The notes under the pieces: generated by a model
Told to the model about the DNA's origin: nothing
The model's database searches: none
Seen by the model: only the letters and a program-made list of their open reading frames with translations
Shown here: positions 1-64,000 of the stretch, piece after piece
How positions within the stretch are numbered: the first letter of the stretch is position 1
Layout of the letters: each line of letters starts with the position of its first letter
Source of the DNA: Pseudomonas putida
Lineage (GTDB): Bacteria; Pseudomonadota; Gammaproteobacteria; Pseudomonadales; Pseudomonadaceae
Length of the DNA: 64,000 nucleotides
Direction: 5' to 3'
Assembly (NCBI RefSeq): GCF_016406145.1
Contig: NZ_CP066306.1
Location: 62,001-126,000 of the forward strand
Program-made: the position numbers and the translations under genes

Positions 1-230
1 ACCGCTTCCTTAGTGGTGAACCATCCACCGAACACGTAGGCCGACACGTACAGAATCAGAGGCAGACGATCAATCAGGCCAAGTTTTCCTGCGAGAGCTC
101 CGGCACCCAGGAGAGCACCACAGATCAGCGCGAAAATCAGCTCTGTGTTCATTCCAAAAATGCCGCCATGCTCATGGCTATGACCTTCATGCCCGGCTTG
201 GTCATCAGGGCGTTCAAGCAAACTCTTCAT
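1..230 (-). CDS. Heavy-metal P-type ATPase, N-terminal fragment (CadA-like)
   Basis: Only the first 76 codons are in the window; the gene continues past base 1. The protein starts MKSLLERPDDQAGHEGHSHE: a short histidine-rich cytoplasmic tail followed by two hydrophobic segments (about residues 30-48 and 55-70) ending in a GGWFTTKEA motif typical of the first membrane pair of P1B Zn/Cd/Pb ATPases. There is no room for an HMA (GMTCxxC) domain, so the His-rich tail would be the metal-binding N-terminus. AAGGGACG lies upstream of the ATG. Its place beside czcCBA supports Zn/Cd/Pb export from the cytoplasm. The catalytic DKTGT part cannot be seen, so the subfamily call is inferred from the N-terminus and context. 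Confidence 0.72.
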   Translation of the reverse strand, partial: MKSLLERPDDQAGHEGHSHEHGGIFGMNTELIFALICGALLGAGALAGKLGLIDRLPLILYVSAYVFGGWFTTKEA

Positions 231-370
231 AACTCGTCCCTTCTGGGGTCAAGGCTTCCAATTGCCCTCTGCAGTTGGGGAGCCGTCTCTGTTGGTTGGC
301 TAAGATCTATTGCACGGTTTGCCCGAGCCCAGGCGTTAACATTTCGAAGCTATGGGGTATCGGGCGTAAT

Positions 371-398
371 AAAAAATGCCAGGCACTGCCTGGCATTT
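371..398 (-). terminator. Rho-independent terminator of the DUF2790 gene
   Basis: AAATGCCAGGCA and TGCCTGGCATTT form a perfect inverted repeat. On the minus strand it is followed by TTTTTTATTA, so it terminates the small gene upstream (433-756) and separates it from the P-type ATPase gene. Confidence 0.85.
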
Positions 399-432
399 AT
401 GAATTCTCTAATTGTTCTGTTCAAATCGTTTA

Positions 433-756
433 CTACTTGTTGTTGATGCATTGCGAATACATCGAGTAACGAACAGTCTTGAGCGTGCCCTGGGAGTCCT
501 CGAAGGTCATCAACCGTGGATAGACCTGGCAGGTACGGGGGTCCTGCGACTGACGTACGAATTTCGCAACGTCTATCTTCATGCCATATTTGTAATCCTG
601 AATCTCTGGCATTGGCTTGCCATTTTTCTCCGCGTACTTGGCCACTGCGGTCTGGTGTTCCTTGGTGTATTGAAGCTGCTTGCTCTCGGAGAAAGTGTTG
701 GCCTGCGAAGCCACCGAGAAAACAACAAGTGCAGCAGCGATAATTAGCTTTTTCAT
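433..756 (-). CDS. Small periplasmic protein, DUF2790 family
   Basis: This 107-aa protein has a Sec signal peptide (MKKLIIAAALVVFSVASQA, cleavage after SQA). The mature part carries the DUF2790 pattern YGMKIDVAK, a cysteine in RTCQV, then MTFEDSQG and a C-terminal cysteine, so one disulfide is possible. The family is common in Pseudomonas, often beside metal-responsive systems; its function is not known. GAGAGGG precedes the ATG. It is a single transcription unit with its own terminator. A copy of the motif shared with the czc, porin and regulator promoters lies about 70 bp upstream of its start, suggesting induction by the same metal signal. Confidence 0.85.
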   Translation of the reverse strand: MKKLIIAAALVVFSVASQANTFSESKQLQYTKEHQTAVAKYAEKNGKPMPEIQDYKYGMKIDVAKFVRQSQDPRTCQVYPRLMTFEDSQGTLKTVRYSMYSQCINNK

Positions 757-824
757 AAAACCCTCTCAATTTCAAAACTTCTCGGGCGTAACCTTAGCAA
801 TGCATAGGCATCACCGGCATGACG

Positions 825-846
825 AGAAACTTACAATTTTGAAAGG
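825..846. promoter_or_regulatory. Putative response-regulator operator upstream of the DUF2790 gene
   Basis: AGAAACTTACAATTTTGAAA matches the core of motifs at 6815, 6948 (inverse) and 8815 (GAAA-TTACAAT). It lies about 70 bp upstream of the DUF2790 start, beyond the end of czcA. It is the weakest of the four copies, lacking the CGTMA half. Assignment to the regulator at 8931 is inferred from motif sharing. Confidence 0.45.
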
Positions 847-871
847 TAAGTGCATCTACTTCACTTTAAAC

Positions 872-905
872 AAAAAAGCCCACAACACGTGTTGTGGGCT
901 TCTCT
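872..905 (-). terminator. Terminator of the czcCBA operon
   Basis: AAGCCCACAACACGTGTTGTGGGCTT-type perfect inverted repeat (876-901) just past the czcA stop; on the minus strand it runs into a T6 tract. Strong intrinsic terminator for the operon. Confidence 0.9.
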
Positions 906-918
906 TTAGCGGAGGCTG

Positions 919-4086
<3,168 letters not shown>

Positions 4087-4104
4087 TCATCCTGTCAGTT
4101 CGCA

Positions 4105-5355
4105 TCAGTGACCGTGTTCGGCAGAAGCTTTGCCGAGCTCGGACTTGAGTGTGAAGCTGCCACTGGTTGCTACCTGGGCGCCGGCTTCAATACCGTCGAT
4201 GATTTCCACGTACCCATTGTCGCGGCGACCCAGTTTTACCGGGCGGGTGTCAAAGCCATCTGGGGTGCGTACGAATACCGAAGGTTTGTCTTCAACGGTC
4301 TGCACAGCGTGCTCAGGGACCGCTACGGCAACTCGATCGGTCTGGGAGGTGACCGCAATGTTTACGAACAGGCCTGGACGCCAGGCGCCGTTGGGGTTGG
4401 TCAAGGTGACGCGGACAGTAGCTGCACGGTTTTGCTCGCCCAGCAGGCTGCCGACATAACCCACCTTCCCTTCGACCTCGACGTTCATGTCAGGCGAAGA
4501 GACTTTCACTGCACGGCCAGTCGTGACCTTGCCCAGATCTGTCGGCGGAACTGCGAAGGTCGCCCAGACCTGATTCAGGTCGGAAAGGATGAAGGCGTTG
4601 GTCGCCTCGCTGACGACTTCGCCGACGGTCAGGTGTTTCTCCACTACCACGGCGTCGAAGGGAGCGCGGAGCTCGTAACGATTACCGCCAACGGAGTTAA
4701 CCGAGGCACCGATTGCGCCGACCTTCTGCTTGGCGTTGGCCAAGGAGATCTCCGCTTCTTGCAGCGCTTGGCGTGCTTGGAGGTAGTCTTGCTCTGCAGA
4801 GATCTTGTCCTGCCACAGTTGCTTCTCACGTTCGAAGGTCACACGCGCCAGTTCGACGCGACGCTGTGCGGCCTGTTGTTCGCTGCGCAGGTCAGAGATC
4901 TGCTGGCTGGCGATTACCGCGAGGACTTGCCCTTTCTTGACCGTCTCGCCCAGGTTGGCCTGGACAGCCTCAACAACGCCAGGAACACGAGGAACCACGT
5001 GGGCAGTACGATCTTCGTCGAAGCGAATTTCGCCAGGGAAGCTCACGACGGTACCGAGGTCACGAGGCGCTGCAGCTTCCAGGGCAACACCAGCGGCCTT
5101 GATCTGTTCAGCGCTGAGCGTCAGCTTGCCCTCTTCTTCACCGCCCTCTTCGCTGTGGCCTTCTTCACCATGGCCCTCATCACCTTCCTCTTTGGCGGCA
5201 GATGCGGCTTTCTTTTCGTCGCCATGGCCATCGTTAGCGCCATGCTCGGCAGTACTGGCGGCCTGCTGTCCGGAACTGTTGTTCCAGGCAAGGCTGCCAA
5301 ATCCGAGGGCTGCCACAGCGGCTACCGCGAGGGCGATCTTGCGTTTGTTATCCAT
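4105..5355 (-). CDS. czcB: CzcB-type periplasmic adaptor (membrane fusion protein)
   Basis: A 416-aa adaptor linking CzcA to the outer-membrane channel. An N-terminal membrane anchor (IALAVAAVAALGFGSLAW) is followed by a long His/Glu/Asp-rich stretch (residues about 38-75, with GHGDEKK and EGHGEEGHSEEGG), then a barrel-sandwich (lipoyl-like) half-motif, an alpha-helical hairpin (residues about 160-210, heptad-rich), the second lipoyl half and a beta-barrel. The acidic, His-rich linker is a plausible zinc-buffering region seen in Czc-type adaptors. It lies between czcC and czcA on the same strand and ends in AEHGH, another possible metal ligand cluster. Confidence 0.92.
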   Translation of the reverse strand: MDNKRKIALAVAAVAALGFGSLAWNNSSGQQAASTAEHGANDGHGDEKKAASAAKEEGDEGHGEEGHSEEGGEEEGKLTLSAEQIKAAGVALEAAAPRDLGTVVSFPGEIRFDEDRTAHVVPRVPGVVEAVQANLGETVKKGQVLAVIASQQISDLRSEQQAAQRRVELARVTFEREKQLWQDKISAEQDYLQARQALQEAEISLANAKQKVGAIGASVNSVGGNRYELRAPFDAVVVEKHLTVGEVVSEATNAFILSDLNQVWATFAVPPTDLGKVTTGRAVKVSSPDMNVEVEGKVGYVGSLLGEQNRAATVRVTLTNPNGAWRPGLFVNIAVTSQTDRVAVAVPEHAVQTVEDKPSVFVRTPDGFDTRPVKLGRRDNGYVEIIDGIEAGAQVATSGSFTLKSELGKASAEHGH

Positions 5356-5423
5356 TGCTACTCCTGCTGATCGTAGGCACCGGCTTGTTCAAGGCTGTGT
5401 GCCGAAGAAAATGTTTGGCCCGT

Positions 5424-6695
5424 TCAGCGAGTGCCGGCGGTTGAGCCGACTTCGCCATAAACCCTTTCCACCTGCGCACGCGCATTGGTCGCCGCTGCCA
5501 ACGATTCGAGGTATTGGCCACGAGCGACGATCAAGGTGCGCTGGGCATCCAGCACTTCGATGAAACCGAATTTGCCCATCTCGAAGCCGCGGGTTGCGGT
5601 CTCTACGGCTTGTTGGGCTGAAGGCAGAATGGTCTTGTCGTAGGACTCGACCTCCTGCATGGCGGTGGACCATTGGTTCAACGCGGTTTGGGTTTCGGTG
5701 CGCAGGCGCAGCTCAACAGCATTGCGCTGGTCCCGGGCCTGATCTGCACGACGAGAAGCGGAAAGAATGTTGCCCTGGTTACGATCGAACAGCGGCAAAG
5801 GCATAGACAGGCCCACAGTGTTGACCCGCTCGCGCACAGAGCGGTCGTACTGGCTACCTACACTGACAGTAAGGTTCGGGATACGCTGAGCTTTCTCTGA
5901 GCCGAGCGAGGCATCGCTCTTGTCTATCTGCACCACGGCCTGACGCATTTCTGCTGTTTGGTCGAGCTTAGCCAGCAGATCTTCAGTGCGAGGTGGCAAG
6001 CCCGGGGAGAGGGTTGGCGATTCGAGTCGATCAAACACGGTGACTGAGCTCCCGGTAATTTGAGCGAGCTGTTGGTAAGCGGTCGCTTTTTCCGTTTCTG
6101 CACGTCGAACTTGCAGCTGGGCTTCGGCCAGTTGCACTTGAGCGCGGGTCGCCTCCACTGGGGACGACTTACCTGCGCGAACACGGCCATCGACGATGCG
6201 AAGACCGCGCTCAGTCAGTTCGAGAGATTGCTTGGCCAGGTCGAGACCTGTCTGGGCCCGCAACGCGGCGTAAAAGGCTTGGACGACATCTGCACGCAGG
6301 CCGTTAACGCGACGGTCTAACTCAAGCTGTGCGGCGGTCTGCCCGTATGTGGCGACGTCAACACGAGCCCCCCGCTTACCGCCCAGCTCAAGGGTCTGGC
6401 TGAGAGAGACAGTCGTCTGGCTGGTGTTACGACGGGTGTCTTCCACGTCATACGAGATTGTGGGGTTGGGGATAAGCCCGGCCTGCTTGCGAGCACCATC
6501 AGCGATCCCAATTTCTTGCCTGGCCGCGGCCAGGTCTGGGTTGGCATCCATGGCCGTCGAAAGCGCCTGGGGCAAGCTGATGCTTTGGGCAAGGGCTGCA
6601 GGCGCCATCAACCCAGAGATGACTGCACAGAGTGCAGCGATCTTCCAGGGCGAGACGGGGGTCTTGGGTAAGACATTGCGGTTATACCGGGGCAC
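5424..6695 (-). CDS. czcC: CzcC-type outer-membrane efflux channel (TolC family)
   Basis: This 423-aa OEP-family protein is first in the czcCBA operon. The start chosen is a GTG at 6695 with GAGGA upstream, which puts a signal peptide (KIAALCAVISGLMAPAALAQ) near the N-terminus. An in-frame start at 6782 would add 29 residues with no signal character. The mature protein shows two TolC-type repeats rich in long coiled-coil helices, with LSQTLELGGKRGARVDVA in the first and SLPLPLFDRNQGN-like (actual MPLPLFDRNQGN) in the second. It forms the outer-membrane exit duct for CzcAB. An operator-like motif sits about 120 bp upstream of the start. Confidence 0.9.
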   Translation of the reverse strand: MPRYNRNVLPKTPVSPWKIAALCAVISGLMAPAALAQSISLPQALSTAMDANPDLAAARQEIGIADGARKQAGLIPNPTISYDVEDTRRNTSQTTVSLSQTLELGGKRGARVDVATYGQTAAQLELDRRVNGLRADVVQAFYAALRAQTGLDLAKQSLELTERGLRIVDGRVRAGKSSPVEATRAQVQLAEAQLQVRRAETEKATAYQQLAQITGSSVTVFDRLESPTLSPGLPPRTEDLLAKLDQTAEMRQAVVQIDKSDASLGSEKAQRIPNLTVSVGSQYDRSVRERVNTVGLSMPLPLFDRNQGNILSASRRADQARDQRNAVELRLRTETQTALNQWSTAMQEVESYDKTILPSAQQAVETATRGFEMGKFGFIEVLDAQRTLIVARGQYLESLAAATNARAQVERVYGEVGSTAGTR

Positions 6696-6814
6696 TTTGA
6701 TGGTCCTCGTGCACAAACTTCGATAAAGCTTGGCGAGAACGCCGAAACAGCTGCCAAGCCCCACTTGATTAGGTGATGGCACTCTAATGAGCGGTAGCTA
6801 TCAGAGGGGTGGCT

Positions 6815-6835
6815 AGAAAATTACAATTCCGTAAG
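6815..6835. promoter_or_regulatory. Putative operator in the czcC/porin divergent region, site 1
   Basis: AGAAAATTACAATTCCGTAA: TTAC-N6-GTAA with GAAA upstream. One of two copies in opposite orientation between czcC and the porin gene. Matches the copies at 8815 and the reverse complement of 6948. Confidence 0.6.
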
Positions 6836-6947
6836 AATGTCCTGTAATGCCCGAAAATACTGGGAAACCAAACCCGACACGATGATTTCGTTACAAGCAA
6901 CGGAGATGGCAAACACGCGGTGCGAAGGCCCGAACAACAGGTAGATG

Positions 6948-6966
6948 ACGAAATTGTAATTTTCCT
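6948..6966. promoter_or_regulatory. Putative operator in the czcC/porin divergent region, site 2
   Basis: Read on the minus strand this is GGAAAATTACAATTTCGTCA, nearly identical to site 1 and to the site before the response-regulator gene. It lies about 135 bp upstream of the porin start and faces it in the opposite orientation to site 1, fitting divergent control of czcCBA and the porin. Confidence 0.6.
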
Positions 6967-7098
6967 ATCACCCCCCCGTTATCTTCGGCCTGCAAATATG
7001 AGCTCGCGCTACGCTAGGCGCGCCGCCTGGTCAGAACAATTAACGACACCCGCGCCGGTAAACATAATAAAAACTGCCGTGAATCAAAGGAGCATCGG

Positions 7099-8442
7099 AT
7101 GAAAATCAAAGTACCACTGTATTTGGCGGCAGTTTCTGCGCTGTCTGGAAGCTATGCTATTTCGGCACAGGCAGAAGACAAGCCAGAAGGCTTCATTGAA
7201 GGCAGCAGCCTTACAGTGCTGAACCGTAACTTCTACTTCAACCGTGATAACCGCGACAGCACTGCCCCCACTTATAACAGTGGCAAGGGCAACACCAACG
7301 GCTACTCCGAAGCCTGGGCGCACGCGATCATCAGCAAATTCAACTCTGGGTTTACCCAGGGAACCGTTGGCTTTGGCGTTGATGCCTTCGCCATGATCGG
7401 CCTCAAGCTCGACACCGGTGATGGGCGCAACGGCGGCCGTAGCTCCTTCGACGTGCTACCCGTTGATAACAAGGGCGAAGCTCGCGACGAATACACCAAG
7501 GTCGGCGGCGCAGCCAAAGTCCGCTTGTTCGATACCATCGTGAAAGTAGGTGATGTTTTCCCATCGACTCCGGTCGTTGCATCCGGCGACTCTCGCCTGC
7601 TGCCAGAAAGCTTCCGCGGCGTGACCGTTGAGAACACCAGCATCCAAGGCCTCACCCTGCAGGGTGGTCGTCTGCATGCGATGAGCCAGCCGGTCTCAAG
7701 CAACCTGAACGACAACTTCGTGACGTTCTACGGCGGCCCGGTCAACTCGCCATGGATCGGTTACGGTGGCGGTGACTACTCGATCAACGACAACTGGACT
7801 GTGAGCGTCTACGCCAGCCAGCTGAAAGACGTCTGGAATCAGTACTACGCCGGCACCAGCGTGGTTTACCCGCTGAGCGACGATCTGGCGCTGATCGGTG
7901 GCTTCAACTACTACAAAGCCGTAGATGAAGGTAAGAAGCGCCTGGGTGAATTCGACAACAACATCTGGAGTGCCAAGGTCGGCGTGCGTTACGGTGCCCA
8001 TACCCTAGCCCTGTCGCACCAGCGCAACAACGGCGACGACGATTTTGACTACCTGCGTCAGTCGGACTCGATTTTCGTCGACAACTCCATCCAGTACAGC
8101 GACTTCAACTCGCCGAAAGAGCGTTCCTGGATGCTGCGCTATGACCTGAACTTCACCAGCTACGGCATTCCAGGCCTGACGTTCATGACCCGCTACGCCA
8201 GAGGCTCGGGCGCGGATTACTCGAACGCTAACCAGTTCTACATGCGCACTGATGACAACGGCAACCCGCTCGACAATCAGAAGCGTTGGGAGCGTGACGT
8301 CGAAGTCAAATACGTTGTCCAAACCGGTCCAGCAAAAGATCTGTCCTTCCGGTTGCGCCAGGCAACCACACGTGCCACTGCATTCGAATCGGATCTGGAT
8401 GAAACCCGTGTGATCATTGAGTACCCGCTTTCGATTCTGTAA
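7099..8442 (+). CDS. OprD-family outer-membrane porin
   Basis: A 447-aa protein with a Sec signal peptide (cleavage after ISAQA) and an OprD-type 18-strand barrel: early GFIEGSSLTVLNRNFYFNRD, the KLDTGDGRNGG segment, and a C-terminal strand RVIIEYPLSIL ending in Leu. AAAGGAG lies just upstream of the ATG. OprD porins take up small organic acids or basic amino acids, and some Pseudomonas members are co-regulated with czc systems. Here it is divergent from czcC and shares its operator region, so a metal-linked role is likely; its substrate cannot be read from sequence. Confidence 0.9.
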   Translation: MKIKVPLYLAAVSALSGSYAISAQAEDKPEGFIEGSSLTVLNRNFYFNRDNRDSTAPTYNSGKGNTNGYSEAWAHAIISKFNSGFTQGTVGFGVDAFAMIGLKLDTGDGRNGGRSSFDVLPVDNKGEARDEYTKVGGAAKVRLFDTIVKVGDVFPSTPVVASGDSRLLPESFRGVTVENTSIQGLTLQGGRLHAMSQPVSSNLNDNFVTFYGGPVNSPWIGYGGGDYSINDNWTVSVYASQLKDVWNQYYAGTSVVYPLSDDLALIGGFNYYKAVDEGKKRLGEFDNNIWSAKVGVRYGAHTLALSHQRNNGDDDFDYLRQSDSIFVDNSIQYSDFNSPKERSWMLRYDLNFTSYGIPGLTFMTRYARGSGADYSNANQFYMRTDDNGNPLDNQKRWERDVEVKYVVQTGPAKDLSFRLRQATTRATAFESDLDETRVIIEYPLSIL

Positions 8443-8452
8443 TTCGCTAACT

Positions 8453-8477
8453 GGACCAGTTATTCATTAACTGGTCC
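8453..8477. other. Hairpin after the porin gene
   Basis: GGACCAGTT-N7-AACTGGTCC, a 9-bp perfect stem 10 bp past the porin stop. There is no T tract, so it may stabilise the 3' end or act with the terminator at 8549. Confidence 0.5.
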
Positions 8478-8548
8478 TATTAGTAAAACGAGCATTACGA
8501 ATTCACCTTGAGTGGCTTAAGTGCTCCTTTGGTAAAAGGTGGATATTT

Positions 8549-8572
8549 GGCGCCCATTGGGCGCCTTTTTTT
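8549..8572 (+). terminator. Rho-independent terminator after the porin gene
   Basis: GGCGCCC-ATT-GGGCGCC followed by seven T on the plus strand; a textbook terminator for the porin transcript. Confidence 0.88.
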
Positions 8573-8574
8573 GC

Positions 8575-8724
8575 CTAAAATTCAAGTAGGCGTTCGATTG
8601 TACGCATCGCATGCCGGTGAAGTTCATGACTACACCAATGACCAGTCTCTTCAATGTGAGCGACCTCGCCGTCATCTGAGCGGAACGAAGCCAGCACAAA
8701 GAAGAAAATAACCCAATACTTCAT
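8575..8724 (-). CDS. Candidate small secreted or membrane peptide (49 aa)
   Basis: A 49-codon frame begins MKYWVIFFFVLASFRSDDGE and ends ETGHWCSHELHRHAMRTIERLLEF-like (two halves: ETGHWCSHELHRH, then AMRTIERLLEF). A hydrophobic N-terminus followed by a short His/Cys-containing tail (four His, one Cys) would suit a small periplasmic metal-binding peptide. The ribosome site is poor (AGGTGA about 14 bp upstream). The operator-like motif at 8815 is about 90 bp upstream, so it could be driven divergently from the regulator gene. Only reading-frame composition supports it; it may be chance. Confidence 0.3.
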   Translation of the reverse strand: MKYWVIFFFVLASFRSDDGEVAHIEETGHWCSHELHRHAMRTIERLLEF

Positions 8725-8814
8725 AAGGTCAAATCACCTGCTGGAGAGAGGGCCCGCAACTGTCAAACCCAAACCGCGACAAGATATACCGCCAGACTAT
8801 CAACTGTATTACCT

Positions 8815-8835
8815 AGAAATTACAAATCCGTCATT
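8815..8835. promoter_or_regulatory. Putative autoregulatory operator of the response regulator
   Basis: AGAAATTACAAATCCGTCAT matches the czcC/porin sites closely. It sits about 100 bp upstream of the response-regulator ATG, as expected for an autoregulated OmpR/PhoB-family gene. Confidence 0.55.
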
Positions 8836-8930
8836 TGAGCCCCGGCACGCTCATTTTGATTTACCATCCCTTTCAATAATGCCGGCGCGCGTGCGCGGTT
8901 AATTGCTCAGTGATATCGAGACAAAATCCC

Positions 8931-9605
8931 ATGCGAATTCTGGTAATTGAGGATGAAGTAAAAACTGCGGAGTATGTGCGTCAAGGTCTGACGGAATGTG
9001 GCTATGTCGTAGATTGCGTCCACACCGGGTCAGATGGATTATTCTTGGCTAAGCAGCACGAATATGAGCTGATTATCCTGGATATAAATCTGCCAGAGAT
9101 GGACGGTTGGCAGGTCCTTGAGTTGTTGCGTCGTAAAAACTGCCCTTCCCGTATCATGATGCTGACGGCGAGAAGCCGGCTGGCGGATAAGGTCCGGGGG
9201 CTGGAGAACGGAGCAGATGACTACCTGATCAAGCCATTTGAGTTCCCTGAGCTGCTGGCCCGGGTTCGCGCCTTGATGCGCAGGTCAGATCACCCTGCAT
9301 CCGTAGAGGTCATTCGCGTCGCTGACCTGGAGCTTGATCAGAGCCGGCACAGGGCATTCAGGGACGGTCAGCGCATTGACCTGACCACGAAAGAATTCGC
9401 GTTACTGCATTACCTGATGCGTAATACCGGTGTGGTGCTGAGCCGCACCCAAATTATTTCGCAGGTTTGGGATATGAATTTTGACTGCGACACAAACGTT
9501 GTAGAGGTGTCGATTCGAAGACTCAGAGCCAAGATAGATGACCCTTTCGAGACCAAACTGATACATACGCTTCGGGGCGTAGGGTATGTGCTTGAAAAAC
9601 GATAG
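8931..9605 (+). CDS. OmpR/PhoB-family response regulator, CzcR-like, without adjacent kinase
   Basis: A 224-aa regulator. The receiver domain (1-120) shows the acidic pair in IEDE, phosphoacceptor Asp51 in LDINLPEMDG, Thr in MLTARS and Lys in LIKPFEFPELLARVRAL. The C-terminal winged helix (about 128-222) ends HTLRGVGYVLEKR. Length and motifs match heavy-metal regulators (CzcR/CopR/IrlR). The ATG at 8931 gives the usual family N-terminus MRILVIEDE; a GTG seven codons upstream is less likely. No histidine kinase follows, so it must be phosphorylated by a kinase encoded elsewhere or work as an orphan. Four shared motifs nearby are its probable targets. Confidence 0.9.
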   Translation: MRILVIEDEVKTAEYVRQGLTECGYVVDCVHTGSDGLFLAKQHEYELIILDINLPEMDGWQVLELLRRKNCPSRIMMLTARSRLADKVRGLENGADDYLIKPFEFPELLARVRALMRRSDHPASVEVIRVADLELDQSRHRAFRDGQRIDLTTKEFALLHYLMRNTGVVLSRTQIISQVWDMNFDCDTNVVEVSIRRLRAKIDDPFETKLIHTLRGVGYVLEKR

Positions 9606-9722
9606 TTGCCAAGCTCTCTAGTACCGAAAATCCGCTACATGCTCCCGTCGCTTGCGAACTTGAGGTTTCTGTTTACGATCCGCGGCGCTGATTCCTCACT
9701 CAACAAATGAGGTAGGCTGTAC

Positions 9723-10046
9723 ATGAGGTATAGCATTGATTATCAGCAGGTTTCGCAAGGACAATCCGATGCCAGCATTGATGCCTGTCCAGCTGACATT
9801 GTCTTCAACAGCGACCATGGCCTAGCTCTTATCCCGTGCGTTGGCGATGTTATCAACCTCCCCTCTACGGCGGTCAAAGAAGGGGTTTGCGGCATCGTTA
9901 GATCAAGGATTTTCAATTATCTCAGAGGTCCTGAAGAGCTGTACTGTCACGTCAATATTCTCGTTGAGGAGGCGGACATCAATTTCGAAAGTCTCATCTC
10001 GGAATACATGCGCAATCAGTCACGTGCTCGCTCGCCTTCTTCATAA
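9723..10046 (+). CDS. Hypothetical protein, 107 aa
   Basis: I do not recognise this protein. It begins MRYSIDYQQVSQGQSDASID, has no signal peptide or membrane segment, and looks like a small soluble alpha/beta protein (LALIPCVGDVINLP, then YCHVNILVEEADINFESLI). The IPxVGDxI stretch resembles small barrel-like modules but is too short to assign. GAGG lies 13 bp before the ATG. A hairpin (10033-10039 with 10051-10057) overlaps its stop codon. It stands alone between the regulator gene and a minus-strand membrane-protein gene, at the beginning of a stretch of lower GC than its surroundings. Confidence 0.55.
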   Translation: MRYSIDYQQVSQGQSDASIDACPADIVFNSDHGLALIPCVGDVINLPSTAVKEGVCGIVRSRIFNYLRGPEELYCHVNILVEEADINFESLISEYMRNQSRARSPSS

Positions 10047-10147
10047 AGTCGAAGGCGGGCCAGTCCATTAATGGTTGTGTATGGGTGAGGGTTCAGCAGA
10101 GCGAGCGCCTACTGAGCACCAGAGATGAATAGTCACAGCCTAGTGGT

Positions 10148-10675
10148 TTAACGCGGTACTGCTGGTGTACGCAGGGCCGGACTCATTGTTTTTTGAATGG
10201 CGCATTGCAGCACATAGAAATATAAAACCCCGGAAGCAAATACGATTGCGGACAGATAAGCAAACTCAGAGTCTAAAACCCCGGAAACCATATACAATTT
10301 AATCGTGATAGAACCCATAATAATTCCGGTACAGTACATGACGCCTGTGAACTGATTGCCCAAAAAACTCAGTATGCCGCTGAAGGCATTGTTCGCACTC
10401 AACAGCATTGCTTTCAGTATCGTCCAGCCGAGAACTGGCAGAAAAGCCTTGATCATGAAGGCGAATAACATCGACGATGCAAACAGTTTTATCGGGGTTT
10501 CTGCCCACGGCTTGATGGTGCCGTCTACTTCAACGCCGGTATACAAGATGATATTCAGAATAATCGCCATAAGGGTGCATATGCCGAGGCGTATCATTTC
10601 CCGCTTAAGCGGGGCCATCATTATCACTGCGTGAATCTTGTTTCCAAAGTATCGTTTTAGTCCTTGGATCGACAT
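10148..10675 (-). CDS. Unknown integral membrane protein, four predicted helices
   Basis: The start chosen is the ATG at 10675 (MSIQGLKRYFGNKI), which has AGGAAG at good spacing; in-frame starts at 10729 and 10759 would extend it to 193 or 203 aa. The protein has a short basic cytoplasmic head and four hydrophobic segments, including LGICTLMAIILNIILYTG, ASSMLFAFMIKAFLPVLG, a GVMYCTGIIMGSITIKLYM stretch and LSAIVFASGVLYFYVLQCAI. No family is recognised. Codon use is AT-richer than flanking core genes, suggesting acquisition. It is monocistronic in appearance, with no partner on the same strand nearby. Confidence 0.6.
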   Translation of the reverse strand: MSIQGLKRYFGNKIHAVIMMAPLKREMIRLGICTLMAIILNIILYTGVEVDGTIKPWAETPIKLFASSMLFAFMIKAFLPVLGWTILKAMLLSANNAFSGILSFLGNQFTGVMYCTGIIMGSITIKLYMVSGVLDSEFAYLSAIVFASGVLYFYVLQCAIQKTMSPALRTPAVPR

Positions 10676-10864
10676 TTTTCTTCCTATGCTCTCGGGTATG
10701 ACGCTGTTGTAGCGTTGTATGACGGTCATGCTTTTACCCGAAGAGAGGTGACGCTTCAACGGTCCTGAATTGCGCAGGGGATCTCATGTCCTTCCCCTGG
10801 CTGGGTAGCTTGCTGAGAAATTCTCATCTACCTGCGTGGCAACGATGCGGCCACCCCGCCGCCG

Positions 10865-12331
10865 TCAGAGCTCTGGAGGACTGGCTGCTGTCAGCAACTC
10901 ATCGAGTGACGGAACCTTAGCGTTTGCACTGAGGACGAGTGTTCTGGATCGGAGTATGGATACATCAAAGAAAGATTCGCACTCGACTCTTCCGTTTACT
11001 TCTCTCCAGTGGGTGACTTCTGGTATCAACTCATTAGGCACCGGGTATAGTGCCATAGGGTTATGGAATACCTCCACTTCAGCAGACCACGGCTCGTAGC
11101 CATATTGCGGCCAGAGCTGACCGTAGTCGCTGGACGCTACATCCAACAGAAATGGGATACCTCGTGATGCTCCCGGAGAACGGTCGAAAAACTCACCAAA
11201 CCGCAAGTATCGGTACCCGTCTAGATGAGCTCCACCTGAGATCGGCACTCGGCTGAGCTTTGGCACTGTGCAGGCATTGGTGAAAATGACCGCTGAAAGA
11301 TGGGCATTTTCCATTAGCGTAAATAGGCCGTTGGGGCGCCCTGATAGCAGAGATGTCTCTTCCTCCACAGTTATCAGGTGCGTACCACGATGCGCAGATG
11401 AGTGAACTGCAAAGCCATAGAGATAGCTGATGAGCGACTCCCTGCTCCACAGCATTGAACTGGGCGCATGGAAATCGGCTAAGGCCAGAATGAGCGGCTT
11501 ACCCTCCACGTGCGGTAGGGATTCGTAACGCTTGTCCAATTTGTTTTGGATGGTCCTCGCAAACCTTTCTGCAGCCGCTCCTAAGAAACGCTCATGTCGG
11601 TCAGCGGGTGGGGGGACCGGCGAGGCGCCAAAATGCTCATACCGCTCTTCCGGGTTGGCTGTCACTGCTTCAACCCAGGCCTCATCTCCCAGCCTATTCT
11701 CGATGTGAAAATCGGGTGATTCTTTAGGCTGGGTGACCAAGAGTCCCTGTTCACGAAAAATCGCTAATAGGTGGGCTTCCCAGAGGCGGGTGTGAAAATT
11801 CTCAGTCTGGCAATCGGGAACCCAATTTCTGTCTGGGGATGGCAGTGCGAGATACAGTTGATTCAGCGCCCACGCCCCAATACGGCGGCTTGGATCAAAT
11901 AGTGATTTGAACACCACGCTTGGTGTGCGCTTACCCATTCTGCTTAGAGGAGCACGTCGTCGTTCACCTGAAGGGAGTGGAAGCGGATGGGCTTGGGTAT
12001 AGAGAAAATGGCTGATTGAGGCGCGGGCTTCAGACTCGCCAGTGGTGCGCTCACTATGGCTGAGGAGCACCCACACGCTATCGACACGACGCCGCAAGGT
12101 GACAATTCCGAAGCTGCCGGCATGGATATTTCGGGTTAGAGCGGCACAAGAAATTCCGTCCTCACTAAGCCATGCCCCTACTGGCGGGCTGTCCCCAAAC
12201 CCCAACCCTCGTGGAAGCGACAAAGCGATTAGATCGAACATCGGCGCAGCAATTTCTTTCATTCGCTGATCTCGGCAGCCGTCAAAATGCATTCCATCAA
12301 TGCCTCGGAGCGTGCCCGCCGGCGATGGCAT
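10865..12331 (-). CDS. Large uncharacterised protein with a PD-(D/E)xK-like core
   Basis: A 488-aa soluble protein, second of a two-gene unit, starting 12 bp after its upstream partner ends. The N-terminal ~130 residues look like a beta-rich module (GDSPPVGAWLSEDGISCAAL). The centre (about 185-235) carries a helix with WEAHLLAIF, then SPDFHIEN, then EAWVEAVTAN. The order Glu (helix), Pro-Asp, Glu-x-Val resembles the PD-(D/E)xK nuclease fold, but the catalytic Lys position is Val, so activity is uncertain. The C-terminal half has no motif I know. Start alternatives are Met14 and Met24. It could be a nuclease-like effector of a defence cassette or an inactive fold relative. Confidence 0.6.
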   Translation of the reverse strand: MPSPAGTLRGIDGMHFDGCRDQRMKEIAAPMFDLIALSLPRGLGFGDSPPVGAWLSEDGISCAALTRNIHAGSFGIVTLRRRVDSVWVLLSHSERTTGESEARASISHFLYTQAHPLPLPSGERRRAPLSRMGKRTPSVVFKSLFDPSRRIGAWALNQLYLALPSPDRNWVPDCQTENFHTRLWEAHLLAIFREQGLLVTQPKESPDFHIENRLGDEAWVEAVTANPEERYEHFGASPVPPPADRHERFLGAAAERFARTIQNKLDKRYESLPHVEGKPLILALADFHAPSSMLWSRESLISYLYGFAVHSSAHRGTHLITVEEETSLLSGRPNGLFTLMENAHLSAVIFTNACTVPKLSRVPISGGAHLDGYRYLRFGEFFDRSPGASRGIPFLLDVASSDYGQLWPQYGYEPWSAEVEVFHNPMALYPVPNELIPEVTHWREVNGRVECESFFDVSILRSRTLVLSANAKVPSLDELLTAASPPEL

Positions 12332-12343
12332 CGGTGGAGGTAC

Positions 12344-12793
12344 CTATTGAAGAAGGGGGCCTTGTTCCACCAGGACATCTCGGTTGGTGAAGATGGTCTC
12401 AATGGTTGCAGCCTCGGCAGCCACATGAGTCTTTCGCGTGATCTCTTCAAGGGCCAGTTCGAGCCGGTAGTCTTGGAAATACTCGTACAGCTTTTCAGAG
12501 CTCTCGGATATCTCCTCCCCACCATTCTTCGCGAACAAGATGTGGATGATCGCTGCGAGTGGGAGAGAGATGTCGAGATCCTTCTCTTCTGCATCTGAAT
12601 CCGAGTTCAAACCGTCGAAATACCTCTCCAGATGACTCTGGAGCTCCTCAAGCCAGAACTGAGATAGGTTGCTTGGAAGGGAGCTTTCAGGCCCGGTCAG
12701 AAGGACTTCATCTCTGAATAGAGCCAGCAGATTGGGGTTTGCCATGGAGGACCTCACGATTAGATTTGAGAGCAACTGGTCAGCATAGTCCAC
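12344..12793 (-). CDS. Small acidic protein, first gene of the unknown two-gene cassette
   Basis: A 149-aa, strongly acidic, helix-rich protein with clusters such as GLNSDSDAEEKDLD and NGGEEISESSEKLYEYFQDY. No signal peptide, no membrane segment, no recognised domain. The GTG at 12793 has GGAGGTGG rather far upstream; the in-frame ATG at 12745 (MANPNLLALF) has GAGG at better spacing and is a real alternative. It precedes the 488-aa gene by 12 bp, so the two are almost certainly co-transcribed. It might bind or inhibit the larger partner, by analogy with two-gene toxin or defence modules; that is inference only. Confidence 0.6.
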   Translation of the reverse strand: MDYADQLLSNLIVRSSMANPNLLALFRDEVLLTGPESSLPSNLSQFWLEELQSHLERYFDGLNSDSDAEEKDLDISLPLAAIIHILFAKNGGEEISESSEKLYEYFQDYRLELALEEITRKTHVAAEAATIETIFTNRDVLVEQGPLLQ

Positions 12794-13434
12794 CTCAAGA
12801 TGACCACCTCCTTGACGCCCATCCTGGTGCTCCTGAGCATCAGACGAGTGAATCGCCCCGAAACCTGTAGATACAAAATGACCGCTTCTCGCCGTTAGCT
12901 GCCTTTCTTGAAGGACAGCTTTGGGTCGATAGCGGCCTTCGTGGAGGTTGGTGTCTACGGGGTCGGTTTAGTCAATCTGAATCTCCGGTTTCACCTCCGT
13001 GAGGCCGGCCATCGTCATGCATCAGATCTTGATTGACACGCGTGCCGCTTTGGATAGCCTTGCAATTGAGGGCTGCAACTGCGCATTTGTCGGGCCTGGG
13101 TACCAGCATGAGCCCCCCGCAATTTTGGCAGCAGAGGAAGCTGGTTCCTCTGAAGTAGTGACGGCGGGCATTGCCAGTCGGATTCTGAACCCAAGGTCGC
13201 CAGACTAGGAGCTAAAGGATCGCTGCGACTACTCCTCATCCCTTACCGAAAAGTCACGCGTCGGTCGTAAACGGCCCTTTCCAGGCCAATCAACTTTTGT
13301 GATTGGTGAGTAGGGATTTCTCGGCTTTTCTGTGAAAAGCACCCCTTCATTTCACAAAAAAAATGGCGAAGATTCCAATTTCACGGGGTCTGGCCTATCA
13401 CCTATTTTGTGAACCTACACAGGTTGTTCTTACC
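12794..13434. other. Non-coding or decayed stretch at the edge of the accessory region
   Basis: No convincing intact gene. On the minus strand, 12972 to about 13207 holds a stretch free of stops but without a start, reading RRHYFRGTSFLCCQNCGG and further cysteines, which looks like a broken zinc-ribbon-type reading frame. A different minus frame gives a 49-codon ORF (13022-13171, MPAVTTSEEPASSAAKIAGG). The part near 12885-12950 (GACCGCTTCTCGCCGTTAGC, then GGGTCGATAGCGG) resembles scar sequence often seen at island borders in Pseudomonas. Nothing else recognisable. Confidence 0.5.
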
Positions 13435-13460
13435 AAAAAGCCCGCGCAAGCGGGCTTTTT
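13435..13460. terminator. Bidirectional terminator
   Basis: AAAAAGCCCGCGCAAGCGGGCTTTTT, an 11-bp stem flanked by A5 and T5 so it works on both strands. It ends the RcnB-like transcript from the minus strand and insulates it from the accessory region. Confidence 0.88.
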
Positions 13461-13484
13461 GTTGGCGGCTGGTTTTATACGGCT

Positions 13485-13910
13485 TTAGTAACCGCTGAGG
13501 ATGTTTACGATCACCCCGGAAGCAATGGTCACCAGCACGTAGTCGCCGTTGACGTACAACCAACGGTGGTCGCGGGGCGGCGGCGAGAGGTGCCGGGCGC
13601 GCCAGTCGGTCACCCAGTAACGGTCATTGCGATAGTGCGGGTCTACCACGTGGCCACGCTTCCATTGCTGGTGAGGTACCGGCATCCCCGGTTGTGGACG
13701 GAAGTTTGGATTACGGTAGGACTGAGCCTGGCCGTTGCCGGGTTTGCCATGTTGTTGCGGGTGGCCTGGCTGCTTGCTCTGCTGCGGATGACCTTGGCCC
13801 TGATGCGAGCGGTCGCCATCGTGCCCTTGGGGCGGGCCGGGTTGGGCGAAGCTGGCCAGTGGTACGCTAAGCATCAACGTAGCGCAGAGCACGGAGAGGG
13901 TTTTTTTCAT
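13485..13910 (-). CDS. RcnB-family periplasmic protein
   Basis: A 141-aa protein with a signal peptide (KKTLSVLCATLMLSVPLASFA), a low-complexity middle rich in Gln, His, Pro and Gly (HPQQSKQPGHPQQHGKPG), and a C-terminal RcnB domain (about 85-141) with WKRGHVV, YWVTDWRARHL, PPPRDHRWLYVNGDYVLV and GVIVNIL. E. coli RcnB is a periplasmic protein linked to Ni/Co export, but most Pseudomonas members lack functional study. The ATG at 13910 is chosen because it starts the signal peptide; longer in-frame starts add 34 unlike residues. It stands alone and ends at a strong terminator. Confidence 0.85.
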   Translation of the reverse strand: MKKTLSVLCATLMLSVPLASFAQPGPPQGHDGDRSHQGQGHPQQSKQPGHPQQHGKPGNGQAQSYRNPNFRPQPGMPVPHQQWKRGHVVDPHYRNDRYWVTDWRARHLSPPPRDHRWLYVNGDYVLVTIASGVIVNILSGY

Positions 13911-14044
13911 CGTATGTCGATCCTTTGCATGTACACGTCCGGCGGGTTTCAATGAGACGCCGATTACGGTTAATGCTTCAGACCGTGATTCGAGATGAGT
14001 AATCCCTGGCAAGAGGTAAAGGTCCGGTAAAGAATCACCAAGCC

Positions 14045-15349
14045 CTAAGCCGGATTCAGCCCTAGCGCTTTCAAGCGCCGATATAGCGTACGTTCACTCA
14101 TGCCTAAGTGGCGCGCCAGTTCGCTACGCGGGCCCTGAAACTGTTCCAGCGCTTGTGCCAGATCACTCAGGTCGCTGCGAGCGCGCGCCTTGTTCGCACC
14201 GGTTGCGATTTGCGGGCCTACATCTTCCGGCAGATGCTCAGGCCGTATCAGCCCATCATCGGCAAACAGCCGCGCCCTTTCGAGGATATTACGCAGCTCG
14301 CGGATATTGCCCGGGAACGTATGCAGGGCCAATCGCTGCAGCGCAGCGTCAGTAAGGCTCGCGGCAGGTTTGCCTGCCATGCGCTGCAGAAGGCTCTGCG
14401 CCAGCAGCGGCAGATCCTCTACGCGTTCGCGTAAGGCGGGCAGGCGGATAGGAAAGCCACTGATGCGGTAATACAGGTCTTCCCGGAACGTGCCCTCTGC
14501 AACCATCTGCTTGAGCGGTTTGTGTGTTGCAGACACCAGGCGGAAGTCCGCATGCACGGTACGCAGGCTGCCAACCGGGCGGAAGCTGCCGGATTCGATC
14601 AGGCGCAGCAATTTGACCTGCATCGCCAGTGGCACCTCACCAATCTCGTCGAGGAAGAGCGTGCCGCCGTGGGCCGCTTCTGCCAGGCCGATCTTGCGCT
14701 GGTTGGCGCCGGTAAAGGCTCCTTTCTCATAGCCGAACAATTCACTCTCGAACAGTGACTCGGTCAAGCCGGTGCAGTCGACCACCACCAAAGGGCCATT
14801 CGCCCGCGGGCTGCCCATATGGATCGCCCGGGCGAAAAGCTCCTTGCCTGTACCGGATTCACCCTGGAGCAATACCGGGATCTGTGCGGGTGCCGCACGT
14901 TGCAGGCTGGCCAATGCCGTTTTGAATGCTGGCGCCCGGCCGACCAGGCCCTGTTGCTGAGGTTGGGCCGAGGCTAGTGTGACCGTTGTCAGGCGTTCTA
15001 CGAAGGCGACCACCCTGCCCTGCTCATCGAGGATCGGCCGTAGTTCCACATCCACATGCTCAGGCCCGCGCGGGGTGTGATGAATGTGCAGTACCCGTTC
15101 CGGCAGTTTGCTGCCCCAGGCCTTGCGCATGGGGCAGTGCTCCCCGGCCTGGTCGCAAGGCACGGCGTAGTGATGGGAAACCCGGTGGCACTTCTCACCC
15201 AGCGGCGCACGGTCATCACGGCCAAACTGCCGACGATAGGCGGCATTGGCTGCGAGGATGTTGTAGTCGGTGTCCAGCACGATGGTGGGCAACGCATCGT
15301 GTTCGAGGTAGGAAACCAGAGCTAGGATGAGGGGATGGGATTCAGGCAT
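14045..15349 (-). CDS. fisR: FisR-like sigma-54 activator sensing persulfide
   Basis: A 434-aa enhancer-binding protein: PAS-like sensor domain (1-120), AAA+ sigma-54 domain with Walker A GESGTGKE, the sigma-54 contact loop GAFTGA and FLDEIGEV, and a Fis-type HTH (about 390-430, [20 protein letters not shown]). The sensor has Cys54, Cys65 and Cys72 ([22 protein letters not shown] split over 21 positions), the three-cysteine arrangement by which FisR senses reactive sulfane sulfur and switches on pdo/sqr genes. It is divergent from pdo, whose upstream region has a -24/-12 type promoter and a palindrome. Start at 15349 (MPESHPL) preferred over an upstream TTG. Confidence 0.88.
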
Positions 15350-15408
15350 GACGGCACCGATTGGATAAGCCGTTGAGGGTAACAAGGACTGCCAAACACT
15401 GCCATTGG

Positions 15409-15426
15409 CTGACAGTCGACTGCCAG
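15409..15426. promoter_or_regulatory. Palindrome, candidate upstream activator site of the FisR-like protein
   Basis: CTGACAGTC|GACTGCCAG is a palindrome with one mismatch per half. It lies 72-90 bp upstream of the -24/-12 element, the usual distance for an enhancer site. Assignment to FisR is inferred from position. Confidence 0.5.
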
Positions 15427-15498
15427 GGCAGCTGACAAACCGGCCTGCCTTGCGCCATCAGGGGTCGATTTTACTGGCTTTGGCACGGGTTAAACCCT

Positions 15499-15514
15499 TG
15501 GCATGCATCTTGAT
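15499..15514 (+). promoter_or_regulatory. Candidate sigma-54 promoter of pdo-sqr-tauE
   Basis: TGGCATGCATCTTGAT: GG and the -12 G are ten bases apart as in TGGCACG-N4-TTGC promoters, with GA instead of GC at -12. It is about 59 bp before the pdo start and is backed by the adjacent sigma-54 activator gene. Confidence 0.6.
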
Positions 15515-15572
15515 AAACCACCCGTCACTGCCTACGCCTCTAAAAGGCGGGGTGGATTATTTGGAGAACGTG

Positions 15573-16457
15573 ATGATCATCGGCAACAACCTTCAGGTGG
15601 AAGCCTTTTTCGACGACGCAACCTCGACTATCAGCTACCTGGTGCTGGACCGTGAGACCAACCAGTGTGCGTTGATCGACAGCGTACTCGACTATGACCC
15701 CAAGTCAGGCCGCACCTGCACCGAGTCTGCAGACCGTCTGATTGATCGGGTACAGAGCCTGGGCGCCAAGGTGCAGTGGATTCTGGAAACCCACGTACAC
15801 GCCGACCACCTTTCAGCCGCGGCGTATCTCAAGGAAAAGCTCGGTGGCCACACCGCCATTGGCGCCGAGATAACCAAGGTACAGAAAGTCTTCGGAGACT
15901 TGTTCAACGCTGAGCCGGGCTTCGCCCGTGACGGCAGCCAGTTCGATGTGTTGCTCATGGACGAAGAAGGTTTCCGCATAGGTAACCTGCATGCCCGCTC
16001 GCTGCACACGCCGGGGCACACCCCGGCTTGCATGAGTTACCTGGTAGAGGATGCAGGGGAAAAAGCGCTGTTCGTGGGCGACACCCTGTTCATGCCTGAC
16101 TACGGTACCGCGCGCTGTGACTTCCCAGGCGCTGATGCTCGCACCTTGTACCAATCGATCCGCCGCCTGCTGGCCTTCCCTGACCAGACTCAGCTGTTCA
16201 TGTGCCATGACTACCTGCCGGGCGGGCGTGACATGCGTTACGTCACCACCGTGGCCGAGCAGCGCGCCAGCAACATTCATGTCCACCAGGGCATCGATGA
16301 GGACAGCTTTGTCGCCATGCGTGAGGCTCGTGACAAGACCCTCGAGATGCCCGTCCTGATCCTGCCTTCGGTGCAGGTCAACATGCGCAGTGGCCATTTT
16401 CCGCAGCCGGAATCCAACGGCGTGAGCTACCTGAAGATCCCGTTGAACAAGCTCTGA
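15573..16457 (+). CDS. pdo: Persulfide dioxygenase (ETHE1-like metallo-beta-lactamase fold)
   Basis: A 294-aa protein that would oxidise glutathione persulfide to sulfite. It has the MBL metal motif THVHADHLSA with the next ligand in HTPGHTPACMS, then VGDTLFMPDYGTARCDFPGA and a C-terminal LPSVQVNMRSG. As in persulfide dioxygenases, the Fe(II) is bound by one His, one Asp and one His of these motifs. Start 15573 is chosen because GGAG lies at proper spacing and the fold begins with NNLQVEAFFDD. Divergent from fisR and followed 39 bp later by sqr: together these convert sulfide to persulfide and then sulfite. Also annotated in some genomes as Blh. Confidence 0.9.
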   Translation: MIIGNNLQVEAFFDDATSTISYLVLDRETNQCALIDSVLDYDPKSGRTCTESADRLIDRVQSLGAKVQWILETHVHADHLSAAAYLKEKLGGHTAIGAEITKVQKVFGDLFNAEPGFARDGSQFDVLLMDEEGFRIGNLHARSLHTPGHTPACMSYLVEDAGEKALFVGDTLFMPDYGTARCDFPGADARTLYQSIRRLLAFPDQTQLFMCHDYLPGGRDMRYVTTVAEQRASNIHVHQGIDEDSFVAMREARDKTLEMPVLILPSVQVNMRSGHFPQPESNGVSYLKIPLNKL

Positions 16458-16496
16458 CCGCGCTACCTCATCATTAGAATTCCCAGGATTTACGCC

Positions 16497-17768
16497 ATGC
16501 CTGCCTTGTTGTCCCCTGCTCATTCCGACCACCACAAGGTGGTCATCGTCGGTGCCGGCGCTGCCGGCATCGCCACTGCTGCCAGCCTCATCAGCCGCGA
16601 CCCGTCACTGGATATCGCGGTGGTCGACCCTGCCGACGTTCATTACTACCAGCCCGGCTGGACCATGGTCGGTGCGGGTGTGTTCAACGCACCGAGCACC
16701 GCGCGCACCATGGCCTCGACCATTCCTCGTGGCGTGCGCTGGATCAAGGCACGCGTGCAAGGGTTCGACCCGCTGGGCCAGCTGGTCATGCTCGAAGATG
16801 GTCGCACCATCAGCTATGAACAGCTGGTGGTCTGCCCCGGCCTCAAGCTCGATTGGGCTGCCATTGACGGGCTCAGTGATACCCTGGGGCGCAACGGCGT
16901 TACATCCAACTACCGCTATGACCTGGCACCTTACACTTGGGAGCTTGTGCAGAACCTCAAGCAAGGCCGCGCCCTGTTCACTCAGCCACCCATGCCGATA
17001 AAGTGCGCCGGTGCGCCGCAGAAGGCGCTGTACCTGTCCTGCGACCATTGGCTGCGTCAGGGGCGGCTGGGCGACATCAAAGCCTGCTTCTTCAATGCCG
17101 GCGCTGTGCTGTTCGGTGTGCCCGATTACGTACCGGCCCTGATGGCCTACATCGACAAGTACGGTGTGGACCTCAATTACAACCATTGTCTGGCTGCAGT
17201 AGATGGCCCCAACAAGCGCGCCACTTTTCTCCGCACCTTTGCCGATGGCAGCACTGAAACACACACTGAAGCCTTCGACATGCTGCACGTGGTGCCGCCA
17301 CAGGTTGCCCCCGACTTCATTCGTCAAAGCCCATTGGCCGATGCTGCTGGCTGGGTCGATGTCGACCCGCATACGCTGCGTCATCGTCAGTTTGCCAACG
17401 TCCATGCCCTGGGCGATGTCGCCAGCACCAGCAACGCCAAGACCGCAGCCGCCGCGCGCAAGCAGGCGCCGGTGGTTGCCAACAACGTGCTGGTGGCGCT
17501 GGGCAGGCTGGCTAACCTTGCCCAGTACGATGGTTACGGCTCCTGCCCGCTGACGGTCGAGCGCGGCAAGATCGTGCTTGCCGAGTTCACCTATGGCGGC
17601 AAGGTCGCGCCGAGCTTCCCGCGCTGGTTGCTGGATGGCCGCCAGCCGACGCGCCTCGCTTGGCTGCTCAAGGCGCGAGTGCTGCCGCCGCTGTACTGGC
17701 AAGGCATGCTAAAGGGGCGGGAGTGGCTGGCACGGCCTCAGCCGGTGGCGGCCGAGGCAGCACGGTGA
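16497..17768 (+). CDS. sqr: Sulfide:quinone oxidoreductase, SQRDL-like (type II)
   Basis: A 423-aa FAD enzyme of the inner membrane that oxidises sulfide to sulfane sulfur and reduces ubiquinone. The dinucleotide-binding motif VVIVGAGAAGIATAASL is at 14-30; YYQPGWTMVGAG (about 50-61) and KCAGAPQKALYLSCDHW (about 169-185) with cysteines near the flavin fit SQR; HALGDVASTSNAKTAAAARK is the second FAD motif. It lacks a signal peptide and has an amphipathic C-terminus for membrane contact. Between pdo and tauE in a tight unit, so product persulfide passes to Pdo. The exact pair of catalytic cysteines is not certain from sequence alone. Confidence 0.87.
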   Translation: MPALLSPAHSDHHKVVIVGAGAAGIATAASLISRDPSLDIAVVDPADVHYYQPGWTMVGAGVFNAPSTARTMASTIPRGVRWIKARVQGFDPLGQLVMLEDGRTISYEQLVVCPGLKLDWAAIDGLSDTLGRNGVTSNYRYDLAPYTWELVQNLKQGRALFTQPPMPIKCAGAPQKALYLSCDHWLRQGRLGDIKACFFNAGAVLFGVPDYVPALMAYIDKYGVDLNYNHCLAAVDGPNKRATFLRTFADGSTETHTEAFDMLHVVPPQVAPDFIRQSPLADAAGWVDVDPHTLRHRQFANVHALGDVASTSNAKTAAAARKQAPVVANNVLVALGRLANLAQYDGYGSCPLTVERGKIVLAEFTYGGKVAPSFPRWLLDGRQPTRLAWLLKARVLPPLYWQGMLKGREWLARPQPVAAEAAR

Positions 17769-18583
17769 TCGAACATCAATTGCTCGGTGCCGGCCTGGGC
17801 GCGATCATTGGCGCAGTGCTGGCGCTGACTGGCGCGGGGGGCGGCATCCTGGCGGTGCCGCTGCTGGTGTTTGGTCTTGGTCTGTCGATGGTCGAAGCTG
17901 CGCCGATTGGCCTTCTTGCTGTAGGCCTTGCCGCTGCCGTGGGGGCGATCCTCGGCTTGCGCCAAGGGCTGGTGCGTTATCGCGCCGCGCTGTTCATCGC
18001 CCTGATCGGCATCGCTGCTGCACCGTTCGGGCTGATGCTCGCCCATCGTCTGCCCGACACACCCCTGGCCCTGGTGTTCGCCGGCGTGCTGGTTTACGCC
18101 TGCCTGCGCATGTGGCGCAAGGCTGCCAGTGAGCTGCGTGGCGAGACCAACGAAGCCCACCGTTTCATCGAGCCTTGTGTGCTCAACCCGTTGCAGGGCC
18201 GTTTGCGCTGGACACTGCCCTGCGCGCGGGCGCTGGCCATGACCGGAGCACTCTCCGGATTGTTGTCCGGCTTGTTGGGAGTGGGGGGTGGCTTCGTGAT
18301 CATCCCTGCCTTGAACCGCTACACCAACCTGCGTATGAAGAGCATCGTTTCGACCTCGTTGGCGGTGATCGCTCTGGTGTCTACAGGTAGCGTGGTCAGT
18401 GCCAGCCTGGCCGGTGTGATGCACTGGCAGGTGGGCGCACCTTTTGCCGTTGGTGCTGTGCTTGGCCTGCTGCTGGCGCGGCCGCTGGCGGCCCGGCTGG
18501 CCGGGCCTCGCCTGCAGCAGCTGTTCTCGGTGGCCGGCTTCGGGGCTGCCCTGCTGCTGGCCGGCAAGGCGCTACTCGGCTAG
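17765..18583 (+). CDS. TauE/SafE-family anion exporter
   Basis: A 272-aa membrane protein with about eight helices and the two TauE repeats, each with a glycine-rich motif: GAVLALTGAGGGILAVPLLV near the N-terminus and LSGLLSGLLGVGGGFVIIP in the second half. Start is the GTG at 17765, overlapping the sqr stop (GTGA), which gives translational coupling; ATG starts upstream lie inside sqr in another frame. Family members export sulfite, sulfoacetate or similar anions. Placed after pdo and sqr, export of the sulfite formed from sulfide is the simplest role. Its 3' end overlaps the convergent LysR gene by 12 bp. Confidence 0.87.
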   Translation: MIEHQLLGAGLGAIIGAVLALTGAGGGILAVPLLVFGLGLSMVEAAPIGLLAVGLAAAVGAILGLRQGLVRYRAALFIALIGIAAAPFGLMLAHRLPDTPLALVFAGVLVYACLRMWRKAASELRGETNEAHRFIEPCVLNPLQGRLRWTLPCARALAMTGALSGLLSGLLGVGGGFVIIPALNRYTNLRMKSIVSTSLAVIALVSTGSVVSASLAGVMHWQVGAPFAVGAVLGLLLARPLAARLAGPRLQQLFSVAGFGAALLLAGKALLG

Positions 18584-19459
18584 CAGCTCGGCCTGTTCCT
18601 GCGCGCACAGCGCCAGCAGGTAGTCCCAGACCACCCGCAGGCGTACCGACTTGTGCAATTCACGACGGGTGCATATCCAGTAGCTGCGCTGGATGGTTTC
18701 GCTGGGCAGTATGCGTACCAGTGTCGGGTCGTGGCGAGCCATGTAGTTGGGCAGCACGGCGATGCCCAGGCCGGCGCGCGCAGCAGTTTGCTGGGCGATC
18801 ACGCTGGTGCTGCGAAAGGCCACATTGGGCGCCCGGCAGAAGCTGTTTAGAAACAGCAGCTCCTGGCTGAACAACAGGTCGTCGACGTAGCCGATCCAGC
18901 TGTGTCGGGCCAGATCTTCACGGTTGCGTAGAGGTGGCGCGCGGTCCAGGTAAGCCTGGCTGGCATACAGGGCCAGGCGGTAGTCGGTGAGTTTGCGGGT
19001 AATCAGCAGGTCGGCACTGGGACGCTCCAGGTGAATGCTGATTTCCGCCTCGCGGTTGAGGATGCTGACAAAGCGAGGCACGGCCACCAGCTCCACTTCC
19101 AGGCCCGGATACCGATCGAACAGCGCATTCATGCGTGGGGTGAAGAACATGATGCCGATGCCTTCGGTGACCCCAAGGCGAATCTTGCCCAGCGGTGTGA
19201 TGGCCTGGGTGATTTCTTCCTGCGCCAGCAACGCGACGTTCTCCATGGCTTCGGCGTGCTTGAGCAGCGCCTGGCCGGAGGGCGTCAATTCGTAGCCCTG
19301 CGCGTGTTGCACGAACAGTGGGGTGCCCAGGCTTTTCTCGATGCTCTCGATATGCCGGGCAACCGTGCTATGGGTCGTGTTGAGACGCTTGGCAGCACTG
19401 AGCAGGCGGCCACTGCGCTGCAACTCGAGGAAAAACCGCAGATCATTCCAGTCGAACAT
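18572..19459 (-). CDS. LysR-family regulator
   Basis: A 295-aa LTTR. HTH at about 2-60 (LRFFLELQRSGRLLSAAKRL, then TTHSTVARHIESIEKSLGTPLF), followed by an effector domain with two Rossmann-like lobes (KIRLGVTEGIGIMFFTPRM, RTSVIAQQTAARAGLGIAVLP-like). Start 19459 has AAAGGA directly upstream and begins MFDWNDLRFF as usual for this subgroup. It is divergent from the GMC oxidoreductase gene (127 bp shared promoter region) and so is the likely regulator of the oxidoreductase and MFS genes. Effector unknown. Confidence 0.88.
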   Translation of the reverse strand: MFDWNDLRFFLELQRSGRLLSAAKRLNTTHSTVARHIESIEKSLGTPLFVQHAQGYELTPSGQALLKHAEAMENVALLAQEEITQAITPLGKIRLGVTEGIGIMFFTPRMNALFDRYPGLEVELVAVPRFVSILNREAEISIHLERPSADLLITRKLTDYRLALYASQAYLDRAPPLRNREDLARHSWIGYVDDLLFSQELLFLNSFCRAPNVAFRSTSVIAQQTAARAGLGIAVLPNYMARHDPTLVRILPSETIQRSYWICTRRELHKSVRLRVVWDYLLALCAQEQAELLAE

Positions 19460-19585
19460 GCATCCTTTCCCTGTTTTTCGCTGTGCTAAAACGCACAACG
19501 GCTGCGCGAAATCTCGTGTTTCCTCAGCGAAATTAATCAATAAGATGTACGACGACAAGAATAAAAATCAGGCGCGAGGTTGCAC

Positions 19586-21232
19586 ATGCCATCAGCCGAT
19601 TCTGTCTTCGACTACGTTATCGTGGGTGCCGGTCCTGCCGGTTGCCTGCTGGCCAATCGGTTGTCCGCCGACCCGTCCTGCCGCGTATTGCTGCTGGAAG
19701 CCGGGGGCCGCGACAATTACCCCTGGATTCACATCCCCGTCGGTTACCTTTACTGCATCGGCAACCCCCGCACTGACTGGTGCTTCAAGACCGCGGCGCA
19801 AATCGGCCTGGGTGGTCGCAGCCTGGGTTACCCCCGGGGCAAGGTGCTGGGGGGCTGCTCATCGATCAACGGCATGATCTATATGCGTGGCCAGGCTGCG
19901 GACTATGACCATTGGGCCGAACAGGGCAATGACGGTTGGGCCTGGAAGGACGTGCTGCCGCTGTTCAAGGCCAGCGAAAATCACTTTGCAGGTGGCAGTG
20001 ATCACCATGGCGCCACTGGCGAATGGCGGGTGGAACGCCAGCGCTACAGTTGGCCGATCCTCGATGCATTCCGAGATGCCGCCGAGCAGAGCGGTATCGC
20101 CAAGGTCGATGACTTCAATACCGGCGACAACCAAGGCTGTGGATATTTTCAGGTCAACCAGCGCAGCGGTGTGCGCTGGAATGCATCCAAGGCTTTTTTA
20201 CGACCTGTGCATAACCGTTCCAACCTCACCGTGCTGACCGGCGTGCAGGTTGATCAAGTGCTGCTGAACAACACCCGCGCCCGCGCAGTGAGAGCATTTT
20301 GGCAAGGCGCCTGGCACGAGTTCGCTGCGCGCCGCGAGATCATCCTATGTGCAGGGGCGGTGGGTTCGCCCGGCATCCTGCAGCGCTCCGGCATTGGCCC
20401 GCGCACGCTGCTGGAAACGCTCGGCATCGGCGTACGGCACGATATGCCCGGTGTCGGTGGCAATCTGCAAGACCACCTGCAATTGCGCCTGATCTACCAG
20501 ATCCGCAACACCAGAACGCTCAACCAGATGGCCAACAGCCTGTGGGGCAAGATGGGTATGGGCCTGCGTTATCTCTACGACCGCAGCGGCCCGCTGGCCA
20601 TGGCGCCGAGCCAACTTGGGGCGTTCGTGCGGTCCAGCCCGGAGCAGCTCACCGCCAACCTGCAATACCACGTACAACCCCTGTCGCTGGAACGCTTCGG
20701 CGAGCCGCTGCACCGCTTCCCCGCCTTCACCGCTTCGGTGTGCAACCTGCGCCCTGCTAGCCGTGGGCGCATCGATATCCGTAGCTCGGACATGAACAGC
20801 GCGCCACTGATTGACCCCAACTACCTCAGCGACCCTCAAGACCTGCGCGTTGCCGCCGACGCCATCCGTATCACACGTCGCATCGTCCAGGCCCCTGCCC
20901 TCGCCGCTTTCGATCCTCAGGAATACCTGCCAGGCCCTGCCCTGCAAACCGAGGAGGACTTGTTCGAAGCGGCAGGCAAGATCGGCACCACCATCTTCCA
21001 TCCGGTCGGGACCTGCCGTATGGGCAGCGGCCCGCTGGACGTTGTGGATAACCAGCTGCGTGTACGCGGCATCCCCGGCCTGCGCGTGGCGGATGCTTCA
21101 ATCATGCCGCAGATCACCTCCGGCAATACCTGTTCACCCACCCTGATGATCGCCGAGAAGGCGGCCCAACTCATTCTCAAGGGAGCTGCTACCCAGACCT
21201 ACCTGAACGAAGACGCGTTACCGACGCCCTGA
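19586..21232 (+). CDS. GMC-family FAD oxidoreductase (choline dehydrogenase-like)
   Basis: A 548-aa GMC flavoenzyme. ADP-binding motif YVIVGAGPAGCLLANRLSA near residue 10, GMC signature 1 in GYPRGKVLGGCSSINGMIYM (about 85-105), signature 2 in GAVGSPGILQRSGIGP (about 255-270), and the active-site His in HPVGTCRMG near the C-terminus with a second base region SGNTCSPTLMIAEK. Start 19586 has GAGG nine bases upstream. It would oxidise a primary alcohol to an aldehyde using a membrane or soluble electron acceptor. Substrate not deducible; the next gene, an MFS carrier, may import it. Confidence 0.88.
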   Translation: MPSADSVFDYVIVGAGPAGCLLANRLSADPSCRVLLLEAGGRDNYPWIHIPVGYLYCIGNPRTDWCFKTAAQIGLGGRSLGYPRGKVLGGCSSINGMIYMRGQAADYDHWAEQGNDGWAWKDVLPLFKASENHFAGGSDHHGATGEWRVERQRYSWPILDAFRDAAEQSGIAKVDDFNTGDNQGCGYFQVNQRSGVRWNASKAFLRPVHNRSNLTVLTGVQVDQVLLNNTRARAVRAFWQGAWHEFAARREIILCAGAVGSPGILQRSGIGPRTLLETLGIGVRHDMPGVGGNLQDHLQLRLIYQIRNTRTLNQMANSLWGKMGMGLRYLYDRSGPLAMAPSQLGAFVRSSPEQLTANLQYHVQPLSLERFGEPLHRFPAFTASVCNLRPASRGRIDIRSSDMNSAPLIDPNYLSDPQDLRVAADAIRITRRIVQAPALAAFDPQEYLPGPALQTEEDLFEAAGKIGTTIFHPVGTCRMGSGPLDVVDNQLRVRGIPGLRVADASIMPQITSGNTCSPTLMIAEKAAQLILKGAATQTYLNEDALPTP

Positions 21233-21329
21233 CCCGGGTGCGTGCAGTACCGGCGGCTTGCGGTCAGAAGCTGCCGACAGTGGAACAACAAGAATAATCA
21301 CTGTGGCCTGCGGGCCGAGGACAGCAACG

Positions 21330-22949
21330 ATGTCGGATTACATCCAAGAGCAGGGGGCGACGGCGAGCAGCCCAAGCCGTCGTGAAGAACGCAAGATCAT
21401 TTTCGCGTCATCCCTCGGGACGGTTTTCGAGTGGTATGACTTTTTTCTCTACGGTGCGCTGGCGGCAGTGATCAGCAAGCAGTTCTTTGCTGGCGTCAAC
21501 GACACCACCGCTTTCATCTTCGCCCTGATGGCATTCGCCGCCGGCTTCCTGGTACGGCCCTTCGGCGCGCTGGTTTTCGGCCGGCTGGGTGACATGATCG
21601 GGCGAAAATACACCTTCCTGATCACCATCGTGCTGATGGGCTTGTCCACCTTCGCCGTTGGTTTACTGCCTACCTATGCAAGCATCGGTATTGCCGCGCC
21701 TATCATCCTGGTGGTACTGCGCATGCTGCAGGGGCTGGCGCTGGGGGGCGAGTATGGTGGCGCGGCGACGTATGTGGCCGAACACGCACCGCCCGGCAAG
21801 CGCGGCTTCCACACGGGCTTCATCCAGTCCACCGCTACCCTGGGGCTGCTGTTGTCGTTGCTGGTGGTGCTGGGCAGCCGCTACATCACCGGCGATCAGT
21901 TCGAAACCTGGGGCTGGCGCTTGCCGTTCCTGCTGTCGATCGTGCTGCTGGGCATTTCCACCTGGATCCGCATGAGCATGCACGAGTCGCCGGCCTTCGT
22001 GAAAATGAAGGCCCAGGGCAAGGTCAGCAAGTCGCCTATCCGCGAGTCGTTCACCTCTTGGCCAAACCTCAAGGTGGTGCTCACCGCACTATTCAGCATC
22101 AACGCCGGCCAGGCCGTGACGTTCTACACGGCGCAGTTCTACGTGCTGTTCTTCATGACCCAGATGCTCAAGATGGATCCGGCCCAGGCCAATACCTTGC
22201 TGATCATCAGCGTGGTGATCGGCGCGCCGTTCTTCGTATTCTTCGGCTGGCTGTCCGACCGCATCGGCCGCAAGCCTATCCTGATGCTCGGCCTGCTGCT
22301 GGCCACGGTGTTGTACTTCCCGCTGTTCAAGGCCCTCAGCCACTACGCCAACCCGCAGATCGACGCAGCGAGCCGTCAGGCGCCGATCGTGGTCACCGCT
22401 GACCCGCAAGGTTGTACCTTCCAGTTCGACCCGGTCGGCAAGGCGCGTTTCGACAGCCCGTGCGACAAGGTCAAGACCTTCCTGGTCAAACAGGGCCTGC
22501 CGTACAGCTCGGTGAATGTGGCGGGCAGCCAAGTGGTGGTGAACATTGGCGACAAGACCATCAACGGATTTGACGAAACAGCCATGCGCACAGCCATCGA
22601 GCAGGCAGGCTACCCGGCCAAGGCGGATCCGTCGCAGGTCAACCAGGTGATGGTGGTGGTGTTGATCGTTGCAATGATCCTGATCGCAACCATGACCTAT
22701 GGGCCGCTGGCGGCGGTAATGGTGGAGCTGTTCCCGACGCGTATCCGCTATACGTCTATGTCGCTGCCCTATCACATTGGCAATGGCTGGTTTGGCGGTT
22801 TCCTGCCCACGGTTTCGTTCGCGCTGGTGGTGTACACCGGGGATATCTTCTACGGCTTGTGGTACCCGGTGTTGGTAACCGGGATCAGCCTGGTGGTGGG
22901 AATCTTCTGCCTGAAAGAAACCAGGGATGTGGATATCGACAAGGTCTGA
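21330..22949 (+). CDS. MFS transporter, metabolite:H+ symporter (MHS) type, with a periplasmic insertion
   Basis: A 539-aa carrier, longer than the ~430-450 aa usual for ProP/ShiA-type MHS proteins. It has the family marks FEWYDFFLYG in helix 1, GRLGDMIGRKYTFLITI in loop 2-3 and LQGLALGGEYGGAATYVAEH in helix 4. The extra length is a soluble segment of about 90 residues between helices in the C-terminal half (from about GCTFQFDPVGKARFDSPCDK to the YPAKADPSQVNQ region), with two cysteines. GAGG precedes the ATG. Same strand as the GMC gene, 97 bp downstream, ended by a terminator; the pair likely imports and oxidises one substrate. Confidence 0.88.
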   Translation: MSDYIQEQGATASSPSRREERKIIFASSLGTVFEWYDFFLYGALAAVISKQFFAGVNDTTAFIFALMAFAAGFLVRPFGALVFGRLGDMIGRKYTFLITIVLMGLSTFAVGLLPTYASIGIAAPIILVVLRMLQGLALGGEYGGAATYVAEHAPPGKRGFHTGFIQSTATLGLLLSLLVVLGSRYITGDQFETWGWRLPFLLSIVLLGISTWIRMSMHESPAFVKMKAQGKVSKSPIRESFTSWPNLKVVLTALFSINAGQAVTFYTAQFYVLFFMTQMLKMDPAQANTLLIISVVIGAPFFVFFGWLSDRIGRKPILMLGLLLATVLYFPLFKALSHYANPQIDAASRQAPIVVTADPQGCTFQFDPVGKARFDSPCDKVKTFLVKQGLPYSSVNVAGSQVVVNIGDKTINGFDETAMRTAIEQAGYPAKADPSQVNQVMVVVLIVAMILIATMTYGPLAAVMVELFPTRIRYTSMSLPYHIGNGWFGGFLPTVSFALVVYTGDIFYGLWYPVLVTGISLVVGIFCLKETRDVDIDKV

Positions 22950-22969
22950 TGATGTCTTGATGCCATAAA

Positions 22970-22994
22970 AAAACCGGCTGTAAAAGCCGGTTTT
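22970..22994 (+). terminator. Terminator of the GMC-MFS unit
   Basis: AAAACCGGCT-GTAAA-AGCCGGTTTT, a 10-bp stem with a T4 end and flanking A tract, 20 bp past the MFS stop. The next 130 bp (to 23126) is AT-rich with a perfect DnaA-box 9-mer at 23113 and no gene. Confidence 0.88.
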
Positions 22995-23126
22995 CTTATG
23001 CCTCAAAAAAACTTATGCACGTTTTTCAGAAAAATGTCATACACAAAAATAAATAGCAAATTCATATACTTAGCTATCACTTGTGGCATTTCGTCCAAAA
23101 ATTGCTAACAAGTTATCCACAGATCG

Positions 23127-23897
23127 TCAGGCAATCCGCTCGTGTGGTTTTTCATCTACCGGTGGCAACGAGCCCATGCGCCGCTGAGTCGTTTCGTTCC
23201 AGGCCGCGGCACGGTCATTCAGCTCTGCAATGGCACGCGGGCCGGTGCCATTGGCATACATTGGCTCCCCGATTACCACCTCAATGGTGCCAGAGCGCTT
23301 GCCCCACCCCGATTTGGGCCAGTACTTGCCGGCGTTATGCGCAATCGGCAGCACTGGCAGCCCGGCGTTTACCGCCAGCGCGGTACCGCCACGGGAAAAC
23401 TTGCCCACGGTGCCAAAGGGTACCCGAGTACCTTCCGGGAAGATCAGCACCCAGACCTTCTGCTTGAGCAATTCGTCACCCTTGCTCGCCACTTGGCGCA
23501 ATGCTTCCTTGGGGTTATCGCGGTTGATCGCGATCGGCCGCAGCATGGCCATGGCCCAGCCAAAGAACGGCACGTACAGCAGTTCACGCTTGAGCACCTG
23601 GCTCAATGGCGAGAAATAGGCTGACAGGAAGAACGTCTCCCAAGTGCTCTGGTGGTTGGACAGGATCACACAAGGCTCTTTCGGCACGTTCTCGGCACCG
23701 GTGACTTTGTAGTGGATACCCAGAATCACCCGGGCCAGCAGCACGGCAAAACGGCACCAGTAGACGTTGATGAAGCGGTAGCGCTTATGAAACGGCAAAA
23801 ATGGCGCGATAAAAAAGCTCAGCGAGCACCACAGCAGCGAACTGGTGCCCAGCAGCAGGTAAAAAAGAAAGATTCTGATCGCCTGCAGGATCGACAT
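23127..23897 (-). CDS. 1-acyl-sn-glycerol-3-phosphate acyltransferase (PlsC family)
   Basis: A 256-aa inner-membrane acyltransferase that acylates lysophosphatidic acid or a related lysophospholipid. N-terminal hydrophobic helices (FLFYLLLGTSSLLWCSLSFF) are followed by the catalytic motif SNHQSTWETF; the family pattern is NHxxxxD and here the acidic position is Glu. FFGWAMAMLRPIAINRD and FPEGTRVPFG are motifs II and III. Start 23897 gives the usual N-terminus MSILQAIRIF. It follows gmhB and glyQS on the same strand (60 bp gap after gmhB), an arrangement common in Pseudomonas. Confidence 0.9.
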   Translation of the reverse strand: MSILQAIRIFLFYLLLGTSSLLWCSLSFFIAPFLPFHKRYRFINVYWCRFAVLLARVILGIHYKVTGAENVPKEPCVILSNHQSTWETFFLSAYFSPLSQVLKRELLYVPFFGWAMAMLRPIAINRDNPKEALRQVASKGDELLKQKVWVLIFPEGTRVPFGTVGKFSRGGTALAVNAGLPVLPIAHNAGKYWPKSGWGKRSGTIEVVIGEPMYANGTGPRAIAELNDRAAAWNETTQRRMGSLPPVDEKPHERIA

Positions 23898-23957
23898 AGT
23901 GGCATGTACCGTTGCGGGCTTGCCCGCCTGATAAAAATGCGCCCTTGGGCGCATTGT

Positions 23958-24485
23958 TTAAATTAGTTCTCTGGCGATAGCTGCCAGATCGTCGAAAATC
24001 AGTGTGGTTTGCGCAACACCCTTTTCAAGCGTCCGCTCGCCTTTGCCGGTTTTCACCAGCACCGGTTGTGCACCGACGGCCAGGGCGGCCTCCAGGTCAC
24101 CTTTACTGTCGCCGACAAACCATACGCCGCGCAGGTCGGCCTGATAATGGTCGGCGATTGCCCGCAGCATGCCGGGCTTGGGCTTACGGCAGTCACAACC
24201 CTCGTCCGGCCCATGCGGGCAATACACGATGTAGCCGACTTCGCCGCCTTGCTCTGCCACCAGCGTGCGCAGACGCGCATGCATGGCTTCGAGGGTTGCC
24301 AGCGAATAATAGCCACGGGCAATGCCGGACTGGTTGGTGGCCACAGCCACCGTCCAGCCCGCTTTGCTCAACTGCGCGATGGCCTCGATCGAACCGGGGA
24401 TCGGGATCCACTCCTCCAGCGACTTGATGTAGGCGTCGGAGTCCTGGTTGATTACCCCGTCACGATCGAGAATCAGCAGTTTCAA
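23958..24485 (-). CDS. gmhB: D-glycero-beta-D-manno-heptose-1,7-bisphosphate 7-phosphatase
   Basis: A 175-aa HAD phosphatase of the ADP-heptose (LPS inner core) pathway. HAD motif I is DRDGVIN at residues 7-13, motif II ATNQSGIARG, the structural zinc loop is CPHGPDEGCDCRKPKPG, and motif III/IV FVGDSKGDLEAA. It starts three bases after glyS ends and so is co-transcribed with glyQS. Confidence 0.93.
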   Translation of the reverse strand: MKLLILDRDGVINQDSDAYIKSLEEWIPIPGSIEAIAQLSKAGWTVAVATNQSGIARGYYSLATLEAMHARLRTLVAEQGGEVGYIVYCPHGPDEGCDCRKPKPGMLRAIADHYQADLRGVWFVGDSKGDLEAALAVGAQPVLVKTGKGERTLEKGVAQTTLIFDDLAAIARELI

Positions 24486-24488
24486 GGC

Positions 24489-26540
24489 TTACCCCAGCAG
24501 CGAAATGTCGGCAACGCCCAGGAACAGGCCGCGCAGGCGGCTGAGCAGGGCATAACGGTTGGCGCGAACCTTGGCGTCCTCGGCGTTGACCATCACTGCC
24601 TCGAAGAAGGCGTCGACCGGGTCACGCAGGGCCGCCAGGCGGGCCAGCGATTCGCTGTACTGACGTGCGGCTGCCATCGGTTGCACAGCCTGGTCGGCCT
24701 GCTGGATGGCCGAATACAGCGAGAACTCGTTGGCGTTGTCGAAGTACTTCGGCTCGACCTGTTCGGCAATGGCGCCTTCGGCTTTGCTCAGCAGGTTCGA
24801 CACACGCTTGTTCACTGCGGCCAGCGCCTCGGCTTCCGGCAGCTTGCGGAAGGCCTGCACGGCCTGCACGCGCTGGTCGAAGTCCAAGGCAGAACCCGGC
24901 TTCAGGGCACGTACCGACAGGTAGGTGGCAACGTCGATGCCTTCGTCTTCATAGCGCGCACGCAGGCGGTCGAAGATGAACTCCAGCACCTGCTCGGCCA
25001 GGCCGGCGGCCTTGACCTTGGCACCGAACTGCTTGACTGCGAACTCGACCGCAGGGGTCAGGTCCAGGTCCAGTTGCTTCTCGATCAGGATACGCAGCAC
25101 GCCCAGGGCCGCGCGGCGCAAGGCGTACGGGTCTTTGCTGCCGGTGGGCAGCATGCCGATGCCGAAGATACCGACCAGGGTGTCGAGTTTGTCGGCGATG
25201 GCCACCGCAGCACCGGTCAGGGTCTGCGGCAGCTCGGCGCCAGCACCGCGCGGCATGTACTGCTCGTTCAGCGCCAAGGCGACGTCTTGCGGTTCGCCGT
25301 CGTTGAGCGCGTAGTAGTAACCGGCAACGCCCTGCATCTCTGGGAATTCGCCGACCATTTCGGTGGCCAGGTCGCACTTGGACAGCAGCCCGGCACGGCC
25401 AGCGCGCTGGGCGTCACCGCCGATCAGCGGAGCAATGTACGCGGCAAGCCGGGATACGCGCTCGGCCTTGTCGTAGACGGTGCCCAACTGCGCCTGGAAG
25501 ACTACGTTCTTCAGGCGTTCGTTGAAGGTTTCGAGCGGCTGCTTCTTGTCCTGCTTGAAGAAGAACTCGGCGTCGGTCAGGCGCGGGCGCACGACTTTCT
25601 CGTTACCCGAGACGATCTGCTTGGGGTCACGGCTTTCGACGTTGGCCACGGTAATGAAGCGCGGCAGCAGCTTGCCTTCGCTGTCCAGCAGGCAGAAGTA
25701 CTTCTGGTTGTCCTGCATGGTGGTGATCAAGGCTTCCTGCGGCACCTCGAGGAAACGCTCCTCGAACGAGCACACCAGCGGTACCGGCCACTCGACCAGC
25801 GCAGTCACCTCATCCAGCAGCGCTGGCGGCACGATCGCAGTACCTTCCTGCTGCATTGCCAGTTCGGTGGTGCGCTTGGCAATCAGTTCGCGGCGCTCGG
25901 CGAAGTCGGCCAGCACGTAGGCTTTGCGCAGGTCTTCGACGTAGTTGGCCGGGGTGGTGATGACCACGTTTTGCGGATGGTGGAAGCGGTGCCCACGGGA
26001 TTCACGGCCTGCCTGCTGCGACAGGATGGTGCAGTCGACGACCTGATCGCCCAGCAGCATCACCAGCCACTGGGTCGGGCGTACGAACTCTTCACGGCTG
26101 GCGGCCCAGCGCATGCGCTTGGGGATCGGCAGGTCGTTGAGCGAATCTTCGACGATGGTCGGCAGCAGGCTGGCGGTGGCCTTGCCCGGGATATGCTGGG
26201 AGAAGCGCAGCTTGGCGCCACTCTGGTCGATTTCCGACAGCTCTACCCCGCATTTCTTGGCAAAGCCCAAGGCAGCCTGGGTCGGCTCGCCGTCCTTGAA
26301 GGCAGCCTGCAGGGGCGGGCCGTCGATATTGATGCTGCGGTCAGGCTGCTGTACATCCAGCTGGCGAATCAGCACGGCCAGACGACGCGGCGCGGCGTAC
26401 ACCTGTTTACCGGTGTAGTTCAGGCCTGCGGCCTGCAGGCCTTTTTCGATGCCGGCCAGGAAGGCGTCACCAAGGGTGGCCAGGGCTTTGGGTGGCAGCT
26501 CTTCGGTGCCCAGTTCTACCAGGAAATCTTGAGCACTCAT
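24489..26540 (-). CDS. glyS: Glycyl-tRNA synthetase beta subunit
   Basis: A 683-aa protein starting [20 protein letters not shown], the invariant N-terminus of bacterial GlyS. It contains the HD-like and B-domains ([33 protein letters not shown] [15 protein letters not shown]) and a C-terminal anticodon-binding domain ending [15 protein letters not shown]. It pairs with GlyQ in an alpha2beta2 enzyme that charges tRNA-Gly. Its ATG overlaps the glyQ stop by 4 bp. Confidence 0.97.
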
Positions 26541-27484
26541 TGTGCAGCCTCCAGCTTCGCCAACACTTCGTCACGCAGTTCAGGGGTAGCCATCGGGAAG
26601 CCCAGGCGTGCACGGGCTTGCAGATAGCTTTGCGCCACGTCCCGGGCCAGGGTACGTACGCGCAGGATGTAACGCTGGCGCTCGGTCACCGAGATGGCGC
26701 GACGGGCGTCGAGCAGGTTGAAGGTGTGCGAGGCCTTGAGCACCATTTCATAGGTCGGCAGCGGCAGGTCCAGCTTGATCAGGCGGTTGGCTTCGCTTTC
26801 GTAGAAGTCGAACAGCTCGAACAGTTTCTCGACGTTGGCGTGCTCGAAGTTGTAGGTCGACTGCTCCACCTCGTTCTGGTGGAACACGTCGCCGTAGGTG
26901 ACCTTGCCGAACGGGCCGTCGGCCCAGACCAGGTCGTACACCGAGTCGACACCCTGGATGTACATGGCCAGGCGCTCCAGGCCGTAGGTGATTTCACCGG
27001 TGACCGGGTAGCACTCGATGCCGCCTACTTGCTGGAAGTAAGTGAACTGGGTCACTTCCATACCGTTGAGCCAGATTTCCCAGCCCAGGCCCCAGGCGCC
27101 CAGGGTCGGCGATTCCCAGTTGTCTTCGACGAAACGGATATCGTGGACCAGCGGATCCAGGCCGATGGCTTTCAGCGAGCCGAGGTACAGCTCCTGGAAG
27201 TTGGCCGGGTTGGGCTTGAGCACCACCTGGAACTGGTAGTAGTGCTGCAGGCGGTTGGGGTTTTCGCCATACCGCCCGTCGGCAGGGCGACGGCTGGGCT
27301 GCACGTAGGCGGCGTTCCAGGTTTCTGGGCCGACGGCGCGCAGGAATGTAGCGGTATGGAAAGTGCCGGCGCCTACTTCCATATCGTAGGGCTGAAGCAC
27401 CACACAACCTTGAGCTGCCCAGTAATTCTGCAGGGCGAGGATCAGGTCTTGGAAGGTACGCACGGCTGGCGTAGGCTGGCTCAC
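26537..27484 (-). CDS. glyQ: Glycyl-tRNA synthetase alpha subunit
   Basis: A 315-aa catalytic class II subunit with [19 protein letters not shown], motif-rich [20 protein letters not shown] and [19 protein letters not shown]. Start taken at the GTG 27484 (MSQPTPAV), which has AGGTGA six bases upstream and gives the usual length; a GTG three codons earlier is possible. First gene of glyQ-glyS-gmhB-plsC; divergent from tag. Confidence 0.96.
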
Positions 27485-27567
27485 GAAATTCACCTGTATC
27501 TGGGGATGCGGATGTAAAGAGCGGGAGTATAACCTGATTCGCCTCGCCCTCTACTCATTGGAGCCTT

Positions 27568-28119
27568 ATGCCACGCTGCTTTTGGTGTACCGACGATCCG
27601 TTGTACCAGGCCTACCACGACCAGGAATGGGGAACACCGCAGCGTGATCCGGCGTTGCTGTTCGAGATGCTTTTGCTCGAAGGGTTCCAGGCGGGGCTAT
27701 CATGGATCACCGTCTTGCGTAAACGCGAGCGCTATCGCGAGGTGCTGCATGGCTTCGACCCGGTGAAGCTTTCGCAGATGAGCGATGAGCGCATCGAAGA
27801 GCTGATGCTCGATGCCGGCATCATCCGCAACCGCCTCAAGCTCAAGGCTGTCCGGCGCAATGCGCAGGCGTGGCTGGCTGTGGATAACCCGGCCGAGTGG
27901 CTCTGGTCGTTCGTCGGCGGCGAGCCGAAGATCAACCATTTCAGTGCCCGAAGCGAAGTGCCGGCGGTCACCGACGAGGCCAAGGCGATGAGCAAGGCGT
28001 TGCAAAAAGCCGGCTTTACATTCGTCGGCCCGACCATCTGCTACGCATTCATGCAGGCTACCGGCATGGTCATGGACCACACCACCGATTGTGATCGTTA
28101 CGCCGCCTTGCTGCGCTGA
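27568..28119 (+). CDS. tag: 3-methyladenine DNA glycosylase I
   Basis: A 183-aa base-excision repair enzyme removing 3-methyladenine. It shows RCFWCTDDPLYQAYHDQEWG at the N-terminus (Cys, His zinc ligands), the catalytic region FEMLLLEGFQAGLSWITVL, and the C-terminal zinc pair in DHTTDC. GGAGCC precedes the ATG. Followed 41 bp later by the lpxL-like gene. Confidence 0.95.
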   Translation: MPRCFWCTDDPLYQAYHDQEWGTPQRDPALLFEMLLLEGFQAGLSWITVLRKRERYREVLHGFDPVKLSQMSDERIEELMLDAGIIRNRLKLKAVRRNAQAWLAVDNPAEWLWSFVGGEPKINHFSARSEVPAVTDEAKAMSKALQKAGFTFVGPTICYAFMQATGMVMDHTTDCDRYAALLR

Positions 28120-28160
28120 GGGGTTACAATGCGCGCCTTGCTGAAATAAGGAATTGGCCT

Positions 28161-29048
28161 GTGGAAAAGTTCAAGGGCGCCCTGATGGTCGGGGTGCTGC
28201 GTCTGTTTGCCAAGCTGCCCTGGGGCGCGGTACAGCGCGTCGGTGCCGGGATCGGCTGGCTGATGTGGAAAGTACCCAACGGTTCGCGCAATGTCGTGCG
28301 CATCAATCTCGCCAAGTGCTTCCCTGAGATGGACCCGGTCGAGCGCGAGCAACTGGTCGGCCGGGCGCTGAGAGATATCGGCAAATCCTTTGTCGAAAGT
28401 GCCTGTGCCTGGATCTGGCCGCCACAGCGTTCGCTTGAGCTGGTCAAGGAAGTGCACGGCCTGGAAGTGCTGGAGCAGGCCTTGGCCTCAGGCAAGGGTG
28501 TGGTCGGCATCACCAGCCACCTGGGTAATTGGGAAGTGCTCAACCACTTCTACTGCAACCAGTGCAAACCGATCATCTTCTACCGCCCGCCGAAGCTCAA
28601 GGCCGTGGATGACCTGCTGCGTGAACAGCGTGTGCAGATGGGCAACCGCGTGGCGCCTTCGACCAAGGAAGGCATCCTCAGCGTGATCAAGGAAGTGCGC
28701 CGCGGTGGGCAGGTGGGGATTCCCGCCGACCCGGAGCCGGCGGAATCGGCCGGTGTGTTCGTGCCGTTTCTGGGCACCCAGGCGCTGACCAGCAAGTTCG
28801 TGCCGAACATGCTGGCCGGTGGCAAGGCGGTGGGGGTGTTCCTGCATGCCCTGCGCTTGCCGGATGGCTCGGGCTTCAAGGTGTTTCTGGAGGCTGCGCC
28901 AGAAGAGATGTACAGCACGGATGTGAACGTGTCGGCGGCGGCCATGAGCAAGGTGGTCGAGCGTTATGTGCGCGAATACCCGAGCCAGTACATGTGGAGC
29001 ATGAAGCGCTTCAAGAAGCGCCCGCCTGGCGAGGCGCGCTGGTACTGA
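28161..29048 (+). CDS. Lipid A biosynthesis acyltransferase (LpxL/HtrB family)
   Basis: A 295-aa inner-membrane enzyme that transfers a secondary acyl chain to lipid A. The HX4E catalytic motif is in TSHLGNWEVLNHF (about residues 113-125), with the conserved DPEPAESAGVFVPFLG segment downstream and a C-terminal QYMWSMKRFKKRPPGE. Start GTG at 28161 (MEKFKGALMVG) with AAGGAA upstream. Acyl specificity cannot be told. Confidence 0.92.
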   Translation: MEKFKGALMVGVLRLFAKLPWGAVQRVGAGIGWLMWKVPNGSRNVVRINLAKCFPEMDPVEREQLVGRALRDIGKSFVESACAWIWPPQRSLELVKEVHGLEVLEQALASGKGVVGITSHLGNWEVLNHFYCNQCKPIIFYRPPKLKAVDDLLREQRVQMGNRVAPSTKEGILSVIKEVRRGGQVGIPADPEPAESAGVFVPFLGTQALTSKFVPNMLAGGKAVGVFLHALRLPDGSGFKVFLEAAPEEMYSTDVNVSAAAMSKVVERYVREYPSQYMWSMKRFKKRPPGEARWY

Positions 29049-29055
29049 GATTTTT

Positions 29056-29075
29056 GGGGCGCCTTGCGCCCCTTT
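29056..29075 (+). terminator. Terminator of the lpxL-like gene
   Basis: GGGGCG-N5-CGCCCC followed by TTT eight bases past the stop; modest stem, weak T tract. Confidence 0.6.
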
Positions 29076-29117
29076 CCCCACAGCTACCCCGCTGCTCTCA
29101 AGCTCAGGGCAAACCCA

Positions 29118-29158
29118 GTGGGAGCCGGCTTGCCGGCGATGGGCTGCAAAGCAGCCCC
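29118..29158. repeat. REP element
   Basis: GTGGGAGCCGGCTTGCCGGC then GATGGGCTGCAAAGCAGCCCC: the Pseudomonas REP palindrome plus a second small stem (GGGCTGC-AAA-GCAGCCC). Lies between convergent genes. Confidence 0.85.
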
Positions 29159-29164
29159 GGCATT

Positions 29165-29473
29165 TCAGGCTTTATTCAGCTTCTTGAGAAACACCGCCAT
29201 CTCTTTCTCGGCCTGCTTGTCCCCATGGGCCTGCGCCGCCACGATCCCGTCTTCCCAGGCCTTGCGCGCCGCCGTCAGGTCGCCCTGCAGTTGATACGCC
29301 TTGCCGAGCAGCTTCCACGCTGCCGAATACTTGGGGTCCTGTTCCACGCAACGGGCCAGGTGCACTGCCGCTTCGGCGCCGTTGCCCTCGTCCAGCCAGG
29401 CCTTGCCCAGGCCGAACCGTAGCAGCGGGTTATCCACACCCTTGGCGAGCATCTTCTCCAGCGATTCGCGCAT
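29165..29473 (-). CDS. Small tetratricopeptide-repeat protein
   Basis: A 102-aa protein made of two to three TPR helices pairs: NPLLRFGLGKAWLDEGNGAE, HLARCVEQDPKYSAAWKLLG and KAYQLQGDLTAARKAWEDGI. No signal peptide. TPRs mediate protein contacts; partner unknown. It lies 11 bp downstream of trkA on the same strand and may be co-transcribed with it. Confidence 0.88.
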   Translation of the reverse strand: MRESLEKMLAKGVDNPLLRFGLGKAWLDEGNGAEAAVHLARCVEQDPKYSAAWKLLGKAYQLQGDLTAARKAWEDGIVAAQAHGDKQAEKEMAVFLKKLNKA

Positions 29474-29484
29474 GCCCGCCTCCC

Positions 29485-30858
29485 TTAGAAGAAACTCAAG
29501 CCGACGTGGAACAGCTTCTCCACGTCGCGAATGTGCTTTTTATCCACAACGAACAGAATTACATGGTCACCCGATTCGATCACTGTGTCGTCGTGGGCGA
29601 TCAGCACCTGCTCGTCGCGGATGATCGCGCCAATGGTGGTGCCCGGCGGCAGGGCGATATCTTCGATGGCCTTGCCGATCACCTTGCTCGACTTCGAGTC
29701 GCCATGTGCCACAGCCTCGATGGCCTCTGCCGCACCGCGGCGCAGGGAGTGCACGCTGACAATATCGCCACGGCGCACATGCGCCAGCAAGGTACCGATG
29801 GTAGCCAGCTGGGGGCTGATGGCGATATCGATTTCACCGCCTTGCACGAGGTCTACGTAGGCCGGGTTGTTGATGATCGTCATCACCTTGCCCGCACCGA
29901 GCCGCTTGGCCAGCAGTGACGACATGATGTTCGCCTCGTCATCATTGGTCAGGGCGAGGAATATGTCGGCATCGGCGATGTTCTCTTCGAGCATCAGGTC
30001 CTTGTCCGAGGCGCTGCCCTGCAGCACCACGGTGCTTTCCAGAGTGTCGGAGAGGTGCCGGCAACGGGCCGCGCTCATCTCGATGATCTTCACCTGGTAG
30101 CGGCTTTCGATGGCCTCGGCCAGGCGTTCGCCGATCTGCCCGCCCCCGGCGATGACCACACGCTTGTTGGTCTCGTCGATGCGCCGTAGCTCGCCCATCA
30201 CGGCGCGGATGTCTTTCTTCGCGGCGATGAAGAACACTTCGTCATCGGCTTCGATCACGGTGTCGCCCCGAGGGGTGATTGGCCGGTCACGACGGAAGAT
30301 CGCGGCCACGCGGGTATCGACGTTGGGCATGTGCGCGCGGATCTGGCGCAACTGCTGGCCCACCAATGGGCCGCCGTAATAGGCCTTGACCGCCACCAGC
30401 TGCGCCTTGCCCTCGGCAAAGTCGATCACCTGCAGCGAACCTGGGTGTTCTATGAGCCGCTTGATGTAGTTGGTCACGACCTGCTCGGGGCTGATCAGCA
30501 CGTCCACCGGGATGTGGTCGTTGTCGAACAGCTCTTCGCGGGTGAGGTAGGCCGATTCACGCACCCGGGCGATCTTGGTGGGCGTGTGGAACAGCGAATA
30601 GGCGACCTGGCAGGCGACCATGTTGGTTTCGTCGCTGTTGGTCACCGCCACCAGCATGTCAGCGTCATCGGCACCGGCCTGGCGCAGGACCGTCGGGAGC
30701 GAGCCGCGGCCTTGCACGGTACGGATATCCAGGCGGTCGCCCAGGTCACGCAGGCGGTCGCCGTCGGTATCGACCACAGTGATGTCGTTGGCTTCGCTGG
30801 CCAGATGCTCTGCCAGCGTACCGCCTACCTGGCCTGCGCCAAGGATGATGATCTTCAT
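29485..30858 (-). CDS. trkA: TrkA, NAD-binding regulator of the Trk potassium uptake system
   Basis: A 457-aa cytoplasmic peripheral protein with two RCK halves: [20 protein letters not shown] at residue 2 and [19 protein letters not shown] at about 233, each followed by a TrkA-C domain. It gates the TrkH/TrkG channel by NAD(H) and ATP binding. Third in the fmt-rsmB-trkA run; 22 bp from rsmB. Confidence 0.96.
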
Positions 30859-30880
30859 CCGCTACTCCCTAACTTTTTTC

Positions 30881-32191
30881 TTAACCGCGCGAGGCGGCGA
30901 TCTTGATCAGCTTGGCATAGTAGAAACCGTCATGGCCGCCTTCCTGGGCCAGCAGCTGGCGACCATGGGGCTGGCGGATACCAGCTTCGGTGGCCAGGTC
31001 CAGCTCACGGGCGCCCGGTGTGCGGGCAAGGAAGGCCCCGATCACTTCGGTGTTCTCGGTCGGCAGGCTGGAGCAGGTGGCGTACAGCAGCATGCCGCCC
31101 ACCTCCAGGGTCGGCCACAGGGCATCGAGCAACTCGCCCTGCAGCGCGGCCAGCGCCGGAATGTCGTCAGCCTGGCGGGTCAGCTTGATGTCCGGGTGGC
31201 GGCGAATGACGCCGGTAGCCGAGCAGGGCGCGTCGAGCAGGATGCGCTGGAACGGCTTGCCGTCCCACCAGCTGGCGGTGTCACGGGCGTCGCAGGCGAT
31301 CAGTTCGGCATCCAGCTGCAGGCGTTCGAGGTTCTCGCGCACCCGGGTCAGGCGCTTGGCTTCCAGGTCGATGGCCACCAGGTGTCCCAGGCCCGCTTCT
31401 GCCTCGAGCAGGTGGCACGTCTTGCCGCCTGGAGCGCAGCAGGCATCGAGCACGCGCTGGCCGGGGGCCAGTTCAAGCAGGTCGGCCGACAGCTGCGCGG
31501 CTTCGTCCTGAACGCTCACCCAGCCCTCGGCAAAGCCCGGCAGGCTGCGCACGTCGCAGGCCTCAGTCAGCACAATGCCGTCGCGGCTGAACTGGCAGGC
31601 GCTGGCGCCAACGCCGGTTTCGGTCAGCAGGGCAAGGTAGGCATCGCGGCTGTGGTGGCGGCGGTTGACCCGCAGGATCATCGGCGGGTGAGCGTTGTTG
31701 GCCGCGCAAATGGCTTCCCACTGCTCGGGCCAGAACGCCTTGAGGGCTTTCTGCAGCCAGCGTGGGTGGGCGGTGCGTACAACCGGGTCGCGTTCCATGC
31801 CGGCGAGCAGTGCCTCGCCTTCACGTTGGGCGCGGCGCAGCACGGCGTTGAGCAGGCCCTTGGCCCACGGTTTTTTCAGCTTGTCGGCGCAACCGACTGT
31901 CTCGCCGATGGCGGCGTGGGCCGGGATGCGCGTGTAGAACAACTGGTACAGGCCTATCAGCAGCAGTGCCTGTACATCGGCATCAGCGGCCTTGAATGGC
32001 TTCTGCAGCAGCTGGGCTGCGAGCAGGTCCAGGCGTGGCTGCCAGCGGGCGGTACCGAACGCCAGGTCCTGGGTCAGGCCGCGGTCGCGTTCATCGACCT
32101 TGTCCAGTTGCGCAGGCAGCGAGCTGTTCAGCGAGGCCTTGCCACTGAGCACAGCGGCCAAGGCACGGGCGGCGGCGAGGCGTGGGTTCAT
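30881..32191 (-). CDS. rsmB: 16S rRNA m5C967 methyltransferase
   Basis: A 436-aa protein with an N-terminal NusB-like RNA-binding domain (about 1-135), SAM-binding [16 protein letters not shown], the two catalytic cysteines in [15 protein letters not shown] and [14 protein letters not shown]. Overlaps fmt by 4 bp (ATGA). Confidence 0.96.
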
Positions 32192-33120
32192 TGGCCAAGC
32201 ACCTTGCCGGTGGCGAATTTCTCGCGGCGGCTATTGAACAGGTCGGTGAAGGCCAGGGCTTTGCCGCCTGGTAATTGCAGGCGGGTAAGGCTCAAGGCCT
32301 GGTCACCGCAAGCGACCACTAGGCCGTCTTTGCTGGCTGACAGGATCTCGCCAGGGGCGCCTTCACCTGTGGACAATTTGGCGGCCAGCACCTTCACGCT
32401 TTCGCCATCCAGGGTACTGTGGCACACCGGCCAAGGGTTGAAGGCACGGATCAGGCGCTCAAGCTCCACGGCCGGGCGGCTCCAGTCGATGCGTGCCTCG
32501 TCTTTGTTCAACTTGTGCGCATACGTGGCCAGGGCGTCGTCCTGCACCTCGCCTTGCAGGCTGCCGTCGGCCAGGCCGGCGATGGCTTGCACCACGGCTG
32601 CCGGGCCCATTGCAGCGAGGCGGTCGTGCAGGCTGCCACCGGTGTCGTCAGCGCTGATCGGGGTCACCACCTTCAGCAGCATCGGCCCGGTGTCCAGGCC
32701 GGCTTCCATACGCATCACGGTGACGCCGCTCTCGGCGTCGCCGGCTTCCACGGCGCGCTGGATCGGCGCCGCGCCGCGCCAGCGTGGCAGCAGGGAGGCG
32801 TGGCTGTTGATGCAGCCCAGGCGCGGGATGTCCAGCACCACCTGGGGCAGGATCAGGCCATAGGCGACCACTACCATCAGGTCCGGCTTGAGCGCGGCGA
32901 GTTCCGCCTGGGCATCTTCATTGCGCAGGGTTGGCGGCTGGAACACCGGGATGTCATGGGCCACCGCCAGCGCTTTGACCGCGCTTGGCATCAGCTTCTG
33001 GCCACGGCCGGCCGGGCGGTCGGGCTGGGTGTAGACGGCCACGATTTCGTAGGGGCTGTCGAGCAGGGCCTTGAGGTGTTCGGCGGCAAACTCTGGAGTG
33101 CCTGCAAAGACGATGCGCAT
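32188..33120 (-). CDS. fmt: Methionyl-tRNA formyltransferase
   Basis: A 310-aa enzyme forming fMet-t[23 protein letters not shown] at the start, the folate/catalytic motif [18 protein letters not shown] (Asn-His-Asp type site, with NSHASLLP), and a C-terminal OB-like tRNA-binding domain. Starts 60 bp downstream of def, but a strong terminator lies in that gap. Confidence 0.96.
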
Positions 33121-33132
33121 GGAGTTCTCGCT

Positions 33133-33166
33133 TCAAAAAAGAAAAAGGCTTGCCGGAGCAAGCCTT
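33133..33166 (-). terminator. Terminator between def and fmt
   Basis: AAGGCTTGC-TCCG-GCAAGCCTT on the minus strand, followed by TTTCTTTTTTG. It should stop most def transcripts before fmt, so fmt-rsmB-trkA needs read-through or its own promoter. Confidence 0.85.
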
Positions 33167-33179
33167 CTGGAAGGTGGGA

Positions 33180-33686
33180 TCAGGCTTGCTGGCGGTGCTG
33201 CTTTTCCAGCTTCTTCTTGATCCGGTCGCGCTTGAGCTGCGACAGGTAGTCGACGAACAGCTTGCCGTTGAGGTGATCGAACTCGTGCTGCACGCATACC
33301 GCCAGCAGCCCTTCGGCTTCAAGCTCGAAAGGCTTGCCGTCACGGTCCTGCGCCTTGACGCGAACCCGCAGCGGGCGGTCGACGTTCTCGTAGAAGCCCG
33401 GCACCGACAGGCATCCTTCCTGGTACTGGCCCATGTCGTGGGTCAGCTCTTCGACCGAAGGGTTGATGAAGACCCGCGGCTCGCTGCGGTCTTCGCTCAG
33501 GTCCATGACCACAATCTGTTTGTGGACGTTGACCTGGGTGGCAGCCAGGCCGATGCCAGGCGCTTCGTACATGGTTTCAAACATGTCGTCGATCAGCTGG
33601 CGCAGGGCGTCGTCGAACTCCGTCACCGGTTTGGCGATGGTGCGCAGGCGCGGGTCTGGGAATTCGAGAATGTTCAAAATGGCCAT
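33180..33686 (-). CDS. def: Peptide deformylase
   Basis: A 168-aa metallo-hydrolase removing the N-formyl group. Motif 1 [10 protein letters not shown], motif 2 EGCLSVPGF (Cys ligand), motif 3 [14 protein letters not shown] (HExxH ligands and Glu). Start 33686 ([11 protein letters not shown]) is the family N-terminus; a TTG four codons upstream is unlikely. Confidence 0.97.
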
Positions 33687-33826
33687 AGGGTCAGGCAATC
33701 ACTGTGCGTTCGGTTGAAAACTGAGCATACATAATAAAGGGAATCGACGATTTCGGCACCTGGCAAGCTCGTCTAGGGTGTTTATGGGCTTGATAGCGTC
33801 CATTTAATGGACAGCTTTTCAAAGTG

Positions 33827-33847
33827 TTACCCACAAACTTATCCACA
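33827..33847. promoter_or_regulatory. Two DnaA-box-like sites between def and dprA
   Basis: TTACCCACAAAC is followed at once by perfect TTATCCACA (33839-33847) in the 206-bp divergent region between def and dprA. Could influence dprA or def transcription by DnaA; two boxes are too few for an origin. Confidence 0.5.
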
Positions 33848-33892
33848 GGTTGTGCCACGTAAATGGCCCTGTTTCGATCAAGGATGATCTCT

Positions 33893-34990
33893 ATGCCGTT
33901 CCACCATTCGTCGCTTTGCCCGCCTGCCGAACTGGAAGCGCGGTTACGTCTGCACCGCCTTCCCGAGACGGGATTGCGTCGCTTTCACACCTTGCTGCAA
34001 GCCTTTGGCAGTGCTTCTTCAGCGCTCAGTGCACCGGCGGGCGCCTGGCGTGCGCTGGGCATTGCGCAGGCCACCATCGACGCCCGGCGCAGTGCCGAAG
34101 TACGCGACGGAGCGCTGGCTGCAATGGCCTGGATAGAGCATCCGGGCCAGCATTTGCTGATGTGGGACAGCCCCGGCTACCCCGCGCTACTGGGCGAAAT
34201 CGATGATGCCCCGCCGCTGCTTTTCGTCGCAGGCGACCCGGCTTTGCTCGAAAGGCCACAGCTGGCAATAGTGGGCAGCAGGCGTGCTTCACCCCCGGCG
34301 CTCGATACCGCCAAGGCATTTTCCCGTTACCTCTCGCAGGCCGGCTTCACCATCACCAGTGGGCTTGCTTTGGGAATCGACGGTGCCGCTCATCGGGCCG
34401 CATTGCAGGCCGGGGGAGGCACGATCGGTGTGTTAGGCACTGGGCTGCAAAAACTTTATCCACAGCGCCACCGTGACCTGGCCAAAGCGATGATCGACAG
34501 CGGTAGCGCGCTGGTCTCCGAGTACCCGCTCGATGCCGGGCCGCTGCCGGGTAACTTTCCGCGACGCAATCGCATCATCAGTGGCCTGTCACTCGGTGTG
34601 CTGGTGGTTGAGGCGAGCCTGGCCAGCGGTTCTTTGATCACAGCCCGTCTGGCCGCCGAGCAAGGCCGCGAGGTTTACGCCGTTCCCGGCTCGATCCACC
34701 ACCCCGGCGCCAAAGGCTGCCACCAGTTGATTCGCGACGGCGCACTGCTGGTGGAAAGCGTGGGGCAGATCCTGGAAAGCTTGCAGGGTTGGCAGAACCT
34801 GCCGCCGGCAGTTGTGGATAAACCGTCCCATCCATTGCTTGCCTTGCTGCATGCTGCACCGCAGACCAGCGAGGCACTGGCTGCTTGTAGTGAGCTGCCC
34901 TTGGCGCAAGTATTGGCGCAATTGACCGAGCTGGAGCTCGAGGGCCGGGTGACCAATGAAGCCGGGCGTTGGTTTGCCCGCGCTGGCTAA
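33893..34990 (+). CDS. dprA: DNA processing protein DprA
   Basis: A 365-aa protein that loads RecA on incoming ssDNA in transformation. N-terminal SAM-like helices, then the Rossmann-type domain with [55 protein letters not shown] and [14 protein letters not shown], and a C-terminal winged helix (about 300-365). Start 33893 (MPFHHSS) has AGGA nine bases upstream. Followed by tsaC 38 bp later. Confidence 0.94.
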
Positions 34991-35028
34991 GTAAACTGCG
35001 CGCATGGCTTAAATGCGGAGAGACACAA

Positions 35029-35586
35029 ATGGTGAGCAGTTGGCGTGTGCAACAAGCCGCGCGTGAGATTCGGGCCGGTGCGGTGATCGCCTACCCGACT
35101 GAAGCGGTCTGGGGCCTGGGCTGCGACCCATGGAACGAGGACGCGGTGTATCGCTTGCTGGCGCTCAAGTCGCGGCCTGTGGATAAAGGGCTGATCCTGG
35201 TCGCCGACAACATCCGCCAGTTCGACTTTCTGTTCGAGGATTTCCCCGAGGACTGGATCGACCGCATGGGCAGCACCTGGCCTGGGCCCAATACCTGGCT
35301 GGTGCCGCACCAGGACCTGTTGCCGGAGTGGGTGACGGGGCAGCATGACACCGTGGCACTGCGGGTCAGTGATCACCCGCAGGTGCGCGAGTTGTGCGCG
35401 CTGGTCGGGCCGTTGATTTCCACTTCTTGCAACCCGGGCGGGCGCCCGGCGGCGAAGAGCCGGTTGCGAGTGGAGCAGTATTTTCATGGTGACCTGGACA
35501 TGGTGCTGGGTGGGGCCCTGGGTGGGCGGAAGAATCCGAGTGTGATTCGTAACCTGGCCACGGGCGAGATCGTCCGCCCGGGTTGA
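35029..35586 (+). CDS. tsaC: Threonylcarbamoyl-AMP synthase (YrdC/RimN)
   Basis: A 185-aa YrdC-fold enzyme of the t6A37 tRNA modification pathway. [24 protein letters not shown] N-terminus ([20 protein letters not shown]), [13 protein letters not shown], the PGPNTWLVP loop and [21 protein letters not shown] lies 12 bp before ATG 35029. Usual partner of dprA in gamma-proteobacteria. Confidence 0.95.
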
Positions 35587-35593
35587 CGCTGGC

Positions 35594-35683
35594 GAGGGCT
35601 GCGCCCTCGAATCGCCGGCAAGCCGGCTCCCACTGGAATTGTGTGGGAGCCGGCTTGCCGGCGAATGGGCCGCAAAGCGGCCC
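35594..35683. repeat. Pair of REP elements in inverted orientation
   Basis: Two REP cores face each other: ATCGCCGGCAAGCCGGCTCC and GGGAGCCGGCTTGCCGGCGA, each with its accessory stem (GAGGGCTGCGCCCTC and GGGCCGCAAAGCGGCCC). A BIME-like unit after tsaC that can form one long cruciform. Confidence 0.88.
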
Positions 35684-35756
35684 TGAATGCTGCCAGCACA
35701 TCAGTTTGGGAAAACTCCTACAACCCGCATCGAATACCATCACCTTCTCAGTGGGA

Positions 35757-35960
35757 AGTCCTGTCTCTAGGCTTCAGACCGTCGCCGAACAACTTGGCGA
35801 TCGGGTGTGGTAGCCCGGATGCATCATTTCCATGACAGTCTATGGCGGCTGTGCGCGGGAGGCTTTCGAGCCTGCCTGGATTGGAAAATGCCCGGGTCTA
35901 CCACCTCGCGGACAGTCGCCACCCAATTCACGTGGTAGTGATTGGTAGCGGCATTGAGGA
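35757..35960 (+). ncRNA. Highly structured leader upstream of the DUF3077 gene
   Basis: This gene-free stretch can form several helices. Hairpin 1: 35782-35786 with 35796-35800. Helix A: 35807-35818 with 35892-35904, 12 pairs with a single bulged base. Helix B: 35844-35859 with 35905-35920, 16 positions with one mismatch and two wobbles. Hairpin 2 inside B: AGGCT-TTCG-AGCCT (35860-35873), a UUCG tetraloop. Helices A and B cross, so they form a pseudoknot or exclude each other. The ribosome site (GAGGAG, about 35955) lies just beyond. It may be a cis-regulatory RNA or a separate small RNA; no known riboswitch class is recognised. Confidence 0.6.
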
Positions 35961-35969
35961 GCATTTTCC

Positions 35970-36272
35970 ATGATCAAGAAACTCGTCCCAGATCCACCAC
36001 TTCCCTGCACTTCCACCCGCCCCTTCGGCCGCTGCGACGCCGGCCATTCAGCGCTGTTCACCGTAAACCCCGACATTTCCGCCGCAGACGCCTTGGTCCA
36101 CGTAGCCCTCTACCTGCGCTGTGCCTACGAGACTGGCTACAAGACCCTCGATTACCTGCGCGAAGAAGGCCGCGGCATGTACTGGTCGAACCTGCATGCG
36201 ATCGAGATGGCGGAGGGGTTGGTAGAGGCGATGCTTGATGGCATCGAGTCAGCGCCTGCGCAGCAGAGGTAG
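35970..36272 (+). CDS. DUF3077-family small protein
   Basis: A 100-aa soluble protein with the DUF3077 pattern: LFTVNPDISAADALVHVALY, then a helical pair LRCAYETGYKTLDYLREEG and LHAIEMAEGLVEAMLDGIE. The family occurs in many copies in Pseudomonas and has no assigned function. AGGAG is well placed before ATG. It is isolated, preceded by the structured leader and a REP pair. Confidence 0.85.
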   Translation: MIKKLVPDPPLPCTSTRPFGRCDAGHSALFTVNPDISAADALVHVALYLRCAYETGYKTLDYLREEGRGMYWSNLHAIEMAEGLVEAMLDGIESAPAQQR

Positions 36273-36322
36273 TTGTGAGGCTTGCAGGTGCTCGCCTTGG
36301 TTTTTGCATTCTTGCGTAGAAC

Positions 36323-36344
36323 GAGCGCCGTCCGCACGGCGCTC
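36323..36344. terminator. Hairpin between convergent DUF3077 and qor genes
   Basis: GAGCGCCGT-CCGC-ACGGCGCTC, a 9-bp perfect stem. No T tract; likely limits read-through in both directions. Confidence 0.5.
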
Positions 36345-36379
36345 TATCTCAAAGGCTCTAAAAGCTCCAAGCCAGGCAC

Positions 36380-37357
36380 TCAAGGCAACAAAACAGTCGA
36401 CCCCACCGTCCGCCGCGCCGACAGCTCGCTCTGCGCCTTGGCCGCCTCACTCAACGGATACCGCTGCTGGATATCCACAACCACCTTGCCACTGGCGATC
36501 ACCGCAAACAGGTCATCCGCCATGGCCTGGGTGTTCTCGGCATTGTTGGCATAACTGGCCAAGGTCGGCCGTGTGACATACAGCGACCCTTTCTGCGCCA
36601 GGATCCCCAGGTTCACCCCGCTCACGGCGCCCGACGCATTGCCAAAGCTCACCATCAAGCCGCGCGGTTGCAGGCAGTCCAGCGAGGTCAGCCAAGTGTC
36701 GGCACCCACGCCGTCATACACCACCGGGCATTTCTTGCCATCGGTCAGCTCCAGCACGCGCTTGGCCACATCCTCGCGGCTGTAGTCAATGGTCTCCCAG
36801 GCGCCCAGTGCCTTGGCCCGCTCTGCTTTCTCGGCCGAACTGACGGTACCGATCAGCTTGGCCCCCAGCGCCTTGGCCCATTGGCATGCCAGCGAGCCCA
36901 CCCCCCCGGCGGCGGCGTGGAACAGGATCACATCGCCCGGCTGCACGGCGTAGGTCTGCTTGAGCAGGTACTGCACGGTCAGGCCCTTGAGCATCACCGC
37001 CGCCGCCTGCTCGAAGCTGATGTTGTCGGGCAGCTTGACCAGGTTGGCCTCCGGCAAGGTGTGCACCTCGCTGTAGGCACCCAGCGGGCCGCCGCCATAG
37101 GCCACGCGGTCGCCCACTTTCAGGCGGGTGACGCCCTCACCTACCGCCTCGACTACCCCGGCACCCTCGGTGCCCAGGCATGAAGGCAGCGCAGGCGGGG
37201 CATACAGCCCGCTGCGGAAATAGGTGTCGATGAAGTTCAAACCGATCGCATGGTTACGCACTCGGACCTGCTGCGCCCCGGGCGGTGCCGGGTCGAACTC
37301 CACCAGCTGCAATACTTCCGGGCCGCCATGCTGGCTGAACTGGATACGCTTGGCCAT
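36380..37357 (-). CDS. qor: NADPH:quinone oxidoreductase, zeta-crystallin type
   Basis: A 325-aa MDR-superfamily enzyme without zinc ligands. It has AKRIQFSQHGGPEVLQLVEF, the cofactor motif HAAAGGVGSLACQWAKALGA (about 150-170) and TVSSAEKAERAKALGA for NADP binding. Start 37357 has AGGAG 11 bases upstream. One-electron reduction of quinones is the family role. Divergent from hemF. Confidence 0.93.
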   Translation of the reverse strand: MAKRIQFSQHGGPEVLQLVEFDPAPPGAQQVRVRNHAIGLNFIDTYFRSGLYAPPALPSCLGTEGAGVVEAVGEGVTRLKVGDRVAYGGGPLGAYSEVHTLPEANLVKLPDNISFEQAAAVMLKGLTVQYLLKQTYAVQPGDVILFHAAAGGVGSLACQWAKALGAKLIGTVSSAEKAERAKALGAWETIDYSREDVAKRVLELTDGKKCPVVYDGVGADTWLTSLDCLQPRGLMVSFGNASGAVSGVNLGILAQKGSLYVTRPTLASYANNAENTQAMADDLFAVIASGKVVVDIQQRYPLSEAAKAQSELSARRTVGSTVLLP

Positions 37358-37413
37358 CTCGCACTCCTGTTGTCGGGATCGGGGAAGGCCTTCTATCGGA
37401 CGCCTTTGCTTGA

Positions 37414-38403
<990 letters not shown>

Positions 38404-38428
38404 GCTTGTGGATAACCGAGGAGCCCTC

Positions 38429-39253
38429 ATGGACCAGTACGTCGTATTTGGTAATCCGATCGGCCACAGCAAGTCGCCGTTGATTCACCGCCTGTTCGCC
38501 GAACAGACCGGCCAGGACTTGGAGTACGCCACCCTGCTGGCGCCGCTAGACGAGTTCAGTGACTGCGCCCGGGGCTTTTTCAAGCAAGGCCGTGGCGCCA
38601 ACGTGACCGTGCCATTCAAGGAAGAGGCCTACCGCCTGTGTGACAGCCTCACCCCGCGCGCCCAACGGGCCGGGGCGGTGAACACCTTGAGCAAGCTGGC
38701 CGATGGCTCGCTGCGGGGCGATAACACTGATGGCGCCGGCCTGGTGCGCGACCTTACAGTGAATGCCGGGGTTGAACTGACTGGCAAACGTATTCTGATC
38801 CTTGGCGCCGGCGGCGCAGTGCGCGGCGTGCTGGAGCCGATCCTGGCGCATGACCCTCAGTCCTTGGTAATTGCCAACCGCACACTGGAAAAGGCCGAGC
38901 AGCTGGCACGCGAGTTCGATGAGATGGGGCCGGTGATGGCTAGCGGTTTCGCCTGGCTGCAGGAGCCGGTGGACGTGATCATCAACGCCACGTCGGCGAG
39001 CCTGTCCGGCGAGCTGCCGCCGATTGCCGACAGCCTGGTCGAGGCCGGGCGCACCGTGTGCTACGACATGATGTATGGCAAGGAGCCGACGCCATTCTGC
39101 CAGTGGGCCAGCAAGCTGGGGGCGGCCAAGGTGCTGGATGGGCTGGGCATGTTGGCAGAGCAGGCGGCGGAGGCGTTCTTCATCTGGCGTGGGGTACGTC
39201 CGGAAACGGCGCCGGTGCTGGCTGAGTTGCGCCGGCAGCTCGCTCGGGGCTGA
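38429..39253 (+). CDS. aroE: Shikimate dehydrogenase
   Basis: A 274-aa NADPH enzyme of aromatic amino acid synthesis. [15 protein letters not shown], catalytic Lys in [22 protein letters not shown], the dinucleotide motif [15 protein letters not shown] and [17 protein letters not shown] precedes the ATG. Perfect DnaA-box 9-mer at 38407 in the short gap to hemF. Confidence 0.97.
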
Positions 39254-39258
39254 GATTT

Positions 39259-39300
39259 CTGGGGCCGCTTTGCGGCCCATCGCCGGCAAGCCAGCTCCTA
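39259..39300. repeat. REP element
   Basis: GGGGCCGCTTTGCGGCCC stem followed by ATCGCCGGCAAGCCAGCTCC, the REP core with one change. Between convergent aroE and the SulP gene. Confidence 0.8.
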
Positions 39301-39344
39301 CAGGTACAGCGCCGGCCTCAGGCCTTGGCAAGCAGCCCCGAAGA

Positions 39345-40910
39345 TCACTCCGCAAATTGAATGGGGCAAAGCTCCACCCCTTCCAGCTTCTGCAATTCCT
39401 CGACCACCTGCGGCCTTGCCCGAAGCAAGGTCAGGCTCCCTCCGGCCCGGCGCAACCGCCGTGCCTCGCGGTGCAACATGTCCACACCCGAGTAATCGAT
39501 GAAATTCACCTGGCGTGCATCGATCACCACATGCGGGCCCTGGCAACGCTGCAGGCGCACCTGCAGGTAGTGCGCCGCACCGAAGAAGATCGACCCGCCC
39601 ACCCGCAGCACGTCGGCCTGCCCTTCGCGGCTCTGCTGCACGCGTGGCCGTGAAGTGCGCTTGAGGTAGAAGAACAGCGAAGCCAGCACACCGGCATAAA
39701 TCGCTGTCTGCAGCTCCAGCAGCAAGGTTGCTGCAGCAGTCAGGGCCATAACCAGGAACTCCGACCGGCTGACCCTGAACAGCGCACGGATGCCCCGGTG
39801 GTCCACCAGGCCCCAGCAGATCAGCAGGATACTGCCGGCCATGGCCGGTATCGGCAGGTGTGCGATCAACCCTGCACCGGTGACGGCGAACAGCGCCACC
39901 CAAAGCGCCGAGAACACCCCGGCCATGGGCGAGCGGGCGCCAGCGTCGTAGCTGAGCCCAGAGCGGGTGAAGGAGCCAGAAGACAGGTAGCCGGAAAAAA
40001 ATGAACCGACGATGTTCGACATCCCCTGGGCGCGGATTTCCTGGTCGGCGTCGATAAGCTGTTCGGAGCGTGCCGACAGCGAACGGGCAATCGACAGGCT
40101 GGTTACCAGGCCCAGCATGCCCACCGCCACGGCACTGGGCAGCAGGCGCAGCATCAGCTCCACATCCAGTAACGGCAGTGGGCTGACTGGGGGGAGCTGG
40201 CCGGTGAACGCTGGCACCCGCGGTACATGGCCGAAGAAACCAGGCAGCAGCCACGCCACCAGGCTGATTACGATGAGGCTTATCAACAGGCTCGGCCAGC
40301 GTGGCCGCCAAAGTTTGAAGGCCATACCGACAAGGACGGTGCCCAAGCCCAGTATCAAGGACGGCAAGTCGACCTCACCAGCATGGCTTGCCAAGTCTTG
40401 TACTGTTTTAAACGCCGTGGCCTGGCTCGGCAAGTCCATACCCAGCAGGTTGGGTAACTGGCCGAGGGCAATGACGATGGCGGCGCCCAGGGTGAAGCCA
40501 AGCACCACCGAATGGGAAACGAAATTGACCAGTGCGCCGAAGCGTAGCAGCCCGAGCAGCAGTTGGAAGATGCCAGCGAGAAAGGTCAGCAGCAGCACAA
40601 GGGTCACGTAATCGGCACTACCGGCCACCGCCAAGGGGCTGATGCTGGCGTAAAGGACGATGGAGATGGCGGCGGTCGGTCCGCAAATCAGGTACCAGGA
40701 CGAGCCCCACAGGCAGGCGACCAATACCGGCACGATGGCCGCATAAAGACCATATTCGGCAGGCAGGCCGGCGATCAGGGCATAGGCGATGGATTGCGGC
40801 AGGGCAAGGATGGCACCGCTCAGGCCGACCAGCAGGTCCTCGCGCAGGCTGCGGCCCGATTGACGGGGCAGCCAGGTCAAGAAGGGCAGCAGGTGGTTTA
40901 AGCGGGGCAT
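39345..40910 (-). CDS. SulP-family anion transporter with STAS domain
   Basis: A 521-aa carrier with about twelve helices. N-terminal SulP signature region (LREDLLVGLSGAILALPQSI, AYALIAGLPAEYGLYAAIVP), the TEN-like RSGLSYDAGARSPMAGVFSA segment, and a C-terminal STAS domain (about 415-521, VVIDARQVNFIDYSGVDMLH). Start 40910 (MPRLNHLLPF) has AGGAA upstream. Annotated widely as sulfate permease; true substrate (sulfate, bicarbonate, dicarboxylate) is unknown. It stands alone upstream of choX on the same strand. Confidence 0.9.
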   Translation of the reverse strand: MPRLNHLLPFLTWLPRQSGRSLREDLLVGLSGAILALPQSIAYALIAGLPAEYGLYAAIVPVLVACLWGSSWYLICGPTAAISIVLYASISPLAVAGSADYVTLVLLLTFLAGIFQLLLGLLRFGALVNFVSHSVVLGFTLGAAIVIALGQLPNLLGMDLPSQATAFKTVQDLASHAGEVDLPSLILGLGTVLVGMAFKLWRPRWPSLLISLIVISLVAWLLPGFFGHVPRVPAFTGQLPPVSPLPLLDVELMLRLLPSAVAVGMLGLVTSLSIARSLSARSEQLIDADQEIRAQGMSNIVGSFFSGYLSSGSFTRSGLSYDAGARSPMAGVFSALWVALFAVTGAGLIAHLPIPAMAGSILLICWGLVDHRGIRALFRVSRSEFLVMALTAAATLLLELQTAIYAGVLASLFFYLKRTSRPRVQQSREGQADVLRVGGSIFFGAAHYLQVRLQRCQGPHVVIDARQVNFIDYSGVDMLHREARRLRRAGGSLTLLRARPQVVEELQKLEGVELCPIQFAE

Positions 40911-40956
40911 GGGCAGTTCCTGATTCAAGAGCGCAGGCGAGGGCTTTGCCCTCGTT

Positions 40957-41040
40957 TCGCGACACAAGGCCGCTCCTACGCCAAATCGTACCCTGCGTGT
41001 AGGAGCGGCCTTGCGTCGCGAATGGGCCGCAACGCGGCCC
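40957..41040. repeat. Long inverted repeat with REP-like stem
   Basis: TCGCGACACAAGGCCGCTCC TAC pairs with GTAGGAGCGGCCTTGCGTCGCGA (40957-40980 with 40998-41021), about 23 bp with one mismatch, followed by GGGCCGCAACGCGGCCC (41024-41040). It sits between choX and the SulP gene and would form a very stable hairpin in the transcript. Confidence 0.85.
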
Positions 41041-41063
41041 CAGCAACCTAACAGATAAACCAA

Positions 41064-41987
41064 TCAGAGTTTGGCGTTGACAGCCTCTTTGGCATCGCCG
41101 CCAGAACTGGTGGTCACTCCATCAAGCCACTTTTGAAGCAGATCTGGATGCGCCTTGACCCACGCCTTGGCCGCTTCATCGAAACTGATCTTCTTATCTA
41201 CAACCTCAGCCATGATGCTGTTTTCCATGTCCAGGGTGAATGTCAGGTTACCCAACAATTTTGCGGGGTTAGGGCAGGCTTGTGGATAACCTTTGCGCGT
41301 CAGGGTATAGACCTCACCCTTGCTGCCGAACCACTTCTCCCCGCCCGTCAGGTAATGCATCTTCAGTTTTACGTTCATCGGGTGCGGGGTCCAGCCCAGG
41401 AAGGTGATGTACTGGTTTTTCTTCACGGCGCGGTCGACCTGCGCCAGCATTGCCTGTTCGCTTGATTCGACCAGCTTCCATTGGCCGAGATCGAATTCAT
41501 TCTTGTCGATGATCTCCTTCAGCGACAGGTTGGCGGGCGCGCCCGAGCCGATTCCGTACAGCTTCTTGTCGAACTGATCGGCATGCTGTTGCAGGTCGGC
41601 GAAGCTTTTCACGCCGGCATCCCACACGTAATCGGGTACCGCCAGGGTGAACTCGGTGCCTTCAAGGTTGCGCGACAGCTGGTGCACATCGCCATTGGCA
41701 ACGAACTTGTCATGAAAACCCTGATGCGCCGGCATCCAGTTACCCAGGAAGGCATCGACCTTACCGTCCTTTAGGCCGCCGTAGATGATCGGCACCGCCA
41801 GGCTGTCGATCTTCACCTGATAGCCCAGGCTCTCCAGAAGCAAGCGGGCGATGGCGTTGGTAGTGGCGATGTCGCTCCAGCCGGGGTCGGCCATCCTTAC
41901 GGTGCTGCATTGCGCGTTTTCGGCGTGGGCCGTGGCGGTGCCCAGGCTCAGGGCCAGGGCGAACACGATGGTGGAGAACTTCTGCAT
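41064..41987 (-). CDS. choX: Choline/betaine ABC transporter substrate-binding protein (ChoX-like)
   Basis: A 307-aa periplasmic protein. Signal peptide QKFSTIVFALALSLGTATAHA, then the OpuAC-type fold: CSTVRMADPGWSDIATTNAI, LGYQVKIDSLAVPIIYGGLK, GNWMPAHQGFHDKF and a tryptophan-containing FLGWTPHPMNVKLKMHYL. Aromatic-box binding of quaternary amines is the family trait. No permease or ATPase gene is adjacent, so it must dock to a transporter encoded elsewhere. Directly downstream of betC (14 bp), hence the choline released by BetC, or a related ligand, is its likely cargo. Confidence 0.9.
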   Translation of the reverse strand: MQKFSTIVFALALSLGTATAHAENAQCSTVRMADPGWSDIATTNAIARLLLESLGYQVKIDSLAVPIIYGGLKDGKVDAFLGNWMPAHQGFHDKFVANGDVHQLSRNLEGTEFTLAVPDYVWDAGVKSFADLQQHADQFDKKLYGIGSGAPANLSLKEIIDKNEFDLGQWKLVESSEQAMLAQVDRAVKKNQYITFLGWTPHPMNVKLKMHYLTGGEKWFGSKGEVYTLTRKGYPQACPNPAKLLGNLTFTLDMENSIMAEVVDKKISFDEAAKAWVKAHPDLLQKWLDGVTTSSGGDAKEAVNAKL

Positions 41988-42001
41988 GGCGGCTTCTCTT
42001 C

Positions 42002-43519
42002 TCAATCCAGGGGTGCGGGCTGTGGATAACGTGCCTTGCGCTCGAGGTCGTCGAGATCGATGTGGTTGCGCATGTACTGTTGGCTGGCATCCACCAGCGG
42101 TTGGTGGTCCCAGCTTTTCAGTTTGCCGATGGCCAGCGCTTCGGCAACCAGGCGGCGGCGCCGCTGGCTGGCCAGTACCTGCTGGCGCAGGCCGGGGATA
42201 TCCCAGCGCTGGCGTGCTTCGTCGACAAATGCCTGCAGCAGCGCCTGATGGTCCGGGCTGCCGGTGAGGTTCTCCCGCTCGTGCGGGTCGCGGCTCAGGT
42301 CATAGAGTAAACATGGGTCGTCTTCGCTGTACACGAACTTGTACGAGCCACGGCGGATCATCATCAATGGTCCGACGGTACCCTCGGCCATGTACTCGCC
42401 GATCACTTGGTCATGGCCACCCTGCCCTTGCAGGTGGCCGAGCAGCGATTGGCCGTCCAGATGCAAGCTTTTATCCACAGTACCGCCGGCAAGCTCGACC
42501 AGCGTCGGCAGCAGGTCGCAGGTCGATACCGAAGCACTGACCCGCGTCGGGGCGAAGCGCTTGGGCGCGTGGACCAGCAGCGGCACCCGCGCCGACATCT
42601 CGAACCAGTGCATCTTGTACCAGAGCCCGCGCTCGCCAAGCATGTCGCCGTGATCGCCAGAGAAAACGACCAGGGTGTCGTCGGCCAGGTTGCACTCCTC
42701 CAGGGTCTGCAACAGCTGGCCGATGTTGTCGTCGATGTAGCTGCAGGCACCGAAGTAGGCACGGCGTGCATCGCGGATCTTGTCCACAGGCAGGGGCTTG
42801 TTCCACAGGTCGTACACCTTGAGCAGGCGCTGTGAGTGCGGGTCGAGTTCGTGCTGGCCGAATTCGGTACGGGGCATGGGGATATCCACACCCTCGTAGC
42901 GATCCCAGTAGCGCTTGGGGATGGTGTACGGGTCGTGGGGGTGGGTCATGGACACGGTGAGGCAGAACGGCCGACCATCGTTCTCGCGGACATGGTCGTA
43001 AAGGTACTGACGGGCCTTGAATACCACTTCTTCGTCGAAATCCAGCTGGTTAGTACGCACGCAAGGGCCGGCCTGCAATACCGATGACATGTTGTGATAC
43101 CAGCTTGCGCGCTTGTCCGGGGCATCCCAGTTAACTGCCCAGCCGTAGTCGGCGGGGTAGATGTCGCTGGTCAAGCGTTCTTCGTAGCCGTGCAACTGGT
43201 CCGGGCCGCAGAAATGCATCTTGCCCGACAGCGCGGTGCGGTAGCCGAGCCGGCGCAGGTAGTGGGCGTAGGTCGGGATATCGGCCGGGAAGTCGGCGGC
43301 GTTGTCGTAGGCGCCAATACGACTGGGCAACTGGCCGCTTACCAGGGTAAAGCGCGAGGGTGCGCACAGCGGGCTGTTGCAGTAGGCAGAATCGAACACC
43401 ACCGCCTGATCGGCCAGGCGGCTCAGATGGGGCATCTGAATCGGTGAAGGGCCATATATCGGCAAGATCGGCGCGGCCATCTGGTCGGCCATGATGAACA
43501 GGATATTCGGTTGCGTCAT
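42002..43519 (-). CDS. betC: Choline-sulfatase
   Basis: A 505-aa type I sulfatase hydrolysing choline-O-sulfate to choline and sulfate. N-terminal metal site NILFIMADQMAAP, the formylglycine motif CAPSR in SPLCAPSRFTLVSGQLPSRI (Cys about residue 53), GKMHFCGPDQLHGYEERL, and FSGDHGDMLGERGLWYKMHW. No signal peptide, so cytoplasmic, as known BetC. Upstream of choX and divergent from a LysR gene, the standard choline sulfate utilisation layout. Confidence 0.94.
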   Translation of the reverse strand: MTQPNILFIMADQMAAPILPIYGPSPIQMPHLSRLADQAVVFDSAYCNSPLCAPSRFTLVSGQLPSRIGAYDNAADFPADIPTYAHYLRRLGYRTALSGKMHFCGPDQLHGYEERLTSDIYPADYGWAVNWDAPDKRASWYHNMSSVLQAGPCVRTNQLDFDEEVVFKARQYLYDHVRENDGRPFCLTVSMTHPHDPYTIPKRYWDRYEGVDIPMPRTEFGQHELDPHSQRLLKVYDLWNKPLPVDKIRDARRAYFGACSYIDDNIGQLLQTLEECNLADDTLVVFSGDHGDMLGERGLWYKMHWFEMSARVPLLVHAPKRFAPTRVSASVSTCDLLPTLVELAGGTVDKSLHLDGQSLLGHLQGQGGHDQVIGEYMAEGTVGPLMMIRRGSYKFVYSEDDPCLLYDLSRDPHERENLTGSPDHQALLQAFVDEARQRWDIPGLRQQVLASQRRRRLVAEALAIGKLKSWDHQPLVDASQQYMRNHIDLDDLERKARYPQPAPLD

Positions 43520-43628
43520 GGTTCGATTCCATCGTTGAAGGTTATGCGAACTGCTTGCCTATCAAGATGCGGCTGTGAATAACTTGGGTAAAGCCCATCG
43601 CGGGCAATGCCTGGGATTAGCTGAGCTT

Positions 43629-44528
43629 ATGTTTGATCACCTTGCCGACTTGTCGCTCGACGCATTGCGCGTTTTCGAGGCCGCTGCCCGCTTGCGTGGT
43701 TTCACGGCTGCGGCGCTGGAGTTGGGCACTACCCAGCCGGCGGTAAGCCAGCAGGTCAAACGGCTGGAGGCTCGGTTGGGCACGCGTCTGTTTGACCGTA
43801 TCTACCGCGGCATCGCGCTGACCGATGCCGGGCAGCTATTGTTCGAGCAGGTTCATCAAGGCCTGCAGGCCATGGATGACGGCATTGCCCAAGCCAGCGG
43901 GCGGGGCCAGCGCGAAGTACTGCAGGTGGCCACCGATTTCGCCTTCGCAGCGTTCTGGCTGATGCCGCGGTTGCAGCGGTTCCACGACGCTTATCCACAG
44001 GTGGACGTTAGCCTGGTGACCGGTGAGCGCAGCCAGGGGATGCTGCGGCCGGATATCGATGTGGCGGTGTTGTTTGGGGATGGGCGGTTCCATCAAGGCG
44101 AGAGCCGCTGGCTGTTCGATGAAGAAGTATTCCCGGTCTGCAGCCCTCGGCTGACTCATGGCAAACCCTTGTCAGCCGCGGCTTTGCAACGCTTGCCACT
44201 GCTTCATCTGCGTGGCGAACAGGCCAGCCGCTGGTTCGACTGGGCGGGGGTGTTTCGTGGCTTTGGCGTGCAAAGCCCGCCGCCGCCCGGGCAGCTTCGG
44301 TTCGATAACTACACGCTGTTGGTCCAGGCGGCAATTGCCGGGCAAGGGGTAGCGATCGGCTGGCGGCATCTGGTCGATGGGCTGGTCGAGCAAGGGTTGC
44401 TGTGCCGGCCGCTGGAGGGGAGCTTGCGCTCGGCGCGGGGGTATTACGTGGTGTTGCCGCCGCGCAAGCGGCGTGGGGCGCTGATCGAGCGGTTTGTGGA
44501 TTGGCTGGAAGATGAGCGGAGTCAGTGA
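43629..44528 (+). CDS. LysR-family regulator of choline sulfate genes
   Basis: A 299-aa LTTR. HTH at about 8-66 (LDALRVFEAAARLRGFTAAA, LELGTTQPAVSQQVKRLEAR), effector domain with VATDFAFAAFWLMPRLQRFH. Start 43629 (MFDHLADLSL) is preferred to a GTG 18 codons upstream; neither has a strong ribosome site. Divergent from betC across about 110 bp, so it probably activates betC-choX with choline sulfate or choline as effector. Confidence 0.88.
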   Translation: MFDHLADLSLDALRVFEAAARLRGFTAAALELGTTQPAVSQQVKRLEARLGTRLFDRIYRGIALTDAGQLLFEQVHQGLQAMDDGIAQASGRGQREVLQVATDFAFAAFWLMPRLQRFHDAYPQVDVSLVTGERSQGMLRPDIDVAVLFGDGRFHQGESRWLFDEEVFPVCSPRLTHGKPLSAAALQRLPLLHLRGEQASRWFDWAGVFRGFGVQSPPPPGQLRFDNYTLLVQAAIAGQGVAIGWRHLVDGLVEQGLLCRPLEGSLRSARGYYVVLPPRKRRGALIERFVDWLEDERSQ

Positions 44529-44530
44529 TT

Positions 44531-44571
44531 GGGGCTGCTGCGCAGCCCATCGCCGGCAAGCCAGCTCCCAC
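44531..44571. repeat. REP element
   Basis: GGGGCTGCTGCGCAGCCC stem then ATCGCCGGCAAGCCAGCTCC. Between convergent genes. Confidence 0.8.
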
Positions 44572-44621
44572 GGGTCCATGGCAGGACTTGAGCTCGCGCA
44601 GTACCTGTAGGCCCCGGCGCT

Positions 44622-45170
44622 CTACGTCACGAAGTTCAGATGCTCGCCCCGATGCAGATCCAGCTCGAGCATATCGGCCATCCCCGCCGCCATTCGCTCC
44701 AGGTCCATCAGTGCCTGTGGCGCATTGATCAATGTCCAGTGCAAAGGGCTGCGTTGCAGTGCATCCACAACCTGGTCCACGCACTCACGCTCCGCTTCGG
44801 TGTACTTGCCCGGCGCATCCAGCACATCAAAATCGCCCACCAGCAGCACCCGGCGTATAGTCGTGCGAGAAAGCCCGGCCACCAACGCTTCGCTCATCCG
44901 ACCTTGCGCTGCAAGGTCACCCGACGCCAGCGCCGACAACAGGGCAATCACCGCCGAGCCCCCTGCTGCGCCCTGCTCCGCCTGGTCGGCATCACCCAGC
45001 CCGCCTATCTTAAAATGCAGGCCCGGGCGCGGAGCATGGCGGTTGAGGTCATCGACCACGGCAGTGACCTCGTGCTGACGTGACAGCAACTCGACCATCA
45101 GGGCACTGCCCAGGCTGCTTTCAGCCCCGAACAGCACCAGCTTGAATACTGGGGTTTCGGCATTTTTCAC
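44622..45170 (-). CDS. NAD(P)-binding Rossmann-fold protein (NmrA/SDR-like)
   Basis: A 182-aa protein, shorter than typical atypical SDRs (~210-300). The N-terminal VLFGAESSLGSALMVELL is a GxxxxxG nucleotide-binding loop; RRVLLVGDFDVLDAP follows strand 4, and there is YTEAERECVDQVV where catalytic Tyr/Lys pairs would be, without a YxxxK. It may bind NAD(P) as a sensor or reductase; function unknown. Single gene. Confidence 0.75.
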   Translation of the reverse strand: MKNAETPVFKLVLFGAESSLGSALMVELLSRQHEVTAVVDDLNRHAPRPGLHFKIGGLGDADQAEQGAAGGSAVIALLSALASGDLAAQGRMSEALVAGLSRTTIRRVLLVGDFDVLDAPGKYTEAERECVDQVVDALQRSPLHWTLINAPQALMDLERMAAGMADMLELDLHRGEHLNFVT

Positions 45171-45223
45171 TGCATCACTCCCTTTGCAGGTGGGTGATGG
45201 TTTGACCGCAATCAGGAGACATC

Positions 45224-45556
45224 GTGCAGAGGATCAAGGGCTATCACGCCCACGTTTATTACGACGCATCGACTATCGAGCAAGCGCGTGAGCTGTGCGA
45301 GGAGGCGGCGCGGCTGTTCCCCGTGACCATGGGGCGCATGCACGAGAAGCCGGTCGGGCCGCACCCGGACTGGAGCTGCCAGCTGGCGTTCGGGCCGGAG
45401 GTGTTGGGCGTGGTGTTGCCGTGGTTGGCGTTGTATCGCAAGGGGTTGGTGGTGTTTCTGCACCCGCTGACCGGGGATGAGCTGGCGGATCACCGCGATC
45501 ATGCGATCTGGATGGGGGCTTTGCGGCCTTTGAAGTTGTCGGTTTTTGGCGGTTAG
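45224..45556 (+). CDS. DOPA 4,5-dioxygenase family protein
   Basis: A 110-aa protein of the small aromatic-ring dioxygenase-like family (PF08883 type). It has GYHAHVYYDASTIEQARELC, GPHPDWSCQLAF and FLHPLTGDELADHRDHAIWM: His residues in HAHVYYD, HPDWSC and HPLTG are likely metal ligands. Start is GTG with AGGAG upstream. Substrate unknown; enzymes of this family open catechol rings. Confidence 0.82.
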   Translation: MQRIKGYHAHVYYDASTIEQARELCEEAARLFPVTMGRMHEKPVGPHPDWSCQLAFGPEVLGVVLPWLALYRKGLVVFLHPLTGDELADHRDHAIWMGALRPLKLSVFGG

Positions 45557-45565
45557 CGATGTGGT

Positions 45566-45596
45566 GGCCTCTTCGCGGACAAACCCGCGAAGAGGC
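45566..45596. terminator. Hairpin between convergent genes before trpA
   Basis: GGCCTCTTCGCGG-ACAAA-CCGCGAAGAGGCC, 13 perfect pairs. No T tract, but its position between a plus-strand stop (45556) and the trpA stop (45605) fits shared termination. Confidence 0.65.
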
Positions 45597-45604
45597 CAAG
45601 CGGA

Positions 45605-46414
45605 TCAGCGTCGAGCGCCGCGCACACCTTCAGCCAGCGCAGAGCACAGGCTCAATACATCGGCAACGGCCTGATCGGCGTCCTTGGCCTGGGCGATCTT
45701 GTCGACCAGCGCCGACCCCACCACCACGCCATCAGCCAGGCGCGCAATCGCTGCGGCCTGCTCTGGTGTACGAATGCCGAAGCCAACGCTGATCGGCAGA
45801 TCGGTATGCCGACGCAGGCGGGCGATGGCTTCGGTCACGTGCTCGGTGGTTGCCGAGCCGGCGCCGGTCACGCCTGCCACCGACACGTAATAGACGAACC
45901 CGGAGCTGCGCTCCAGCACCCGTGGCAGGCGCGCATCGTCGGTGGTTGGGGTGGTCAGGCGAATGAAGTCGATGCCAGCGGCCTGGGCCGGGGTGGCGAG
46001 CTCAGCATCGTGCTCCGGCGGCAGGTCGACGATGATCAGGCCATCGACACCCGCTTCTTTGGCTTCTGCGACGAATTTCTCTACACCAAAGCGGTGGATC
46101 GGGTTGTAGTAACCCATCAGCACGATCGGTGTGGCCTGGTTGTCGACGCGGAATTCACGCACCATCTGCAGGGTCTTGGCCAGGTTCTGGCCTGCTTCCA
46201 GCGCACGCAGCGTGGCCAGCTGGATGGCTACGCCATCGGCCATCGGGTCGGTGAACGGCATGCCCAGTTCGATCACATCGGCACCGGCCGCCGGCAGGCC
46301 CTTGAGGATCTGCAGTGAGGCATCGTAGCCAGGGTCGCCGGCGGTGACGAAGGTTACCAGTGCGGAGCGGCCTTCGGCTTTCAGCTCGGCAAAGCGTTGT
46401 TCAAGACGGCTCAT
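45605..46414 (-). CDS. trpA: Tryptophan synthase alpha subunit
   Basis: A 269-aa TIM barrel cleaving indole-3-glycerol phosphate. Catalytic Glu in [19 protein letters not shown], catalytic Asp in [12 protein letters not shown], phosphate loop [19 protein letters not shown] and VVGSALVD. Overlaps trpB by 4 bp. Confidence 0.97.
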
Positions 46415-47628
46415 GCCTGTTTCTCCTGGGCGGCCATGTGGTTCATCACGGTTTGCATGTCTTTGTCGCCACGGCCTGACAGGCAGATGACCATCAGGTG
46501 GTCCTTGGGCAGGTTCGGCGCGCGCTTGATCGCTTCTGCCAGGGCGTGCGAGGTTTCCAGGGCAGGGATGATGCCTTCCAGGCGGCAGGTGGCGTGGAAC
46601 GCGTCGAGGGCCTCATCGTCAGTGATGCTGACGTACTCCACACGCTTCACTTCATGCAGGTAGGCATGCTCGGGGCCGATGCCCGGGTAGTCGAGGCCGG
46701 CCGAAATCGAGTGGGCGTCAGTGATCTGGCCGTCATCGTCCTGTAGCAGGTAGGTACGGTTGCCGTGCAGCACGCCGGGTACGCCGCCGTTGAGGCTGGC
46801 CGCATGCTTGCCGGTGTTCACGCCATGGCCACCGGCTTCCACACCAATGATCTTGACGCTCTCGTCTTCGAGGAATTCGTGGAACAGGCCCATGGCATTG
46901 GAGCCACCGCCAACACAGGCAATCAGGCTGTCGGGCAGGCGACCTTCCTTTTCTTGCAACTGGGCGCGGGTCTCTTTGCCGATGATCGACTGGAAATCGC
47001 GGACCATTGCAGGGTACGGGTGCGGGCCGGCCACGGTACCGATCAGGTAGAAGGTGTCGTCGACGTTGGTGACCCAGTCGCGCAGGGCTTCGTTCATTGC
47101 GTCTTTCAGTGTGCCGGTGCCGGCAGTAACCGGGACGATCTCGGCGCCCAGCAGCTTCATGCGGAACACGTTGGCCTGCTGGCGCTCGATGTCGGTTGCA
47201 CCCATGTAGATCACGCAGGGTAGCCCGAAGCGTGCGGCGACGGTGGCAGTGGCCACGCCGTGCATGCCGGCGCCGGTTTCGGCGATCAGGCGTTTTTTGC
47301 CCATGCGCTTGGCCAGCAGCACTTGGCCGATGCAGTTGTTCACCTTGTGCGCGCCGGTGTGGTTGAGCTCTTCACGTTTGAAGAAAATCTTGGCGCCGCC
47401 GCAATGCTCGGTCAGGCGCTCGGCGAAATACAGCGGGTTGGGGCGGCCGATGTAGTCGCGCTGGAAGTAGGCCAGTTCTTCGAGGAACTTGGGGTCGGCC
47501 TTGGCGGCTTCGTATTCGCGGGCCAGATCCAGCACCAGCGGCATCAGGGTTTCGGCCACATAGCGGCCACCGAACGAGCCGAACAGGCCGTTGGCGTCGG
47601 GGCCGGGGCGGTATTGGGACTGGGTCAT
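46411..47628 (-). CDS. trpB: Tryptophan synthase beta subunit
   Basis: A 405-aa PLP enzyme condensing indole with serine. PLP Lys in [20 protein letters not shown], phosphate-binding [13 protein letters not shown], and [19 protein letters not shown]. First gene of trpBA, divergent from trpI. Confidence 0.97.
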
Positions 47629-47738
47629 GGGGCGCTCCAGGGCGTAATGAATGAGTGATGGGCTTTACTCTAACCACGGCAAGCCCGGCTGAAAACCGAT
47701 AAGATTGCGCAAACCTGTCAGGAAAACTCACACGTCAA
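47629..47738. promoter_or_regulatory. trpB/trpI divergent promoter region
   Basis: A 110-bp region between divergent trpBA and trpI. In Pseudomonas TrpI, with indoleglycerol phosphate, binds here to activate trpBA. ACCGATAAGATTGCGCAAAC contains a partial dyad (TTGCGCAA at 47705-47712) but the exact sites cannot be fixed by eye. Confidence 0.55.
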
Positions 47739-48635
47739 ATGGCCCACGACCTCCCTCCCCTGAACGCCCTGCGGGCCTTCGAATCCACCGCCAGGCTCAA
47801 TAGCGTCAGCCAGGCTGCCGAAGCGCTGCATGTGACTCATGGCGCCGTGAGCCGGCAGATCAAGGTGCTGGAGGAACACCTGGGTGTGGCCTTGTTCGTC
47901 AAGGACGGGCGTGGCATCAAACTCACAGATGCCGGGGTCAGGCTGCGTGATGCCAGTGGTGAAGCGTTCGACAGGCTGCGCAGTGTCTGCGCCGAACTCA
48001 GCCGGGATGTCAGCGAGGCGCCATTCGTGCTGGGGTGCTCGGGTAGCCTGCTGGCGCGATGGTTCATTCCCCGGCTTGGGCGCCTGAAAGCAGACCTACC
48101 AGAGTTGCGGCTGCATCTGTCAGCAGGGGAAGGCGACCTTGATCCGCGTCGGCCGGGGCTCGATGCGCTGCTGGTGTATGCCGAACCCCCTTGGCCTGCG
48201 GACATGCAGGTACATGTATTGGCCGAAGAGCGTATCGGGCCAGTGTTGAGCCCACACTTTACCGGTTTCGAGCGGTTGCGCAGTGCGCCCACCGTGGCGC
48301 TGCTGGACGAAGCCTTGCTGCATACCACCTCACGCCCGCAGGCGTGGCCGACCTGGGCCGGACAACAGGGGTTGGACCCGGCTGCACTGCAGTATGGGCA
48401 GGCCTTCGAGCATTTGTATTACCTGCTGGAGGCGGCTGTGGCAGGGCTGGGGGTGGCTATCGCACCGCAGCCGCTGGTGGCGGATGACTTGCGTGCCGGG
48501 CGACTCAGCGCACCGTGGGGCTTTTCCCCTACTGCAGCGGCGCTGGCACTTTGGGTGCCACGGCGCGCCGCAGACGGGCGCGCCGAGCAGCTGGCGCAGT
48601 GGCTGCGCCGCGAACTGGAGCGGCAGGCAGGTTAG
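47739..48635 (+). CDS. trpI: TrpI, LysR-family activator of trpBA
   Basis: A 298-aa LTTR with [23 protein letters not shown] and [20 protein letters not shown] at 6-62 and an effector domain ([20 protein letters not shown]). Divergent from trpBA, the signature Pseudomonas arrangement. Its last codons overlap the convergent DUF883 gene by 4 bp. Confidence 0.93.
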
Positions 48636-48955
48636 TTGCGGCGGTACAACAGGTACGCCGCGAGCAGGCCGAGCGCGCCGATGGCTACGCCAGCAGTGGT
48701 CACCGGGTGCTCCTGAGCATAATCACGGGTTGCGATACCGGTCTGGCGGGTGCGGGTCTTCACTTCCTCATAAGCATCGCTAAGCAGGCTGCGCGAGTGT
48801 TTCAACGCGCTTTCGGCGTTGCTGCGGATTGCCTTCACAGACTTCTGCGACTCCTCCGACGCATCATGCTTGAGGCTCTCCAGGCTCTTAAGGAGGCTTT
48901 CGATCTCCGCTTCCATGCTTTCCAGGGATGTTTTACGCAGCGAATTGCGGTGCAT
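48632..48955 (-). CDS. DUF883 (ElaB/YqjD-like) membrane-anchored protein
   Basis: A 107-aa protein with a long charged helical part ([20 protein letters not shown], residues 14-80) and one C-terminal helix ([20 protein letters not shown]) ending RRN. The E. coli relatives tether ribosomes to the inner membrane in stationary phase. AAAGGAG precedes ATG 48955. Confidence 0.88.
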
Positions 48956-49105
48956 GGTGACTCTCCTTTGCAGTATGGACTGTATGGATTGCGACTGCGG
49001 CCCGGGGCGAAAGTGCGATCGAACTTTCGCCCAGCCTGACGGCTCGCAGGTAAACCAGGCCGGCACTGCTAGGCTCAATTTCACTGTCACCCAAGGAGAG
49101 CGCTC

Positions 49106-49321
49106 ATGACCGATCATCACACCTACAAGAAGATCGAGCTGGTAGGTTCCTCGACCACCAGCATCGAAGACGCAATAAACAATGCCTTGGCCGAAGCGGC
49201 CAAGAGCATCAAGCATCTGGAATGGTTCGAAGTGGTCGACACCCGTGGCCACATCGAAGGCAACAAGGTGGCGCACTTTCAGGTCACGCTCAAAGTGGGC
49301 TTCCGCATCGCCAATAGCTGA
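49106..49321 (+). CDS. Dodecin, flavin-storage protein
   Basis: A 71-aa dodecin: [60 protein letters not shown]. The Trp in LEWFEV and the Gln in HFQV contact the flavin pair in the dodecameric shell. AAGGAG at good spacing. Confidence 0.95.
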
Positions 49322-49368
49322 AACAGGGTCTGGCTGGCAAAGGCCGGCGTGATGGCGTAATACAGACA

Positions 49369-49400
49369 GGGGCGCCTTTGCCGGCGCCCCTTCCCATTTT
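49369..49400 (+). terminator. Terminator after dodecin
   Basis: GGGGCGCC-TTTGCC-GGCGCCCC followed by TTCCCATTTT; moderate intrinsic terminator. Confidence 0.7.
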
Positions 49401-49423
49401 CATCTGCACAAGGAAAGCGAGTG

Positions 49424-49645
49424 ATGAAGAAACTGATTCTGGCGGTGGGCCTGATGACGCTGGCGGGTGGCGCGCTGGCGGCGGGCAAGCCTTGCGAGGA
49501 GCTCAAGGCCGAGATTGCCGCGAAGCTGGATGCCAAAGGTGTGAAGGGCTACACACTTGAGATCGTCAGTAAGGGAGACCCCGCTGGCAAGGTTGTGGGG
49601 AGCTGTGAAGGTGGCAGCAAGGAAATTGTCTACCGGCGTGGTTGA
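49424..49645 (+). CDS. DUF1161 periplasmic protein, copy 1
   Basis: A 73-aa secreted protein: signal peptide KKLILAVGLMTLAGGALAAG, then KPCEELKAEIAAKLDAKGVK, YTLEIVSKG and VVGSCEGGSKEIVYRR. Two cysteines allow one disulfide. Function unknown. A close paralogue is 1.75 kb downstream (51401), beyond an inverted gene and osmC. Confidence 0.87.
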   Translation: MKKLILAVGLMTLAGGALAAGKPCEELKAEIAAKLDAKGVKGYTLEIVSKGDPAGKVVGSCEGGSKEIVYRRG

Positions 49646-49713
49646 GCGCTGGCCCAACCGCCAGCAAGCCTGCCCCACTGCGTTTCCAATATCTCGCGGC
49701 CTTGGAGTTCCCA

Positions 49714-49742
49714 GTGGAAGCCGGCTTGCCGGCGAATGGGGC
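49714..49742. repeat. Partial REP element
   Basis: GTGGAAGCCGGCTTGCCGGC then GAATGGGGCC, one REP core next to the monooxygenase stop; the sequence 49655-49680 (CCGCCAGCAAGCCTGCCCCAC) is a decayed second copy. Confidence 0.7.
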
Positions 49743-50747
49743 CTACTCCGATTTCAAGGCTTGCGCCAACAACTCATACGACCTGATCCGGTCCTCATGC
49801 TCATACAGGTCGCAGGTAAAGATCAGCTCGTCCGCCCCGGTCTGCTCCAGTAGCACCTCGACCTTGGCCTTCACCTTCTGCGGGTTGCCGATCATCGCCA
49901 GGCCCAGGAAGCTACCCACCGCATCGCGCTCATGTGGCAGCCACAGCCCATCCATGCTCGGTACCGGCTTGCGTTGCATAAGGCTCTGCCCGCGTATCAG
50001 GGCAAGAATACGCTGGTACACCGAAGTGGCCAGGAACTCGGCTTTGTCGTCGGTTTCGGCCACCACCATCGGAATGCCCAGCATCACGTAAGGCTTGTCG
50101 AGCGTGGTAGACGGCTTGAAATGGTCGCGGTAGATACGGATCGCCTCATGCATGTAGCGCGGCGCGAAGTGCGAGGCGAAGGCGTAGGGCATGCCGCGCA
50201 TGCCGGCCAGCTGTGCGCTGAACAGGCTGGAGCCGAGCAGCCACATCGGCACCTCGGTGTCGTGGCCAGGTACGGCGATCACTTTTTGATCATCTGTGCG
50301 CGGGCCAAGGTAGCGCGACAATTCTTCGACATCGTCCGGGAAATCATCGGCGCTGCCCGAACGCTCTCGGCGCAGGGCGCGTGCGGTCATTTGGTCGGAG
50401 CCCGGCGCACGGCCCAGGCCCAGATCGATACGCCCTGGATAAAGGCTGGCTAACGTGCCGAACTGCTCGGCGATCACCAAGGGGGCATGGTTGGGCAGCA
50501 TGACGCCACCGGAGCCGACACGGATGGTTGAAGTACCCCCCGCCAGGTAACCGATCAGCACCGAGGTCGCGGAGCTGGCGATGCCGTCCATGTTGTGGTG
50601 TTCGGCAACCCAGAAGCGGTTGTAGCCAAAGCGCTCGACATGCTGGGCCAGGTCCAGCGAATTGCGCAACGCTTGCGCCGGGCCAGAGTCGGCCCGTACC
50701 GGCACCAGGTCGAGGGTGGAAATTTTCAGGTCACGCAGCTGCGTCAT
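49743..50747 (-). CDS. Luciferase-like flavin monooxygenase (YhbW type)
   Basis: A 334-aa LLM-class protein: [20 protein letters not shown] start, [20 protein letters not shown] and [40 protein letters not shown]. These form the FMN-binding barrel. Start 50747 has GGAGG directly upstream; longer frames lack support. Substrate unknown. Confidence 0.9.
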
Positions 50748-50901
50748 TGGAGCCTCCGCAAAAGTGATTGGCCGAAGGCCTTTTAAACTCTGTATGGGCA
50801 CATTCGGAAGATTCAATGCTTGCGGTGCGATTGATCTGAACTTGCCGAAGGTGGGTAGCCTCTGAACCCATAGATACGTAACCGAGTGACCAGGAGGCAT
50901 C

Positions 50902-51327
50902 ATGAAAAAGACTGCATCGGCTATCTGGCAAGGTGGCCTGAAGGACGGCAAAGGCGTTATTTCGACTGAAAGCGGCGCGCTAAAGCAGAACCCCTATGGT
51001 TTCAACACCCGCTTCGAAGGCTCGCCCGGCACCAATCCAGAGGAGTTGATCGGCGCGGCCCATGCTGGCTGCTTCTCGATGGCGCTGTCGATGATGCTCG
51101 GCGAGGCGGGGCTGACGCCCGACCGTATCGATACGATCGCTGAAGTGACTCTGGAAAAACAGCCCGATGGCTTCGCCATCACTGCTGTGCACCTGGTGCT
51201 GAAGGCCAAGGTGCCTGGCGCGAGTGAAGCCCAGTTTCTGGACATTGCCAACAAGGCCAAAGCTGGCTGCCCGGTGTCCAAGGTGTTGAACGCGAAGATC
51301 AGCCTGGACGCCACCTTGGTGGGCTAG
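50902..51327 (+). CDS. osmC: OsmC organic hydroperoxide reductase
   Basis: A 141-aa Osm[21 protein letters not shown] start, peroxidatic Cys in [15 protein letters not shown] and resolving Cys in [20 protein letters not shown] precedes the ATG. Protects against organic peroxides and osmotic stress. Confidence 0.94.
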
Positions 51328-51400
51328 GCGGCGCAACAGCTTCGGTTTGCTGTAGTCTAAACAGCATCGGCAGCGCAGCTGCCCATCCAGGAGCCGTGCC

Positions 51401-51631
51401 ATGATACGCGTCGCAATCGCTGTGTTGGCGTCTCTGCTGGCCACTTCTGCCTTGGCGGCGGTCAAACCGTGCGAGGAACTGAAGGCCGAGATCGAAGCCA
51501 AGATCCAGGCTCAGGGTGTGCCGTCGTACACGCTGGAGATCGTGCCCAACAGTGAGGTCAAGGACCAGAACATGATCGTTGGCAGCTGTGATGGCGGGAC
51601 CAAAAAGATCATTTATCAGAAGAACGGATGA
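51401..51631 (+). CDS. DUF1161 periplasmic protein, copy 2
   Basis: A 76-aa secreted protein with signal peptide IRVAIAVLASLLATSALAAV and mature KPCEELKAEIEAKIQAQGVP, YTLEIVPNSEVK, IVGSCDGGTKKIIYQK. Clearly a paralogue of the gene at 49424, with a three-residue longer middle. Function unknown. Confidence 0.87.
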   Translation: MIRVAIAVLASLLATSALAAVKPCEELKAEIEAKIQAQGVPSYTLEIVPNSEVKDQNMIVGSCDGGTKKIIYQKNG

Positions 51632-51642
51632 TCGCTAATGGG

Positions 51643-51670
51643 AACCGGGGCTGGGAAGCAGCCCCCGGTT
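51643..51670. terminator. Bidirectional hairpin between convergent genes
   Basis: AACCGGGGCTG-GGAAG-CAGCCCCCGGTT, near-perfect stem filling the gap between the DUF1161 stop and the lipoprotein stop. Confidence 0.65.
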
Positions 51671-52084
51671 TCAGGGAATACAGAACACATTGCTGGGTTC
51701 GTTGACCACCACTGTGCGGCTGGCGTCATACAAAAGCACTTGCGGTTCCATTACTGGTGCACGCGCCTCCAGACGATAGCGTTCGCCTGCCTTGAAATCG
51801 TCAAAGCGCACGGTCAGGTAACAGGTTCGATCCCTGGGCTGGCTCATCATGCCGCCCCCGTAAATTTCATAATCGAAGCGCACCACCAGTTCGTGCTTGC
51901 CGGGCGTGACCTGGAAGTAACGGCCGTCCTCCAGGCGCTTGCCGTCGAGCTTGTCCGCCATGATGACTCGGCCGGGCGTGATGGTGTAGAGGTCGACCCA
52001 GGCCTGCTTGGGGTCTACGGGGGGCAAGGGGCTGGCGCATGCCCCCAATGCACTGAGGGCCATCAGCATCATGGGCTGGCGCAT
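51671..52084 (-). CDS. Putative lipoprotein, copy A of a tandem pair
   Basis: A 137-aa protein with MRQPMMLMALSALGAC as lipoprotein signal (LGAC lipobox) and mature DPKQAWVDLYTITPGRVIMA, GKHELVVRFDYEIYGGGMMS, RDRTCYLTVRFDDFKAGERY. Beta-rich. It is 137 aa like its upstream neighbour and shares the order QAWxDL - G(K/S)HELxVR - F.DF.AG.RY, so it is a tandem duplicate. Role unknown, envelope. Confidence 0.82.
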   Translation of the reverse strand: MRQPMMLMALSALGACASPLPPVDPKQAWVDLYTITPGRVIMADKLDGKRLEDGRYFQVTPGKHELVVRFDYEIYGGGMMSQPRDRTCYLTVRFDDFKAGERYRLEARAPVMEPQVLLYDASRTVVVNEPSNVFCIP

Positions 52085-52139
52085 GGCGAAACTCCCACTT
52101 GCGATTCACAAGTTACAAGCATAGCGCCGTTTGCGGGCT

Positions 52140-52553
52140 TCAGGTGCGTTGGCAGCCCGCTGGCAGGCCTTGGCTGACCAGTTTCTGCTGGTGGTCATAG
52201 AGCTTGATCCAGGGCCGGAAGCCGATGCTGCCCGCTTGCAGTTGATAACGCTGGCCGGCGTTGAAGTCTTTGAAGGTCAGATTGAGCTGGCAGTCGCGCC
52301 ACAAAGGTTCCCCGACCGGGCCGATATTGCTGGGTGTGACCGGGAACTGGTAGCGGACGGTCAGCTCGTGGCTACCGGGCTGAACCTCGAAATAGCGGGT
52401 GTCTGCCCAATCGCGCTCGTCCACCTGCACCGCGTGCAGCGAGGTTTCGTCGTGCGGGGTGAGGTCGATCCATGCCTGGTTCGGGTCCGGATCGGGCAGG
52501 GTCGAACAGGCAGACATCAGCAACATTGAGCCGGCGACGAACAGTGCACGCAT
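52140..52553 (-). CDS. Putative lipoprotein, copy B of a tandem pair
   Basis: A 137-aa protein: MRALFVAGSMLLMSACST (lipobox MSAC), NQAWIDLTPHDETSLHAVQV, GSHELTVRYQFPV, CQLNLTFKDFNAGQRYQLQA. Start 52553 has GGGGGAG upstream; a longer frame adds 13 unsupported residues. Co-directional with copy A (55 bp gap). Divergent from the Zn-protease lipoprotein gene. Confidence 0.82.
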   Translation of the reverse strand: MRALFVAGSMLLMSACSTLPDPDPNQAWIDLTPHDETSLHAVQVDERDWADTRYFEVQPGSHELTVRYQFPVTPSNIGPVGEPLWRDCQLNLTFKDFNAGQRYQLQAGSIGFRPWIKLYDHQQKLVSQGLPAGCQRT

Positions 52554-52619
52554 GGCGAAACTCCCCCTTGGCGAGATAGTCTTGGAGCGCATCGACCGTG
52601 AGCGAATGGATAGCCCAAG

Positions 52620-53711
52620 ATGGTCTGGTTTTTTCTTTTGAGGCGCTCAGGCCCTGGGCCACTCGACCGTGTTTTCAGCACTTTGGTTCCCGTGCTGGGC
52701 GCCTTTCTGCTGAGTGGTTGCAGCAGTCTTTCCTATTACGGCCAGTTGGCCGATGGCCAGTGGCAACTGTTGCGTGCACGTCAGCCGGTGGAGCGGGTAC
52801 TCGCTGACCCGGCCAGCAGCCCGCAGTTGCGGGCCCGTCTGCAACACGCCGAGCAGGCGCGGCTGTTCGCCAGCAAGCGCCTGGGCCTGCCGGACAACGG
52901 TAGCTATCGGGTGTATGCCGACCTTGGGCGGCCCTATGTGGTGTGGAATGTGTTTGCTACGCCTGAGCTCTCGCTGCAACCGGTGACGCACTGTTTCCCT
53001 ATTGCCGGTTGCGTCGCCTACCGCGGCTATTACCAACAGGGCGCGGCCCGCGGCGCGGCGGCGGTGATGCGTCAGGCAGGCATGGATGTCTATGTGAGCG
53101 GTGTCGAGGCTTATTCGACGCTTGGCTGGTTCGACGATCCGATCCTGTCGTCGATGGTCGGCTGGGGTGATGAGCGCCTGGCCGCGTTGATCTTCCACGA
53201 ACTGGCGCATCAGCGCCTCTATGTGCAGGACGACACGGAGTTCAACGAGTCCTTCGCCACATTCGTCGAGCAGGAAGGAACGCGGCAATGGCGCGCCGCC
53301 CGTGGGCTTGAAGCGACTCAGGGTGAGCAGAGCCTGCAGCGTGACCAGTTCATACGGCTGATTCTGGCCAGCCGCGAGCGGCTGCAGGCGCTCTATGCAG
53401 GGCCGCTGGATGACGCACACAAACGTGCGGCCAAGCAGGCAGAATTCGAGCGGTTGAGGCGCGATTATCGACAGGTTCGAGATAGCCAGTGGGCTGGGGA
53501 CAAGCGTTATGACGCCTGGATGTATGGGCCGATGAGCAATGCCAAGCTATTGCCGTTTGGGCTGTATGACCAATGGGTGCCGGCGTTTGCGGTGGTGTTT
53601 CGCGAGGCTGGGGGGGATTGGGTACGCTTCTATCAGAAGGTAGAAGCGCTAGGACGGTTGCCGGCCGAACAGCGCAAGGCGGTGTTGGCTCGATTGGTGG
53701 CCAGTCAGTGA
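52620..53711 (+). CDS. Putative zinc aminopeptidase lipoprotein
   Basis: A 363-aa protein. The N-terminus has an odd charged start (MVWFFLLRRSGPGPLDRV) then a lipoprotein signal ending FLLSGCSS, so a later start near the second hydrophobic stretch is possible. The catalytic motif HELAHQRLYV (about 197) with downstream FNESFATFVEQEG supplies the HExxH ligands and the third Glu. It matches the 'predicted aminopeptidase' family (DUF2265 type). Outer-membrane peptidase in the periplasm is the likely location. Confidence 0.85.
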   Translation: MVWFFLLRRSGPGPLDRVFSTLVPVLGAFLLSGCSSLSYYGQLADGQWQLLRARQPVERVLADPASSPQLRARLQHAEQARLFASKRLGLPDNGSYRVYADLGRPYVVWNVFATPELSLQPVTHCFPIAGCVAYRGYYQQGAARGAAAVMRQAGMDVYVSGVEAYSTLGWFDDPILSSMVGWGDERLAALIFHELAHQRLYVQDDTEFNESFATFVEQEGTRQWRAARGLEATQGEQSLQRDQFIRLILASRERLQALYAGPLDDAHKRAAKQAEFERLRRDYRQVRDSQWAGDKRYDAWMYGPMSNAKLLPFGLYDQWVPAFAVVFREAGGDWVRFYQKVEALGRLPAEQRKAVLARLVASQ

Positions 53712-53716
53712 GCGCT

Positions 53717-53759
53717 GGGGGCCGCTTTGCGGCCCATCGCCGGCAAGCCGGCTCCTACA
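53717..53759. repeat. REP element
   Basis: GGGGGCCGCTTTGCGGCCC then ATCGCCGGCAAGCCGGCTCC, full REP with accessory stem, between convergent genes. Confidence 0.85.
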
Positions 53760-53766
53760 TGCGCGC

Positions 53767-54417
53767 TTAGGCCTTGATGAACGCCTGATGCATCTCAGCC
53801 AAGGTGGCGTAGTGGAATTCCGGCGTGTGGGCCTTCAGTTCTTCTTCGCTGCCGAACCCATACCCCACTGCCACTGCCTGCAACCCATTGCTGCGTGCCC
53901 CGATCAGGTCGTGCTTGCGGTCGCCGATCATCAGGGTCTGCGCCGGGTCCAGCCCTTCCTCGTCCAGCAGGTGGCGAATCAGCTCGACCTTGTTGGTACG
54001 AGTGCCGTCCAGTTCGCTGCCGTAAATCACCTTGAAGTGATGATCGAAGGCGAAGTGCCTGGCGATCTCACGGGCGAACTCCCAGGGCTTGGACGTCGCG
54101 ATGTAAAGCGTGCGGCCCTGACCGTTCAGGGCCTGGAGCAGTTCCGGTACACCTTCGAAGACCAGGTTTTCGTAAAGGCCGGTGACACGGAAGCGTTCCC
54201 GGTAAAAGTTCACCGCCTCCCACGCCTTGGCTTCATCGAAGCGGTAGAACTGCATGAAGGCCTGTAGCAGGGGTGGGCCGATGAAGTGCTCGAGCCGCGC
54301 CAGGTCCGGCTCGTCGATGCCCAGTTTGGCCAGGGCATACTGGATCGAACGGGTAATGCCCAGGCGCGGGTCGGTCAGGGTGCCGTCAAGGTCGAAAAGG
54401 ATATTCTGCTGGTGCAT
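53767..54417 (-). CDS. HAD-family phosphatase (Gph-like)
   Basis: A 216-aa HAD hydrolase. Motif I ILFDLDGTLTDPRLG, cap helices 20-90, motif II LYIATSKPWEFA, Lys in RTNKVELIRHLL and motif IV MIGDRKHDLIGARSNGLQAV. Likely phosphoglycolate phosphatase or another sugar-phosphate phosphatase. Start 54417 (MHQQNILF) is taken; an ATG eight codons earlier would overlap the upstream stop as ATGA and cannot be excluded. Confidence 0.87.
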   Translation of the reverse strand: MHQQNILFDLDGTLTDPRLGITRSIQYALAKLGIDEPDLARLEHFIGPPLLQAFMQFYRFDEAKAWEAVNFYRERFRVTGLYENLVFEGVPELLQALNGQGRTLYIATSKPWEFAREIARHFAFDHHFKVIYGSELDGTRTNKVELIRHLLDEEGLDPAQTLMIGDRKHDLIGARSNGLQAVAVGYGFGSEEELKAHTPEFHYATLAEMHQAFIKA

Positions 54418-54437
54418 GGTGGTCTCGGTAGTCAGGT

Positions 54438-54986
54438 TCATTCCGGGCGGTCGTAGCCTTCGGCCAGGTGCTGGTCCTTGAGCTTCACGTAGTTACCGGC
54501 GCTATAAGGGAAAAAGGCGCGTTCCTTGTCGGTCAGTGGCCGTGCCTGTTTTACCGGGCTGCCCACGTACAGGTAGCCGCTCTCCAGGCGCTTGCCCGGC
54601 GGTACCAGGCTACCGGCACCGATGATCACCTCGTCTTCGACAATGGCGCCATCCATGATCGTGCTGCCCATGCCGACCAGAATGCGGTTGCCCAGGGTAC
54701 AGCCATGCAGCATGACTTTGTGACCGATGGTCACGTCGTCGCCGATGATCAGCGGGAAGCCGTCCGGGTTGAACGGGCCGGCGTGGGTAATGTGCAGCAC
54801 ACTGGCGTCCTGCACGCTAGTCCTTGCACCGATGCTGATGCGGTGCATGTCGCCGCGAATCACCGTCAAAGGCCATACAGAGCTGTCTTCACCGATTTCC
54901 ACGTCACCCAGAACTACTGCCGAACGGTCGACGAAGGCCCGTGGCCCAACTTTCGGAGTGTGTTGCTGGAAGCTACGAATGGCCAT
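54438..54986 (-). CDS. Gamma-class carbonic anhydrase-like hexapeptide protein
   Basis: A 182-aa left-handed beta-helix protein (YrdA/PaaY type). MAIRSFQQHTPKVGPRAFVD, DSSVWPLTVIRGDMHRISIG, VLHITHAGP, GDDVTIGHKVMLHGCTLGNR: the His residues of HITH, IGHK and MLHG are the zinc ligands of gamma-CA. The conserved Arg in VIRGD is present. The open frame continues upstream antisense to prlC, but the true start is ATG 54986. Divergent from prlC. Confidence 0.93.
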   Translation of the reverse strand: MAIRSFQQHTPKVGPRAFVDRSAVVLGDVEIGEDSSVWPLTVIRGDMHRISIGARTSVQDASVLHITHAGPFNPDGFPLIIGDDVTIGHKVMLHGCTLGNRILVGMGSTIMDGAIVEDEVIIGAGSLVPPGKRLESGYLYVGSPVKQARPLTDKERAFFPYSAGNYVKLKDQHLAEGYDRPE

Positions 54987-55088
54987 GATAGGGTCTCTCA
55001 TCTGTGCCGATAGGCAGGCTGCCTGCTGCGGTCGGCGTCGATTGTAATTAAGATGGGGCAGTGTTTCTTCTGCCAAGGTAGCCAAACC

Positions 55089-57140
55089 GTGAGTGCGAAC
55101 AACCCGCTTCTGCAGTCTTATGATCTGCCGCCCTTCTCGGCGATCCGTGCCGAACACGTGCTGCCGGCGATCGAAGAGATCCTGGCCGATAACCGTAAAG
55201 CCATTGCCCAGATCCTCGAAAAGCAAGGCAAGAACCCCACCTGGGCCGGCCTGGTGCTGGCCATGGACGAGCTCAATGACCGCCTGGGCGCTGCCTGGAG
55301 CCCGGTCAGCCACCTCAATGCGGTGTGCAACAGCAAAGAGCTGCGTGAGGCTTACGAGTCCTGCCTGCCGGTGCTCAGTGCCTACTCTACCGAACTGGGC
55401 CAGAACCGTGCGCTGTTCGAGGCCTATGAGGCACTGGCCAACAGCCCTGAGGCCGCAGGTTTCGATGTGGCGCAAAAGACCATCCTCGAGCATGCACTGC
55501 GTGATTTCCGCTTGTCGGGTATCGACCTGCCACCCGCCCAGCAGCAGCGTTACGCCCAAGTACAGAGCAAGCTCAGCGAGTTGGGCAGCCGTTTCTCCAA
55601 CCAACTGCTCGACGCCACCCAGGCCTGGACCAAGCACGTTACCGACGAAGCCGCGCTTGCCGGCCTGACTGATTCGGCCAAGGCGCAGATGGCTGCTGCC
55701 GCCCAGGCCAAAGGCCTCGATGGCTGGCTGATCACCCTGGAATTCCCCAGTTACTATGCGGTTATGACCTACGCCAGTGACCGCGCCCTGCGTGAAGAGC
55801 TGTACGCGGCCTACTGCACCCGCGCCTCCGACCAGGGCCCGAATGCCGGCCAGTTCGACAACGGCCCGGTGATGCGCGAGATCCTCGATCTGCGCCAGGA
55901 GCTGGCCGGGCTGCTGGGCTACAAGAACTACGCCGAGCTGAGCCTGGCCACCAAGATGGCTGAGTCCAGCGACCAGGTGCTGAGCTTCCTGCGCGACCTG
56001 GCCAAGCGTTCCAAGCCGTTTGCCGCCCAGGATCTGGAGCAGCTCAAGGCCTATGCCGCCGAGCAAGGTTGCCCCGAGCTGGCCAGTTGGGACGCCGGTT
56101 ACTTTGGTGAGAAGCTGCGCGAGCAGCGCTATAGCGTGTCGCAGGAAACCCTGCGCGCCTACTTCCCGATCGACAAGGTGCTGTCCGGCCTGTTCAGCAT
56201 CGTCCAGCGCCTGTACGGCATCGAAATCGCCGAGCTCAAGGGTTTCGACAGCTGGCACCCGGACGTACGCCTGTTCGAAATCAAGGAAAACGGCCAGCAC
56301 GTCGGCCGCTTCTTCTTCGACCTCTATGCCCGCGCCAACAAACGTGGCGGTGCCTGGATGGATGGTGCCCGCGACCGCCGCCGTACCGCTGGTGGTGAGC
56401 TGCAAAGCCCGGTGGCCAACCTGGTGTGCAACTTCACTCCCGCTGCGCCTGGCAAGCCTGCGTTGTTGACCCACGATGAAGTCACGACCCTGTTCCACGA
56501 ATTCGGGCACGGCCTGCACCACCTGCTGACTCGTATCGAGCATGCTGGCGTGTCCGGCATCAATGGCGTGGCTTGGGATGCGGTCGAGTTGCCGAGCCAG
56601 TTCATGGAGAACTGGTGCTGGGAGCCGGAAGGCCTGGCACTGATCTCCGGCCATTACGAAACGGGGGCTGCCCTGCCCCAGGACCTGCTGGACAAGATGC
56701 TGGCGGCGAAGAACTTCCAGTCCGGCATGATGATGGTGCGGCAGCTGGAGTTTTCGTTGTTCGACTTCGAGCTGCACGCCAGCCACGGCGATGGCCGCAG
56801 TGTGCTGCAGGTGCTTGAAGGCGTGCGCGACGAGGTGACGGTCATGCGCCCACCGGCGTACAACCGCTTCCCGAACAGCTTTGCGCACATCTTTGCTGGC
56901 GGTTACGCGGCGGGCTACTACAGCTACAAATGGGCCGAAGTACTGTCGGCTGATGCCTTCTCACGGTTCGAGGAAGAAGGCGTGCTCAACGCCGAGACAG
57001 GCCGCGCCTTCCGCGAGGCCATTCTGGCCCGAGGCGGCTCGCGCGAGCCGATGGTGCTGTTCGTCGACTTCCGTGGCCGTGAGCCTTCCATCGATGCATT
57101 GCTGCGCCACTGCGGGCTGAGCGAGGACGCGGCGGCATGA
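55089..57140 (+). CDS. prlC: Oligopeptidase A (M3 zinc peptidase)
   Basis: A 683-aa cytosolic peptidase that degrades signal peptides and other oligopeptides. Zinc motif LFHEFGHGLHHLLTR (HExGH) near 475 with the third ligand in WDAVELPSQFMENW. Start is the GTG at 55089 (MSANNPLLQSYDLPPF), with AAGG upstream. Overlaps yheV by 4 bp (ATGA). Confidence 0.96.
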   Translation: MSANNPLLQSYDLPPFSAIRAEHVLPAIEEILADNRKAIAQILEKQGKNPTWAGLVLAMDELNDRLGAAWSPVSHLNAVCNSKELREAYESCLPVLSAYSTELGQNRALFEAYEALANSPEAAGFDVAQKTILEHALRDFRLSGIDLPPAQQQRYAQVQSKLSELGSRFSNQLLDATQAWTKHVTDEAALAGLTDSAKAQMAAAAQAKGLDGWLITLEFPSYYAVMTYASDRALREELYAAYCTRASDQGPNAGQFDNGPVMREILDLRQELAGLLGYKNYAELSLATKMAESSDQVLSFLRDLAKRSKPFAAQDLEQLKAYAAEQGCPELASWDAGYFGEKLREQRYSVSQETLRAYFPIDKVLSGLFSIVQRLYGIEIAELKGFDSWHPDVRLFEIKENGQHVGRFFFDLYARANKRGGAWMDGARDRRRTAGGELQSPVANLVCNFTPAAPGKPALLTHDEVTTLFHEFGHGLHHLLTRIEHAGVSGINGVAWDAVELPSQFMENWCWEPEGLALISGHYETGAALPQDLLDKMLAAKNFQSGMMMVRQLEFSLFDFELHASHGDGRSVLQVLEGVRDEVTVMRPPAYNRFPNSFAHIFAGGYAAGYYSYKWAEVLSADAFSRFEEEGVLNAETGRAFREAILARGGSREPMVLFVDFRGREPSIDALLRHCGLSEDAAA

Positions 57141-57418
57141 GCGAGGTAGCTGTGAACAAGACCAAGAAGCGCTTCATCGCCGGGGCGGTCTGCCCGGCGT
57201 GCAGCGAGCCGGACAAGTTGATGATGTGGAGCGAAGACGACGTGCCGCACCGAGAGTGCGTGGCCTGCGGCTTCACCGACACCCTGAATGAACAGGGGCT
57301 GTCGGTACCCAAGGAGCTTGGGACGCGGGTCAACCACTTGGCGCCCAAGGCGGCGCCGGCCAAGGTACAGACGGTGCAGTTCTTCCCCAATCCCAAGCTG
57401 AAGAAACCGGCTGACTAA
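57137..57418 (+). CDS. yheV: YheV-family zinc-ribbon protein
   Basis: A 93-aa protein with a two-cysteine-pair ribbon: AVCPACSEPDKLMMW and HRECVACGFTDTLNE, then a basic tail. Coupled to prlC by ATGA overlap, as in many gamma-proteobacteria. Function unknown. Confidence 0.92.
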   Translation: MSEVAVNKTKKRFIAGAVCPACSEPDKLMMWSEDDVPHRECVACGFTDTLNEQGLSVPKELGTRVNHLAPKAAPAKVQTVQFFPNPKLKKPAD

Positions 57419-57516
57419 GGCCCGCCCGCCTGTGTCGGGGTGGTAGAAGATCAAGGCTCTACCGCTCCGCCAGGCAGGCATGCTCGCCCGCTCCCACTTG
57501 AGACAGGCGATGCAAC

Positions 57517-59511
57517 ATGAACAATCCCCTGCTGCCAGGCAGCAACTCCCCTATTGATTTCCCTTCGATAACGCTGGAAAACATGGCCGCTGCTTTCGAC
57601 CATGTGCTTTCGGCGCATGAGCAAGGTATCGCGCGCATCATCGAACGACAGCAGGCGCAGCCGACCTGGGACGACCTGGTGCTCGCCGTGGATGAACTTG
57701 ACGCGCAGTTGTCGGGCACGCTGTTTGCCGTGATTCCCTTCGTGGGCCGGGACCAGGACTGGGCCGAATCCATTCTGGGGTTCTACGGCAGAACAGTTGC
57801 GCGCTCGGAGCAGAAATTTACCGACAGCAAGCTGCACGCTTTGTATGAACGGTTGGCGCGCAGTGCCATCGGCGTCAACCTGGCCGCGATGAAGCGCGCT
57901 ACCTTGCGCAGGCATCTAGACAGGTTTGCAACCAGCGGCGCAGCGCTGGACGACGACGACAAAGCCCGCCTCGCCGGGCTGCAAGCGCAGATAGGCACGT
58001 TGCGGGAGGCCTTTGTACGCAATATCGACCGGCCGGGGTTGCTGATCGAGGACGAGCGCGAACTGATTGGTCTTTCGCAGCGGTTGCGAGATGAGCTGGC
58101 CGTGCGCGCCAGCGAGGCTGGCTTGCAAGGTTGGCTGGTTGCCTGCGAAAGCGCCCCAACCGAGGCCGTGCTTCGGCAAGCGAAGCATCGCCCCCTGCGC
58201 GAAAGGCTCTACCGTGCTTTCCACACCCGTGGCGTCAATACTGGCCTGCAGGAGGACAACGGTACGCGCTTGCAGCGTTTGGCTGAACTGCTGGATGAAA
58301 AAGCGCGTCTGCTCGGCTTTGCCAGCCACCTCGAACTGAGCCTGAATTGCAAAAGTGCCGGCTCTGTCAGCGCTGTTCGGGGTTTTCTACAAACTCTCGC
58401 AGCCAGCGTGCAACCGGCCATGCAACGATGGCGTGAGAGCTTAGGGCAGAAGGCTCTCGTGACGGGGCTCACGCGCGTGCAGCCTTGGGATGTCATTCAT
58501 CTGCAGGCATTGTCGGAGCATGCGCAACCGAGTGAGGTGTTTCGCGAGCACTTCCCCTTGAGTGCTGTGGTTACTGCACTGACCCGGCTGGCGCAGCAGC
58601 TGTTTAAGCTTGAGCTGCGGCCTGCCCGAATGCCTGTATGGGATGGCAGCGTGCAGACCTTCGAGGTCTGGCAGGACCACGCGCATATCGGCCTCTTCTA
58701 TCTGGACGCCGTGCAACACGCCGGTAAGCAGGCCGACGCCGTGTTCACCACGTATGTGCGCAACCGGCGCGTCGATGCCGAGGGTATCTACCATGCAGCG
58801 GTGGTGGTGGTGAACGTTGATATCCCGGCAGCCCTCGGTGCCAGTGAGCCGCTTTTGGACCATCTGGCACTGCGCAAGCTTTATCACGAGTTTGGCCATG
58901 CCTTGCATCACCTGCTGGTCCGCACCAGCAACAATGTCATGTCTAATGTTTCGGAATTGGGCACCGATGGCATGGAACTGTTCGGCAAGTTAATGGAGCG
59001 CTGGGTTTGGGATGCAGGGTATTTGGCAAGCATCGCCGTGCCGGACCAATCTGGCGGCAGGCTGAGCAAGGCTGGCGCTGCAGAGTACCTGAACCAGTTC
59101 AAGCAGGAGGGGGTCGAGGAAATTGGGCGCGACCTGAGCCTGGCGTTGTTCGACATGGACCTGCACGGCACGCCGTATGACGGCAGAACGCTTGAGCAGC
59201 GGCTTGACGATGCCCGTGAGCGATGCGGCTATTGGCCATTGGCAGATTTCGAGCACCCCGCGCATGCTTTTGACCATCTGGTCAGCGGATACGATGCGGG
59301 CTATTACGCTTATCTGTGGGCCGATGTGCACGCGTTTGACCTCTTTACCCGTTTTGAAACGAACGGTTTGCTTGACCGCGCAACGGGCCACGCGCTCCAG
59401 CAGGCATTGTTCGAGCCTGGCGCCTCGCGGCCACTGCGCGAGGGCCTTGAAGCGTTTCTTGGGCGCGCCCCAAGCCATGCCCCCTACCTGAGTTGGCACG
59501 GGCTGGCCTGA
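57517..59511 (+). CDS. Second M3-family oligopeptidase, divergent from PrlC
   Basis: A 664-aa paralogue of PrlC. It opens NNPLLPGSNSPIDFPSITLE and carries the zinc motif KLYHEFGHALHHLLVRTSNN near 455, then GTDGMELFGKLMERWVWDAG for the third ligand, and ends SYDAGYYAYLWADVHAFDLF-like. Overall clearly less conserved than PrlC and with a less GC-biased codon choice. AGGCGATGCAAC precedes the ATG. It lies 98 bp after yheV and is followed by a small hairpin (GGCAAG/CTTGCC, 59523-59539). Probably a soluble peptidase of different specificity. Confidence 0.9.
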   Translation: MNNPLLPGSNSPIDFPSITLENMAAAFDHVLSAHEQGIARIIERQQAQPTWDDLVLAVDELDAQLSGTLFAVIPFVGRDQDWAESILGFYGRTVARSEQKFTDSKLHALYERLARSAIGVNLAAMKRATLRRHLDRFATSGAALDDDDKARLAGLQAQIGTLREAFVRNIDRPGLLIEDERELIGLSQRLRDELAVRASEAGLQGWLVACESAPTEAVLRQAKHRPLRERLYRAFHTRGVNTGLQEDNGTRLQRLAELLDEKARLLGFASHLELSLNCKSAGSVSAVRGFLQTLAASVQPAMQRWRESLGQKALVTGLTRVQPWDVIHLQALSEHAQPSEVFREHFPLSAVVTALTRLAQQLFKLELRPARMPVWDGSVQTFEVWQDHAHIGLFYLDAVQHAGKQADAVFTTYVRNRRVDAEGIYHAAVVVVNVDIPAALGASEPLLDHLALRKLYHEFGHALHHLLVRTSNNVMSNVSELGTDGMELFGKLMERWVWDAGYLASIAVPDQSGGRLSKAGAAEYLNQFKQEGVEEIGRDLSLALFDMDLHGTPYDGRTLEQRLDDARERCGYWPLADFEHPAHAFDHLVSGYDAGYYAYLWADVHAFDLFTRFETNGLLDRATGHALQQALFEPGASRPLREGLEAFLGRAPSHAPYLSWHGLA

Positions 59512-59540
59512 CCAGAGGTACTGGCAAGATAAGCCTTGCC

Positions 59541-59568
59541 CCTATACTGTTCATATGTACAGTATAGG
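59541..59568 (+). promoter_or_regulatory. LexA box upstream of the radical SAM gene
   Basis: CCTATACTGT-TCATATGT-ACAGTATAGG: the LexA core CTGT-N8-ACAG (59547-59562) lies within a 28-bp dyad, 15 bp before the ATG at 59577, where LexA would block transcription. Strong SOS signature. Confidence 0.88.
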
Positions 59569-59576
59569 GTTTGGCG

Positions 59577-60635
59577 ATGAATTCTCCAGCACCACAGAAA
59601 GGCCGTGGAACGGCGCATAATCCACACAACCGCTTCGCCCCGAGCCATTCGGTGGCCGAGGATGACGGCTGGTACGTTGAGGTTCCCCTGACCCAAGGCA
59701 CCGAGGTGCGAGTTGAAACGGCCAAGACGATCATCAGCCGCAACACCTCACCCGACCTGCCCTTCGATCGCTCCATCAATCCCTACCGAGGCTGCGAGCA
59801 TGGCTGCATCTACTGCTATGCCCGGCCCTCGCACGCCTATTGGGACTTGTCCCCAGGGTTGGATTTCGAAACCAAACTGATCGCCAAGACCAACGCCGCC
59901 GAGGTGCTTGCCGAGCAACTGAGCAAGCCTGGCTATGTGTGCGCCCCCATCAACCTGGGGGCCAACACAGACCCCTACCAGCCGATCGAACGTGAGCACC
60001 TATTGACCCGGCGCTTGCTGGAAGTGCTGTTGCGTTTTCGCCACCCGGTGACCATCGTCACCAAAGGTTCGCTGGTATTGCGTGACCTGGATTTGCTGGC
60101 CGAAATGGCCAGCCAGCGGTTGGTGCGGGTGATGATCAGCCTGACCACGCTGGACGACGACCTCAAGCGGGTGCTCGAGCCGCGTGCGGCCTCGCCCAAG
60201 GCCAGGCTGCGGGCAATCCGGGTGCTGCGCGAGGCGGGTGTGCCGGTGGGCGTGTTGTGTTCGCCGATGATTCCCATGATCAACGACAGCGAACTGGAGC
60301 ACCTTTTGGAAGCCGCCAAGGAGGCTGGCGCGCAGAACGCAGCCTACATGATGTTGCGCCTGCCGATGGAAGTGGCACCGCTGTTCGAGCAGTGGCTGCA
60401 GGACCACTACCCCCAGCGCGCCAGCCATGTGTTGAGCCTGATTCGCCAGAGCCGGGGTGGCGAGCTGTATGACAGCCGCTTCGGTGCGCGCATGCGCGGT
60501 GAGGGCATTTTCGCAGAGCTGCTGGCGCAACGCTTTGCCAAGGCCATGCGCAAGCTGGGTTTGGAGGGGCGGGAGGCGCAAATGCTGGATTGCTCGGCAT
60601 TCTGTCCACCCGGTGGGCAGATGGCATTGTTTTGA
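59577..60635 (+). CDS. PA0069-family radical SAM protein
   Basis: A 352-aa radical SAM enzyme of the spore-photoproduct-lyase-like group. The cluster motif CEHGCIYCYARPSHAYWDL (CxxxCxxC) is at about 77-95, then ANTDPYQPIEREHLLTRRLL and VLCSPMIPMINDSELEHLL. No kinase or glycosyl domain. Start is ATG 59577 (MNSPAPQKGRG); an in-frame TTG two codons earlier is unlikely. The LexA box implies SOS induction, in line with the PA0069 orthologue being in the P. aeruginosa LexA regulon. DNA repair is suspected but unproven. Confidence 0.88.
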   Translation: MNSPAPQKGRGTAHNPHNRFAPSHSVAEDDGWYVEVPLTQGTEVRVETAKTIISRNTSPDLPFDRSINPYRGCEHGCIYCYARPSHAYWDLSPGLDFETKLIAKTNAAEVLAEQLSKPGYVCAPINLGANTDPYQPIEREHLLTRRLLEVLLRFRHPVTIVTKGSLVLRDLDLLAEMASQRLVRVMISLTTLDDDLKRVLEPRAASPKARLRAIRVLREAGVPVGVLCSPMIPMINDSELEHLLEAAKEAGAQNAAYMMLRLPMEVAPLFEQWLQDHYPQRASHVLSLIRQSRGGELYDSRFGARMRGEGIFAELLAQRFAKAMRKLGLEGREAQMLDCSAFCPPGGQMALF

Positions 60636-60906
60636 CCCTCAATGCAACTAATCCAAGCACGTAATCTTATTCGGGGCTCTTGGCTTTTGATGTGTTTTTG
60701 CTATTATTCAGTTCCCGCCTTTTATATCTGGAACACCCGTTCTAGAGCCTCCGAATTAAGTTTCAGTTAAGTTTTCCCCGCTAGCGTAGGAAACCAGTCC
60801 ACGAAGACTGTGATCTATGGCCTGTGCGTGTCATCTAATTCCTCGCATAGCCAGAATCTTTCACCGGTAAAATGGATTTACCAACTCACCGTCAAGAGGA
60901 TGAATC
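60636..60906. promoter_or_regulatory. Intergenic region before the carbonic anhydrase gene
   Basis: No gene. AT-rich. It contains a direct repeat TTAAG-TTTCAG-TTAAG (60756-60760 and 60767-60771, 11-bp period), the arrangement bound by OmpR-family regulators of the PmrA type, and a GAGG ribosome site just before 60907. Confidence 0.5.
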
Positions 60907-61626
60907 ATGCCCGTCAAGGACCCATCCAAGGTCGTTCCGCAGGCCCCCGCGGAGAGCGCCGATGCCGCCCTCAAGCACATCGTCGACGGCTTCCTGCGTT
61001 TCCACCATGACGTCTTCCCCGAGCAGCAAGAGCTGTTCAAGAAGCTCGCCACCGCGCAAACGCCGCGCGCTATGTTCATCACCTGTGCCGACTCGCGCAT
61101 TGTCCCCGAGCTGATCACCCAAAGCTCGCCAGGCGACCTGTTCGTGACCCGTAACGTCGGTAACGTAGTGCCGCCTTATGGCCAGATGAACGGCGGCGTT
61201 TCCAGCGCCATCGAGTACGCCGTGTCGGCGCTGGGCGTACACCACATCATCATCTGTGGCCACTCCGACTGCGGCGCGATGCGTGCGGTACTCAACCCGC
61301 AATCGCTGGCCAAGATGCCGACCGTTTCCGCCTGGCTGCGTCATGCCGAAGTGGCACGCACCGTGGTCGAGAACAACTGCTCCTGCGGCAGCGAGCATGA
61401 AACCATGCAGGTGCTGACCCGGGAAAACGTCATTGCCCAGTTGCACCACCTGCGCACCCACCCGTCGGTGGCGTCGCGCCTTGCGGCTGGCGAGCTTTAC
61501 ATCCATGGTTGGGTCTATGACATCGAGACCAGCCGGATCGAAGCCTACGATGCCGCCAGCGACAGCTTCATGCCCCTGGCCGCCGGTGAGCCGGTGCCCT
61601 GCGCGACTCCGAGAGGCCGCTACTAA
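60907..61626 (+). CDS. Beta-class carbonic anhydrase
   Basis: A 239-aa beta-CA interconverting CO2 and bicarbonate. Zinc ligands and catalytic dyad: Cys, Asp, Arg in MFITCADSRIVPELI and His, Cys in IICGHSDCGAMRAVL. GNVVPPYGQMNGGVSSAIEY is the substrate pocket strand. GAGG upstream of ATG. Followed 192 bp later by a SulP transporter, the usual CA-bicarbonate transporter pairing. Confidence 0.94.
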   Translation: MPVKDPSKVVPQAPAESADAALKHIVDGFLRFHHDVFPEQQELFKKLATAQTPRAMFITCADSRIVPELITQSSPGDLFVTRNVGNVVPPYGQMNGGVSSAIEYAVSALGVHHIIICGHSDCGAMRAVLNPQSLAKMPTVSAWLRHAEVARTVVENNCSCGSEHETMQVLTRENVIAQLHHLRTHPSVASRLAAGELYIHGWVYDIETSRIEAYDAASDSFMPLAAGEPVPCATPRGRY

Positions 61627-61774
61627 GCGACCCATCCACCGCTAGAACCTTGATAGCCGGCTGCACCCCGCAGGGGTGTGGCGCGGCCTTCGGCTGCCTT
61701 GAATTCCCTGACTGCCTTGCCGGCATGCTCGCTGGCGGCCCGCGCCTGCGCGCTTGTCAGGGGCCAAACGTGCC

Positions 61775-61796
61775 CATGGCCAGAGGAATGGCCATG
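61775..61796 (+). other. Inverted repeat before the SulP ribosome site
   Basis: CATGGCCA-GAGGAA-TGGCCATG, an 8-bp perfect stem whose loop contains GAGGAA, just upstream of AAAGGAG (61806). Could modulate translation of the transporter or serve as an operator. Confidence 0.45.
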
Positions 61797-61818
61797 TGAC
61801 AGAGAAAGGAGAAACACG

Positions 61819-63345
61819 GTGAACATTACACAGTTGAAAGCGGCCTTGCCGCGAGAATTGCTGGCGTCGGTTGTGGTTTTTTTGGTGGCCCTGCCCTTGT
61901 GCATGGGCATTGCGATCGCTTCGGGCATGCCACCTGCCAAAGGCCTGATAACCGGCATCATCGGCGGTATCGTGGTGGGCTTTCTGGCCGGTTCGCCACT
62001 GCAGGTCAGTGGCCCTGCTGCGGGCTTGGCCGTGCTGGTGTACGAACTGGTGCGCCAACACGGCGTGGCGATGCTCGGGCCGATCCTGCTGCTGGCGGGT
62101 TTGTTGCAATTGCTGGCCGGGCGCTTGCGCTTGGGCTGCTGGTTCCGCGTCACCGCCCCGGCGGTGGTGTACGGCATGCTGGCAGGTATCGGTGTGCTGA
62201 TCGTGCTGTCACAAGTGCATGTGATGTTCGACACGGCGCCGCAGCCTTCGGGCTTGCAAAACCTTATCGGGTTCCCCGCTACAGTGGCTAGCGCCCTGCC
62301 CTTTGAGAGTGCCGGCAGCGGCTGGCAGGCCGGCCTGCTCGGTTTGGGGACCATCGCTGTGATGTGGGGTTGGGAACGCTTGCGGCCTCAGCGTTTGCGG
62401 TTTGTACCTGGGGCCTTGCTCGGTGTTGCGGGGATGACGCTGCTCAGCATGTGGCTGGCACTGCCCGTCAATCGTGTGCAGGTGCCGGCGGACTTGTCTG
62501 AGGCCATCGACTGGCTGCGCCCCGAAGATTTGCTGCAAATGGCTGACCCGACCTTGCTGGTGGCCGCCTTCGCACTGGCTTTCATTGCCAGTGCCGAAAC
62601 CCTGTTGTCTGCCGCTGCGGTGGACCGCATGCACAGCGGTCAGCGCTCGGACTTCGACCGTGAACTCTCCGCGCAAGGGATCGGCAACATGCTGTGCGGT
62701 GTACTGGGCGCGCTGCCAATGACCGGAGTGATCGTACGCAGTTCGGCCAATGTGCAGGCAGGCGCGCAAACCCGTGCATCGGCGATTCTCCATGGCTTGT
62801 GGCTGTTGGCTTTCGTGGTGGTCTTGAGCAGTGTGCTGCAGCAGATCCCGGTGGCAAGCCTGGCGGGTGTGCTGGTTTACACCGGTATCAAGCTGGTGGA
62901 CTTCAAGGCCTTTCGCGGGCTTGGCCGCTACGGTCGCATGCCTATGTTCACCTATGCAGCTACCGCGCTGGCGATCATCTTCACTGACCTGCTGACCGGT
63001 GTGCTGCTGGGCTTTGCCCTGACGCTGCTAAAGCTGGCACTCAAAGCAGCCCGCCTGAAGATCAACCTGCTCAGCCTGGACCGGCCGGGGCATATGGAGC
63101 TGCGGCTCACGGGCGCCGCCACCTTCCTCAAGGTGCCGGCACTGACCCAGGTGCTGGAAACGGTACCCCCTGGCACACAGCTGCACGTACCGCTGGCCAA
63201 CCTGAGTTACATCGACCACTCGGTGCTGGAGTTACTGGAGGACTGGGGGCGTACTCAGCGCAGCGGTGGTTCACGCCTGATCATCGAGCCCCGTGGACTC
63301 AAGCGGCGTATCGAGGGGGGCTTGCGCACTGCGGCAGAGTGTTGA
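61819..63345 (+). CDS. SulP-family transporter, probable bicarbonate carrier
   Basis: A 508-aa carrier. Start is GTG 61819 (MNITQLKAALPRELLASVVV) with AAAGGAG upstream. Eleven to twelve helices with VALPLCMGIAIASGMPPAKG and SGPAAGLAVLVYELVRQHG, FIASAETLLSAAAVDRMHSG, and a C-terminal STAS domain (about 420-508, LHVPLANLSYIDHSVLELLE). Pairing with the carbonic anhydrase gene suggests bicarbonate transport, as with BicA-like proteins; sulfate is the other option. Confidence 0.88.
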   Translation: MNITQLKAALPRELLASVVVFLVALPLCMGIAIASGMPPAKGLITGIIGGIVVGFLAGSPLQVSGPAAGLAVLVYELVRQHGVAMLGPILLLAGLLQLLAGRLRLGCWFRVTAPAVVYGMLAGIGVLIVLSQVHVMFDTAPQPSGLQNLIGFPATVASALPFESAGSGWQAGLLGLGTIAVMWGWERLRPQRLRFVPGALLGVAGMTLLSMWLALPVNRVQVPADLSEAIDWLRPEDLLQMADPTLLVAAFALAFIASAETLLSAAAVDRMHSGQRSDFDRELSAQGIGNMLCGVLGALPMTGVIVRSSANVQAGAQTRASAILHGLWLLAFVVVLSSVLQQIPVASLAGVLVYTGIKLVDFKAFRGLGRYGRMPMFTYAATALAIIFTDLLTGVLLGFALTLLKLALKAARLKINLLSLDRPGHMELRLTGAATFLKVPALTQVLETVPPGTQLHVPLANLSYIDHSVLELLEDWGRTQRSGGSRLIIEPRGLKRRIEGGLRTAAEC

Positions 63346-63347
63346 GG

Positions 63348-64000
63348 TCAGTCTTCCTCGACGACACGGATGGAGGGCGAACCGGGCCATGTACCATACA
63401 GGTTGATGGTCCGGCTGCCGCCAACCCACTGGCTGAGCGGTGTGGCCCAATGCCTTTTGAGTGTTTGATTGTCGCCCAGGTTGACGAATTCGGCGCTGAA
63501 GTCGAGATTTCTGGCACCGAGCGCAATGGTGAAGTTATGCGACAGGCCGCCGGGAATGGTAATCGGGCCAATCGTGGTGCGGCGTTCACCTGGCAGATCA
63601 TATGCAACCGATACCTTGGTGATGTAGGTGGTGGCAGAGGTGGCCTTGCTGTCTACATGCAGTTGCAAGCTGCCAACTTTGCGCACCCAGATCGGAATGA
63701 TCATCCTGTCGGGGCCAAAAGAGGCAAAGCTGTAGGCTACAGGCAGCGGGATGGTCGCAACCTGGCCATCTTGCGCAGGTAGCGTATGCGATTCCACTGA
63801 AGCGGTATCGCGGGTGGAAATGAACGTTGCCCCGCCTTTGCCTGAAATACCGTTTTCGCCCAGCAAGGTGTTCAGGCCGCTGGCCGAACCCGAAAGGGAG
63901 AATTTGGCATTCTTGCTCTTGGCCCCGGCATTCACGCCGCTATTGGCCAGAATGACGCTCGTTACCACGCCAAAACCCTCTGCAATCCTGCCATCGCTGG
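63348..64000 (-). CDS. Uncharacterised beta-rich protein, 5' end outside the window
   Basis: The frame stays open to the window edge (codons for SDGRIAEGFGVVTSVILANS precede any start), so the gene is N-terminally incomplete here. At least 217 residues: Gly/Ser-rich beginning (NAKFSLSGSASGLNTLLGEN), then beta-strand-rich SSDGQVATIPLPVAYSF-like (AQDGQVATIPLPVAYSF), MIIPIWVRKVGSLQLHVDSK, ITIPGGLSHNFTIALGARNL, and the end GSPSIRVVEED. No signal or membrane segment visible. No family recognised. Convergent with the SulP gene with only two bases between stops. Confidence 0.6.
   Translation of the reverse strand, partial: SDGRIAEGFGVVTSVILANSGVNAGAKSKNAKFSLSGSASGLNTLLGENGISGKGGATFISTRDTASVESHTLPAQDGQVATIPLPVAYSFASFGPDRMIIPIWVRKVGSLQLHVDSKATSATTYITKVSVAYDLPGERRTTIGPITIPGGLSHNFTIALGARNLDFSAEFVNLGDNQTLKRHWATPLSQWVGGSRTINLYGTWPGSPSIRVVEED

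Follow-up and report, generated by a model that had tools for sequence, protein, structure and literature searches.

A structured leader between tsaC and qor of Pseudomonas putida is best read as a C4 antisense RNA gene with its own target sites

The structured leader that precedes a small open reading frame, ORF1, in the window (the whole stretch of 64,000 nucleotides analysed here, positions 62,001 to 126,000 of Pseudomonas putida contig NZ_CP066306.1) is best read as a gene for a C4-family antisense RNA, accompanied by its target sites, rather than as a riboswitch-like leader. We consider it very probable that the C4 RNA is cut from this leader and silences its own downstream DUF6124-like gene in trans, through target pairs located upstream of and at the ribosome site; the processing, the trans-action and the function of the protein are what we infer beyond the RNA itself. 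The window unit belongs to a dispersed chromosomal C4 family in Pseudomonas, with up to about 50 RNAs per genome.

Results

The leader contains a C4 RNA and its targets

C4 antisense RNA (RF01695) is the sole curated-threshold Rfam match in the 64-kb window, scoring 64.1 bits at 35838–35926 against a cut-off of 45. A permissive Rfam search of 35580–36100 (521 bases) places a second family, c4-a1b1 (RF03163), at 35767–35821 with 36.6 bits, under its cut-off of 46.7 (E 1.1e-07), and the isrK model (RF01394) stays at 19.3 bits in the window, below its cut-off of 50. According to the available part of Weinberg et al. 2010 (PMC2864571), C4 and c4-a1b1 were catalogued in Proteobacteria and phages. 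A sequence-only reading of this DNA had proposed an undescribed RNA element. Judged by sequence, the structure is real and is no undescribed RNA class; since Rfam already holds C4, with its a1b1 targets as a second family, both a new RNA class and a riboswitch are ruled out. The unit consists of the following features.

35767–35821, plus strand: c4-a1b1-like segment with a hairpin and the a1 target (RF03163, below cut-off).
35782–35800, plus strand: upstream hairpin TCGCC/GGCGA, seen in the sequence, within the RF03163 match.
35807–35813, plus strand: a1 target GTGGTAG, left arm of helix A (the helix continues to 35818); complement of a' at 35898–35904, with covariation.
35821–35832, plus strand: b1-like target GCATCATTTCCA, seen in the sequence, with a two-base bulge against b'; changes with b' in two orthologues, weak over all units.
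35838–35926, plus strand: C4 antisense RNA, Rfam extent (RF01695), with its core at 35843–35921.
G35844, plus strand: predicted mature 5' end of C4, by analogy with P1.
35843–35859, plus strand: 5' arm of the C4 basal stem (helix B), pairing with 35905–35921; covariation.
35860–35873, plus strand: C4 hairpin 1, AGGCT-UUCG-AGCCT, with a UUCG loop; sequence, fold and covariation.
35880–35891, plus strand: b' loop of hairpin 2, ATTGGAAAATGC, 12 nt unpaired in the predicted fold, including a 10-nt exact complement of 35961–35970.
35898–35904, plus strand: a' segment CTACCAC, the unpaired 7-nt junction of C4 in the predicted fold, complementary to a1 and a2.
35905–35921, plus strand: 3' arm of the C4 basal stem (helix B); sequence, covariation and fold.
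35932–35938, plus strand: a2 target GTGGTAG, covarying with a'.
35956–35961, plus strand: Shine-Dalgarno sequence GAGGAG of ORF1, 8 bases before the ATG.
35961–35970, plus strand: b2 target GCATTTTCCA, exact 10-nt complement of part of b', running from the last Shine-Dalgarno base to the A of the ATG.
35970–36272, plus strand: ORF1, 100 aa, starting MIKKLVPDPP, DUF6124-like by its relatives and a PF19619 match below cut-off.

Folded in isolation, the core (35843–35921) reaches −42.8 kcal/mol compared with a shuffle mean of −30.16 (z −4.48; none of 200 dinucleotide shuffles as good). The whole leader (35757–35969) is less exceptional, with z −2.75 and 2 of 200 shuffles as good. The predicted core fold comprises a basal stem, the UUCG-type hairpin 1, a hairpin 2 carrying the b' loop and an unpaired a', which is the C4 architecture, and, as expected of a C4, a2 precedes the ribosome site of the following gene and b2 lies at it.

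The two long helices described in the sequence-only reading are present as it gave them. Helix A consists of 35807–35813 with 35898–35904 (7 pairs), a bulged T35897 and 35814–35818 with 35892–35896 (5 pairs), 12 pairs in total, and corresponds to a' paired with the upstream target a1. Helix B, the C4 basal stem, joins 35844–35859 to 35905–35920 with one G–G mismatch (35853/35911) and is lengthened by a T–A pair at 35843/35921. The same reading also correctly placed hairpin 1 inside helix B and noted the second hairpin at 35782–35800; the targets a2 and b2 were absent from its description. It had further suggested that the helices form either a pseudoknot or two exclusive states. The latter half fits the energy model, because in the whole leader the lowest-energy structure keeps helix A, prolonged into b1/b', at the cost of helix B; the pseudoknot half lies outside this model, which cannot draw pseudoknots.

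C4 RNAs pair privately with their own targets

We gathered 163 C4 matches from five genomes (27, 55, 42, 30 and 9; six of them, in two genomes, below the cut-off) and collapsed near-duplicates to 139 units, in which pairing with the own target was compared with permuted targets in 5000 permutations. Pairing of b' with the start region (z 27.0), of a' with a1 (z 25.5) and of a' with a2 (z 17.1) is reached in none of the 5000 permutations. Pairing of b' with b1 is weak (z 3.7; two permutations as high). Ranked against all 139 targets, the own one comes first for only 33 C4s by b, 25 by a1, 5 by b1, 3 by a2 and 49 by a2 and b2 together, an imperfect ranking because many units share an a core; the window C4 ranks its own b2 first. 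Perfect complementarity of a single 7-nt C4 core to both flanks occurs in 115 of 139 cognate combinations, compared with 909 of 19,182 non-cognate ones (4.7%) and none of 139 reversed targets. The strict test within genomes, which demands a perfect 7-nt a together with a perfect 7-nt b, is passed by 94 of 163 cognate combinations and by 7 of 6336 non-cognate ones, the cognate counts being 16/27, 35/55, 23/42, 14/30 and 6/9. As far as complementarity tells, the C4s thus mostly fit the targets of their own neighbouring gene.

Covariation among homologues, the check that the sequence-only reading had put forward, bears out both helices. In a MAFFT alignment of the 139 units with 200 shuffles, helix B has 95.9% of its cells paired and 131 both-side-changed cells (shuffle maximum 48), a'–a1, the seven core pairs of helix A, 93.0% and 259 (83), a'–a2 92.3% and 260 (87), and hairpin 1 96.8% and 251 (103); because the units share ancestry, the shuffles alone give no probability, and the non-cognate controls remove kinship only partly. 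The GGG/CCC extension of helix A (35814–35816) is unsupported by covariation in this alignment. By fixed alignment columns, b'–b2 covariation is likewise missing in the 139 units (0.407 compared with 0.408 in shuffles), which we attribute to the variable length of the loop, an alignment problem; for this pair our reading is based on the comparisons with permuted and non-cognate targets.

These pairings are consistent with the following mechanism. Transcription would start from a promoter upstream of 35767, and RNase P, by analogy with P1, would cut before G35844. Within the uncut precursor a1/b1 would hold a'/b'; since the full-leader fold pairs a1/b1 with a'/b', the energy model suggests that this precursor is inactive. 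The freed C4 would cover a2 and b2, so that ribosomes could not start on ORF1, and downstream transcription would perhaps be lost as well, as is the case in P1. Several observations speak against silencing in trans: a promoter and terminator scan of 35580–36400 found none, fixed columns yield no b'–b2 covariation, b'–b1 pairing is weak, the own target comes first in the ranking for a minority of C4s, 37 of the 163 matches lack the associated gene families described below and some look orphaned or decayed, and before cutting, the energy model gives helix A precedence over helix B.

This last point would suit a purely cis-acting leader switch, in which a1/b1–a'/b' pairing and the C4 fold together set ORF1 expression with no free antisense RNA. 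The whole-leader minimum-energy fold, in which a1/b1 are joined to a'/b' and helix B is lost, and an a'–a1 covariation as strong as that of a'–a2 are both in its favour. However, under such a switch a2 and b2 would have no part to play, despite their covariation or private pairing with the same segments, unless C4 also meets the downstream mRNA, and the P1 and Acinetobacter baumannii relatives are described as separate processed RNAs in the available text of PMC5320573; we therefore regard it as unlikely, and silencing in trans by a freed C4 remains the preferred reading.

In the interval from tsaC to the C4 unit, 35612–35664 form a perfect inverted repeat of 22 bp around a 9-nt loop, which looks like a REP palindrome of Pseudomonas. 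A motif resembling TTGGGAAA..TCCTAC is found repeatedly, in either orientation, 60–260 nt upstream of C4s in the own genome, with an instance in the window at 35707–35722 (TTGGGAAAACTCCTAC). The 7-mer TCCCAAA occurs in 13 of 27 upstream stretches of own-genome C4s compared with 2 of 54 background stretches, TCCTAC/GTAGGA occurs in 15 of the 27, and a stricter pattern of the motif is found in only 3 of 163 units. The recurrent motif may be a shared promoter part or an operator. The gap between a1 and C4 is mostly 22–30 nt in the own genome and 55–70 nt in two of the other genomes (G005 and G049).

The genes behind C4s are mostly DUF6124 and DUF3077

In the five genomes, 81 of 96 DUF6124, 36 of 40 DUF3077 and 12 of 17 Bro-N matches lie at most 1 kb downstream of a C4 on the same strand, for which the chance expectation is about 0.1–0.4%. 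At least one of the three families is found within 1 kb downstream of 126 of the 163 C4 matches. Among the remaining 37, the downstream products (or their first part) of four gave no Pfam family, and some C4 matches look orphaned or decayed. In the own genome all 18 DUF3077 matches stand behind a C4, in agreement with the earlier suggestion that the leader goes with DUF3077-type genes, and the usual unit there is a C4, a small ORF starting M(L/K)K(I/L)VPDPP and then DUF3077.

In the window the unit is flanked by the core genes tsaC and qor, and no DUF3077 gene follows: the gene after ORF1 is qor on the other strand, named from a reading of its product. The sequence-only reading had called the downstream gene itself DUF3077. 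ORF1 has no Pfam DUF3077 match at E 0.001 and gives only a weak DUF6124 match (PF19619, 24.5 bits, cut-off 27); some of its relatives are named DUF3077 in their sources, a name that Pfam does not support for ORF1 itself. A profile–profile comparison of ORF1 with a DUF3077 set gives a probability of 41. The predicted structure of ORF1 has a low-confidence N-terminus and a two-helix hairpin (mean pLDDT 79); in the model of a DUF3077 member (mean pLDDT 87) two strands are present in addition.

Pseudomonas is rich in both DUF3077 and DUF6124, which Pfam lists as of "unknown function". Fold searches of the PDB with ORF1 and DUF3077, and of a viral library with DUF3077, gave no match at E 0.001; a PDB sequence search with the DUF3077 alignment gave no relative at E 1, and at E 0.1 neither ORF1 nor the one DUF3077 protein compared had a PADLOC-DB family. 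A match to a PHROG family of unknown function was obtained for the DUF3077 protein, and a search with such a protein found one plasmid record and no phage record. Scanning viral contigs with ORF1 returned eight pattern-matching stretches, none confirmed as a relative. Outside Pseudomonas, three proteins behind C4s, chosen from 19 loci for their antirepressor-like appearance, belong to AntA, Phage_pRha and Bro-N, which are phage antirepressor or regulator families. From the analogy to Icd and Ant, as presented in the available part of PMC8198154, we infer that the ORF1 and DUF3077 proteins may have a toxic or antirepressor-like role. A possible phenotypic link for DUF3077 comes from furfural-adapted P. 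putida, which gained a base in the DUF3077 pseudogene PP_RS01475 and thereby, in the authors' view, regained a functional gene (PMC9630843, from the portion available).

C4 is a multi-copy chromosomal family in Pseudomonas

The own genome holds 27 C4 matches, all above the cut-off, that span positions 97,838 to 5,572,101 of the main contig. In a genus sample of 59 genomes, own included, 54 have a C4 match (53 above the cut-off), with a median of 17 and a maximum of 54 copies per genome; under laxer filters the richest genome has 55 matches, 52 of them above the cut-off. In a class sample, 18 of 274 genomes match, own included, and the other 17 hold at least 1–6 copies each, counts that are lower bounds because at most 15 candidates per genome were scored (the same search recovered 15 of the 27 own-genome C4s).

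Several loci differ from the usual unit. At G000:C1:4993654-4994255 (L029), three C4 matches lie close together, with at most one small ORF behind them; these orphan C4s are perhaps decoys or remnants. A 1.5-Mb genome of the same class (G319) carries six copies, four of them within 1.4 kb of one contig (L107), and a short ORF follows each copy examined there. A phage DNA search with the leader returned five records at E up to 1, the best being a Pseudomonas phage that holds a C4. In phage vB_Pae_U10 (L238), a 10-kb record with integrase and primase genes, C4 (80.5 bits) and c4-a1b1 (56.0 bits) lie at 2158–2360, inside a gene annotated as an excisionase; a phage of this kind is a possible satellite-type source of the chromosomal copies. 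Matches to isrK above the cut-off sit just upstream of C4 at five loci (L090, L097, L104, L106 and L238), and isrK and C4 may for this reason be parts of one leader.

Complementarity persists through sequence change at the tsaC–qor locus

The tsaC end was fetched for 30 of the 55 genomes with a match, and Rfam was run on 10 of these 30. A C4 is present at tsaC–qor in 3 of the 30: the own genome, G057 and G025. The G025 copy is more distant from tsaC, with other sequence in between, and the fetched stretch does not reach qor. The tsaC–qor gap is at most 383 bp in 21 genomes and exceeds 1.1 kb with no C4 in two; qor lies beyond the fetched stretch in four of the 30. C4-like regex matches in or before tsaC at several loci were set aside, Rfam having confirmed none in the loci tested.

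Among the three carriers, ORF1 is kept, with 80 of 95 and 70 of 91 residues identical to the window. The b' segment is TTGGAAAATGC in the window and AGATCT-bearing in G057 and G025, and the start region has changed in step, from GCATTTTCCATG in the window to GAGATCT...ATG in the other two; b1 follows the change of b' likewise. The pairs of a' with a1 and a2 read CTACCAC/GTGGTAG in the window and TTACCAC/GTGGTAA in G057 and G025. This joint change at one locus is the most direct evidence, at the level of sequence, that the pairing is selected.

The joint change also bears on whether C4 units are decaying remnants, scattered prophage or satellite leftovers with no present function. C4 comes from phages, outside Pseudomonas it precedes phage antirepressor-type genes, and some matches are gene-less or lie in gene-poor clusters, all of which would fit such leftovers. 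Decay is nevertheless hard to reconcile with a pairing kept through change at the same locus beside an open and similar ORF1, with covariation across 139 units and with the position of the window unit between core genes, and we judge it very unlikely. An origin as a small mobile element with an RNA leader, as the sequence-only reading had raised, is extremely unlikely: copy number is high and variable and the unit occupies tsaC–qor in 3 of 30 fetched genomes with no room in 21, but the window site bears no sign of mobility, unit-less genomes carry unrelated filler there rather than a clean empty site, the unit has no transposase-like gene, and the DUF3077 protein matches no phage and a single plasmid record.

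Discussion

Our analysis favours a C4 that is cut from its leader and silences its own neighbouring gene in trans. Extended to the family, the default state of the single small gene unit that each C4 copy controls (a DUF6124, DUF3077 or Bro-N antirepressor-like gene) would be off, and the Pseudomonas copies would be domesticated, largely non-cross-reacting versions of a phage immunity switch, present in dozens per chromosome. More tentatively, and with less than even confidence, we propose that a genome may hold up to about 50 mutually orthogonal C4–target pairs derived from a phage immunity RNA, each silencing its own toxin- or antirepressor-like gene as well as incoming copies of the same specificity, and that immunity between copies drives their diversification.

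A literature search that covered mostly titles and the beginnings of abstracts, and few subscription journals, returned no paper linking C4 with DUF3077 or DUF6124 or reporting C4 amplification in Pseudomonas. C4 itself is known, as are multi-copy chromosomal C4-type RNAs in A. baumannii (PMC5320573, available part); what appears to be new, in that we did not find it described, is a known RNA family in a self-targeting and much multiplied chromosomal setting. The link to C4 gives DUF3077 and DUF6124 a likely regulator and a likely origin in phage immunity operons. Furthermore, over a hundred natural antisense–target pairs on one scaffold would help to establish which bases determine RNA specificity.

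Among the closest known systems is the C4 of phages P1 and P7, encoded in the immI operon c4-icd-ant and represented by RF01695 and RF03163. The P1 record is annotated in the order a1, b1, C4 (77 nt), a2, b2, icd, ant1; there a1, a2 and b2 are exact complements of C4 stretches and b1 is off by one base. The Pseudomonas units share the C4 fold, the order a1–b1–C4–a2–b2–gene, an a' in a 7-nt segment and a b' loop whose partner lies at the first gene's start, and the P1 a' core CTGTCAA is also present in 14 of the 163 Pseudomonas units, including 9 in the own genome. In the account of PMC5320573, as far as available, C4 is released by RNase P as an RNA of about 77 nt, b' overlaps part of the ribosome site, specificity depends on a', and the P1 and P7 C4 RNAs are held distinct by a deviation of 4 nt. 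Unlike the phage system, with one C4 per phage, the Pseudomonas C4s are chromosomal, with up to 55 copies per genome, and the genes behind them are mostly DUF6124 or DUF3077. No icd or ant homologue lies behind the window C4: ORF1 gives no BLASTP alignment with P1 Icd, and the next gene is qor.

A different prophage RNA, IsrK of Salmonella Gifsy-1 (RF01394), is also encoded before an antirepressor operon, upstream of orf45-anrP, in which anrP is the antirepressor (PMC4825925). It resembles C4 in this placement, and isrK matches occur just upstream of C4 in other genomes and one phage. However, IsrK is reported to activate translation (PMC4825925), and the isrK score in the window is under the cut-off.

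A chromosomal counterpart is the C4-like "Group 1" of small RNAs in A. baumannii, of which the available text of PMC5320573 reports 21 in the chromosome of one genome, with a variable a' loop and reads that suggest processing from a longer transcript. Both systems have many chromosomal C4-type RNAs per genome. The targets in A. baumannii are left open in that text, whereas the predicted Pseudomonas targets are the flanks of the C4 and the start of the adjoining gene. The A. baumannii RNAs could share this arrangement, which can be checked directly.
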